Shown: positions 1 through 42,049 of the stretch, in pieces | Layout of the letters: each line of letters opens with the position of its first letter | How positions within the stretch are numbered: the stretch's first letter is position 1 | Source of the DNA: Planctomycetota bacterium | GTDB taxonomy: Bacteria > Planctomycetota > Phycisphaerae > Phycisphaerales > SM1A02 | Length of the DNA stretch: 42,049 bases | NCBI GenBank assembly: GCA_003671055.1 | Contig: QWPV01000017.1 | Location: 1 to 42,049 of the forward strand | Reading direction: 5' to 3' | Position numbers and translations under genes: made by a program | Notes under the pieces: model-generated | Told to the model about the DNA's origin: nothing | The model's input: the letters and a program-made list of their open reading frames with translations, nothing else | The model's database searches: none

Positions 1-630
1 TCGGTCGCACTCCAATACGGTGTGCCGATCGAGAGCCTCGTGAAGAAGTTCCAGCACCAGCGCTTCGAACCGATGGGCATGACGCTCAATCGTGAGATTC
101 CGATGGCGAAGAGTTTGGTCGACTACATCTTCCGTTGGCTCGGTATGCAGTTCATTCCGGGCTATCGCGAGCAGAACTCTCCGCTCGCGCACATGCCAAC
201 TGCAACAGATTTCATCTCTGACGCACGCTTTGGCGCTATGGAAACAGAAGGATCCATGAGCGAACTCTTCGGAGGATCCGCTCCAACTCCTGCACTCACT
301 CCAGCTGGACGCGTGAGTCCACGGATCCTTGCGCCAATAGCTCCTGCAACGATCGTGGAAACACGATCCACCACAGTGCACACGGGGATGCACTCTGAAA
401 TCCATGCAGCAGCGCAAGCTCGCACAGCTGCCCATGTCATGCAGAAGAATGCTGCGGAGAGTTCGAGTGAAGGGCGTGCCGCAAGCATTGCCACAAAGAA
501 CGCACTCGATCAATCAAGTGCTGCGCTGATGGGCGATGCGCCTGCGTGCAGTGAGTGCGGAACAATCACGGTTCGGAACGGAACGTGCTATCGCTGCCTG
601 AACTGCGGCACCAGCATGGGCTGTTCCTAA
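1..630 (+). CDS. nrdJ: Vitamin B12-dependent (class II) ribonucleotide reductase, C-terminal part
   Basis: Only the last 209 codons are present; the reading frame is open to the left edge. The first 60 or so residues (ESLVKKFQHQRFEPMGMT, then a YIFRWLG stretch) match the end of the barrel of adenosylcobalamin-dependent ribonucleotide reductases, which make deoxyribonucleotides without oxygen. A low-complexity linker rich in Ala, Ser and Thr follows (about residues 75-175). The protein ends in a cysteine-rich tail, CSEC...CYRCLNCG...GCS, the zinc-ribbon and redox-tail arrangement typical of large NrdJ proteins. A strong hairpin starts 33 bases after the stop. The B12 dependence agrees with the B12 mutase genes further along the window. 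Confidence 0.93.
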   Translation, partial: SVALQYGVPIESLVKKFQHQRFEPMGMTLNREIPMAKSLVDYIFRWLGMQFIPGYREQNSPLAHMPTATDFISDARFGAMETEGSMSELFGGSAPTPALTPAGRVSPRILAPIAPATIVETRSTTVHTGMHSEIHAAAQARTAAHVMQKNAAESSSEGRAASIATKNALDQSSAALMGDAPACSECGTITVRNGTCYRCLNCGTSMGCS

Positions 631-662
631 TCACACCATTGAACACGCTGCAGAGGCAGCAC

Positions 663-694
663 CCCTCGCGAGAAGGCACGGATTCTCGCGAGGG
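663..694 (+). terminator. Terminator-like hairpin after nrdJ
   Basis: Perfect 12-bp inverted repeat (arms 663-674 and 683-694, arm CCCTCGCGAGAA) with an 8-base loop, beginning 33 bases after the nrdJ stop. There is no T-tract after it, so it may act with Rho, protect the 3' end, or be the first stem of the structured region that follows. Confidence 0.6.
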
Positions 695-719
695 ATCACC
701 CGCCGTGTGTGGAGATCAA

Positions 720-1152
720 GAGACTGAGTCATGCGTTGTTTCTCTCATCACCCTGAGAGCGACTTTCAACCGCATGAGATGACGGACGCACGCCGCAGGA
801 TGTGGCGGAGCCGAGCAGCCACTGCTCGGGCGCTGAACGGAAGCAATTGCGCGCGCTCCAACGATTCCCTGAGCGGACATGAGGACTCCGACCCGCACAG
901 GTTTCAGTGTTGTTTGCAGCAGAGGGCACTCCGCGACTTGGGATGGTCGGCGAGTGGATGGACCCTCCTTGTACTGGTCAGGGAAGCACGGAGTGCGCCC
1001 CCTGACCCCGAGTCGAGCGACCTCGCGATTGACTCGGTGGCCAGCCACGGAACCAGCTGCTGCTTACGGTCCCACCACGATGGAGCCTTCCCACGCGAAG
1101 GCTTCATCCAAACACTTCGCCGCGGATCCACCTCCGCGGCGAAGTGCTTTTT
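720..1152 (+). ncRNA. Candidate structured non-coding RNA (family not recognised)
   Basis: Bases 631-1186 hold no convincing protein gene: the open frames there are rich in rare-looking Arg, Cys and Ser codons and resemble no family. Instead there is a chain of local stems: 729-777 (TCATGCG with CGCATGA, enclosing CTCTCA/TGAGAG), 791-807 (7 bp with one G-T pair, loop GGA), 811-829 (7 bp), 976-1007 (8 bp outer stem, inner GCAC/GTGC with loop GGA), 1008-1037 (7 bp), 1084-1103 (7 bp) and finally a 14-bp stem with T5 at 1113-1152. This ordering, ending in an intrinsic terminator, is what an independent small RNA of about 430 nt would show. I looked for signatures of RNase P RNA, tmRNA, SRP RNA, 6S RNA and the cobalamin riboswitch and found none. 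Several loops expose GGA, so a CsrA-binding RNA is possible but unproven. The 5' end is a guess. Confidence 0.45.
1113..1152 (+). terminator. Strong intrinsic terminator
   Basis: Perfect 14-bp stem (1113-1126 with 1133-1146, arm CACTTCGCCGCGGA), 6-base loop, followed by C and five T (1148-1152). This is the clearest Rho-independent terminator in the window. There is no gene immediately upstream, which supports transcription of the 720-1112 region. Confidence 0.85.
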
Positions 1153-1267
1153 GTTGAACCCTGCACCTTGACTATGCACAGAAGAGTTGCAACATTGGCT
1201 TCACACACTCATGCATGATTCCGCTCGCTCACATACTGAATGCTCCGCACCGCGCAGTTCCACGCGA

Positions 1268-1741
1268 ATGATCGATGTTGACTGCTACCGCATCGTGCGT
1301 GACGCACTGACGCTCGAACACGCGTGGCATGTGATCGCCGCACGCGACATCGCTCAAGGAACAACGATCCTCGAGATTGAAGGCGTGGAATGCGCGATGC
1401 CCACACGCCATTCGGTGCAGTTCGGGCCTCGCCTGCACATCACGCCGCCAGCAGGCTTAGTCGATGGCAGCGACACGCTGCCGAATCTCGAAGGTCACAC
1501 GGATGGCCATTTCGGTTGGCGCTACCTCGATCACTCGTGCGCGCCCAACTGCACGCTCGACGCTCGCTTGCTCATCGCGATACGCCCGATTCGCGCCGGT
1601 GAAAAGATCTCGTTCGATTATGAAACGACCGAGCACACAATTTCGTCGCCGTTCAAATGCTCGTGCGGCAGTTGTGACGGTCGCATGATCGTCGGTCATG
1701 GTGCGCGTTCCCGTGCGTCGTCGCGAGCAACGCGCGCATGA
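1268..1741 (+). CDS. SET-domain protein (lysine methyltransferase-like) with post-SET motif
   Basis: A short (157 aa) protein that is nearly all SET domain, the fold that transfers methyl groups from S-adenosylmethionine to lysine side chains. Visible signatures are LDHSCAPNC (the R-F-x-N-H-S-C-x-P-N motif), AGEKISFDYE (the GEEL-x-x-DY motif with the catalytic Tyr) and a C-terminal CSCGSCDGRMIVG, a zinc-binding post-SET cluster. I chose ATG 1268 because the domain begins there; ATG 1214 and TTG 1187 are in frame but precede no recognisable domain, and no clear ribosome-binding site decides between them. The stop overlaps the start of the next gene (ATGA at 1738-1741), so the two are probably translationally coupled and functionally linked. 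Small stand-alone bacterial SET proteins have varied or unknown targets; the substrate here is not evident. Confidence 0.85.
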   Translation: MIDVDCYRIVRDALTLEHAWHVIAARDIAQGTTILEIEGVECAMPTRHSVQFGPRLHITPPAGLVDGSDTLPNLEGHTDGHFGWRYLDHSCAPNCTLDARLLIAIRPIRAGEKISFDYETTEHTISSPFKCSCGSCDGRMIVGHGARSRASSRATRA

Positions 1742-4700
1742 GCGATGTTCGCTCGGAACTGCTGCACGAGTGTTTTTCCCGCGCGGCTGCACTCTTTCCA
1801 GACGCGATCGCCATCGACGTTCCGCCCTCTGGCGCTCGTCGCAATCGGCTGCGATGCACCTACGCGCAACTTGATCAGGACTCGGATCGCCTCGCGCAAA
1901 CATTGCACGCGCGCGGCACGCAACTTGAGGAAATCGTTGTCGCGCTTCTCCCGCGCGAAGATCCCACGCTGTATGCGGCGCAACTCGGCGTGCTGAAGTC
2001 TGGCGGCGCGTACTGCGCACTCGATCCGAAGTTTCCTGATGCGCACATTCAATCTGTGCTCGATGACTGCGCGCCTCGAAGCGTGCTCACGAATGCTGTG
2101 GGCATTGCGCGACTCACTGCACTTGGTGTTGACGCGCGATGTCTCGTCGACGCCGCGGCCGTTGTGTCGACGATCACCGCGCCAACACACGCCGCTCTGC
2201 CTCTCCTCCCTCGTGAAGCTTCGCGCCTCGCGTACAGCATCTACACCTCAGGCACGACCGGCAAGCCCAAGGGCGTGCTGCTCGAACATCGTGGCATCGT
2301 GAATCTTGTGGAGAGCGATCGAAGCGAGTTTGGACTTCGCGCCGGTGATCGCGTCGCGCAATGTTCGTCCCCTGCGTATGACTCATCAATCGAAGAAACC
2401 TATCTCGCCTTCGCTTCGGGCGCGACGCTCGTCCCTCTCGATGATGAAACAGTCCGACTCGGTCCTGATCTCTTGCCATTCCTTCGCGACGAGCAGATCA
2501 ATGTCTTCTGCCCACCACCCACACTGCTGCGTGCGCTCGGATGCATAGATCCATCCCGCGAACTTCCTGCGCTGCGATTGCTCTATGTCGGTGGCGAAGC
2601 GCTCCCGCAAGATCTCGCCGATGTATTCGCGCCGCATTGCAGACTTGAAAATGGCTACGGACCTACTGAATGCAGCGTGACTGTCACGCGCTCCACCGTG
2701 CATGCTGGCGCACCAGTCACGATCGGGCGCGCGGTGCCGAACAATCGCGCGTACATCCTCGATGAGCGCGCAGGCACACTGGTGCGCGTTGCAGATGGCG
2801 AGTCTGGTGAACTTTGCATCGCTGGTGCAGGGCTCGCACGCGGCTATCGCGGTGATGCAGCACTCACGGCATCCAAATTTCCAACGGTAGATGGGCTCGG
2901 TCGCATCTATCGCACCGGCGACCTTGCGCGTGTGAACAGCGACGGCGCGCTTGAGTTCCTCGGCCGCATCGATGCGCAGGTGAAACTACGCGGCTATCGC
3001 GTCGAACTCGGCGCAGTTGAGCAAGCACTTCTTGCCATCGATGGAGTCAAGCACGCTGCAGCAGCAGTGCAACTGCGAGGCGACGAACCTCGCCTTGTCG
3101 CATTCCTCGTCGCCACCGACGCGCACGCGCCGCCATCGCTCGAACATGTTCGCGCAGCATTGCGCGTATCGCTGCCGATCTACATGGTGCCGTCAGATTT
3201 TGCTTTTCTTCTGTCGCTCCCCACCTCGATCGCCGGAAAGCTCGACCGTAAGCAACTCCCGCAACTCTTCAGCGAAGCAATCACTAGTACATCAACGATC
3301 GATGCTCTCGACGCGCCGCGCGACGCACTTGAACGGGCGATATGCCATGCATTCAGCACCGCAACACACCGTGCGTGTGGTCGCTCCTCAGATTTTTTCA
3401 CCGCGCTCGACGGCGACTCACTCACCGCCGTCGCAGCAGTGCTCATTCTGCGTCGCGAAACCCCGAGCCAACCGAGCGTGCATTTCGAGCGCGTCTCTGT
3501 GCGTGACATCTACACCGCCCGCACTGCAATGGCACTTGCGCAATCCATGCGTGAAGCAACCAGCGACGCGCAACCATTACGGGCGCGTCGCTCACTCTCG
3601 TCACGAGGCAATGCGTACATCGCGAGCGCTCTTCGTTTGGCGGCGATGTTGAGTGGTGTTGTGCTCTCAAGCGGCGCCACAATGCTCGGCGCGCTTTGGC
3701 TCTTCGAGAGCGTCCCGCTGGAAATCGGAAGCATTGCGTGGTTCATCGCTTCGGTGTCGCTCTTCCTCATGGCGCCTCTGGCGTGGCTCGTGCTCACCCT
3801 CGCGCTTGCGGTTGCCGCGAAGCGTTGGATCCTCGGCCGTGTGCGCAATGAAGTCATCGGCTACTGGTCGTGGCGGGGAAGCCAACTGTGGGTTGCGGCA
3901 GCATTGTCGCGACTCATTCCTTGGGGACTTGTGTACGGCACGACACTCGAAGGTTGGATGATGCGGCGGCTCGGTGCGGTCATTGGTGATCGCGTGCACT
4001 TCGCTCGAGGTGTTGAACTTCCGCACGGCGCTTTCGACTTACTCGAGATCGGCGATGACGCATGCTTCGCGCAAGATTCTGCACTCCGCGCACTCTCACT
4101 TGAAGATGGGCACTTGCTCGCGGGGCACATTCGAGTTGGCGCTGGAACGAGAGTTGGCGTGCGCGCGGCGCTCGAACCTCATTCGATCGTTGAAGAGTGC
4201 GCCGAAGTGGGCGCGCTCTCGCTGGTTGACCAAGGCCAGACTGTGCCCGCGCATCGATTGTGGATTGGAGTTCCTGCACGCGACGCATCAGCAACACGCG
4301 CGTCACCGACGCCACGCGATGGCCGCGCGATGTCGAGCAACTTGCACGCGCTGCTCGCGCTTGTGGGACGAGCGACTGGTATCTCCATCTTCGTCAACGC
4401 GCTGATCGCCGCCCTTGTCACGTTTGGGATGGGGCACGTGTTCGCATCGCTTCATGCTGGCGCGATGGCACCCGCGAATGTCCGCGATCTCTTGTTGCTC
4501 GTCGCAATCGCTTCGCTCCTCTTCGTACCCATTCGAATCGTTGGCACCGCGCTCCTCTGTCGATTACTCCCGCGCGTGCGCGAGGGAACGTTTCACCGCT
4601 ACTCCGCGACGAGTCTTCTCGCGACCGCAAAGACGCAGATGCTCGACGACGCGTGCGTGTGGCTCTCGGGGTCGATGTACTGGCCGGTGTGGCTTCGCGT

Positions 4701-5724
4701 GGCTGGCGCGAAGATCGGACGCGGCTGCGAGATCAGCACGATCATGGGAACGATTCCCGAGATGCTGACTGTCGGTGACGAAAGTTTCTTTGCGGATGGC
4801 ATCTATCTCGCGTCTGCAGAGTCCACGAGTGATGCCTTCACGGTGCGCGCGACAAGCATCGGCGCGCGCACATTCATCGGCAATCACGCGGTACTCGCGC
4901 AAGGCGCATCATGGTGCGATGACCTCTTCGTCGGCGTCTCTACTGCACCAGACGCCGCGCGTGTGCGTGAAAGAACAGGATGGTTCGGCGTTCCGACGAT
5001 GGAACTTCCGCGCCGCGAGATCGCCGTCGCACCGCGCGAAGACACGCATGATCCGTCCATGATTCGCCGATGCAATCGACTCGCGTGGGAAACCCTTCGC
5101 ATTGCGGTGCCCGTGTTTCCCGCAATCATGGGCACGCTCGCCTCCCTCATACTCCTCGAAGCGCACGCGCGCGGGATGACTGATGCGATGATTGCGTGGG
5201 TCCTCACGCCCTCCCTCTTCATCGCAAGCGCGATCACGCTCGGCGCAATGTTGATCGCAACAAAGTGGATCCTCCTCGGTCGCGTGCAACCTGGACAACA
5301 CGCGCTCTGGTCATGCTGGTGTTCGCGATGGGATTTCTTGTACGTCGTGTGGGGATACTGGGGTCGACGCGCACTCGCATCGCTGCAGGGCACGCTGCTC
5401 CTCAACGCGTACCTTCGACTCTCTGGCGCGCACATCGGCAAGCGCGTCGTACTCGGCCCTGGCTTCACGCAACTCGTCGATCCCGACATGCTCACGTTTG
5501 AAGATGACGCCACAGTTGCGTGTCAGTTTCAAGCACACAGTTTCGAAGATCGCATTCTCAAGATCGATCGCCTGCGCGTCGGTGCTCGCGCAAGCATCGG
5601 CGAGCAAACAGTCGTGTTCTACGGTGTGGATGTTGGCGAAGCCGCCATCGTCCGACCAAACGGAATCGTGATGAAGCGCACACACATCGCACCAAACACC
5701 GACTGCTGCGGTGCGCCGTGCTGA
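1738..5724 (+). CDS. Adenylation-carrier protein with six-helix triple beta-helix tail (epsilon-polylysine synthetase-like, TIGR02353 type)
   Basis: 1328 aa. Residues about 1-500 are an NRPS adenylation domain: YTSGTTGKPKG (core A3), YDSSIEE (A4, with the Asp that holds an alpha-amino group), NGYGPTE (A5), YRTGDL (A7) and GKLDRK (A10 Lys). Residues about 520-600 are a carrier domain with the phosphopantetheine Ser in DGDSL. No ordinary condensation or thioesterase domain follows. The rest has three pairs of transmembrane helices (about 626-690, 880-940, 1120-1177), each followed by a hexapeptide-repeat-like left-handed beta-helix region (about 740-860, 987-1085, 1227-1327). This is the architecture of Streptomyces epsilon-polylysine synthetase and related homopolymer synthetases, in which the tail joins amino acids into a peptide. 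The product is therefore probably a short amino-acid polymer made at the membrane; which amino acid is uncertain. Translationally coupled to the upstream SET gene. Confidence 0.9.
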   Translation: MSDVRSELLHECFSRAAALFPDAIAIDVPPSGARRNRLRCTYAQLDQDSDRLAQTLHARGTQLEEIVVALLPREDPTLYAAQLGVLKSGGAYCALDPKFPDAHIQSVLDDCAPRSVLTNAVGIARLTALGVDARCLVDAAAVVSTITAPTHAALPLLPREASRLAYSIYTSGTTGKPKGVLLEHRGIVNLVESDRSEFGLRAGDRVAQCSSPAYDSSIEETYLAFASGATLVPLDDETVRLGPDLLPFLRDEQINVFCPPPTLLRALGCIDPSRELPALRLLYVGGEALPQDLADVFAPHCRLENGYGPTECSVTVTRSTVHAGAPVTIGRAVPNNRAYILDERAGTLVRVADGESGELCIAGAGLARGYRGDAALTASKFPTVDGLGRIYRTGDLARVNSDGALEFLGRIDAQVKLRGYRVELGAVEQALLAIDGVKHAAAAVQLRGDEPRLVAFLVATDAHAPPSLEHVRAALRVSLPIYMVPSDFAFLLSLPTSIAGKLDRKQLPQLFSEAITSTSTIDALDAPRDALERAICHAFSTATHRACGRSSDFFTALDGDSLTAVAAVLILRRETPSQPSVHFERVSVRDIYTARTAMALAQSMREATSDAQPLRARRSLSSRGNAYIASALRLAAMLSGVVLSSGATMLGALWLFESVPLEIGSIAWFIASVSLFLMAPLAWLVLTLALAVAAKRWILGRVRNEVIGYWSWRGSQLWVAAALSRLIPWGLVYGTTLEGWMMRRLGAVIGDRVHFARGVELPHGAFDLLEIGDDACFAQDSALRALSLEDGHLLAGHIRVGAGTRVGVRAALEPHSIVEECAEVGALSLVDQGQTVPAHRLWIGVPARDASATRASPTPRDGRAMSSNLHALLALVGRATGISIFVNALIAALVTFGMGHVFASLHAGAMAPANVRDLLLLVAIASLLFVPIRIVGTALLCRLLPRVREGTFHRYSATSLLATAKTQMLDDACVWLSGSMYWPVWLRVAGAKIGRGCEISTIMGTIPEMLTVGDESFFADGIYLASAESTSDAFTVRATSIGARTFIGNHAVLAQGASWCDDLFVGVSTAPDAARVRERTGWFGVPTMELPRREIAVAPREDTHDPSMIRRCNRLAWETLRIAVPVFPAIMGTLASLILLEAHARGMTDAMIAWVLTPSLFIASAITLGAMLIATKWILLGRVQPGQHALWSCWCSRWDFLYVVWGYWGRRALASLQGTLLLNAYLRLSGAHIGKRVVLGPGFTQLVDPDMLTFEDDATVACQFQAHSFEDRILKIDRLRVGARASIGEQTVVFYGVDVGEAAIVRPNGIVMKRTHIAPNTDCCGAPC

Positions 5725-5732
5725 GCGCTCGC

Positions 5733-5763
5733 GATGAATCTGCCGCTTAGGGCAGAATTCATC
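5733..5763. terminator. Terminator-like hairpin between convergent genes
   Basis: Arm GATGAATCTGCC (5733-5744) pairs with 5751-5763 with one bulged A and a 6-base loop. It starts nine bases after the stop of the synthetase gene and lies before the 3' end of the minus-strand kinase gene, so it can serve both. A second 6-bp hairpin, TTCGCC/GGCGAA, lies at 5798-5814. Confidence 0.6.
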
Positions 5764-5825
5764 ACGCGCTGTGGCACGACTCACGGAGTGCATCCGCTTC
5801 GCCTGAGTGGCGAATTGCGCATGCG

Positions 5826-8800
5826 TCATTCAAGCCAGATGAGGCGCTCGGCGTAGCGGGCGCGGAGGGGTTTCGAATCGATCACTTCGAGGCTGCCTTC
5901 ATCGCCCGTCACCAAGAGCGCGTTTCCATCCGGCGACCACTCAAGTGTTACTACGGCATCCGCGACTGTAGGGAACGATGCGAGTTCATCTTGCGTCGCG
6001 CGTTCAAACAAGTGGATGCGACCATCGAGCCCACCTGTTGCAAGAAGCAATCCGTTGGGCGACTCTGCGATCGCAAGTGAACCACCGAGTCCGCCATTGA
6101 AACGACGGCGAACGGTTCCATCGGGTTCAACTTCCTCCACCAGCCCCTCCTCACTCGCGAGATACCTCGATGCGCCTACTTGCTGCACGATGCGCGTCTT
6201 CCCATAGAACCCCGTTCGCTCAGCACTCCATGCTGCTTCGACGTTTTCTGCTCGCGTCAACCGCACATTGTTGTACTCACTCATCGTGAGCAGCTGATCC
6301 TCCCCAATCCAGACCACGCCAACTGCTGCCTCTTCCGCGGCGGGAATCCAAATCCTCTGCGCCGCGCAGGTCGCGAGATCGATCAGCCACACAGATCCAT
6401 CAAGATGTGTTGCTGCAAGCAGCGCGCCGTTCTGACTGAACTCGAGATGCACAAAGCGACCATGCGACAAACACGCCGTCATATTGCCATTAGGCTCAAT
6501 GAGTTCTATCCCTTCAGTCGGGAGCGCGATCGCGCCACGGCGGCCATCGAGACTCAACGCTGTCACGCACGCCTGTTCAATCTTCGTTGCGCGGCGAAAG
6601 TTCCGCGGCGGCATGACCATACTGCAGTCCATCGCGACTCCGTGCTCGTCTACAAAGCGGATGCGGTGCGGCGTCAGCCATCGTGCCGCACTCTTTCCTC
6701 GAGTCCCGTCTTCACGCGAAGGAACGACGATGCGAGGAAACGGTTCCTGCAACTCCCATGTTGCAACGCCAATTCCAGCGGTAATCACGGTGTCCGCATC
6801 GACCCAGGCAACAGAGGACTGTGATCCATCTGGGCTATATCGCGCGACACGCTCTGTGCCATCTACTCCAAGAATGTGAACACGAGCGTCCCGACCAACG
6901 GTCGCGATGAAGAGACCATTCGGACTGAATGCAACCTGACGCACCGGATGACGCGTGCTCGCGATGCGCTGAGCGTCGCGACGCACCGCATCGCCAAGAT
7001 AAATTTCCATGTCAACGGCGAATGCAATCTTCACTCCATCAGGGCTCCACGCGACACTTGATACTGCGCCTTGAATCGCAATGAACGGAACAACTTCATT
7101 CCGATTCGGCCACCAACGAAGCACACCTTGCGCCGCGCTCGCGAGAAGCGCAGACTCACCATTCGGTTCCCACGCAATCTCGTTCACGCGCAGCACTTGC
7201 GCAGTCCCGCCTTGCGTGTTGGTCATCGTCCGATGCGACCCTCTGAAAAGATCGAACACTTCAACGCCACTTTCCGCACTGGCGACGAGCAATTCGAGTC
7301 CACCAGGCGACAAGGCCGAGGCGATGCATGCAGAGTCGAGCACGCCGAGCAGAATAGGATCATGCGCAGCATCACTAATCTCGGTGTTGATTTCCCACAC
7401 GCTTCCATCCACACAACCCGCATACGCGCGTCGCGCATCGGCAGTCAATTCAAGTGTGGTGACACGCGCGCGGAGCGTTGCCTCTCCAAACTTCGAGAGG
7501 TCAGCGAGATTCACCAATTGAATCGTCGAGTCGAGAGAAGACACCGCAGCACCAAGCTCTGGAGCAATCGCGAGAGCTCGTGTGTGCGCGCTGTTGGGAA
7601 CATCAAGCGCAAGCGCGCGGCCGTCGAGCGTGCGCTCGAGCGCGCGATGCACCCATGTCCATTCCGATCGTGGCGTGCGTGCAAGCACTTCGGCTGCTGC
7701 AACAGACTCGCCCAACTCAGTCAACAGTTCCGTGCGCGCGAGGCTTGCGAGATAAAGCGCGCGAGCCGTGCGCTGATTCGCAGCAAGACTCGAGACATAG
7801 CCAAGCGCGATTCCGGTCACAATCATCGCGAACACCGCGACGCCTACACGATGCTTTCGCACGAATCTTTTTGCAGCGACAAATCGATTCGGCGGCCGTG
7901 CAAGAATCGTTTCGTCAAGCACGAAGCGCCGCAGATCTGCCGCGAGTGCAGCTGCGGATTCGTACCGCGCATCGGGGTCCCTCGCCATCGCCTTCTCGAC
8001 GATCGTCTCGAGGTCACCTCGGAAGGCGCGCGATCGTGCACCCAACGGGCGCGGACCCTCTTCACAAATGATGCGCGCGGCTTCATGGATCGGAAGTTTG
8101 TCCACATCGCATGCACGCGCGCCTGAAAGCAATTCGTAGAGCAACGCCCCGAGTGCATACACATCGGTGCGCCCGTCAATCTTGTCCACCGCGCCAGACA
8201 CTTGCTCAGGACTCATGTAAGAGAGCGTGCCGACGATTGCGCCAACACGCGTGGCGAGCGTTCCCTCGCGAGCCAGCTCCTCCGTCGATCGTGCGATGCT
8301 GAAATCGACGAGTCGTGGCGTCTGATCGCGCCCAAAGAGCACGTTTGCGGGCTTGAGATCTCGGTGCACGATGCCGCGAAGATGTGCGTGATGCACGCCG
8401 TCGCAGAGTTGAGCGAAGACCAGCAGTCGATCTTTCAAGAGCGGCGCGAATGGAAGCGTCCACCACACATCAAACGTGCACGCGTCTTCAACCAACTCCA
8501 TCGCGATGTATGGTTCCGAGAGACCGTGACTCTGCTCAACACCCATCGCGTAGATGCGGGCAATCGCGGGATGCGAGAGTCTGCCGAGTAACTCGCCCTC
8601 GCGTTTAAATCGGCGCAACGCGCTTGGCCCCGCATACTCACGCCGAAGAAGTTTGACTGCAACACGTCGGCGTGGCGATGTTTGCTCCGCGCGGTACACC
8701 GCGCCAGTACTTCCACGACCGATGAGTGATTCGAGGAGGAAGCCACCAACCATCGATCCAACGCGCTCGAGATCTTCATCAACGACAGGCGGAAGATCGT

Positions 8801-9026
8801 CAAAGCACTCAGGGTCTGGAAGAAAGCCGAGTAACGATTGCACTTCTTCCACGATCTCCGGCCGATGCCCCCATGCCTTCAACAGATATGCAACGCGTTG
8901 ATCAACGGGCTCGCGAATGCATTCATCGAGCGCAGCTTCAACATCCGCGATGCACAACACAACCTTCGCTCGAGCTCCCTGCGTCGAGTGCGCGTCGGTA
9001 GATGGCGTGTCGTCAGAATGTGTCAC
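5826..9026 (-). CDS. Membrane-anchored Ser/Thr protein kinase with WD40-like beta-propeller
   Basis: 1066 aa. After about 95 residues of leader comes a Hanks-type kinase domain (about 96-370): glycine loop GRGSTG, VAVKLL with the ATP-binding Lys near 125, catalytic HRDLKPANVL (221-230), metal-binding motif written DFS instead of DFG (241-243), and SPEQ in the activation segment. A single transmembrane helix follows at about 385-410. The remaining 600 residues hold recurring blades of the SPDG/SPNG type (AWSPDGVKI, AFSPNGLF, EWSPDGNAL), a WD40-like propeller that is probably extracytoplasmic. Planctomycetes carry many such kinases next to ECF sigma factors, as here (18-base gap). The start is GTG 9026, with no obvious ribosome-binding site. 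Likely role: transmitting an external signal to the cytoplasm or to the partner sigma factor; the ligand is unknown. Confidence 0.9.
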   Translation of the reverse strand: MTHSDDTPSTDAHSTQGARAKVVLCIADVEAALDECIREPVDQRVAYLLKAWGHRPEIVEEVQSLLGFLPDPECFDDLPPVVDEDLERVGSMVGGFLLESLIGRGSTGAVYRAEQTSPRRRVAVKLLRREYAGPSALRRFKREGELLGRLSHPAIARIYAMGVEQSHGLSEPYIAMELVEDACTFDVWWTLPFAPLLKDRLLVFAQLCDGVHHAHLRGIVHRDLKPANVLFGRDQTPRLVDFSIARSTEELAREGTLATRVGAIVGTLSYMSPEQVSGAVDKIDGRTDVYALGALLYELLSGARACDVDKLPIHEAARIICEEGPRPLGARSRAFRGDLETIVEKAMARDPDARYESAAALAADLRRFVLDETILARPPNRFVAAKRFVRKHRVGVAVFAMIVTGIALGYVSSLAANQRTARALYLASLARTELLTELGESVAAAEVLARTPRSEWTWVHRALERTLDGRALALDVPNSAHTRALAIAPELGAAVSSLDSTIQLVNLADLSKFGEATLRARVTTLELTADARRAYAGCVDGSVWEINTEISDAAHDPILLGVLDSACIASALSPGGLELLVASAESGVEVFDLFRGSHRTMTNTQGGTAQVLRVNEIAWEPNGESALLASAAQGVLRWWPNRNEVVPFIAIQGAVSSVAWSPDGVKIAFAVDMEIYLGDAVRRDAQRIASTRHPVRQVAFSPNGLFIATVGRDARVHILGVDGTERVARYSPDGSQSSVAWVDADTVITAGIGVATWELQEPFPRIVVPSREDGTRGKSAARWLTPHRIRFVDEHGVAMDCSMVMPPRNFRRATKIEQACVTALSLDGRRGAIALPTEGIELIEPNGNMTACLSHGRFVHLEFSQNGALLAATHLDGSVWLIDLATCAAQRIWIPAAEEAAVGVVWIGEDQLLTMSEYNNVRLTRAENVEAAWSAERTGFYGKTRIVQQVGASRYLASEEGLVEEVEPDGTVRRRFNGGLGGSLAIAESPNGLLLATGGLDGRIHLFERATQDELASFPTVADAVVTLEWSPDGNALLVTGDEGSLEVIDSKPLRARYAERLIWLE

Positions 9027-9044
9027 AGTGCATCGCGGTAGAGG

Positions 9045-9722
9045 TCAGGCATATGGGGAGATATCGGGCAATTCCCCCGTCATCCCGAGCCTTCGCGCAA
9101 AATCTCGGCGAAGCCAAGATCGCGCAAAGTTCCAATGCTTGCTCACCGTGCGCGGTCGAATGCCGAGTGCTTCGCCCGCTTGTTCAATCGAGAGCCCGCA
9201 GATGTATCGAAGCGCGACGACTTGTGATGCGATTGCATGCACTTGTTCAAGATCCGCCATCGAGCAGAGCAAACTCTCATCCGCTGCGGCAACCGCATCG
9301 TCAAAGCGCGCGAGCGTTGGCGCATCGAAGCCCAATGGAATTGTGCGGTAAACGCCACCACCAGAGGGAAGGCCAATCGTCTTCCGATGATCGACAAGAA
9401 ACCGCATCATCGTCTTCGCGAGTGAACCGAAGAACTGCGCACGACTGTCCCACTCCGTACCTGGTGACTGCTTCGCGAAAAAAGCGAGGAAGGACTTTTG
9501 AATAAGCGTCGTTGGCCCCGACTGATCGATGTCTCCAAGTTTCGGCGCACCAAGCATGCGTCGCGCGGTGGAGCGCAACTCTTCGTAGACACACTGCCAC
9601 ACCTTTTCCGCAGCTTCGCGGTTACCCGCTTTCGCTTCGTTGACAAGGTCGGTGAGGTCTTCAGGAATATGGACGATCATGGGTTGGCAGCTCTTCGACT
9701 TGTGTGGGCTGAGGGACGACAA
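9045..9722 (-). CDS. ECF-family RNA polymerase sigma factor (TIGR02999-like)
   Basis: 225 aa. The N-terminal half has sigma region 2 features (ATTLIQKSF-like stretch PTTLIQKSFLAFF and a WDSRAQFFGSLAKTMMRFLVDH block). The C-terminal half has region 4, with the helix-turn-helix reading EQAGEALGIRPRTVSKHW. The order and the DHRK motif resemble the sigma factors grouped as TIGR02999, common in planctomycetes and acidobacteria beside Ser/Thr kinases. An internal ATG at 9680 (MIVHIPEDL) is an equally good start, because the first 14 residues are not conserved-looking. It is the first gene of a two-gene unit with the kinase at 5826-9026. No anti-sigma gene is visible, so control through the kinase is plausible. 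Confidence 0.88.
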   Translation of the reverse strand: MSSLSPHKSKSCQPMIVHIPEDLTDLVNEAKAGNREAAEKVWQCVYEELRSTARRMLGAPKLGDIDQSGPTTLIQKSFLAFFAKQSPGTEWDSRAQFFGSLAKTMMRFLVDHRKTIGLPSGGGVYRTIPLGFDAPTLARFDDAVAAADESLLCSMADLEQVHAIASQVVALRYICGLSIEQAGEALGIRPRTVSKHWNFARSWLRRDFARRLGMTGELPDISPYA

Positions 9723-9862
9723 CCCGAAGGCTCCATGCTAGCGGACAAGCATGCTCTTTCCTACGAATTGCGCGGTTGAATCGCCGTGAAAACAGCCATT
9801 GAGGGCGACGGAGAACAAATCGTGACCGATCCTCTACAGTAGGAACGATTCCGGGAGTCCAC

Positions 9863-10546
9863 ATGCCGATCCAAACCTCGATTCAACCTCGTCAGAAGTT
9901 AATTCACGTTGGCTACACCATTGCATGCCTCGGCCTTGGCCTTTGGGGTGCCTATGACTACGCCGTCACGATTCCTGAGCAAGAGGCTGCCTACACCGAA
10001 TTCAATGCCCTCACCGCGGAGAAGGATGCATTCGAGTTGAAGGCGCGACCGGGACCATTAGGAGTTGACGATGCGAAGCGCTACACGGCAGTGAAGACAG
10101 AGCTCGCTGAACGATTCGCCGAGGCGCCAACTCCTGTCGGCGAGTACGACCGCGCGGTGCAACTCTGGCTCTTCGTCGTTTCCTGCGGAATTCTCGGCAC
10201 GCCCTACTTCCCGTGGATGCTGTGGAAGCAATCGAAGCGACGCTTCACGCTTGAGGACGATGGATCATTGCGCACTGCGGAAGGAACGTTCACTGCTGAC
10301 CAAATCACCGGCATCGACATGTCGCGTTGGATGAGCAAGTCGGTCGCAACGATTCAAGTAGAGAACGGCATGAGGATTGCGATCGACGACTACTGGTTCA
10401 AGAATGGACACCTCATCGTCGGCGCGATTGCGCATCGTTTCGAACCCGATGCGTGGACGAGCGAAGCGCGCGATGTCAAGAAAATTGTCGCCGCCGAAGC
10501 GAAGCGCAAGCTCGCGGCGAAAGAATCCGACGGCGACGCGGCATAA
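9863..10546 (+). CDS. Two-helix membrane protein of unknown function
   Basis: 227 aa, family not recognised. A hydrophobic segment near residues 14-35 and a second near 98-118 flank an external or periplasmic acidic region (about 36-95). After the second helix comes a basic KQSKRRFTL stretch and a beta-rich block with alternating hydrophobics that could be a small PH-like domain (about 126-195), then a charged Ala/Lys tail. The start ATG 9863 is preceded by GGGAGT at a workable distance. It is divergent from the sigma factor across 140 bases that probably hold both promoters. The next gene follows after 47 bases on the same strand, but a functional link is not evident. Confidence 0.7.
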   Translation: MPIQTSIQPRQKLIHVGYTIACLGLGLWGAYDYAVTIPEQEAAYTEFNALTAEKDAFELKARPGPLGVDDAKRYTAVKTELAERFAEAPTPVGEYDRAVQLWLFVVSCGILGTPYFPWMLWKQSKRRFTLEDDGSLRTAEGTFTADQITGIDMSRWMSKSVATIQVENGMRIAIDDYWFKNGHLIVGAIAHRFEPDAWTSEARDVKKIVAAEAKRKLAAKESDGDAA

Positions 10547-10593
10547 CCTCGAACCCGCCTCTCACTCCACTGCCCTTTCTTGCTCCATAAATC

Positions 10594-11706
10594 ATGCACG
10601 CCACTACAGAACCCACTACTCCAATTGAGAAGCTCGACCGCTGTGGCTCTCTTCCGCATCGCCCACGCGTCCTGCTCGGCAAGATGGGACTCGACGGTCA
10701 TGACCGCGGCGTGAAACTCATCGCGCGCTTGATGCGTGACTCCGGAATTCACGTGATTTACAGTGGTTTATGGCAAACGCCGCGCAGTCTCGCTATCAGC
10801 GCGCGCGACGAGGATTGTGACTGCATCGCATCGTCGATGATGTCCAACTCGCACCTCGTGCTCGTGCCGCGTCTTCTCGATGAATGCAAGAAGGTTGGTC
10901 GACCAGACATGGTGGTCAATGTTGGTGGGATCATCCCGCAAGAAGATGTGAAGACGCTCATCGCTGCGGGCGTTGCGCAAGTGTTTCATACAGGCACAGG
11001 CCTTGAAGAAATTGTGGGAAGCGTGCACGCAAGCGTGAAGCCATACGCGCCGCTCGCCGCTGGTGCGAATTCTGCAGCATCTCTCGCGCGCAACATCTCG
11101 CTCGCGCATGCTGGAATGTCGACAACGGCAACCAAGCGACGACCTAAACAAGTTGTGGGCATCACCGGTTCACCAGGCGCGGGCAAGAGCACACTCGTTG
11201 CAGCAATGGCGAGCGAAGCCGTTCGTCGTGGCGAGAAAATCGCGGTCGTCGCATTTGATCCGATGAGCCCTATCACGAGTGGCGCGCTCTTGGGCGATCG
11301 TTTGCGCGTCGACTTCAACGCTGTTGACGAAGGTGTCTTCTATCGCTCGCTCGCGATCGTCGGCGAGGACTACCGATCGCTCAACGAGATCATCGAACTC
11401 ATTGGCGGCGCGGGCTACGACAAACTCATTGTCGAGACTGTTGGCGCAGGTCAGAATGACGTGGCGATTCGCAACTTTGTTGATCGCACCGCCGTGGTTG
11501 TCGTGCCGGGAATGGGCGACTCCGTGCAGATGGACAAAGCGGGAATCCTCGAAATTGCCGACATTTTCGTCGTCAACAAGGCCGATCACGCAGGCGAGGC
11601 AAAACTCGTGCGCGAACTGCTCGATATCGCGGGTGGACGCAAGATCTTCGAGACGATCGCCACGCAGGGCAAGGGTGTTGTGGAGCTGCTCGATGGCTTG
11701 CTCTGA
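10594..11706 (+). CDS. B12-binding domain fused to MeaB/ArgK-like GTPase (IcmF N-terminal half-like)
   Basis: 370 aa with two domains. Residues about 22-155 are a mutase-type cobalamin-binding domain: the DGHDRG motif (34-39, His36 would coordinate cobalt), a SSMMSNSH stretch and the VNVGGIIPQED nucleotide-tail pocket. Residues about 184-370 are a G3E GTPase of the MeaB/ArgK type: P-loop GSPGAGKST, DPMSPITSGALLGDR, ETVGAGQND and NKAD. Such GTPases load and protect the B12 cofactor of acyl-CoA mutases. The GTPase stops soon after the GKGV motif, so the C-terminal dimer arm of stand-alone MeaB is missing. In IcmF these two domains precede the mutase domain in one chain; here the matching mutase is encoded separately at 38146-39819. 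It probably forms a complex with that mutase. Confidence 0.9.
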   Translation: MHATTEPTTPIEKLDRCGSLPHRPRVLLGKMGLDGHDRGVKLIARLMRDSGIHVIYSGLWQTPRSLAISARDEDCDCIASSMMSNSHLVLVPRLLDECKKVGRPDMVVNVGGIIPQEDVKTLIAAGVAQVFHTGTGLEEIVGSVHASVKPYAPLAAGANSAASLARNISLAHAGMSTTATKRRPKQVVGITGSPGAGKSTLVAAMASEAVRRGEKIAVVAFDPMSPITSGALLGDRLRVDFNAVDEGVFYRSLAIVGEDYRSLNEIIELIGGAGYDKLIVETVGAGQNDVAIRNFVDRTAVVVVPGMGDSVQMDKAGILEIADIFVVNKADHAGEAKLVRELLDIAGGRKIFETIATQGKGVVELLDGLL

Positions 11707-11734
11707 TGGGGCTTGCTCTGATGGGGCCTGCTCT
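11692..11734 (+). repeat. Three tandem copies of a 13-15 bp unit across the stop codon
   Basis: Units start at 11692 (13 bases), 11705 (15) and 11720 (15) and read GATGG(GG)C[T/C]TGCTCT. The first unit ends the B12/GTPase gene. The 15-base period keeps frame, giving TGA stops at 11704, 11719 and 11734, each preceded by codons for GLL. It looks like slipped-strand duplication of the gene end. Confidence 0.85.
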
Positions 11735-11791
11735 GATTCGCACGCACTCGCTGCCTAGGATGCGCCCCTCTTCCGCAGAGGCGACCCACCC

Positions 11792-12346
11792 ATGCTCTCG
11801 ATATTTTTCAATATGAACGACCCTGGCTATGGAACGGTTGCGATCATCTCGATCACGATCGTTCTCGCACGCCTCATTGATGTTTCACTCTCGACCTTTC
11901 GCACCGTTGCGGTGATCCAAGGACGACGCGGGCTCGCATGGATCCTCGGCTTCTTCGAGGTGCTCGTGTGGGTCCTCGTCGTGAGCGAAGTGCTTGTGAC
12001 TGTGAAGGATCACATCTGGTACGCGGTCCCCTACTCCATCGGATTCGCGACAGGCAATTGGGTGGGCATTTGGATCGAAGCGTACTTCGCACTCGGCAAC
12101 CAAGTCGTTCGCATCTTCTGCAAGGATGGCACACAGATGGCGGAACGATTACGTGCGGTTGGATTCGGCGTCACGGAGTTTGATGGACGTGGCAAAGATG
12201 GTCCGGTTGCAATGCTGTTCGTCGCAGGTGAGCGCAAGCGCGTGACTGAGATTGTTCGAATCGCACGGGACACCGATCCGAAGTGCTACTACACGATTGG
12301 TGATGTGCGCACCGCTTCGACCGCGCCAAACACACTCACGAAGTAA
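11792..12346 (+). CDS. UPF0316 family membrane protein (DUF5698 + DUF2179)
   Basis: 184 aa. Three transmembrane segments (about 10-30, 46-66, 70-92) include the conserved RLIDVSLSTFRTV and RRGLAWILGFFEVLVWV stretches of the DUF5698 domain, with GIWIE after the third helix. A cytoplasmic DUF2179-like domain (about 110-175) follows, of the kind also found at the C-terminus of YitT proteins. The function of the family is not established. ATG 11792 is used; a second Met seven residues in is possible. A small hairpin (CCTCT/AGAGG, 11766-11780) lies in the leader. The gene ends inside a terminator shared with the convergent gene. Confidence 0.85.
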   Translation: MLSIFFNMNDPGYGTVAIISITIVLARLIDVSLSTFRTVAVIQGRRGLAWILGFFEVLVWVLVVSEVLVTVKDHIWYAVPYSIGFATGNWVGIWIEAYFALGNQVVRIFCKDGTQMAERLRAVGFGVTEFDGRGKDGPVAMLFVAGERKRVTEIVRIARDTDPKCYYTIGDVRTASTAPNTLTK

Positions 12347-12376
12347 TCGCGCAAATCCCTATTTCTGCGCGATTTT
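12345..12376. terminator. Intrinsic terminator overlapping two convergent stop codons
   Basis: Perfect 9-bp stem AATCGCGCA/TGCGCGATT (12345-12353 with 12366-12374), 12-base loop, then T on the plus strand (TTTT at 12373-12376). The plus-strand stop ends at 12346 and the minus-strand stop lies in the loop (12359-12361), so it can end transcripts from both sides. Confidence 0.8.
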
Positions 12377-13108
12377 ATATGCACTCATCGCTGCAGTACG
12401 CGCAGCATCAAGGTCAAGCGCGCGAGATAAATCGCGTTCCTTCAGCCGTTCAAGTAACGCCTTCGCACTGCGAATCGAATCGGAGTATGCGACGAGCGTC
12501 TCTTCAAGCCGTCCTTGATCACGGACATCCACAAGCAAACCATCCCATGCAGTGAGCACTTCGCGCGCTGCATCCGCCGCACTACACGCGTTCTCAATAC
12601 GCGTTTCAAAGTTCACCGTGCTACGCGTCGCAGACTCGACCTCGCGTCGAACTTGCGCGTGCGACACCATCACTTCATCGAAGCGCGATCGCTGCATTAC
12701 ACGCTTCGAAGCCGCAACCCGCGTCCAGTCTGGCGCAACAGGTGGAACGAACGCAATCACTCTCTCGGGAAGTGAAAACTGCGCCGCTAGCGATGCAAAG
12801 CGAGTGCGCAATGATGCGATCTCCTTCGCTGCTGCCGCAGGTGTTCCCATGACTTTGAGAATCTGCGCGCACATCGATGAGCCAACAGAAGTGGCGACTT
12901 GCAAGCAATGCGCGCAGACTTCCTCTGATGCATCCGTCGAGCGCAGAACGCTTCGCATGCATCCGCCGCAATACAGCTCATTCATTTTCGCGCAGCGTGG
13001 GCAGAGCATGACATCGCTCGCTGACTCTGTTCGACACGCAATGCATCGCGCACGCACCTTGGCGTGCAGAAGGGTTCGGCCACTTTGAAGATTCGCAAGC
13101 GCACTCAT
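12359..13108 (-). CDS. Protein with four CxxC knuckles and a coiled-coil-like tail
   Basis: 249 aa from ATG 13108; a longer frame runs upstream into prpD, but its N-terminus is only the antisense-like shadow of that gene. Residues 20-70 hold CIAC, CPRC, CGGC and CAHC pairs, enough for two zinc ribbons. The rest is Ala/Arg/Glu-rich helix with heptad-like spacing, suggesting a coiled coil, and no membrane segment. I do not recognise a family. It starts 10 bases after the prpD stop and is probably cotranscribed with it, although no ribosome-binding site is obvious. Possible roles include metal sensing or scaffolding; neither is shown by the sequence. Confidence 0.75.
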   Translation of the reverse strand: MSALANLQSGRTLLHAKVRARCIACRTESASDVMLCPRCAKMNELYCGGCMRSVLRSTDASEEVCAHCLQVATSVGSSMCAQILKVMGTPAAAAKEIASLRTRFASLAAQFSLPERVIAFVPPVAPDWTRVAASKRVMQRSRFDEVMVSHAQVRREVESATRSTVNFETRIENACSAADAAREVLTAWDGLLVDVRDQGRLEETLVAYSDSIRSAKALLERLKERDLSRALDLDAARTAAMSAYKIAQK

Positions 13109-13118
13109 GGAGATGTAT

Positions 13119-14693
13119 TCACTCAAACGTGCCGCGGTCGGCGATGGCGAAGGTGTACAGCGATGCAAGCTCACTCGGAGAAAGCGTCGCGATGCGGTTG
13201 AATCGATCCACAATCGGCTGCGGCTCATCAGACGCGAGTTCCCCAAGCAATGCAGCCTTTTTCGCGAGAATGCCCTTGAGATCAGCAGTGGTGTTGCGCG
13301 CATGTCCCGCTGGATACATCACGAGACCAGAGTCGAACGTTGTCCCATCTTTCATCTTGATCGCAAGCGAGGTTGGAATGCCGTCTGGGTAACGGCGATC
13401 GTACTCAGCACCACCGTGCGTGAACTCAAACTTCTCCATCAGCGCACGCGTGATTGTGTTGAAGATCGCGTCAGGTGCGAAGTCGTGCGGCATGAGCATG
13501 AGCGACTTCCAGTAGCAATTGTCGCACGGACCGAATGTGCTCGACTTCGACGACGCGCTCAACTCAATCGCCTTGCGCAGCAGCGTCGACACGATGTACA
13601 CCATCGAGTGATCGGCCGACTGCCGAGTCTTCGGATCGCGCTTCGCGGGATCGCCAATGATGCCGAACGCTGGCTCATACGCAACGATAGTGATCTTCGC
13701 AATGGCCGCGTGCTTCTCAATAATGGAAGGGTTCTCACGAATGAGTGTGAGCAAGCCTTGCAACGCGCCCGCAGACTGATGCTCGTACAAGCCGAGTTTG
13801 AAGTGCATGCCCATCACAGCAAAGTCACTTCCCGAATGCGAGAGCACCAGATCAAACGGACTGTCGCCGTTCGTCTTCTCGAACTGGCGGAACATGCTCT
13901 CGGGGTTTCGGAAGATGTCGCGAGGACCCATGAATCCTCGCATAGAACGCATCATCGAGAGCACGGCAACTTCCGTCGAAATCGCGGCTGACGCGCCCTT
14001 CGAATCGCTCAACTGCTTTCCCGCGCGAATGGCTCGCCACGGAATGTAGTGCGCGACGCTCATGCCAATCGCGCTCTCGATCTGCTCAGCAGTCGCGCCC
14101 AACATCGCGCCGTACACAGCAGCGCTTGCAATCGCGCCGTGCACAACATGATCGATGCGATAGGACTTCAATGAGAAGACTTCAGCAAGTCGGCCGCGAA
14201 TTTCATCGATGCAAACCATGCCGCGAAGGGCGAACGCGCCATCGCGTCCCGCTTGATGCGCGGCAGCAACCGCGACGGGATAGAAATCGTTGTGACCGAA
14301 CTCGCCCGCGGTGTGCCCGAGAATTGGGTTGTAACCAAAGTTGGTGCCGTTGGAATCCCACTCGCGCACTGCGTTGGAGTTCGCAACGATCGCCTTCTCT
14401 GCTGCGACGCGTTGCGTGGAACCAAACACGCATGCGCCCGTTGCATTCGGATAGGTCGCCGCTTCTGCACGCAAGATGATCGGCGCGTTGGTGTTGAGCG
14501 CGATCGCACTCAGGCCACACAGCACGCTGTCGGTGTGGAACATCGTCGTGCGCTCGAACACGGATGCGTCGGGTGATCCAATCTTCCCACTCATGAAGTC
14601 AATCGCGAACTGACCAATACCGAGCGCTTGATTCGTGTTGCGAGGAAGAACAGTCTGCGTCGTGGAAGTTGCTGCGTCGGTTGGAAGTGCCAT
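13119..14693 (-). CDS. prpD: MmgE/PrpD family protein (2-methylcitrate dehydratase-like)
   Basis: 524 aa, slightly longer than the usual 450-500. Conserved MmgE/PrpD stretches are clear: the DSVLCGLSAI region, ANSNAVREWDSNGT, HNDFYPVAVAAA, GASAAISTEVAVLS, and the C-terminal RYPDGIPT and MYPAGHARN. The family dehydrates 2-methylcitrate to 2-methylaconitate in propionate breakdown; close relatives act on other hydroxyacids such as cis-aconitate precursors. No prpB or prpC is present here, so the propionate role is inference. The start ATG 14693 is followed by a variable 15-residue leader. An 84-base gap separates it from the upstream gene, and a TACGAT box near 14740 could be a -10 element. Confidence 0.9.
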   Translation of the reverse strand: MALPTDAATSTTQTVLPRNTNQALGIGQFAIDFMSGKIGSPDASVFERTTMFHTDSVLCGLSAIALNTNAPIILRAEAATYPNATGACVFGSTQRVAAEKAIVANSNAVREWDSNGTNFGYNPILGHTAGEFGHNDFYPVAVAAAHQAGRDGAFALRGMVCIDEIRGRLAEVFSLKSYRIDHVVHGAIASAAVYGAMLGATAEQIESAIGMSVAHYIPWRAIRAGKQLSDSKGASAAISTEVAVLSMMRSMRGFMGPRDIFRNPESMFRQFEKTNGDSPFDLVLSHSGSDFAVMGMHFKLGLYEHQSAGALQGLLTLIRENPSIIEKHAAIAKITIVAYEPAFGIIGDPAKRDPKTRQSADHSMVYIVSTLLRKAIELSASSKSSTFGPCDNCYWKSLMLMPHDFAPDAIFNTITRALMEKFEFTHGGAEYDRRYPDGIPTSLAIKMKDGTTFDSGLVMYPAGHARNTTADLKGILAKKAALLGELASDEPQPIVDRFNRIATLSPSELASLYTFAIADRGTFE

Positions 14694-14777
14694 CGTGAAA
14701 GCGTCTCGTTGAAAGTGCGAAGGGGCGAAGATCGTAACAGCGCGGAGCGACGCAGAAACACCCTTCTATGCAAGCAT

Positions 14778-15563
14778 TCAGGCAGTGTTCGCGCTCGAAC
14801 TCCGCTGTGCTGCGCGCGCCACCACCCAAAGTTCGCCGAAACATCCCCCCATCGCAATCGTCCAGATGATCGGCGCTAGGAACCATCCGTAGATCGGAAT
14901 GAGAATGAGCGGATAGACCCCGTACAACGCGACGCGCGAGATCCGGCCAGTCACTGTTTGCCAGACGCTCATTTTCACCATCGACTCTCGTCGGAGCGAC
15001 ACCAGCACGCGCGAGACCACAATGTCACAGATCACCGCGCCAAGCGGCAAGAGGAAGTACGGCAGCAAAAAGAAGGCCTCAATTCCTCCACGCATCAGAT
15101 TGGTTTGCGATGAGAGCACAAAGTAAAAGTACAGGACAATTGTTAGCACGGCGCACACGAAGATCGAAAGGCGAATCAGCGCGAACACACGCAGGAGTCG
15201 CTTGCGCGCCTCACCGACTTCGTTTATGCCGAGCTTCCATGTCGCGATCGCTTGAGCGCACACTTGCATCGGCAGGAGGACGAAAAACACAAAGAGCGTT
15301 GGCATGCCTCTCCATCCCCAAGGGGACCAGTAGCCGATTTCGACGAGAAACAGAGCCGGAACGAGCAGCAGCGCATAACAAGGAATCGACGCGAGAAGTG
15401 CGAATCTCGATATGCGCGCAAGGCAACGCGAATCCCACCAGCGCGGACCAATCGAATCGATTCGCGTCCCACACTCGGGACAGAGTTCGCCGACGAGTCG
15501 ATGCGCAAGGTCGTAGTTGCACTGCGAACAATGAAAACTCAGCATCGTCGACGCAGCACTCAT
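14778..15563 (-). CDS. Zinc-ribbon multi-pass membrane protein
   Basis: 261 aa. A short N-terminal zinc ribbon (CSQC at 12-15, CPEC at 28-31, with NYDL between) is followed by about six hydrophobic segments (about 50-75, 85-105, 120-150, 160-185, 205-225, 228-250). This combination, with the C-x-x-C-x-YDL...CPECG signature, is frequent in planctomycete genomes and has no assigned function. The start overlaps the ribokinase stop by four bases (ATGA at 15560-15563), so the two are probably coupled. A role with the kinase is not obvious. Confidence 0.78.
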   Translation of the reverse strand: MSAASTMLSFHCSQCNYDLAHRLVGELCPECGTRIDSIGPRWWDSRCLARISRFALLASIPCYALLLVPALFLVEIGYWSPWGWRGMPTLFVFFVLLPMQVCAQAIATWKLGINEVGEARKRLLRVFALIRLSIFVCAVLTIVLYFYFVLSSQTNLMRGGIEAFFLLPYFLLPLGAVICDIVVSRVLVSLRRESMVKMSVWQTVTGRISRVALYGVYPLILIPIYGWFLAPIIWTIAMGGCFGELWVVARAAQRSSSANTA

Positions 15564-16513
15564 GCGAGCGACTCCAACACGGTGCGCTCCGCGGACGCCG
15601 CAAGCACATCAATCGCACGACACTCTGGCAACGACGGAATCGCGCCATGCACCGTCGCAGCGAGTGCGCCCGCTGCATTGCCTCGTGCGAGCGCTGCTGC
15701 GAGACCCATCCCGCTCGCCATCGCCACAAGCAACGCGCCAATAAACGCATCGCCGCATCCAACCGTATCAACCGCCGCAACTACAAACCCCGCATGCTCG
15801 AAGCGCGCATCGCCTTGTGCAGCAATCGAACCGTGCGCGCCAAGCGTCACAACAACAACCGTACCGCGCGCCACACGCGCAGCAAGCACTTCAAGCGCAG
15901 CACGCGGATCGCATTCATCAGTCAACGCCTGCGCCTCCGCTTCATTCACAATCAAACCAGCAAGCAACTGCAAAGGAAGTGCACGAAGCGACGCATCCGC
16001 AGGTGCCGCATTGAGCCACACGCGCAACCCTCGCGCAGCAGCAAGCTCCATCGTCTCACGCAGCAACGCGCACTCATTCTGCAACAGAAGAATCTCCGTC
16101 GCAGCAGCCGCCGCAACAAAGTCCTCCACCGCCCCCATCGCAATGCGCGTGTTCGATTCAGCCGCAATCACAATCGCATTCTCACCACCCTCCGCAACCA
16201 TCACCATCGCCGCACCAGCAACAGCATCACTCGTACAAATCGCACGCACATCCACGCCCGCAGCGCGCAACGCGTCCACAATAAACAAACCCTCAACCCC
16301 AGTCCGACCAAGCATCCGCACACGCCCACCACACCGCGCCGCCGCAACCGCCTGATTCGCACCCTTCCCACCCGCATACATCGCACTCGAAACCGCCGCC
16401 ACCGTCTCCCCCGCAACCGGAAGCCTCCGCACCCGAACCACCCGATCAATCATCAAAGAACCAATCACATGCACGACAACCGACAAAGAATGAGTTCGCG
16501 AGCATTCGATCAC
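15560..16513 (-). CDS. rbsK: PfkB-family sugar kinase, ribokinase-like
   Basis: 317 aa. N-terminal GGKGANQAVAAARCGG is the ribokinase substrate-binding signature, and DTVGCGDAFIGAL near residue 260 is the PfkB C-terminal signature with the catalytic Asp and anion hole. The expected reaction is ATP-dependent phosphorylation of ribose or a related sugar. The start is GTG 16513, preceded by AGGA at seven bases; an internal GTG at 16474 is the alternative. Third codon positions in the N-terminal two thirds are almost only G or T, unlike the neighbours, so the gene may have a different history. The gene order rbsK then zinc-ribbon membrane protein gives no transporter clue, so ribose remains a family-based guess. 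Confidence 0.9.
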   Translation of the reverse strand: MIECSRTHSLSVVVHVIGSLMIDRVVRVRRLPVAGETVAAVSSAMYAGGKGANQAVAAARCGGRVRMLGRTGVEGLFIVDALRAAGVDVRAICTSDAVAGAAMVMVAEGGENAIVIAAESNTRIAMGAVEDFVAAAAATEILLLQNECALLRETMELAAARGLRVWLNAAPADASLRALPLQLLAGLIVNEAEAQALTDECDPRAALEVLAARVARGTVVVVTLGAHGSIAAQGDARFEHAGFVVAAVDTVGCGDAFIGALLVAMASGMGLAAALARGNAAGALAATVHGAIPSLPECRAIDVLAASAERTVLESLA

Positions 16514-16563
16514 GCGAACATCCTACGGCGGATTGGCTCGAAACTCACTTCCGCTCAACGCAC

Positions 16564-16842
16564 TCAATGCGTCACTGCGTAGCCTTCGTTGCGGTACCAG
16601 GTGCGGACGGACATGAAGGCAGTGAGGAGTGCGGCGCAGATGGCGATGGTGGCAATTGGGGCGAGTGCTTCGCCGGTTTCGAAGAGGATTGGGGCGAAGG
16701 CGGTTGCGCTGACTTCGCCTCTGGCAATCCATTCAGGTGCTAGCGCTGCGATGAGAACGAATGCGCCCTTTGACCGACGCAGTATCGCCTAGACAACGCC
16801 GATGTCGAGAGCTTTCGCTGCAAATCTTGAAAAGCGGTGCAT
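16564..16842 (-). pseudogene. Small membrane-protein ORF interrupted by an in-frame TAG
   Basis: From ATG 16842 the frame reads 17 codons (MHRFSRF...DIGVV), then TAG at 16791-16789, then 74 sense codons to a TGA at 16566-16564. The part after TAG is clearly coding-like: C/A-ending codons, hydrophobic stretches GAFVLIAALAPEWI and PIATIAICAALLTAFM, and a polar end WYRNEGYAVTH. No ATG, GTG or TTG exists between TAG and the hydrophobic part; CTG 16782 with AGG five bases upstream is the only weak start. It may be a decayed gene, a gene with a rare start, a readthrough product or a sequencing error. Family not recognised. Confidence 0.5.
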
Positions 16843-16919
16843 TCATCCCGCATGATCGACTTCGTGCGATTCATCACAATTCAGTTGTGCAGTGCCTATG
16901 TCTGCAATCAATACTGCGT

Positions 16920-19900
16920 TCATCGCTTGAGAGGCCACGGAGGCGTGACTGGCTTCACGCGAGGCTGCTGCTCGAGCGCATCAAGTAATTCCTGCACCGC
17001 GCGATCCAATTGTGGATCAATTCCATTCGCACGATCAGCAGGCGTGAGTTCAACTTCGATGTCCGGCGTCACGCCTTCATTCTCAAGCGTCCAACCAAGG
17101 CTTGGTTCAAACCATCCATACTCAGGCTGCGTCGTCACGCCGCCGTCGACTGCAGGTTTGTCTGCGCGAATGCCTGTGACTCCGCCCCATGTTCGTGTGC
17201 CGATGAGTTTGCCGAGACCCATGTTCCGAAACGCATTGGGGAAAATGTCGCCATCGGATCCCGAGCTTTGATCGATTAACACAACGAGCGGACCATCGAG
17301 CACTTTCTCTGGATACGAAATCGCATCGCCGTTGCGCGGCTTCTGATACGCAAGCACTTTGCGCGCGAGCACTGAGAGAATTTGTGGACTCACGAAGCCA
17401 CCGCCGTTTGAACGTGTGTCGATGATCATGCCGTCCATCGAATACTGCGGATAGAACTCGCGGCCGAATGCTTCGAGGCCAGGACCATCCATGTCGGGGA
17501 GATAGATGTAACCGAGGCGCCCGTCGGATGCTCTCGCGACCGCCTCGCGATTCTTCTTCACCCACGCGCGTTGACGAATCGTTGATTCATCCGCGACTGG
17601 TTGCACCGTGAGCACGCGCGCTTCGGATGTCGTCAGGTCCTGCACTCCGAGACGCATCGACTTGCCAACCTTACCCTCGAAGAACGCATGCACATCCTTT
17701 GAAGGATCGACGACATACCCATCAATCTCCCTGAGCGCGCTTCCCTCTACCTCGCCGAAGTGCGCGAACGCGAGAGGACTTTCAAGCTCCGCAACTCCAC
17801 CAACACCAGGCAAGACACGCGTGATCACCACTGCGCCGTCGACAATCGCGTAGTCGCACGCGAGCGTTCCCGTCTCCGCAACGGGCGCGAGATCTACATC
17901 TTCGCCAGGCATCACATACGCATGACTCGTGCGTAACTCACCCATCATTTGCCCGATGACATCATCCAACTCCACACGCGTGCCCACCAGTGGAAGCAGC
18001 GCTGCGTAACGAATCTTCATCGCGTTCCAATCCACGCCCGCCATGTTCTCCGCCCAGAAAAAGTCGCGTTGCAATCGCCACGCTTCATCGAAGATCTGCG
18101 CCCATTCTTCGCGCGGCTTCACTTCGATCGTCTCTCCAGCAAAGTCGAACTCCTCGATCTTTAGTTCGTCGGTCGACGCATCGCGCACATGCACGAGTTT
18201 CTTTCCATCAAACCAGGCAATCGTGCGACTATCGCCACTCACGACGAAGGTCGCGATGTTGTCTGCGATCTCGAGAATCTCCGCCGATGGAAGCGGATGC
18301 CAATTCAAACTCTTGTCCGCAGCACCGATCAAGGGCGCTGGCCACACTTCCGCATTCAAGCCCTCGATGGGACCGCGGCCAACCCACAGTCCACCGATGC
18401 CCGCTTCCATCGCGGAAAACTTCCCGTTCGGAATGTCGAGTTGATACGAGCGCTGCGCGATGCCCTCGAGCTCAATCACCGCATACGGGCGTGTCGTCGG
18501 ATCGAGCGGCTCAGCCGCGCCTTCGCTTGCATCGTCCCAATCGGATGTCGCGTCATAAAGCGTTTCGTCGAGTGGATCGGCCCAGAACGCGAGATCAAAG
18601 TCGATTGACTTCGCGAGATCTGCAGAGGGCGGCGGCGTCTCGGCCTTCAACGGAATACACATCACCACATCAGTTGCGTAGAACGCGTGATCAGAGTCGA
18701 TCTCGCTCATCACAGGATCGACCGCACGCGAACTCACGAAGTAGAGGTACTCCACCTTAGGATCCCAACGCGGCATGCGATCGTTCGACATGCCATCACT
18801 GAGCAACACCGGAGCACCACCTGCAACTTCGCGTACATAGATCTGCGACTTGTCGAAGCGCACCTGCTTCGCATATGCGAGCCACTTACCGTCGGGCGAA
18901 AAGCGCATGTCTGTGAACTCCGCTGCAGCACTCGTGTCGATGATTGACTCCGTCCCCGCGTGGATGTCAACGAGATGAAGCCGCAACGCCCGATCGCCAT
19001 AGGCTGCGAACTTTCCGTCAAGGTCGACTGCGAGCGAGACGATCCACTGACCGCTCGTCATTGTGATGCGCTGAAATCCCGTTCCGGATCCGTTCTTCAA
19101 GCCCGCGATAAATTGTTCTCCACCATCGTCAGACAGCATGATCATGTTGTCTTCGACAATCACAACGTCTGACTCGCGAGTAGCCGGCGAAGGCACGGAC
19201 GTCACGGTCGAGGATCCTTCAGCCGGATCCGCGGGCGGAACGACGACAAACGCATCGCCACGCGCATCGATCGCCATCGTCTTCCCGGTTGGCGAGAGTG
19301 AGAAGCCTGAGATGTTCGACAACAGATCCGTGCGATACGGCAAAGTCGCCGCACGATCAGAGAGCAGCGTGATCGCGGGACGCAAAACTTCGCCAGACTT
19401 GATGTCGACAATTCCAAGCGCTCCACCTTGCGCGAAAATCATGCGCGGACTTTGAGGCTTCGCGTCGGCGCGCAACCATCGCACTTGATAGCCCTCGATT
19501 GCCGTGGGATTCTCAATCGCATCGACAAATCGCGTGACTTGCTGCAGATCGCCGCCATCCATGCGATCCGTCCACACATTGGTCGTGCCATCACGATCAG
19601 AAAGAAACGCAACGCGATCAAGGATGAAGTTTGGGAAGAGATCGTTCGCGCGATCGTTCGTCAATCGACGAGCATCGCGTCCATCTGGTTTTCCAATCCA
19701 CACCTCGGGCGCAGTGCCGCCGCGATAGCCGCGCCAATACCAACGCTCGTTGGACCAACGGTTGAACGCGATCATCGACCCATCCGGATTGAAGGACGCG
19801 AGCGAGCACTCGCCGAAGCCCGCGGGCAATTGCATTCCACCATCGACGGAAACGAACCACAACTCTTGATCGTGTAGCGGACTCGAGCGCGCAGACTTGA

Positions 19901-20351
19901 ATGCGATGCGGCCATCGTTCGTGAACGCGAGCGGCACATCGGCTTCAGGGTGATGCGTGAGTCGCGTGGGCGCGCCGCCGTCGACACGCATCACGTAGAC
20001 ATCCGTGTTGCCGCCGTACACACCAGCGAATGCGAGCGTGGCGCCGTCGGATGAAAACACTGGCGCGCTCTCTGCACCAGCGCCGCGCGTGAGCCGCGAG
20101 GCACGCACGGGTTGCGCGAGATCGTCACTCAAATCCGCGCGCCACAAATCGCCTTCGCTGACGAAGACCACCGTGTTCCCGTGCATCGCAGGCTGCGAGA
20201 GGTAGCCCTCGGTCGCCGCGAGCGTGATGGAAGAGAAAGCAAAGAGCGCGACACAGCCCAAGCACAAACAAGATGAATTCACCACGAAACAAGCCCCTTT
20301 TAGGCAATCACGCCCTTGCACAACCACATAGAACGACATTCGACCAATCAC
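16920..20351 (-). CDS. Tricorn protease homologue, exported
   Basis: 1143 aa. A hydrophobic leader (about 22-46) indicates export. Two beta-propeller regions follow (blades such as FSSDGATLAFAG and RFSPDGKWLAYA), then the C1, PDZ-like and C2 parts of tricorn, a large serine protease that degrades peptides released by other proteases. Catalytic residues are present: His in RTSHAYV, nucleophile Ser then Asp in SSGSDGD, and Glu in ENEGVTPD near the end. IIDTRSNGGG is the S41-type core. The start is uncertain: GTG 20351 overlaps the fbp stop (GTGA), ATG 20339 is next, and GTG 20282 has an AAAGGGG ribosome-binding site but leaves a signal peptide without basic residues. Probably works in the periplasm or on the outer surface. 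Confidence 0.92.
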   Translation of the reverse strand: MIGRMSFYVVVQGRDCLKGACFVVNSSCLCLGCVALFAFSSITLAATEGYLSQPAMHGNTVVFVSEGDLWRADLSDDLAQPVRASRLTRGAGAESAPVFSSDGATLAFAGVYGGNTDVYVMRVDGGAPTRLTHHPEADVPLAFTNDGRIAFKSARSSPLHDQELWFVSVDGGMQLPAGFGECSLASFNPDGSMIAFNRWSNERWYWRGYRGGTAPEVWIGKPDGRDARRLTNDRANDLFPNFILDRVAFLSDRDGTTNVWTDRMDGGDLQQVTRFVDAIENPTAIEGYQVRWLRADAKPQSPRMIFAQGGALGIVDIKSGEVLRPAITLLSDRAATLPYRTDLLSNISGFSLSPTGKTMAIDARGDAFVVVPPADPAEGSSTVTSVPSPATRESDVVIVEDNMIMLSDDGGEQFIAGLKNGSGTGFQRITMTSGQWIVSLAVDLDGKFAAYGDRALRLHLVDIHAGTESIIDTSAAAEFTDMRFSPDGKWLAYAKQVRFDKSQIYVREVAGGAPVLLSDGMSNDRMPRWDPKVEYLYFVSSRAVDPVMSEIDSDHAFYATDVVMCIPLKAETPPPSADLAKSIDFDLAFWADPLDETLYDATSDWDDASEGAAEPLDPTTRPYAVIELEGIAQRSYQLDIPNGKFSAMEAGIGGLWVGRGPIEGLNAEVWPAPLIGAADKSLNWHPLPSAEILEIADNIATFVVSGDSRTIAWFDGKKLVHVRDASTDELKIEEFDFAGETIEVKPREEWAQIFDEAWRLQRDFFWAENMAGVDWNAMKIRYAALLPLVGTRVELDDVIGQMMGELRTSHAYVMPGEDVDLAPVAETGTLACDYAIVDGAVVITRVLPGVGGVAELESPLAFAHFGEVEGSALREIDGYVVDPSKDVHAFFEGKVGKSMRLGVQDLTTSEARVLTVQPVADESTIRQRAWVKKNREAVARASDGRLGYIYLPDMDGPGLEAFGREFYPQYSMDGMIIDTRSNGGGFVSPQILSVLARKVLAYQKPRNGDAISYPEKVLDGPLVVLIDQSSGSDGDIFPNAFRNMGLGKLIGTRTWGGVTGIRADKPAVDGGVTTQPEYGWFEPSLGWTLENEGVTPDIEVELTPADRANGIDPQLDRAVQELLDALEQQPRVKPVTPPWPLKR

Positions 20352-21325
20352 GGCGCGAGGAAAGACATCACGCGTTCCACTTCACACTTTGACCCGAGCA
20401 ACACTGGCACGCGCTCATGCAATCGTTGAGGAACGATGTCGAGCGTGCGAGTCGCGCCACTATAGGCAAGCCCGCCCGCTTGCTCCATTAGAAATGCCAT
20501 CGGGCTCGCTTCATAGAGATAACGAAGTTTGCCTTCAGGATTTTTCGCCGTCGGCGGATAGAAGAACACGCCGCCAGTGAGAAGCGTCCGATGAATGTCC
20601 GCGACCATCGAACCGATGTAGCGCGACGAGTATCCGTTCTGATGCGCCCATGTGAGATAGTCGCGATAGCCCTGCGCGAACTGCGCGGAGTACGCCTCGT
20701 TCACCGAGTAAATCTTGCCGCTCTCGGGAATACGAATCCCCTTCTTCACCAACAGGAATGATCCGATGAACGGATCGAGTTCGAAGAGATCCACACCATT
20801 GCCCGTCGAAAGCACGAAGATCGTGGAACTGCCGTAGAGCACATAGCCAGCGGCAACTTGCTCGCGACCTGCTTGACAGACGGTGCGTTCACCATCGGGC
20901 TCGGTTGGAATGTTGCGCAGGATGGAGAAGATCGTTCCAACGCCAACACCTGTGTCGAGATTGGAACTGCCGTCGAGTGGATCGAAGAGCACGCAATACT
21001 TTCCGCCATCCACGCCCCGACGCAAGATCGACGGTTGCTCCGCCTCTTCCGTCGCAAGCACTGCGATCGATGCGCGCGTGCCTAAGCACCGCATCAAGAT
21101 TTCATTCGACAGCACATCGAGCGTTTGCTGCTTCTCGCCTTGCACATTCGTCGCGCCAGCTTCACCGAGCACGCCTTCAAGCCGCGCGCGTCGCACATGA
21201 TTCGCAATGGACTTCGCAGCAAGTGAAATTGCCGAAATGATCCACGTGAAATCTCCGCGCGCCCCTTCATGCTTCGATTCCTCGACGAGGATATGACTCT
21301 GCAGGCTCATCAAGTTTTCAGTCAT
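20348..21325 (-). CDS. fbp: Fructose-1,6-bisphosphatase class I
   Basis: 325 aa, the usual length. Signature residues are LFDPLDGSSNLD (113-124, metal-binding Asp residues), GEKQQTLDVLSNE (substrate region), YIGSMVADIHRTL and the C-terminal YEASPMAFLMEQAGG. It hydrolyses fructose 1,6-bisphosphate to fructose 6-phosphate, the irreversible gluconeogenic step, in the cytoplasm. Gluconeogenesis fits an organism that feeds short acyl-CoAs and peptides into central metabolism. Start ATG 21325; ATG 21310 is an alternative. The stop overlaps the putative start of the tricorn gene by four bases. It is divergent from the thiolase gene across 133 bases. Confidence 0.95.
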   Translation of the reverse strand: MTENLMSLQSHILVEESKHEGARGDFTWIISAISLAAKSIANHVRRARLEGVLGEAGATNVQGEKQQTLDVLSNEILMRCLGTRASIAVLATEEAEQPSILRRGVDGGKYCVLFDPLDGSSNLDTGVGVGTIFSILRNIPTEPDGERTVCQAGREQVAAGYVLYGSSTIFVLSTGNGVDLFELDPFIGSFLLVKKGIRIPESGKIYSVNEAYSAQFAQGYRDYLTWAHQNGYSSRYIGSMVADIHRTLLTGGVFFYPPTAKNPEGKLRYLYEASPMAFLMEQAGGLAYSGATRTLDIVPQRLHERVPVLLGSKCEVERVMSFLAP

Positions 21326-21458
21326 CGCGGGAATACTCCAGAGTCAGTAGGAACACCGGTCATGCAGCGTGCGGCTATGATTGCCGCCCCTCAGATTCTA
21401 CCTGTCCTACCTCTTCTCACTCGGTACTCAATCGTCGGCCGAGCTTCAGGAACCCCGC

Positions 21459-22646
21459 ATGTCCAACAACCGCCCCGCCGTATACATCGCCGCTGCCCGC
21501 CGCACTCCCATTGGGAAGTTCATGGGCGGTCTCGCGCGAGTTCCTGCGCCAACGCTTGGCTCGTATGTCGTCAACGCGTTGTTCGAGCAGGTCCCAGGCG
21601 CGAAGGCGCATGTTGATGAATGCATCATGGGAAATGTCCTGCAAGCGGGTGTGGGTCAGAATCCCGCGCGTCAGGTTGCTCTCCTCGCTGGCTTGCCCGC
21701 TTCGACGAGCGCAGTCACCGTCAACAAGGTTTGTGGATCAGGTCTTCAAGCCGTCATGCAAGCCGCGCAGTCCATCCGCGCTGGCGACAACGATGTCGTG
21801 CTCGCGGGCGGCATCGAGAACATGGATCTCGCGCCACACACCATTCAAATGCGCAACGGCACGAAGTACGGTCCAGCGACGATGCAGGATCACATGGCAT
21901 CTGATGGACTCACCTGCGCATTCGAGAAGTGGGCGATGGGTTGCGCGTGCGACTTCCTCACCGCTCGCGATGGAGTGACGCGCGAAGAACAGGATCGTTT
22001 CGCTGCACAAAGCCATCAACGCGCCGCGCAAGCAACCAAGGACGGCCACTTCAAAGCAGAGATCGTCGCGCTGAGTGCTGAGCAATGCATGGCGAAAGTG
22101 GGCGTCGATGCCGATGAAGGTATCCGCGCCGACACCACCGCCGAAGGACTGACGAAGTTGAAGCCTGCGTTCGGCAAAGATGGCACCGCAACTGCGGGCA
22201 ACGCGAGCCAGATCTCCGACGGCGCTGCTGCAGTGCTCGTGATGAGTGCTGCTGGACTCGAAAAAACTGGCGCGACTGCAATCGCGCGCATCATTGATTC
22301 CAACACCGTTGGGCTTCCACCGAAGGAACTCTTCTTCGCGCCCAAGGTCGGCATCGAAGCGATTCTCGCGAAGAACAATCTCACCGTTGCGGACATCGAT
22401 CTCTTCGAACTCAACGAAGCATTCGCTGGCCAAGTCCTCGCCGATATCAAGCCACTCGGAATCCCTGAGTCGAAGTTGAACATCTGCGGCGGCGGGGTTG
22501 CACTCGGTCATCCAATTGGCGCAAGCGGCGCACGCGTGCTCGTCACGCTCATTCATCAACTGAAGCGCACCGGCGGCAAGCGCGGCATCTGCTCGCTCTG
22601 CCTCGGTGGCGGCAACGCAGTGACGATGCTCATCGAAATCGTGTGA
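21459..22646 (+). CDS. atoB: Acetyl-CoA C-acetyltransferase (thiolase)
   Basis: 395 aa, full length. The acyl-accepting Cys is C92 in NKVCGSGLQA; His351 lies in GHPIGASGA, and the second Cys lies in CLGGGNAV near residue 381; NEAFAG is also present. It condenses two acetyl-CoA to acetoacetyl-CoA or runs in reverse during beta-oxidation. With the 3-hydroxybutyryl-CoA dehydrogenase at 39892-40755 it would supply or consume four-carbon CoA esters. I chose ATG 21459 because it is preceded by AGGA at seven bases and begins the thiolase fold (RPAVYIAAARRTPIG); the frame extends to TTG 21381 without domain support. Biosynthetic versus degradative role cannot be told from sequence alone. Confidence 0.95.
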   Translation: MSNNRPAVYIAAARRTPIGKFMGGLARVPAPTLGSYVVNALFEQVPGAKAHVDECIMGNVLQAGVGQNPARQVALLAGLPASTSAVTVNKVCGSGLQAVMQAAQSIRAGDNDVVLAGGIENMDLAPHTIQMRNGTKYGPATMQDHMASDGLTCAFEKWAMGCACDFLTARDGVTREEQDRFAAQSHQRAAQATKDGHFKAEIVALSAEQCMAKVGVDADEGIRADTTAEGLTKLKPAFGKDGTATAGNASQISDGAAAVLVMSAAGLEKTGATAIARIIDSNTVGLPPKELFFAPKVGIEAILAKNNLTVADIDLFELNEAFAGQVLADIKPLGIPESKLNICGGGVALGHPIGASGARVLVTLIHQLKRTGGKRGICSLCLGGGNAVTMLIEIV

Positions 22647-22662
22647 TCGCTGACCGACGCGA

Positions 22663-23505
22663 TTAGTTGTTGCGCACAAGCAAATGAAGTTCCGGACACG
22701 CGCCGCAATCGGTGCGGACAAGGATCTCCAATGTTTTCCAACGACCTGCGCTGCCGAACGTAAACGCGCGATCGCTCTTCATCGCGTGCTGCGCGATTTC
22801 GTCGATCGCTGCGAAGTCCACGAGCAATGTCGCGACTCCTGCTTCGATCGCGGCGCCTTCATCGACAGCCGCAACCAAAGGATGCACACTCAACACGGAG
22901 AACGGCTCAGGCAGAAACGCACCATCCACGGCGATGCGCTCGAGCACCACGCGCCTTGGGTGAATACCGCTTGGTCGAACGATGAGTGAAGGCTTCGCCC
23001 AAATCGCAGCCTGCACATCCCACGACACCTCGACGCGCACGCTTGGCGAGTCCTGCACTCGAAACTCCACGCGCTGCTCGTTGTGACCGTAACTCCATGG
23101 CGAAACGCGCAGTTCAACTTTGCATCCTTCGCCTGGCGCGAGTGTGAAGCCCGGCTGCGCGTCGACAACGAGTGCACTGGAAGAGACGAGCCATCCGCCA
23201 ATCGTCGCTGGCGTCTTTCCACGATTGAAGAGTTCGATTTCGGTGCGCACCGCGCCATCGCACGGCGTTCGCGCGCCGAGTTGAAGTTGCGTCGGTCGCG
23301 CTTCAACATTCGCAGCCTCTTGACGCGGCGCTGATGCACCGACCTCACGCACCTCGCGCGCGCGCGTTTTTCGTTCGGTCATCGCGGATGCGGGCTCGTC
23401 CTCGTTCCTTCGTTCGACTAACAACCCAATCGTTATCACGATTCCTGCGAGCACAACTCCTGTGATGAGGAATCGAGTACTCGAAGCGCTGCGAGTCGGT
23501 GCCAT
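22663..23505 (-). CDS. Membrane-anchored DUF1573-like protein
   Basis: 280 aa. A single N-terminal transmembrane anchor (about 12-30) is followed by a charged spacer and an Ig-like domain with the DUF1573 pattern: FNRGKTPATIGGW, then LAPGEGCKVELRV. DUF1573 domains are common on planctomycete surfaces, often with few clues to function. A second beta-rich part (about 165-280) contains a CGAC pair near the end. It is convergent with the thiolase (16-base gap) and lies downstream of ahcY on the same strand, separated by a strong hairpin, so it probably has its own promoter. No specific role is visible. Confidence 0.72.
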   Translation of the reverse strand: MAPTRSASSTRFLITGVVLAGIVITIGLLVERRNEDEPASAMTERKTRAREVREVGASAPRQEAANVEARPTQLQLGARTPCDGAVRTEIELFNRGKTPATIGGWLVSSSALVVDAQPGFTLAPGEGCKVELRVSPWSYGHNEQRVEFRVQDSPSVRVEVSWDVQAAIWAKPSLIVRPSGIHPRRVVLERIAVDGAFLPEPFSVLSVHPLVAAVDEGAAIEAGVATLLVDFAAIDEIAQHAMKSDRAFTFGSAGRWKTLEILVRTDCGACPELHLLVRNN

Positions 23506-23570
23506 GACACAATAGTACTAGGAGGTCGGCGCGAGGATCGGCGCACACGCCGTTCACGCTGCAATGCAAC

Positions 23571-23594
23571 GGAGCCCGCACGAATGCGGGCTCC
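23571..23594 (-). terminator. Terminator-like hairpin after ahcY
   Basis: Perfect 10-bp stem GGAGCCCGCA/TGCGGGCTCC with a CGAA loop (plus-strand reading), about 28 bases past the ahcY stop in the direction of transcription. Only scattered T follows on the minus strand. Confidence 0.7.
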
Positions 23595-23621
23595 GAGTGC
23601 TGTAGCAAAATTTCTGCGGGA

Positions 23622-25196
23622 TCAGTAGCGGTAATGCTCGCTCTTGAACGGACCATCGAGTGGAAGGCTGAGGTAATCCGCCTGCTTCTTCGTGAGCTTC
23701 GTCAACTTCGCGCCCAACTTCGCAAGGTGCAATCGTGCCACCTTCTCATCGAGTGCCTTCGACAGCGTCGAGACGTTGCGTCCGTAGTTCGCGTAGTTCT
23801 TGAAGATCTCAAGTTGTGCGAGCACCTGATTCGTGAAGCTTGCGCTCATCACAAAGCTCGGGTGACCAGTTGCGCAGCCGAGGTTCATGAGTCGACCTTC
23901 AGCAAGCACGATGATCGAGTTGCCATTGGGAAGCACCCACTCATCAACTTGCGGCTTCACGTTGATCTTGCGCGCGCCCTTGATCTTCGCGAGGCCTGCA
24001 ACATCGATCTCGTTATCGAAGTGACCGATGTTCGCAACGATCGCCTTGTCCTTCATCTGCTTGAGGTGCTCAGTCGTGATGACATCGCGGTTGCCTGTTG
24101 CAGTGACGAAGAGATCGCACGAACTAACGACGTCGTCAAGCGTGACGACTTCGTAGCCTTCCATGCACGCTTGAAGCGCGCAGATTGGATCGATCTCAGT
24201 CACCTTCACGCGGCAGCCTTGTCCACGCAACGCCTGGCAACTGCCCTTGCCCACATCGCCGTAGCCGAGCACGAGCGCGACCTTACCTGAGAGCATCACG
24301 TCAGTAGCACGCATGATGCCGTCGACGCAACTGTGGCGGCAACCGTAGAGGTTGTCGAATTTCGACTTCGTCACCGAGTCATTCACATTGATCGCGGGGA
24401 AGAGCAACTGCCCTGCTTCCGCCATCATGTACAGGCGATGCACACCGGTGGTGGTTTCTTCACTCACGCCGCGAATGCTCGGCACGATGCGCGTGAAAAG
24501 ACCCTTGAAGTTCGACACGAGGTCGTTCACGATCGAGAAAAGCCCGATCGCTTCTTCGCTGTCGGCTTGCTTGAGATCGAGTTTCTTGCCGGTCTTCTCA
24601 CTCGCGTATCCCTTATGGATAAGCACCGTGAGATCACCACCGTCATCGACGATCATGTTGGGGCCTTGACCATCTGGCCAGTTCATGGCTTGGAAGGTGC
24701 ACCACCAATACTCAGGAACAGTTTCACCCTTCCATGCGAAGACTGCGATGCCCTTGCGATTCTCTGCGCTGCCACCGCGACCTGCTGCGACTGCAGCTGC
24801 GGCGTGATCTTGCGTGGAGAAGATGTTGCACGATGCCCAACGCACTTCAGCGCCAAGTTCAACGAGCGTCTCAATCAGCACTGCTGTTTGAATCGTCATG
24901 TGGAGCGAACCAGAAATACGCGCGCCCTTGAGTGGCTTGCGATTCTTGTACTCCTCACGAATCGCCATGAGTCCTGGCATCTCATGTTCGGCGAGTTCGA
25001 TTTCTTTGCGACCGAATCGAATCGTGTCCGCGGACATGTCCTTCACTTTGAACGCGATGCTTCCGTCAAGCGGAAGGCCGGTGTTCATGAAGGTTGGGAC
25101 GCTTGAAGTTGGTGCGGACGCAGCGTTGGTTGGGGTCTTCGTTGCGGGCTTGGAGATGGAGGGGCGCTTAGTGGTCATGGTTGCGGGAGGCATCAA
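23622..25196 (-). CDS. ahcY: Adenosylhomocysteinase
   Basis: 524 aa, longer than the usual 430-495 because of a Ser/Thr/Ala-rich N-terminal leader of about 45 residues. Core motifs are [28 protein letters not shown] in the form [15 protein letters not shown], the NAD-binding GYGDVGKGS, and the C-terminal KSEHYRY that closes the active site. It splits S-adenosylhomocysteine into adenosine and homocysteine, removing the inhibitor left by methyltransferases, of which this window encodes at least two. ATG 25196 and ATG 25178 are both possible starts. The promoter region carries a perfect palindrome that is likely the site of an SAH-responsive repressor. Confidence 0.96.
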
Positions 25197-25243
25197 GTTT
25201 CCTTGCTGATTTGAGGTACTCAGTCATGCGAATGCGATCTCTA

Positions 25244-25260
25244 TATCCGTTCATCGGATA
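25244..25260. promoter_or_regulatory. Palindromic operator between ahcY and the CCxxC gene
   Basis: Perfect inverted repeat TATCCG-N5-CGGATA. On the minus strand it lies in the spacer of a possible ahcY promoter (-35 TTTCCG at 25268-25263, 17-base spacer, -10 TATAGA at 25245-25240; both boxes are weak matches), where a bound repressor would block polymerase. A partial third half-site, CGGAAATAT, follows at 25263-25271. The ArsR-methyltransferase gene at 26025-26972 is the likely source of the binding protein. Confidence 0.6.
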
Positions 25261-25298
25261 AACGGAAATATCGCCGCCTACTATATCCTCCACAAGCC

Positions 25299-25964
25299 AT
25301 GAACACTTCAAAATTCCTCACTCTCGCTCTCCTTGTCGCAAGTGCTGCCCTCGCAAACCTCGCGGCTGCTCCAGTCAGCAATGTTGCGCGCGCGGACTAC
25401 CTCGGCGACCCCTACCCGCTCACCACCTGCGCGACCTGTTCGAAAGCGCTCGCCGCTGGTGCTGAGACTGTCGTGCTCGAAGAGATGAAGGATCGTTCAC
25501 TCAACGGCACGCAAGTGAAGTTCTGCTGCGTAAAGTGCGCCGACGATTTCAAAGCAGACCCCGCGAAGGCCGTCCCCGCGATGCAGAAGGCAATCATCGC
25601 AGCCGCGCCCGCTGGCTACCCACTGAAGAACTGCCTGATGATGCGCGAAGAAGCGCTTGACGACACAGCGAAGAAAGTCGTCTACCAAAATCGCGTCTAC
25701 CAAGTCTGCTGCAAGAAGTGCGTCGTGCGATTCGAGAAAGATCCCGCGAAGAATGCAAAAGAGTGGGAAGCACTCGTTGTTGCCGCACAGAAAGACGCGT
25801 ATCCATTGAAGACCTGCGTCGTCAGCGGCAAGGCAATTGAAGGCGCAGGCGTGTGGGTTGTGGTGCAGAACCGCGCGTACCACCTCTGCTGCCCAGGATG
25901 CGTTGCCCCACTGCACGCCGACCCCGCGAAGTACGCGGCGATGCTCACCCCAGCCAAGCCCTAA
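25299..25964 (+). CDS. Exported protein with three CCxxC metal-binding-like repeats
   Basis: 221 aa. A signal peptide (about 1-32) is followed by three copies of a 45-50 residue unit (39-90, 107-151, 168-211). Each begins YPL-x-x-C, carries a V-x-x-Q-NR-x-Y-like strand in copies two and three, and ends CC-x-x-C-x5-8-DPAK. The Cys groups are C44/C47 with C76-C77-C80, C112 with C137-C138-C141, and C173 with C197-C198-C201. The spacing resembles TRASH/YHS-type metal-binding domains, which handle copper or other soft metals. It is divergent from ahcY and shares its operator region, so it may be co-regulated with the methyl cycle. Metal and partner are unknown. Confidence 0.8.
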   Translation: MNTSKFLTLALLVASAALANLAAAPVSNVARADYLGDPYPLTTCATCSKALAAGAETVVLEEMKDRSLNGTQVKFCCVKCADDFKADPAKAVPAMQKAIIAAAPAGYPLKNCLMMREEALDDTAKKVVYQNRVYQVCCKKCVVRFEKDPAKNAKEWEALVVAAQKDAYPLKTCVVSGKAIEGAGVWVVVQNRAYHLCCPGCVAPLHADPAKYAAMLTPAKP

Positions 25965-25970
25965 CCCCTT

Positions 25971-26010
25971 CTACGGGCAGATACGTACGCAAAACTATCT
26001 ATGCCCGTAG
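25971..26010. terminator. Hairpin between convergent genes
   Basis: Perfect 9-bp arms CTACGGGCA (25971-25979) and TGCCCGTAG (26002-26010), with inner GATA/TATC pairing that leaves a two-base bulge. It lies between the stop at 25964 and the convergent stop at 26025, so a bidirectional terminator is likely. No T-run is present. Confidence 0.65.
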
Positions 26011-26024
26011 GCGAGTCGCGACCG

Positions 26025-26972
26025 CTACGAGAGACATGATGTGAAGAGGCCTGGGCCTTTCGCAGCCACGCCTGAGCGCAACGGTCGGTAGGAACGCAGC
26101 GTGAGTTTCGCGCTTCGTGCGAGTGACTCCATGCGTTTCTTGCTGAAGCCGAGATGGATGTGTCCCATCGTCGTGCGGTACTCCGCGCGCTCGTGTTCGA
26201 CCATGTCGATGACGAGGAGCAAACCGCCCTTCTTCAGTAATCGCGCAGCGGAGTGCAGCGCAGCAGCTGGATCGGGCAAGTGATGGAGTACGAGCGACAT
26301 CGTCGCCGCATCGAACGCGCCTGCTTTGCCGCATCCTTCGCCGGTGACAAAATCACCGTGCCGCACGGACGCATTGGGAAATTCTCGCAACCGCGCGCGT
26401 GCGGCTTCGAGCATCGCGCTCTCTCGATCAATCGCAACGACGCGTTTCACGAGCGGCGCGAGTTCCGCAGCGAGTTCGCCTGTGCCGCAACCGAGATCCG
26501 CGATGCTCCAGTCCGACGGCAGAAATGCCTGTAATCCCTCAGCTGTAAAGCGATCGCCGAAGAGTTCACCGCGCAGCGAACTCCACTCGCCGCCGACGCG
26601 ACCAAAGAAACTTCGCGCATCCGTGCGCCGACCGCGCAGCACTGCCACAAGCCGCTGCTGATCGTCCGCGTCACTCGCACTTCCATCGAGCGCACGGCGC
26701 ACAAGCGCCCACGCATCACGCGCGAATGGCTCGAGCAAATCCGGCTGCATGCGATAGCGCGATGCTGGACCTTCGATGCGCTTGCGAATAAACCCCGCAT
26801 CGTGCAGCGCTTTGAGATGACGGCTCACCGTCGCTTGTGGAAGTTGCACGCACTTCGCAACTTCGCCCACGCCGAGTTCTTCACGCTCAAGCAATCGAAG
26901 CATCCGGACTCTGACGAGATCGCCAAGGACCGCGAAGAGTGCGAGAAGTGCAGGAGATCCGTTTGGCATCAC
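26025..26972 (-). CDS. ArsR-family regulator fused to SAM-dependent methyltransferase (SahR-like)
   Basis: 315 aa with two domains. Residues about 5-85 are a winged helix of the ArsR type, with recognition helix in LPQATVSRHLKALHDAG. Residues about 130-280 are a class I methyltransferase: DLGCGTGELA (SAM-binding motif I), VAIDRES (motif II acidic residue) and MSLVLHHLPDP. Fusions of this kind include SahR, a repressor known from Proteobacteria that senses S-adenosylhomocysteine and controls ahcY and methionine-cycle genes. Here the gene lies 0.8 kb from ahcY, with a perfect palindrome in the ahcY promoter region. There are none of the extra Cys pairs of metal-sensing ArsR proteins. Whether the second domain methylates anything or only binds SAH is open. 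It is 32 bases downstream of the TPR gene, so the two may be cotranscribed. Confidence 0.88.
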   Translation of the reverse strand: MMPNGSPALLALFAVLGDLVRVRMLRLLEREELGVGEVAKCVQLPQATVSRHLKALHDAGFIRKRIEGPASRYRMQPDLLEPFARDAWALVRRALDGSASDADDQQRLVAVLRGRRTDARSFFGRVGGEWSSLRGELFGDRFTAEGLQAFLPSDWSIADLGCGTGELAAELAPLVKRVVAIDRESAMLEAARARLREFPNASVRHGDFVTGEGCGKAGAFDAATMSLVLHHLPDPAAALHSAARLLKKGGLLLVIDMVEHERAEYRTTMGHIHLGFSKKRMESLARSAKLTLRSYRPLRSGVAAKGPGLFTSCLS

Positions 26973-27004
26973 GCGCGAGAGGATTTCGACGAGACATCAA
27001 TCGA

Positions 27005-27685
27005 TCAATCGATCGGCGGAAGCCCAGTGGTCAACTCCGCAGCGATGCCGTACTCGGCAAGGCGCGCAAGCACGATCTGGTTCTTCGCATCAATCGTGTA
27101 CGCCTGACGCAAGCGGCGTTGCGCAAGTTTCGTTTCACCGACGCTCGCTGCAACTTCAGCAGCCTTCAAGTACGGCGCAACATCGAGTCCACCACCGAGC
27201 ACGATTGCGCGGTTGGCTGCAGCAGTCGCGATATCAGGATCACTCAATCGCATGCCGTAATCAGCAAGCAAGAGATAGGTCTCTTCGCTCTGCATCGCAT
27301 CGCCGCGATCCTGCAACAACTGCACGAGCTTCTGCGTGTCGTTGAGTTGGAAGTAGACCTCAGCAAGGCCAGCCGTCACTTCAAAGTTCTTGGGCTCAGC
27401 AGCAGCCGCGGCTTCGACATACATCCGCGCTTCGCGATAGTTGCCGAGCTTCGCAAGACACACGCCGTAGCGGAAATCAACATCTGCGTCGCCTGGATAC
27501 TTCTCGATGATCTCAAGGTACGCAGGCGCAGCCTTCGCATAATCACCGTACTTGAACGCATGATCTGCTTCAGCCTTCGCGGCGGTGATCGGACGCTGAC
27601 CAGCGCAGCCGATCGCGATCATGCTCGACACAGAAAGGAGCGCGACGAATGAGAAAGACGAGTGTGCGTGCGTGCGAAACTTCAT
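27005..27685 (-). CDS. TPR-repeat lipoprotein
   Basis: 226 aa. The N-terminus has a basic start, a hydrophobic stretch and a lipobox-like IAIGC (Cys27), suggesting lipid anchoring. The rest is tetratricopeptide repeats: ADHAFKYGDYAKAAPAYLEIIEKYP is the first, with more to about residue 210 (for example GVCLAKLGNYREARMYVEAA). TPR lipoproteins usually scaffold envelope complexes. No partner is evident; the downstream ArsR-methyltransferase gene may share the transcript. A 6-bp hairpin (CGCTTC/GAAGCG, 27738-27752) sits in the 101-base divergent region upstream. Confidence 0.82.
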   Translation of the reverse strand: MKFRTHAHSSFSFVALLSVSSMIAIGCAGQRPITAAKAEADHAFKYGDYAKAAPAYLEIIEKYPGDADVDFRYGVCLAKLGNYREARMYVEAAAAAEPKNFEVTAGLAEVYFQLNDTQKLVQLLQDRGDAMQSEETYLLLADYGMRLSDPDIATAAANRAIVLGGGLDVAPYLKAAEVAASVGETKLAQRRLRQAYTIDAKNQIVLARLAEYGIAAELTTGLPPID

Positions 27686-27786
27686 AGGTACACCTCAACG
27701 GATCAGTCAGCGAGCGCAAATCATACGCGCCAAACAGCGCTTCGAGGAAGCGAGGTTCGCGCGGAACAGTTTGGTAATCTAGCAAC

Positions 27787-28215
27787 GTGAACGGAGGCGG
27801 CGAACCACAATCTTCAGCGTCATTTCCGATCGCCCTGCTGCGCCACGAACACGCCGACGGCGCAGCGCACTTTGACCTCCTCGTCGCCAACTGCGCGCCC
27901 ACAAGTCCCGATGCAGTCACCGTGCCGACCTACAGACTCGCGCGCCGACCTGATCTTCTCACGCCACACTGCACGATCGGCATCGAGCCAATTGCACTGC
28001 ATCGCGAGCGGTATTTGACGCTGTCGCAGGCAGTTGCACTCGATCACGGACGCGGAACAGTCACCCCGCTGCGCCGAGGATCGGTCGTGCAAACATCCCA
28101 CGGTGACCTTCGCATTCGCTGGAACGACGGCGAATTGCAGCGTTGGCGCATCGAGCGAGACGACGCGGATTGGACGCTGAGCGTGCTTGCGGAACACTCG
28201 GAGCAACCTCAATGA
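27787..28215 (+). CDS. Stand-alone LigD-N (3'-phosphoesterase-like) domain protein
   Basis: 142 aa. The pattern LLRHEHADGAAHFDLLVA recalls the H-x7-D pair of the LigD phosphoesterase domain (H22 and D30 here), which trims 3' ends for the DNA ligase of bacterial end joining. A later LDHGRGTVTPLRRGSV stretch resembles the GRG-x-V part of the same domain, and DLRIRWNDGELQRW the final strands. Short stand-alone versions are common in planctomycetes and may not be repair enzymes. The start is GTG 27787, with no good ribosome-binding site. The stop overlaps the next start (ATGA at 28212-28215), implying coupled translation. The identification is by hand-read motifs and moderately sure. Confidence 0.68.
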   Translation: MNGGGEPQSSASFPIALLRHEHADGAAHFDLLVANCAPTSPDAVTVPTYRLARRPDLLTPHCTIGIEPIALHRERYLTLSQAVALDHGRGTVTPLRRGSVVQTSHGDLRIRWNDGELQRWRIERDDADWTLSVLAEHSEQPQ

Positions 28216-28766
28216 CCTCCACGATGCTGACCCTGCACATCCTCATCGGACTCACCTTCTCCACCGCCGCGCTTTGCTGCGTCCTCTTGAGCCTCGTCGG
28301 AATCCCCGGCGTCTGGATCCTCATCGGACTCGCCATCGGCATCAACATCGGTCAAGACATGTGGCTCGACGCAAACGCGCCGCACACGTTTCACTGGATC
28401 ACGATCGTCGCATGCGTGGTCATCGCGATCGGTGCCGAAGTCACCGAAACCCTCCTCGGCGGCATCGGCGCAAAAAGATTCGGCGCCTCCAAACAAGGAG
28501 TCATCGGCGCGATCGCCGGCTCCATCGCAGGCGCGATCGCCGGCACCATCTTCATCCCCATCCCATTCCTCGGCACCCTCATCGGCGCCGCAACAGGCGC
28601 AGCCCTCGGCGCAATGCTCGGCGAACTCATCGCCGGCAAACAAATCCACCACTCCTGGAAACCAGCCCTCGGCGCCGCCCTCGGCAGAATCCTCGGCTCC
28701 CTCGCAAAGCTCCCGTTCATCGTGGCCGTCGCCGTAATCCTCAGCATCGCGGCGTTTGTGCCGTAG
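28212..28766 (+). CDS. DUF456 family membrane protein
   Basis: 184 aa. Four to five hydrophobic segments; the central part is a glycine zipper (GVIGAIAGSIAGAIAGTIF, then IGAATGAALGAMLGEL). Together with the N-terminal LVGIPGVWILIG stretch this fits DUF456, a family of unknown function. I chose ATG 28212 rather than the longer upstream frame because it overlaps the previous stop by ATGA and starts the membrane domain. Third codon positions toward the end are almost only C or A. The last 26 bases overlap the end of the convergent aminotransferase gene. Confidence 0.85.
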   Translation: MTSTMLTLHILIGLTFSTAALCCVLLSLVGIPGVWILIGLAIGINIGQDMWLDANAPHTFHWITIVACVVIAIGAEVTETLLGGIGAKRFGASKQGVIGAIAGSIAGAIAGTIFIPIPFLGTLIGAATGAALGAMLGELIAGKQIHHSWKPALGAALGRILGSLAKLPFIVAVAVILSIAAFVP

Positions 28767-29943
28767 AAAGAATCAACGGCCACGCGCGTTCGATGCGCGT
28801 GAGTGCTTCGTCGAGGATTTCGTGGGTGGTTGCGAGGCTGAGTCGAATGTGACCTGCGGCGGCGGTGCCGAACCAGCGGGGGCTGCCGGGGACGACTTTG
28901 ACTTTTGCGTGGTGTTCGATGCGTTGGGCGAGTTCGGATTCGTCGATGCCTGTTGCGGTGATGTTTGCGAAGACGACGAAGGTTGCTTCGCTTGCGCGGT
29001 CGATCGTGATGCCTTCGAGTTTGCGCAGTCGGTTGATTGCGCCGTCGCGCTGTTTGGCGCAGTGTGTGAGAAATGCTGCGCGCCACTCGCTGCATTGTTC
29101 GAGTGCGGCGGTTGCGGCGATCTGTGAGATTGTCGAGACGCCTTCGATGGTGTGATCGAATCCTTGTGCGTGGGAGAACTCTGCTGCGCGCTGCGCGTCT
29201 GGTGCGATCACTGCGCCGATGCGGAGGCCTGCGAGTCCGAAGCCCTTTGAGAGTCCGTAGATCACCCATGGCGCGCATGCTTCGTCGGCGTGTGCTGCGA
29301 ATGAACGCATGGGGCGGCCGTCGAGCACGACATCTGACCAGACTTCGTCCGAGACGATTTGGATCTTTCGTTCACTCGCGAGTGTTGCGATCGCGCGCAC
29401 TTCAGTGGGCGTCCACAGTGTGCCGAGCGGATTGTGTGGGTGACAGAGAAAGAGTGCGCGCGTCTTCTCGGTGATCGCTGCGCGCAGTCCGTCGAGCGTG
29501 AAACGTCCTGCTTCTGCGCGCCAGAATCGAATGGATCCGCCTGCGCGACGCACACTTTCTGCGACGAGAAAATCGACTGGATCCTGCACGATGACTTCAT
29601 CGCCCGCACGAAGCACGTGCTTTGCGACGAGCGTGATGCCGCTTGCTGCGGAGTTGGTCGCGATGACGCGCGCCGGATCAACGTCCGCGTGTTTGGTTTG
29701 GCTGAAGTGACGCGCGACTGCGTTGCGGAAGGTCGGCAGTCCTGTCGAAGGGCCATACGAGAAGTGCGGCACGCGGATGTAGGACGCGATCGCTTCGATG
29801 ATTGCAGGCGCAACGGGCAAGTCGGGATCTGCGGCAGTGAGTGGGATCACGCCTTCGTCCACAGTGGCCCAACGGAGGTTGAAGGCTCGCACGCGAAGCG
29901 CTTCGAAGTCAGGCGAGCCGAGATCGTGAAGTGTGTGTTGCAT
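28741..29943 (-). CDS. PLP-dependent aminotransferase class I/II (PatB/MalY-like)
   Basis: 400 aa. Fold type I motifs: TNSAASGITLVAKHVL, CHPHNPLGT, SDEVWSDVV (Asp that binds the pyridine nitrogen), and YGLSKGFGLAGLRIG with the PLP Lys. The family includes aspartate/aromatic aminotransferases and C-S lyases of the MalY/PatB type; the sequence alone does not fix the substrate. It follows the FAD monooxygenase gene by 17 bases and is probably in its operon, so the two may act on one compound. The 3' end overlaps the DUF456 gene by 26 bases, tail to tail. Confidence 0.88.
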   Translation of the reverse strand: MQHTLHDLGSPDFEALRVRAFNLRWATVDEGVIPLTAADPDLPVAPAIIEAIASYIRVPHFSYGPSTGLPTFRNAVARHFSQTKHADVDPARVIATNSAASGITLVAKHVLRAGDEVIVQDPVDFLVAESVRRAGGSIRFWRAEAGRFTLDGLRAAITEKTRALFLCHPHNPLGTLWTPTEVRAIATLASERKIQIVSDEVWSDVVLDGRPMRSFAAHADEACAPWVIYGLSKGFGLAGLRIGAVIAPDAQRAAEFSHAQGFDHTIEGVSTISQIAATAALEQCSEWRAAFLTHCAKQRDGAINRLRKLEGITIDRASEATFVVFANITATGIDESELAQRIEHHAKVKVVPGSPRWFGTAAAGHIRLSLATTHEILDEALTRIERAWPLILSTAQTPRC

Positions 29944-29960
29944 CGCGTTCGCGTCTCATT

Positions 29961-31055
29961 TTACGCGACGAGTGGAATACATGGAGCGCTGCGTCCGATC
30001 GGCGCGAGGAATTGCGCGCGCAATCGGCGGCCCTCGTCAAACATGCGCTGATGATGTGGTCTGCGAATCGCTGAGTAACGGGTGAACGCTGCGTTGATGT
30101 CCTGTGCAGACTGCGACTCTGCGAGAAGCTTCGCAAGCAGTGCTGCGTCCACGAGTGCACCGTTCGCACCTTGACTTGTGAACGGTAAACACGCATGCGC
30201 AGCGTCGCCGACGAGCGCGAGATTGCGATGCGCGAGTGCAGCCATCGGGGGCAAATCGCGCGTGGGCCAGAGATGCGACATCGAGAAGTCCGTGTGGTGG
30301 AATGCTTCGAGGACTTCTGGCGCCCAACCCCTGATGCGTTCGAACATGAAGCGTTGCATCGACTCTGGATTCGATGCAACGTTCGTCCAGCGCGCGGCGT
30401 CGAACTGCATGAACCACACTACGCGAGTCGCGCTCTCTGCGAGCATTCCGACGGCGAGTCCGCCTTCTTCATCGTGGAACTTTCGGAAAGTTGTGCCGAG
30501 CGAGCGCGCGAGTGCTGGAGCGTCAGCAACGGAGACGATCTCTTGCACCGCGACATCAGAGAGTTTCGCTTCGGGGAAGAGTATCTCTCGGGTTCGCGAA
30601 CGCGCGCCGTCGCATGCGAAGAACACATCGCCTTCGATCACGCTGCCATCTTGAAGTCGCACGGCGCGTGTGGACTTGTCCGCATGTTGATCAAGGCCCG
30701 CCATCGATGCGCCATCGATGAACTGCGTCTGGTTCGCCGCGGCGCGCAGCATCTCGAGGAATCGTTCGCGTGACACGCACACCGCGGATTCGATCGGCGT
30801 CTCCGCGAAGATTGCGCCACTTCGCGAACGCAACGACACATGATCAATCGTTTGGCCCGCGCTTCTCCAATCGAACTCTGGCGCAATGGATTCGAGTGCT
30901 TGAATGCCGTTGGGCATCAGAATGAAACCCATCCCATTGGGCGCGCCTGGCAAGCGTCGTTCGAGAATGACTGATTCAGAAGCGACGTTTGATCCGCGAA
31001 GCGCGGCAGCGACTGCACAACCTGCAACACCACCACCAATTATGACTGAGCGCAT
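29961..31055 (-). CDS. FAD-dependent monooxygenase (group A flavoprotein hydroxylase-like)
   Basis: 364 aa. The Rossmann motif IIGGGVAGCAVAAAL binds FAD at the N-terminus, ACDGARSRTR is the DG motif shared by FAD/NAD(P)H hydroxylases, and LVGDAAHACLPFTSQGAN is the second FAD motif. Such enzymes hydroxylate aromatic or polyketide-like small molecules. The start ATG 31055 has GGAG at seven bases, held inside a small hairpin, and a 7-4-7 palindrome lies just upstream, so expression is probably controlled by a dedicated repressor. No TetR or MarR gene is visible nearby. The substrate is not predictable; the next gene in the unit is an aminotransferase. Confidence 0.9.
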   Translation of the reverse strand: MRSVIIGGGVAGCAVAAALRGSNVASESVILERRLPGAPNGMGFILMPNGIQALESIAPEFDWRSAGQTIDHVSLRSRSGAIFAETPIESAVCVSRERFLEMLRAAANQTQFIDGASMAGLDQHADKSTRAVRLQDGSVIEGDVFFACDGARSRTREILFPEAKLSDVAVQEIVSVADAPALARSLGTTFRKFHDEEGGLAVGMLAESATRVVWFMQFDAARWTNVASNPESMQRFMFERIRGWAPEVLEAFHHTDFSMSHLWPTRDLPPMAALAHRNLALVGDAAHACLPFTSQGANGALVDAALLAKLLAESQSAQDINAAFTRYSAIRRPHHQRMFDEGRRLRAQFLAPIGRSAPCIPLVA

Positions 31056-31060
31056 AGGAA

Positions 31061-31074
31061 ACTCCTCGTGGAGT
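31061..31074 (-). promoter_or_regulatory. Ribosome-binding site inside a small hairpin
   Basis: In mRNA sense, ACTCC-ACGA-GGAGT folds back and holds the GGAG of the monooxygenase start (six further bases to ATG). The stem could lower translation. Confidence 0.45.
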
Positions 31075-31078
31075 GCTC

Positions 31079-31096
31079 GGTCTAGGACGCTAGACC
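31079..31096. promoter_or_regulatory. Palindromic operator upstream of the FAD monooxygenase
   Basis: Perfect inverted repeat GGTCTAG-N4-CTAGACC, 23 bases upstream of the start codon. Size and symmetry fit a TetR- or MarR-type operator. No cognate regulator gene is adjacent. Confidence 0.5.
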
Positions 31097-31171
31097 AAAG
31101 CCTCTCAGAGTCATCCGCGCGAACAGCCTCAACCTCTCAGTTTCTGCGCTGATAAATGTTGAATATCTCGC

Positions 31172-33166
31172 TCATGCGGTCGCTTCAGTCACCCGGAGCA
31201 CATCTTCGACGGTGGTGCGACCTTGTTTGACCTTTGCGAAGCCGTCGTCACGAAGGGTGATCATCCCTCGCTCGATGCAGAGGCGACGGAACTCGACGAC
31301 GTTGGGGCTGGTGATCACTTTGTCGCGCAGGAAGTCATCGAGGACGAGGAGTTCGTAGAGGCCGAGGCGACCAGCGTGTCCGGTTTGTCGACAGGCGTTG
31401 CAGCCTGCGCCCACCTTCATGTTGCCGAAGATTCCGTACATCGAGAGCACTTCTTCCATGTGCTCAGGAATTGGTTTCTCTGTCGCGCAGTTCGGACAGA
31501 TTTTTCGCACGAGTCGTTGCGCGAGCACCGAGTGCAGCGCAGCGCCTACGAGGAATGGTTCGACGCCGATGTTGATGAGTCGCGTGATCGAACTCGGCGC
31601 GTCATTCGTGTGCAGCGTTGACAACACCAAGTGGCCGGTGAGCGCCGCTTGAATCGCGGTCTGCGCAGTTTCTGCATCGCGAATTTCGCCCACCATGATG
31701 ACATCGGGATCTTGACGCAGCAGCGCCTTCAACGCTTTCGCGAAGGTCATGCCGATGCGTTCGTGCGTTTGAATCTGCGTGATGCCAGACAGGTTGTACT
31801 CCACCGGATCTTCAACCGTCGACACGTTCAACTTGCGCGTGTCCATCTGGCGAATAGATGAGTAGAGCGTCGTCGTTTTACCGCTACCCGTTGGACCAGT
31901 GACGAGAATGATGCCGTGCGGTTGATCGATCTGCTTCTTCCACACCGTGAGCGTGTCTTCGGAGAAACCCAAGTCATCGAGCGTTACTTGAATCGATCGA
32001 TTGTCGAGAATGCGCATCACCGTCTTCTCGCCCTTGGGCGTGGGAACGGTAGAGACGCGAAGATCCAATCGTCGACCCATCACCGTCGCGCGAATGCGAC
32101 CATCTTGCGGCAAGCGCTTCTCGGCGATGTCGAGATTCGCCATGATTTTCAGGCGACTCGTGAGCGCGGCATGCAACTTCTTCGGCGGCGTCATCGATTC
32201 AAACAACACGCCGTCAATGCGGAATCGAACCTTCAGCGTCTTCTCGTCAGGCTCGATGTGAATGTCACTCGCGCCTTCCTTGACCGCAGTTTGAATGATG
32301 TGATTTACATAACGAACAACGGGTGAGCTGTCTGCTTCCGCTTCGAGATCGCGGCCGTCCGCGTCTTCCTTCTCCACTTCAATGGTTTCGTCCTCAGAGT
32401 CAACACCTGCAAGCAACGCGTCCACATCGACATCGTCTGCCGCACGCGATGCATCTGCATCCGTGACAGATTGAAGCGCGGCGTGAATGTCGCACGCTGC
32501 AACAAGCACGTGACGCACGCTGCTGATACCAAGACGGCGCTTGAGTTCATCCACGATGAAGACATCGTCTGGACTGGTGGAGCCAACGATGAGACGAGTG
32601 CCGTCCGTGCGAATCGGCAGCACATGATTGGATCGGCAGAATTCGATCGTCAACCGCTTCACACTTGCTTTGTCGAAGCCACACGTTCCATCGGGTGATA
32701 GCGCGCTCACGCGTTCAAACGGCATGCGTGCAAGTTCAGCAACCGCCTCGGCGATGCGATGCTCTCCTACCCCTGCTTCACGCAAGAGATCCGAAAGTTT
32801 GCGACCAACGGATTGTTTCTGCAGACGCTGCGCATTCGCGATCTGCTCGGCAGTGGCGACACCGCGCTCGAGCAGCATGGATGCAAGATCTTGCGTCGCA
32901 CTCGCATTCATTTCCTCGGGCACATACAGATCACTCAGCGCATCATCCGGACGCACACGAGTATGCGGCGCATCACGGAGCGCTGGCGTTTGGCCGAGCG
33001 CGCCGCCGAGTCCCTCGCCTCGTGCGTCCGGTGGACGCGGCGCTTCCCATGCAACGGGAAGTTGCACAACTTCCTCGCGCAGAACTTCGGGGCTGTGCGG
33101 AAGCGCTGGCGCTTGCTCGGGAGTGCCGAGACTTTTTAAGAGTTGATCAAGATCAAAACGACCCAT
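31172..33166 (-). CDS. pilB: Type IV pilus / type II secretion assembly ATPase (PilB/GspE)
   Basis: 664 aa. An N-terminal Pro/Ala-rich leader of about 85 residues is followed by a GspE N1-like domain (about 90-230), an acidic linker (about 250-285) and the ATPase core: Walker A GPTGSGKTT near 423, ASDIHIEP, the Walker B region DPDVIMVGEIRDAETA, and the zinc tetrad CPNC...CNAC (about 554 and 590). It powers extension of pilus-like filaments from the cytoplasmic side. It is the last gene of the pilM-N-O-P-like-B series, 21 bases after the previous gene, so it is probably in the same transcript. Type II secretion (GspE) and type IV pilus (PilB) cannot be separated by sequence alone; pilM/N/O neighbours favour the pilus type. 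Confidence 0.93.
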   Translation of the reverse strand: MGRFDLDQLLKSLGTPEQAPALPHSPEVLREEVVQLPVAWEAPRPPDARGEGLGGALGQTPALRDAPHTRVRPDDALSDLYVPEEMNASATQDLASMLLERGVATAEQIANAQRLQKQSVGRKLSDLLREAGVGEHRIAEAVAELARMPFERVSALSPDGTCGFDKASVKRLTIEFCRSNHVLPIRTDGTRLIVGSTSPDDVFIVDELKRRLGISSVRHVLVAACDIHAALQSVTDADASRAADDVDVDALLAGVDSEDETIEVEKEDADGRDLEAEADSSPVVRYVNHIIQTAVKEGASDIHIEPDEKTLKVRFRIDGVLFESMTPPKKLHAALTSRLKIMANLDIAEKRLPQDGRIRATVMGRRLDLRVSTVPTPKGEKTVMRILDNRSIQVTLDDLGFSEDTLTVWKKQIDQPHGIILVTGPTGSGKTTTLYSSIRQMDTRKLNVSTVEDPVEYNLSGITQIQTHERIGMTFAKALKALLRQDPDVIMVGEIRDAETAQTAIQAALTGHLVLSTLHTNDAPSSITRLINIGVEPFLVGAALHSVLAQRLVRKICPNCATEKPIPEHMEEVLSMYGIFGNMKVGAGCNACRQTGHAGRLGLYELLVLDDFLRDKVITSPNVVEFRRLCIERGMITLRDDGFAKVKQGRTTVEDVLRVTEATA

Positions 33167-33187
33167 CGTGCCTCACTATCTTTTCAC

Positions 33188-33943
33188 TTAACGCGGAGTT
33201 GGAGCGACCACGGGAACCGTGACGAGCCGCTCATGTTTGAACTCCGCGTGATACGCGCGGAACGTCGCGCTCTCGGTATTGACGCTTTGCACGGTGAAGA
33301 CAATCTCCGACGCATCGACGCCGAATTCATCACCCATGCGCATCGAGTGTCCGTTCACACTCACCATGCTTGACTCCGCTCGTGACGACACCAATGTCAT
33401 CGCGACTTGAATCGACCCTGCAGAGCGATCGACTTCATCCTGCCAGCGCGCGAGATTCTGCACGCGCATGTCCACGCGCGGTTCTGCATGCGCTGTCGCA
33501 GGACCTGTTGCGTTTCCCGCAGCGTCCGTGGGTTGCACACCAACTTGCGCGTGACCGTCGAGCACGAACGGATTCTTACGCAGCATTTCTGCAGGAAGCA
33601 AACTCCCCGCGGCGAGCAACGAGATGTCCACAGGACCCTGCGGCCCGAGATTCTCCGCGCGCTTCTCCCAGAACGATTCGACAACTTTCACTGCGTCACT
33701 CGGCGCAAGCGCTGCACCCGCGCTGCCGACTGCGCGCATCGACCAAAGGCAGATGAGGCTCGCGCATGCAGCTCCCGCGATCGCAAGCGTCGAGAACTTA
33801 AACTTTTTTCGGGCAGACGAGTTCGTAATCGTCATGCCCTCGCCGGTTGCGCCGTCGAGTGAGCGCGCCATCGAGTCGGTCGCCTCGTTGTCGTGAGATC
33901 GTTCTCCGCTTGGCGGAGTTGTACCTTTCTGATTCATGCTCAT
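33188..33943 (-). CDS. Single-pass membrane protein, PilP/GspC-like
   Basis: 251 aa. A cytoplasmic N-terminus of about 48 residues, one transmembrane helix (about 50-68), an Ala-rich periplasmic part and a C-terminal domain with SMVSVNGHSMRMGDEFG and IVFTVQSVNTESATFR. That last part has the pattern of PilP and GspC homology-region domains, which link the inner-membrane platform to the outer-membrane secretin. The position after pilO (ATGA overlap at 33940-33943) and before pilB supports that role. Sequence similarity is weak, so this is a context-based call. Confidence 0.62.
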   Translation of the reverse strand: MSMNQKGTTPPSGERSHDNEATDSMARSLDGATGEGMTITNSSARKKFKFSTLAIAGAACASLICLWSMRAVGSAGAALAPSDAVKVVESFWEKRAENLGPQGPVDISLLAAGSLLPAEMLRKNPFVLDGHAQVGVQPTDAAGNATGPATAHAEPRVDMRVQNLARWQDEVDRSAGSIQVAMTLVSSRAESSMVSVNGHSMRMGDEFGVDASEIVFTVQSVNTESATFRAYHAEFKHERLVTVPVVAPTPR

Positions 33944-34548
33944 TTGATGCTCCCATTGCTTGCGGTTGCTTGTGGTCGGAAGTAGATGCTCGTGACAAAC
34001 TCCGCGCGCATCGATCCTTCAGGAAGATCGCTCGCCGTCGCCGCGTGCGGATCTCGCGGCGCATTGCCCTCACCAGGACGAGTCAACTTCATCGAGTGAA
34101 TACGCGCGATGCGTTCCATCTCCTCGATATCAAGGAGGAAGCGGTAGAAGTTGGAGAAGTCTCCGTCGATCGTCATGCGCAGCGGCAGCTCTTGAGCCAC
34201 TGGACTCTCGATCACCTTCTCGCCCTTCACGGAACGCACGAGCAAGTTGTGCTCTGCTGCAATCTCCGTAATGCGCTGCAGCACTGCATCGACACCTTCG
34301 CGATTGGGGAGTTTCTCGTCGAGCTTGCGCAGTTCATCCTGTCGTGCATCGATTTCGCGACCGAGGTCGCCGATGCGTTGAGTTAAGCGTGCAAGATCCG
34401 TAAGCCGGGTTCGCTTGGCTGAAATTTCCGCTTGTGCTTCGGCAATCTCCATGTTTCGCGGACGAAACACGAGGAGGTAGGACGCGAGTGGCACCGCGAC
34501 GAGCACCGCCGCGAATACCAATGTGCGTAGTGCAGATCGTTCACTCAT
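33940..34548 (-). CDS. pilO: Type IV pilus inner-membrane platform protein PilO
   Basis: 202 aa. A short cytoplasmic tail, one transmembrane helix (about 8-27), a coiled coil (about 30-78) and a ferredoxin-like domain with LPLRMTIDGDFSNFYRFLLDIEEMERI, the most conserved PilO stretch. It pairs with PilN in the periplasm to align the pilus machine. Start and stop overlap both neighbours by ATGA (34545-34548 and 33940-33943), giving strict stoichiometric coupling. Confidence 0.85.
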   Translation of the reverse strand: MSERSALRTLVFAAVLVAVPLASYLLVFRPRNMEIAEAQAEISAKRTRLTDLARLTQRIGDLGREIDARQDELRKLDEKLPNREGVDAVLQRITEIAAEHNLLVRSVKGEKVIESPVAQELPLRMTIDGDFSNFYRFLLDIEEMERIARIHSMKLTRPGEGNAPRDPHAATASDLPEGSMRAEFVTSIYFRPQATASNGSIK

Positions 34549-35360
34549 CGCCCGTCCTCCTTCGATGGTTCTTGTGTAATGAATCCCGTGGGGCTCATCG
34601 TCGTTGCCTCTTCCGCGTGATACATCGGATCGGGCAGGCTCTCGCCCTCACCTGGAGGCGCGAGTGCTGCAAGGCCGTCCCATGTGCGCGCATCGGCGTT
34701 CGATTCGATGCGCATCGAGATCTTGAAACGGCGCATCGCGCGTCCATCAAGCTCCTTCTCCTCACTCAGTTCAAGCCGAATCGACGAGAGATACGGCACT
34801 TTTCCAAGTGCGCCCATCCATCCGCTCACTGCGAGGTCATCAGGTGCAACACCTTCAGCTGAAACAAGCACGCGACGCTTCACCGCGTCTGGCTTCGCAC
34901 CGCTGGCTCCAGCATCACCAGGCTTCACCGCTTGCTTGGTCTTTGTGTCGAGCCGCTTTGGCTGCTGCGTCGGCGCGCGACGCGGTTGCTTGATTTCCTC
35001 GCTCTTCAAATCAAGCGAGAGAAGTGAGAGTCCGTCTGGCATAGTGTTCACGAGGCTCGCGAGCAACATCGAGCGCGGCACCGGTTCGATCAAGCCTCGC
35101 GCGAGTTCCGCTTTCTCGATCATCATCGAGCGCATCTCTTCGAGTCGCCACATCTCGGCGATCTCCTTTGCCGCAGACTCCGTCTCTGCATCAATCTCCA
35201 TCTGCGAGGTCCGCACATCGACCCACTGACGATTGGTAACGAAGAACGCCGCAGCAACCGCACCGATCACTACTGTGAAGAGTGCAATGCCAAAGATGCC
35301 GGTGCGACGATCGCGCCGTTCTTCGACAAAGTCCTCAGGCAAAAAACTTGAATGCGCCAA
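34545..35360 (-). CDS. pilN: Type IV pilus inner-membrane protein PilN
   Basis: 271 aa from TTG 35360. The open frame extends far upstream inside pilM, but only MAHSSFLPEDFVEERRDRR gives the usual PilN start (a LLP-like cytoplasmic tail that binds PilM), and it has AAGGA at seven bases. GTG 35381 is a second choice. A transmembrane helix (about 22-46), a coiled coil (about 48-90) and a beta-rich periplasmic domain follow; a Lys/Pro/Gln-rich insert (about 130-165) is unusual. Starts 28 bases after the pilM stop and overlaps pilO by four. Confidence 0.82.
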   Translation of the reverse strand: MAHSSFLPEDFVEERRDRRTGIFGIALFTVVIGAVAAAFFVTNRQWVDVRTSQMEIDAETESAAKEIAEMWRLEEMRSMMIEKAELARGLIEPVPRSMLLASLVNTMPDGLSLLSLDLKSEEIKQPRRAPTQQPKRLDTKTKQAVKPGDAGASGAKPDAVKRRVLVSAEGVAPDDLAVSGWMGALGKVPYLSSIRLELSEEKELDGRAMRRFKISMRIESNADARTWDGLAALAPPGEGESLPDPMYHAEEATTMSPTGFITQEPSKEDGR

Positions 35361-35388
35361 ATGCAGTTCCTTCCAAATCACGTGTCGA

Positions 35389-36651
35389 TTACAGATCGTT
35401 GGGTGCGGACGCGAGTCCACAGACGACAGCCCAACCAGGATGCGACAAACCCGAGTCTGGTAGTCCCGCAGGCGCAGGAGCATTTGTAAGAATCCGTGCG
35501 AGTGGATCACCCGCCTTCGCAGGAAGGCGAAGCGCCGCTGCGAGTTGCTGACAAAGACCAACACCGCGCGCTTCTCCACCGAGAAACACGACGCGATCGA
35601 GCGGACGATTGGGAAAAAGCGAAGTGTGATAGCGAATGCACATCGAGAGGTCATCGCTCAGCGAGTCGATCTCTTCGCGCAACGCTGCCGCAGCAACGGT
35701 GTTGTTCGACGGCGTAATCTCCGCACCCAACGCTGGTGCGCTCGAACCATCGCGGCGATCGGTTGCGACGGCCATCCCGGGATGACCGTTCGACGATTGC
35801 TCACGTTCTTGTGCATGCATCGCGGCGCGAAGCATCGCCATGCCGCCAAAATCATCGGATTGCGTAGGACACGAACGCATCGCGACCGCGTGACGCTGCG
35901 GCATGAATCCGTCAGCGAGTCGTCGTGTGCTTGCAATCATGGGCGAGACGCCCCACGCTTGCGCGAGGCATTGATCGAAGTGACGACCGCCAAGCGCAAT
36001 CCACTTCGCGAAGGCGAGATCCGCGCCATGCGCGATCGCAACCTTCGTGCCGCTCCAACCGATGTCGACATACATTGTCGTGACTGCGGAGTCTTCAATG
36101 CGTCGATGAATGTGATCAAACGCGTGCATCATCGCGGCAATCTCACTGTGGATTCCCACCACTGAGAGCTTCACTGCTTTGAAGAGGTTGATGTAGTTCA
36201 TGACATCCTCGCGACTCATCGCCATCGCGATAACTTCGACGCGTGGCTGTCCTTCGCGAGCGGTTTCGCAAACATCCACTGTGCGCACGACAAGTCCAAA
36301 TGGATCGCATTGCAATTGCATCGCCACTTGCGCGACAACACTTGCCCGCAGCGCTTCGCCATCCGCTGGAGCAACTTGATAGTGCTGTACGAGCATGTGT
36401 GAACTGAATGGCGCAACGACCACGCGGGTTCCCGCGAACTTCCCTTGCTTGAGTGCTTTCGGCAGTTCAAGAGCGAAGTGTGCAAAGCGCTCCTCCGCAC
36501 TTGATGCGCGGAGTGCGTCGGGTGTTGGGATGAAGGCAGCGGCGGTGATCGACGGCGTGTTGCCATGCGATACCTGCAGCAGCTTCAGGCCGGAGCCCCC
36601 GAAATCAGCCAAAATCGGCGCTGAGGCCGTGTTTAAGAACCCGAACTTCAT
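35389..36651 (-). CDS. pilM: Type IV pilus assembly protein PilM (actin-like ATPase)
   Basis: 420 aa from ATG 36651, which has GGAGG four bases upstream; the frame open further upstream has no domain. Actin-like motifs are visible: ILADFGGSGLKLLQV (phosphate 1), TTMYVDIGWSGTKVAIA (phosphate 2) and FLGGEARGVGLCQQLA (adenosine). PilM forms a cytoplasmic ring that binds the PilN tail. A Gly/Ser/Asn-rich insert (about 275-320) is longer than usual. It is the first gene of the pil series; the 163-base gap to hisS probably holds its promoter and includes a 6-bp hairpin at 36668-36685. Confidence 0.88.
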   Translation of the reverse strand: MKFGFLNTASAPILADFGGSGLKLLQVSHGNTPSITAAAFIPTPDALRASSAEERFAHFALELPKALKQGKFAGTRVVVAPFSSHMLVQHYQVAPADGEALRASVVAQVAMQLQCDPFGLVVRTVDVCETAREGQPRVEVIAMAMSREDVMNYINLFKAVKLSVVGIHSEIAAMMHAFDHIHRRIEDSAVTTMYVDIGWSGTKVAIAHGADLAFAKWIALGGRHFDQCLAQAWGVSPMIASTRRLADGFMPQRHAVAMRSCPTQSDDFGGMAMLRAAMHAQEREQSSNGHPGMAVATDRRDGSSAPALGAEITPSNNTVAAAALREEIDSLSDDLSMCIRYHTSLFPNRPLDRVVFLGGEARGVGLCQQLAAALRLPAKAGDPLARILTNAPAPAGLPDSGLSHPGWAVVCGLASAPNDL

Positions 36652-36667
36652 GGATCCTCCGCGTTCA

Positions 36668-36685
36668 AGCCCGGGACGACGGGCT
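36668..36685. other. Small hairpin upstream of pilM
   Basis: AGCCCG/CGGGCT with a 6-base loop, 17 bases before the pilM start codon. It could be the 3' end of the hisS transcript or part of the pilM leader; too short to decide. Confidence 0.35.
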
Positions 36686-36814
36686 CGCACGCAAAGGGTG
36701 GATCGGCTCAATCGCCGCGCACATTGCTCCATGCGGCAGGAAGTAAGGCAATTACTCCCACGGTCGCTTATCCATCCCGCGTTGCCTGCATAAGTGGAAT
36801 GTGCGGAATGGGCG

Positions 36815-38149
36815 CTACGAACCCGACGACTGACGCCGACACGCCTCGATGACCTCATCGATCGCGATCAAACGCTGTTCGCCAGTGGCGAGATCCTTCA
36901 ACGCAACGCGGCCTTCCGCGATCTCTGCGCCGAGAATGACTGCAAATCGCGCGCGTGCCTTCGCTGCGTCGCTGAGAAGTTTTCCAACATTGCGCGTCAC
37001 TTTGTAACTCGTGCGCGTGTGAAGTTGCGCTGCACGCATTTGACGGACGAGTGGTGCGACATGCGCATCTGCATCCCCACCCGCTGAAATCACGTACGCG
37101 TCAGGTTGCGGCAAGCACGTTGCAGGATCCTTTGGAAGGAGCCCGCGGTCGTTCAACACATTCGCAAGCACGACGTCTCCCATGCCGAATCCGCACGCCG
37201 GCATCTTTGGGCCACCGAAGAGTTCGACAAGTCCGTCGTAGCGGCCGCCACCAGCGATCGCGCGTTCAGCACCTGAAATCTCGTGGATTTCGAACACCGT
37301 GCCTGTGTAGTACGCAAGGCCTCGCACGATGCCGACATCGACAGTGCACCATTCAAGAATGCCTGCGCTCGCGGCTGCAACGCGAAGTTCATCGAGTGCG
37401 CTGAACGCTTCCGCGTCGACCCCGATGGACTTCGCAAGCGCATCAAGTGGTTCCGAGAGCGGCTGCGTCGCGCGCGCGACAGCATCGAAACGCTGCACTG
37501 CTTCGACGGAAAGCCCGAGCGCTTCGGCGCGGCGTTGGAATTCCGCAAGTTCAAGTTTGTCGCGACGGTCGAGCAGCGTCATCGCGTCGCTCGCCTTCTC
37601 TGCAGGAACGCCGAGCGCTGCGAGCACTCGACTGATCACGACGCGATGCGACACGCGCACCTGCACATCGCGTGCAGTGAGACCGAGTCGTTCAAGCGCG
37701 AGAATCGCAACGCCAATGACTTCGACATCGATCGCAGCGCCTTCGAGTCCGAGCAAATCAATGTTCCACTGACCAAACTCTCGAAGCCTTCCACGCTGCG
37801 GACGTTCCGCGCGAAACATATTCGGCATCGCAAACCACTTCACTGGTGTTGGAAGTCCGCCAGCCTTCGCAGCAACCATGCGCGCAAGCGTTGGCGTGAA
37901 CTCAGGGCGAAGCGCGTAATCATTCTCGCCGCCCGCGCGACGGAACGAAAACAGTTCACTCACAATGCCATCGCCGCTCTTGGCGGTGTAGAGCTCGAGG
38001 TGCTCAAAGGTCGGTCCTTCGATTTCATCAAAGCCAAAGTCGATCGATGCACTCCGCCACGCTTGTTCAATGCGACGACGCAGCGCAAGATCGGTGGGAT
38101 AGAAGTCGCGAGTCCCTTTTGGCGCCTGAAATGAACGCTCCAGATTCAC
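36815..38149 (-). CDS. hisS: Histidyl-tRNA synthetase
   Basis: 444 aa. Class II synthetase motifs: APKGTRDFYP at the N-terminus, motif 2 FRAERPQRGRLREFGQWNID, the histidine-specific GLAYYTGTVFEIH and GGRYDGL, and a C-terminal anticodon-binding domain. It charges tRNA-His. The start is probably GTG 38149, which overlaps the stop of the mutase gene by GTGA; GTG 38152 one codon earlier is also possible. Translational coupling to a mutase gene is odd for a housekeeping enzyme and may just reflect compact packing. Confidence 0.95.
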   Translation of the reverse strand: MNLERSFQAPKGTRDFYPTDLALRRRIEQAWRSASIDFGFDEIEGPTFEHLELYTAKSGDGIVSELFSFRRAGGENDYALRPEFTPTLARMVAAKAGGLPTPVKWFAMPNMFRAERPQRGRLREFGQWNIDLLGLEGAAIDVEVIGVAILALERLGLTARDVQVRVSHRVVISRVLAALGVPAEKASDAMTLLDRRDKLELAEFQRRAEALGLSVEAVQRFDAVARATQPLSEPLDALAKSIGVDAEAFSALDELRVAAASAGILEWCTVDVGIVRGLAYYTGTVFEIHEISGAERAIAGGGRYDGLVELFGGPKMPACGFGMGDVVLANVLNDRGLLPKDPATCLPQPDAYVISAGGDADAHVAPLVRQMRAAQLHTRTSYKVTRNVGKLLSDAAKARARFAVILGAEIAEGRVALKDLATGEQRLIAIDEVIEACRRQSSGS

Positions 38150-39819
38150 CACTCGGGTCCGCCCGAGTACCGACCATAAATGTCAGCCATCGCCTGCACC
38201 ATTTCGCCGAGCGTGCACTTTGCGTGGGCCGCAGCGACGAGTGATGGCATGACATTCTCGCCCTTGCGTGCGGCTACGCGGATCGCGTCAATCGATCGCG
38301 CAACGCCATCACGATCGCGCAGGCGACGGAACTCTGTGAGACGCTTGCATTGTTCCACTTCCACATCGTGCGGGATCTGCAAGATCTCAACTTGATGATC
38401 GTGATTGCCATCGGTGTACGCATTCACGCCGACAGTAATGCGATCCCCTGCTTCCATCTCTTGACCGAATCGGTAGCTCGCTTCAGCAATCGCGCGACGG
38501 AAATAGCCGCGATGCACGCCCGCAACCACGCCGCCCATGTCGTCGATCTCTCGGATCATCGCTTGCGCATCAGCCTCCATGCGATCGGTGAGCGCTTCGA
38601 CAAACCACGACCCACCGAGTGGATCAACGGTGCGATGCACGCCCGATTCATGTGCAACGATTTGCTGCGTGCGAAGCGCAACGCGCACCGCTGTCTCGGT
38701 TGGAAGACCGAGCGTCTCGTCCATCGAATCCGTGTGCAGACTCTGGCAACCACCGAGCACGCCAGCGAGCGCTTGAATTGCGACGCGCACGACGTTGTTC
38801 AAGGGCTGTTGTTCCGTGAGCGAACAACCTGCGGTTTGCACGTGCGTGCGCATGAGCATCGAGCGTTCGTGCTTCGCACCGAATCGATCGCGCATTGCGT
38901 GCGCCCAGATGCGACGAGCCGCGCGCAATTTGCAGATTTCCTCGAAGAATTCGTTATGGCTGTTGAAGAAGAACGACAATCGCGGCGCGAAGGTATCGAC
39001 GTCGATACCACGCTTGATGCACTCCTCGACGTACTCCATGCCGTCACGCAAGGTGAACGCAAGTTCTTGCGTCGCATTCGAGCCTGCTTCGCGAATGTGA
39101 TATCCAGAGATCGACACGGAATTCCATTTTGGCAATCGCTGCGTCGCGAATTCAATCGTGTCCACCACGAGCTTCACATGCGGCTCAGGCGGATAGATGA
39201 ATTCATTTTGCGCATGGAACTCTTTGAGAATGTCATTCTGCAGTGTGCCGCCGAGTTCCGTCCACGGAATACCGCGCTCTTCAGCCATCGCGAGATACAT
39301 CGCCCAGATCACTGCGGCTGGCGCGTTGATCGTTTGCGAGACCGTGACTTCGCCGATCGGAATGTCCGCGTACAAGCGATGCATGTCATCGATCGTGGAA
39401 ATCGCGACGCCGCATCGGCCAACCTCGCCTGCCGAAAGCGCGTCGTCTGAATCGCGTCCCATGAGCGTGGGCAAATCGAATGCGGTGGAGAGCCCGGTGT
39501 TCGCCTTCGTGCCCTGCGTGTTGCTCAAGAGATACTTGAATCGCTTGTTGGTGTCGTCAGCAGATCCGAAGCCTGCAAACTGTCGCATGGTCCAGAGGCG
39601 CGAGCGATACATCGTCTTGTGGACGCCGCGCGTGAATGGAAATTTGCCAGGCTCGCCGATGCGCGCGTGCGCCTTGGTTGGGTCCTTCACATCGCACGTG
39701 ACAACTGTCTCGGGTCCGTATCGCTCTTCAACGGCGTAGCCTGAGAGCGTGACCGTTTCAGGGTCGACACGGGGTTTGGTCGATTCGGGCGAGGCGGCAG
39801 ATTTGGAAGTCGTACTCAT
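38146..39819 (-). CDS. icmA: B12-dependent acyl-CoA mutase large subunit (isobutyryl-CoA mutase-like)
   Basis: 557 aa from ATG 39819 (ten extra residues upstream are possible). It is the barrel domain of methylmalonyl-CoA mutase family enzymes: KTMYRSRLWTMRQ, AFDLPTLMG, GTLQNDILKEF, SISGYHIREAG with catalytic His241, and CQSLHTDSMDET. The residue matching substrate-binding Tyr89 of methylmalonyl-CoA mutase is Phe81, and the one matching Arg207 is Gln204, the pair found in isobutyryl-CoA mutases, which interconvert isobutyryl- and n-butyryl-CoA. The C-terminal B12-binding domain is absent; the B12-binding/GTPase protein at 10594-11706 probably supplies it. The gene lies downstream of 3-hydroxybutyryl-CoA dehydrogenase, in keeping with four-carbon acyl-CoA metabolism. 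Confidence 0.9.
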   Translation of the reverse strand: MSTTSKSAASPESTKPRVDPETVTLSGYAVEERYGPETVVTCDVKDPTKAHARIGEPGKFPFTRGVHKTMYRSRLWTMRQFAGFGSADDTNKRFKYLLSNTQGTKANTGLSTAFDLPTLMGRDSDDALSAGEVGRCGVAISTIDDMHRLYADIPIGEVTVSQTINAPAAVIWAMYLAMAEERGIPWTELGGTLQNDILKEFHAQNEFIYPPEPHVKLVVDTIEFATQRLPKWNSVSISGYHIREAGSNATQELAFTLRDGMEYVEECIKRGIDVDTFAPRLSFFFNSHNEFFEEICKLRAARRIWAHAMRDRFGAKHERSMLMRTHVQTAGCSLTEQQPLNNVVRVAIQALAGVLGGCQSLHTDSMDETLGLPTETAVRVALRTQQIVAHESGVHRTVDPLGGSWFVEALTDRMEADAQAMIREIDDMGGVVAGVHRGYFRRAIAEASYRFGQEMEAGDRITVGVNAYTDGNHDHQVEILQIPHDVEVEQCKRLTEFRRLRDRDGVARSIDAIRVAARKGENVMPSLVAAAHAKCTLGEMVQAMADIYGRYSGGPEW

Positions 39820-39891
39820 GCGTAAAATCCTGAAGCGTGAGAATAGCACGCTCCTCCGTATAAATTCACACTTGTTGCGAGGGAACTCGCA

Positions 39892-40755
39892 CTACTTCAC
39901 GGGATACTGATACACGCCGTGCTTGGTCTTGTCGCCGAGTCGGCCCGCTTGCACCAATTGTCGAAGCAACGGGCACGGGAAAAACTTCGGATTGCCGAGT
40001 TCTCGGTACAGCACCATCATGATGTCGTGGCAGACATCGAGGCCGATGAAGTCTGCAAGCCGCAAAGGCCCCATCGGGAAATTGCATCCGAGCAGCATGA
40101 TCTGATCAATGTCCTCAGGCTTCGCAACGCCCTCCATCCATGCGTAAAACGCTTCGTTGATCATCGGCATGAGCACGCGATTGGAGACGAATCCGGCGCG
40201 ATCGTTTGCAGCAACTGGCGTCTTCCCAAGGTCGCGCGCGAGTTGCATCGTGCGCGCGGTGGTTTCCTCGGAAGTCGCGATGCCCTTGATGACTTCAACC
40301 AACTTCATCAGTGGCACAGGATTAAAAAAGTGCATGCCGATCACGCGCGACGCATCCGCACCGAGCGCACTCGCAAGATCGGTGATGGAGATGCTCGACG
40401 TGTTCGTCGCGAGCACTGCGTCCGCTTTGAACGTCGCTTGCATGCTGAGGAAGATTTTTTTCTTCACTTCAACTTGTTCGGTCGCGGCCTCGACAACCCA
40501 GTCGGCATCCTTCGCATCCGCCATCGCGGTGCAGTACGAAATCCGCGCGAGTGCTGCAGCAGAGTCTTCTGCAGAAATCTTCTGCTTCTCGACAGCACGT
40601 GCGAGCGTCTTCACGTGATACGCCTTCGCCTTCTCAAGCGCAGGCGCGTTCACATCAATCTGAAACGCGCGAATGCCTGCTTGTGCTGCGGTGAGCGCGA
40701 TACCAGAACCCATGGTTCCGGCTCCGATGATGGCGATGCTGTTGACGTGTGACAT
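39892..40755 (-). CDS. hbd: 3-hydroxybutyryl-CoA dehydrogenase
   Basis: 287 aa, usual length. NAD-binding IIGAGTMGSGIA at the N-terminus, TNTSSISI, catalytic HFFNPVP and the C-terminal GPLRLADFIGLD and TKHGVYQYP motifs. It interconverts 3-hydroxybutyryl-CoA and acetoacetyl-CoA with NAD(P). Together with the thiolase at 21459-22646 and the mutase just downstream (72-base gap) it fits a route for butyryl- and isobutyryl-CoA. Start ATG 40755 with GAGAG upstream. Confidence 0.95.
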   Translation of the reverse strand: MSHVNSIAIIGAGTMGSGIALTAAQAGIRAFQIDVNAPALEKAKAYHVKTLARAVEKQKISAEDSAAALARISYCTAMADAKDADWVVEAATEQVEVKKKIFLSMQATFKADAVLATNTSSISITDLASALGADASRVIGMHFFNPVPLMKLVEVIKGIATSEETTARTMQLARDLGKTPVAANDRAGFVSNRVLMPMINEAFYAWMEGVAKPEDIDQIMLLGCNFPMGPLRLADFIGLDVCHDIMMVLYRELGNPKFFPCPLLRQLVQAGRLGDKTKHGVYQYPVK

Positions 40756-40803
40756 GGGAATCTCTCAAGAAATGGAGGATCGAGAATGTAGCAGGTGCGA
40801 TGG

Positions 40804-41721
40804 TTACACCGAATCGATATCAAGTCCGATGTCAGTCCATCGAACGGAGTGCGTGAGCGCGCCGACAGAGATGCGATCCACGCCTGTCTGCGCAATTGCA
40901 CGCACGGTTTCGAGGCGAACGCCGCCGGATGCTTCGAGTTGAAGTGAAGGTTGCAATTGGTTTCGTCGTGCGACTGCTTCACGAAGATCGATCACGGAGA
41001 AGTTGTCGACGAGCACAATGTCGAGCACGCCAATGGGGAGTTGAAGTAGCGCGTCGAGTTGCTCGAGCGAATCCACTTCGCAGCAGATGAACTGGGGCGC
41101 GAGTCCGAATGGTGGATGCGTCCGTGCGTGCGTCGATAGGTTGGAAACCATCGCGGCGATTTCACGAGGGATCAAGCCTGCGAGATGATTGTCCTTGAGA
41201 AGCACCGCATCGTGAAGACCGAGTCGATGCGTTACGCCGCCCCCGCATTGCACGGCGTACTTCTGCAGCATGCGAAGACCAGGGAGCGTCTTGCGCGTGT
41301 CGAGAATTTTCGCGGAGGTTCCGTCGACTGCATCGACGTACGACCGAGTGATCGACGCCGTTGCGCACGCGAGCCCGAGCAAGTTCAGCAACACGCGCTC
41401 GATGCTGAGAATCGAGTGCAGCGGCCCTTCAACTCCTCCGAGTACCGCGCCAGCCTCAACGCGCGTTCCGTCGCAAAGCGCGCCTTCAATGACGCGCACT
41501 CGAGGAACCCGCTTCGCAAGCAGTTCGATGATCCCGACTCCCGCGAGCGTCATGGATTCCCGTGTTCGAACAACCGCGCGGCCGAGTTTCGCGGGATCAA
41601 GGGCGAGCGTGCTCGTGATGTCCTGAAGTGCGCCATCCTCCGCAAGCGCGAGGTCAATCACAGCCGCAAGGCTTGGTGCGACATCAACTTTGAAGCTGAG
41701 AGGTGAATTTGGGACAGGCAC
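40804..41721 (-). CDS. nadC: Nicotinate-nucleotide pyrophosphorylase (carboxylating)
   Basis: 305 aa. Conserved parts: AEDGALQDITS at the N-terminus, LNLLGLACATASITR, LDTRKTLPGLR, KYAVQCGGGVTHRLGLHDAVLLKDNH (read in pieces), EVDSLEQL, LVDNFS and EASGGV. It converts quinolinate and PRPP to nicotinate mononucleotide in NAD synthesis. The start is GTG 41721 with AGGA seven bases upstream. It is 48 bases upstream of hbd on the same strand and may be cotranscribed, without an evident functional link. Confidence 0.95.
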   Translation of the reverse strand: MPVPNSPLSFKVDVAPSLAAVIDLALAEDGALQDITSTLALDPAKLGRAVVRTRESMTLAGVGIIELLAKRVPRVRVIEGALCDGTRVEAGAVLGGVEGPLHSILSIERVLLNLLGLACATASITRSYVDAVDGTSAKILDTRKTLPGLRMLQKYAVQCGGGVTHRLGLHDAVLLKDNHLAGLIPREIAAMVSNLSTHARTHPPFGLAPQFICCEVDSLEQLDALLQLPIGVLDIVLVDNFSVIDLREAVARRNQLQPSLQLEASGGVRLETVRAIAQTGVDRISVGALTHSVRWTDIGLDIDSV

Positions 41722-41783
41722 ACTCGCATCCTACGGGCTTCCAATTCACCTCGAAAGGCTGTGGATTGCCGCAAGCTTTCCGC

Positions 41784-42049
41784 ATGAAACCGATCCTGCT
41801 CTGCGTCTATGTTCACGTGAGCCAAGCAACCGTGTGGACTGCCATTACGACGATCGAGGATTGTCACCTGCGCCTTCCCGAAGTGAAGAAGATCGAGATG
41901 CTCACGGACGCCGCCATCGGCTCGACACCCGCTGGCGCGATACTCCGCGTTAAGCCGCATGCCAGCGGCACGACGCTAGAGCAGGAGTTCCATGCGCGCG
42001 CTCTGGGCATCGCGGCGAAAATCATGGCAGTGATCATGATTCCACTGAT
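41784..42049 (+). CDS. SRPBCC-like (polyketide cyclase/START fold) protein, 5' part
   Basis: The frame starts at ATG 41784 and runs without a stop to the window edge (88 codons). KPILLCVYVHVSQATVWTAIT resembles the first strand and helix of SRPBCC proteins, followed by KKIEMLTDAAIG. It then passes quickly to SGTTLEQEFHARALGIAAKIM, which in homologues lies near the end of the domain, about 60 residues later. This suggests an internal deletion or a shortened fold. Divergent from nadC across 62 bases. Function unknown. Confidence 0.6.
   Translation, partial: MKPILLCVYVHVSQATVWTAITTIEDCHLRLPEVKKIEMLTDAAIGSTPAGAILRVKPHASGTTLEQEFHARALGIAAKIMAVIMIPL

Follow-up and report, generated by a model that had tools for sequence, protein, structure and literature searches.

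Relatives of the two genes and layout of the locus

SET enzymes are textbook histone methyltransferases; most of those studied methylate protein lysine, and peptidyl lysine is their classical target. The natural-product SET enzymes known to us are BurB and its homolog MSMT. BurB is described as a SET-domain methionine S-methyltransferase of Burkholderia thailandensis that acts on free methionine (PMC12542666), and MSMT is its counterpart in Streptomyces mobaraensis (PMC7496086, PMC12542666). BurB adjoins an NRPS-PKS line and acts in the pathway to DMSP, which is loaded by a dedicated adenylation (A) domain (PMC7496086) and is a zwitterion (PMC7496086, PMC12542666).

The second relevant family comprises Pls and PosA, the synthetases of epsilon-poly-L-lysine and delta-poly-L-ornithine. 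In PosA, Glu221 is reported to bind the side-chain amine, assisted by Thr304 and Ser313 (PMC10522769). The same study (Patel and Gulick 2023) prints the Bdellovibrionales homolog OFZ39577.1 (Bdello_A) with the code DSECYGGVTK, reports for its A domain an activity that was not higher with the known diamino substrates and was modest with Arg, and proposes a larger analog as its substrate (PMC10522769). The terms "SET domain" and "methyltransferase" are absent from the main text of that paper. In open-license PubMed Central we found no publication that describes a Pls/PosA-type synthetase with a SET gene as its partner; the original prediction knew of no such system either.

The locus analyzed here joins one gene of each kind. 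The window, by which we mean the whole 42,049-nucleotide stretch of DNA, begins within the C-terminal end of a ribonucleotide reductase of the B12-dependent kind (22-630), which matches part of NCBIfam PRK06556. Next comes a strong intrinsic terminator on the forward strand (1113-1146; z -8.3 for 1085-1160), 5' of the SET gene, which likely cuts the SET and synthetase pair off from the upstream transcript. The gene for the BurB-like SET-domain methyltransferase (1268-1741, forward strand) runs from an ATG at 1268 to a stop codon ending at 1741 and encodes 157 aa; it is the only Pfam SET match in the source genome at E <= 0.001. Its stop overlaps, in the sequence ATGA (1738-1741, forward strand), the start of a single-module Pls/PosA-like synthetase of 1328 aa with A-T and three membrane/beta-helix domains (1738-5724, forward strand). 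Within that gene and on the same strand, we place the adenylation domain at 1774-3267 (AMP-binding profile, motif and alignment reading), the thiolation (carrier, T) domain with its phosphopantetheine Ser561 at 3337-3540 (weak Pfam PP-binding match, conservation of Ser561), and a TIGR02353-like C-terminal membrane polymerization/condensation region at 3631-5718 (profile, hydrophobic segments). The four-base junction and the A-T-three-membrane-domain layout had both been predicted, and the sequence, Pfam, TIGR02353 and three clusters of putative TM pairs bear them out.

Several profile matches define the synthetase. Residues 13-370 match AMP-binding in Pfam (E 8e-67), and TIGR01733 scores 355 bits on the A domain. 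The PP-binding match at residues 534-601 is weak (E 0.05); Ser561 is kept in 94/94 aligned relatives. Residues 632-1327 match TIGR02353, the Pls/PosA family, with E 3e-106 and 356.3 bits over profile positions 5-694 of 695. Since this score lies below the curated cut-off of 423 bits, we regard the synthetase as a Pls/PosA relative and not as a formal member of TIGR02353; no match over the cut-off was found in the 181 genomes of its GTDB family. The hydrophobic segments fall into three clusters (about 638-699, 872-936 and 1122-1180) that fit three TM pairs, with one further marginal segment at 553-571 inside the T domain. The result is the A-T-C1-C2-C3 layout of CHPA synthetases, its T domain being weak by Pfam, and hence the same A-T plus three membrane/beta-helix domains as in Pls and PosA.

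The SET protein shows all the features expected of its family, namely a Pfam SET match over the cut-off of that profile (41.8 bits, E 1.5e-10), the NHSC-type motif DHSCAPN, the FDY motif (Tyr118) and the post-SET cysteine motif CSCGSCDG. His89, Cys91, Tyr118, Cys131, Cys133 and Cys136 are invariant in 24 SET rows. In a sequence search of the PDB the best match was BurB (E 2.7e-8; next 3.4e-5), and a Foldseek search with the AlphaFold model (pLDDT 84) likewise returned BurB first (E 1.8e-9), the next protein being ASH1L (7.8e-7). The fold alignment has 25% identity, and as a nearest-fold match it is a weak argument for membership in the BurB type, since its weight depends on how many bacterial SET structures the PDB contains. 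Both proteins have a DYxxTEx6FxCxCG stretch in common. The BurB residue numbers in our sequence alignment match those of PMC12542666; Tyr124 of BurB aligns with Tyr118 and its His93 with His89, both of which are invariant. Among the BurB SAM contacts His93, Arg133 and His138, the match to His93 is thus kept, whereas the positions of Arg133 and His138 differ here and are not conserved. Invariant Trp84 aligns, with an ambiguity of one residue, with BurB Ser88 or its neighbor, close to the active site.

Like BurB, the protein is small, free-standing and encoded beside an NRPS-type line. BurB is one of four DMSP-making enzymes, whereas at the loci studied here no further pathway gene is as widespread as SET. 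Because its closest solved relative by both sequence and fold is BurB, the SET protein is more likely a small-molecule methyltransferase than a protein-lysine enzyme. The original prediction had called it a minimal SET protein, which is right as far as it goes and misses that the nearest solved relative is a small-molecule enzyme; its premise that SET domains methylate lysine is unsafe, since BurB resembles this protein more closely than does any histone-lysine enzyme in the PDB. BurB is described as holding methionine by main-chain contacts (PMC12542666), so the amino acid used by the SET protein is not readable from its sequence.

Recurrence of the pair across genomes

The pairing extends further than the original prediction had supposed. 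In a close sample of 101 genomes (the source genome and 100 relatives), SET matches with E < 1e-16 occur in 12 genomes, all 12 of which have the synthetase. A long synthetase match (>200 bits) is present in 15 of the 101; among these 15, one is cut at a contig start (G001) and two are without a linked SET gene (G027 and G044). The synthetase region is found at E <= 1e-30 in 55 of the 181 genomes of the GTDB family and in 17 of the 392 genomes of a phylum sample. Two of these 17 matches are short and partial (G298, G461), one lies over the TIGR02353 cut-off (G460) and 14 belong to the subfamily considered here. Nine of the 14 have the SET type; a search at E <= 1e-12 did not find it in G027, G281, G312, G324 and G375. 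Viewed from the other side, the SET type (>160 bits, the next-best score being 97) is present in 11/392 phylum genomes, 10 of which show the synthetase, adjacent in nine and unlinked in G272; in the eleventh, G550, no synthetase was found. Two of the nine adjacent pairs lie at contig edges, and in G387 the contig breaks off after 152 N-terminal aa of the synthetase, with no TIGR02353 match elsewhere in that genome (77% complete). Chance falls far short of explaining the pairing. That the two genes share an operon for historical reasons and no chemistry, the SET protein having an unrelated housekeeping role, is very improbable: G550 would suit this idea, yet 10 of the 11 phylum genomes with the SET type also have the synthetase, linkage extends to five phyla, and at least five unlinked SET copies still co-occur with the synthetase.

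A wider scan covered 84,980 species genomes, from which the best 80 genome-contig loci of a longer list were taken, so that proportions among the loci are not a census. Phylum labels come from record titles, and many of the records are MAGs. SET lies directly 5' of the synthetase in Kutzneria, Planosporangium, Streptomyces nanshensis and Amycolatopsis taiwanensis (Actinomycetota) and, by record title, in Acidobacteriota, Verrucomicrobiota and Armatimonadota; among the loci listed, the linked pair occurs in at least five phyla by title. Novosphingobium fuchskuhlense has the synthetase without a linked SET gene.

The raw set had 150 rows with duplicates (75 with SET, 50 without, 6 at an edge and 19 without the N-terminus of the synthetase). 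At 95% non-redundancy there are 99 loci, 56 with SET, 39 without and 4 near a contig edge, so that SET stands directly upstream in 56 of the 95 assessable loci listed. This count leaves out the 19 rows that lack the N-terminus, seven ordinary NRPSs (L223, L224, L226, L227, L229, L230 and L231), two poor or fragmentary synthetases (L211 and L215) and, among the SET-linked loci, six in which the synthetase is split or cut (L133, L135, L202, L206, L265 and L268). One locus, L059 (G014), was scored as linked although its SET gene is divided between the start of one contig, where a fragment lies, and the end of another, which has the remainder. A survey of this kind had been proposed with the original prediction, and it answers the concern that the pairing might be unique to the source genome: it is not.

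The arrangement is tight, with a spacing of -44 to +48 bp in 72 of the 75 raw pairs, the start being placed by homology. When neighbors were clustered at 109 loci (synthetase >800 bits, duplicates included), SET was the widest recurrent family, at 60 loci. No other family exceeds 18, the runners-up being found mainly in close relatives; a few generic ones lie at varying distances. These other clusters carry no profile annotation, and some families may be missed because greedy ORF calling in high-GC contigs yields shadow ORFs. SET and synthetase distances are correlated (r 0.79, 51 pairs, 0/2000 permutations), also among 22 distant pairs (r 0.58, 0/5000 permutations), to which shared vertical descent can also contribute.

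The adenylation pocket and synthetases without a linked SET gene

Motifs and alignment give the synthetase the ten-residue code DSECYGGVTK (D215, S216, E219, C258, Y283, G285, G306, V314, T315, K501), at what we take to be the code positions in GrsA numbering. The pocket has an Asp for the alpha-amine and a Glu for the side-chain amine, as in Pls and PosA; both Asp215 and Glu219 are invariant in a 16-row alignment. PosA Glu221 corresponds to Glu219, PosA Thr304 to Gly306 and PosA Ser313 to Thr315. From these substitutions we infer that the end of the pocket may be roomier and less hydrogen-bonding, as a methylated amine would want. The printed code of OFZ39577.1, of which the A domain alone was assayed, is identical to that of our synthetase (PMC10522769), and because the codes are identical the two proteins probably belong to the same subfamily.

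By comparison, the lysine-type paralogs discussed below read DAESIGTVVK. For this reason, and given the Bdello_A data for an identical code (PMC10522769), the earlier description of the protein as polylysine-synthetase-like holds for the architecture and not for the substrate.

How closely the code follows SET was tabulated for 94 aligned non-redundant synthetases of >1000 aa, 52 of them SET-linked, 38 without a linked SET (including 5 with an unlinked SET) and 4 at contig edges. Exact DSECYGGVTK is found in 51/52, 30/38 and 4/4 of these rows, respectively; five of the 30 are known to have SET elsewhere. Eight of the nine deviating codes are in loci without a linked SET, among them DAESYGAVTK in L168, which is closer to the lysine-type code. 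The difference (1/52 against 8/38) has a Fisher p of 0.004 with kinship uncorrected, and of 0.017 after two sister pairs were merged, kinship being otherwise uncorrected. Because code drift concentrates where linked SET is missing, pocket and SET appear to be tied together.

The 39 of 95 non-redundant loci listed in which no linked SET was seen all have >700 bases upstream, which rules out contig-edge artifacts. A single replacement enzyme beside these synthetases was also rejected, as no family besides SET exceeds 18/109 loci in the neighbor clustering. On the synthetase tree (built with FastTree, which left 22 forks open and gave composition warnings), SET-linked and SET-less members are interleaved, with at least 21 changes. 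We searched 35 whole genomes without a seen linked SET, together with G387 and G550; in four of the 35 the gene is at a contig edge or cut (G001, G324, G375 and L157). SET of the same type occurs elsewhere (E < 1e-45) in 6/35 genomes (G272, G585, G587, G590, G594 and G598), and the unlinked copy in G585 may reflect a contig break. In 21/35 there was no SET hit at E <= 1e-8, and 8/35 had weaker ones alone.

A paralog control used five actinobacterial genomes picked for having the pair. TIGR02353 gave 14 matches, nine over the cut-off (in three genomes) and five below it; the latter number one per genome, as do the DSECYGGVTK loci with SET. No SET hit, even at E <= 10, was found within the 12-kb stretches around the nine over-cut-off paralogs, whose codes are DAESIGTVVK in four, DFEYLGTVTK in one, DIWQST-type in three and unreadable in one. 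A sixth Actinomycetota locus, L183 from a MAG, has DSECYGGVTK and no linked SET. Judged from the sequences of the five genomes, it is the pocket, not the Pls architecture, that SET follows. The synthetase thus differs from Pls and PosA in its score (356 of 423 bits), in its DSECYGGVTK code and in having a SET partner gene, and resembles them in its Asp and Glu.

Explanations for the pairing

The conservation of the pair across phyla suggests that its product is a methylated natural product. We favor the hypothesis, to which we assign a probability of about 40%, that the SET protein makes a methylated cationic amino acid for the synthetase in a BurB-like mode. SET and synthetase would then form a compact natural-product pathway, in which the SET protein would act as a small-molecule methyltransferase, as BurB does, and would methylate a free basic amino acid on a heteroatom of its side chain, the likeliest target being an N-epsilon of lysine or of a closely related amino acid. 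The A domain would be shaped for a bulkier methylated cation, with Glu219 pairing with the charge, Gly306 occupying the place of the amine-bonding PosA Thr304 and Tyr283 serving as an aromatic wall. The T domain would carry the methylated residue, and the membrane C-terminal region would link such residues into a short cationic chain, released probably at the membrane. The original idea of a methylated cationic polymer survives in this form, Glu219 being kept, and the pocket code and the likeness to BurB change how it is to be read. It is a tentative further step, one that we would hesitate to rely on, to propose a two-gene pathway in at least five phyla in which SET N-methylates a free basic amino acid and the synthetase polymerizes it into an undescribed class of N-methylated cationic polymers.

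The supply of a methylated amino acid by SET is favored by the recurrent pair, the tie of SET to DSECYGGVTK, the unlinked SET copies in 6 of 35 genomes, the reported Bdello_A activities (PMC10522769), the BurB-like SET protein and the correlated divergence. Against it, linked SET has been gained or lost often, G550 has the SET type without a synthetase, and BurB methylates sulfur, not nitrogen (PMC12542666). The strongest objection is that 30 of 38 non-redundant SET-less synthetases keep the exact code, so that synthetases without SET apparently take the same substrate, unless the methylated residue reaches them from another source; product tailoring fits this retention equally well. One unmethylated cationic amino acid would then be used everywhere, and SET, where present, would methylate the finished or growing chain, or the T-bound residue, as an optional decoration, for example for producer protection or to block degradation. 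Besides the shared code, the many changes of linked SET on the synthetase tree and the classical status of peptidyl lysine as a SET target speak for such tailoring. We nevertheless consider it rather unlikely, given that deviating codes are found mainly where a linked SET is lacking, that the identical-code A domain is reported to have no preference for plain diamino acids and a modest activity with Arg (PMC10522769), and that the nearest solved relative, BurB, takes a free amino acid.

If the resemblance to BurB is taken literally, the SET protein could be a methionine S-methyltransferase whose product, S-methylmethionine, is taken by the A domain into a sulfonium-bearing peptide or conjugate. 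BurB is closest by sequence and fold and has the DYxxTEx6FxCxCG stretch in common, an acidic residue in the pocket is compatible with any cation, and one in BurA is described as placed for the sulfonium (PMC7496086). Main-chain recognition of methionine by BurB leaves no residue as a signature of this activity (PMC12542666), and the equivalent of BurB Arg133, a SAM ribose contact, is not conserved in the SET rows. The Asp235 equivalent is kept in our synthetase and missing from BurA, no decarboxylase or transaminase family is prominent among the recurrent neighbors (whose clusters lack profile annotation), and a sulfonium residue is without the side-chain amine for Pls/PosA isopeptide chemistry. 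On balance this reading is improbable.

Equally hard to credit is a role in regulating or protecting the synthetase, which SET would exert by methylating a lysine, either on the synthetase or on some host protein. It would accord with the protein-lysine activity of most studied SET enzymes, and the products of overlapping genes may meet. Yet seven Lys columns of the 52 SET-linked synthetases are equally conserved in 33 without SET, gaps at three aside, and linked SET is missing in 39/95 loci, which still leaves room for a target other than the synthetase. A synthetase lysine with a SET-dependent footprint was ruled out, as there is no Lys column conserved in the SET-linked synthetases that disappears in the others; the original suggestion that SET tunes the synthetase has left no trace of this kind.

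Neither protein family is new; what does appear new is that the two recur together, that they do so in several phyla, and that the pair is bound to a single orphan code. This link between SET and one code across phyla offers a candidate for a second, and more widespread, natural-product SET case, and the neighboring gene predicts methylated amino acids as candidates in the substrate question that the PosA study left for DSECYGGVTK. Isolates make the question accessible, with a linked SET in Kutzneria, Amycolatopsis, Streptomyces nanshensis and Planosporangium and without one in Novosphingobium. If SET does N-methylate a free basic amino acid for the synthetase, it would be, to our knowledge, without precedent as a SET enzyme devoted to a natural-product building block methylated on nitrogen, and an N-methylated polymer pathway would explain the orphan DSECYGGVTK code.

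Adenylation codes and SET genes among relatives

The adenylation codes of three relatives of the synthetase that lack a linked SET gene (a SET gene directly upstream) have drifted from the DSECYGGVTK found in the window synthetase and most relatives, reading DAESYGAVTK at locus L168, DSESHGDVVK at L154 and DSECHGDVTK at L163, and these synthetases perhaps have altered substrates. A second small SET type, in which the motif FYPSTEW takes the place of FDYxTTE, is encoded at L257, L258 and L271, in two sphingomonad genomes and one planctomycete. Both sphingomonad genomes encode a synthetase and lack a linked SET gene, and the FYPSTEW-type protein is a candidate that might stand in for the missing one.

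At L108 (3756-5060), one synthetase is preceded by a tandem pair of SET genes. In genome G550 (L266), which is 91% complete, the synthetase-linked type of SET gene was found but no synthetase.

Genes converging on the synthetase

Convergent with the synthetase gene, on the reverse strand, lie genes for a 1066-aa protein that, judged by eye, is a Ser/Thr kinase carrying a repeat domain (5826-9026) and for a 225-aa sigma-factor-like protein (9045-9722). ORFs of similar size occupy the equivalent position in L054, L055 and L056.

A structured non-coding region upstream of SET

Between the reductase gene and SET lies a conserved structured non-coding region of ~450 nt (690-1155, forward strand), whose 3' end is the terminator at 1113-1146. 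In an alignment of three genomes of the genus, mean column identity is 76% and 29 of 180 predicted pairs carry two-sided changes. Matches to the region turned up in 10 of 61 family genomes, counting its own genome and two congeners; in the remaining seven, the match is a ~50-nt core. Comparison with Rfam gave only weak matches, none at gathering score, and the RNase P and tmRNA of the source genome are located elsewhere. The region possibly represents an undescribed RNA family.
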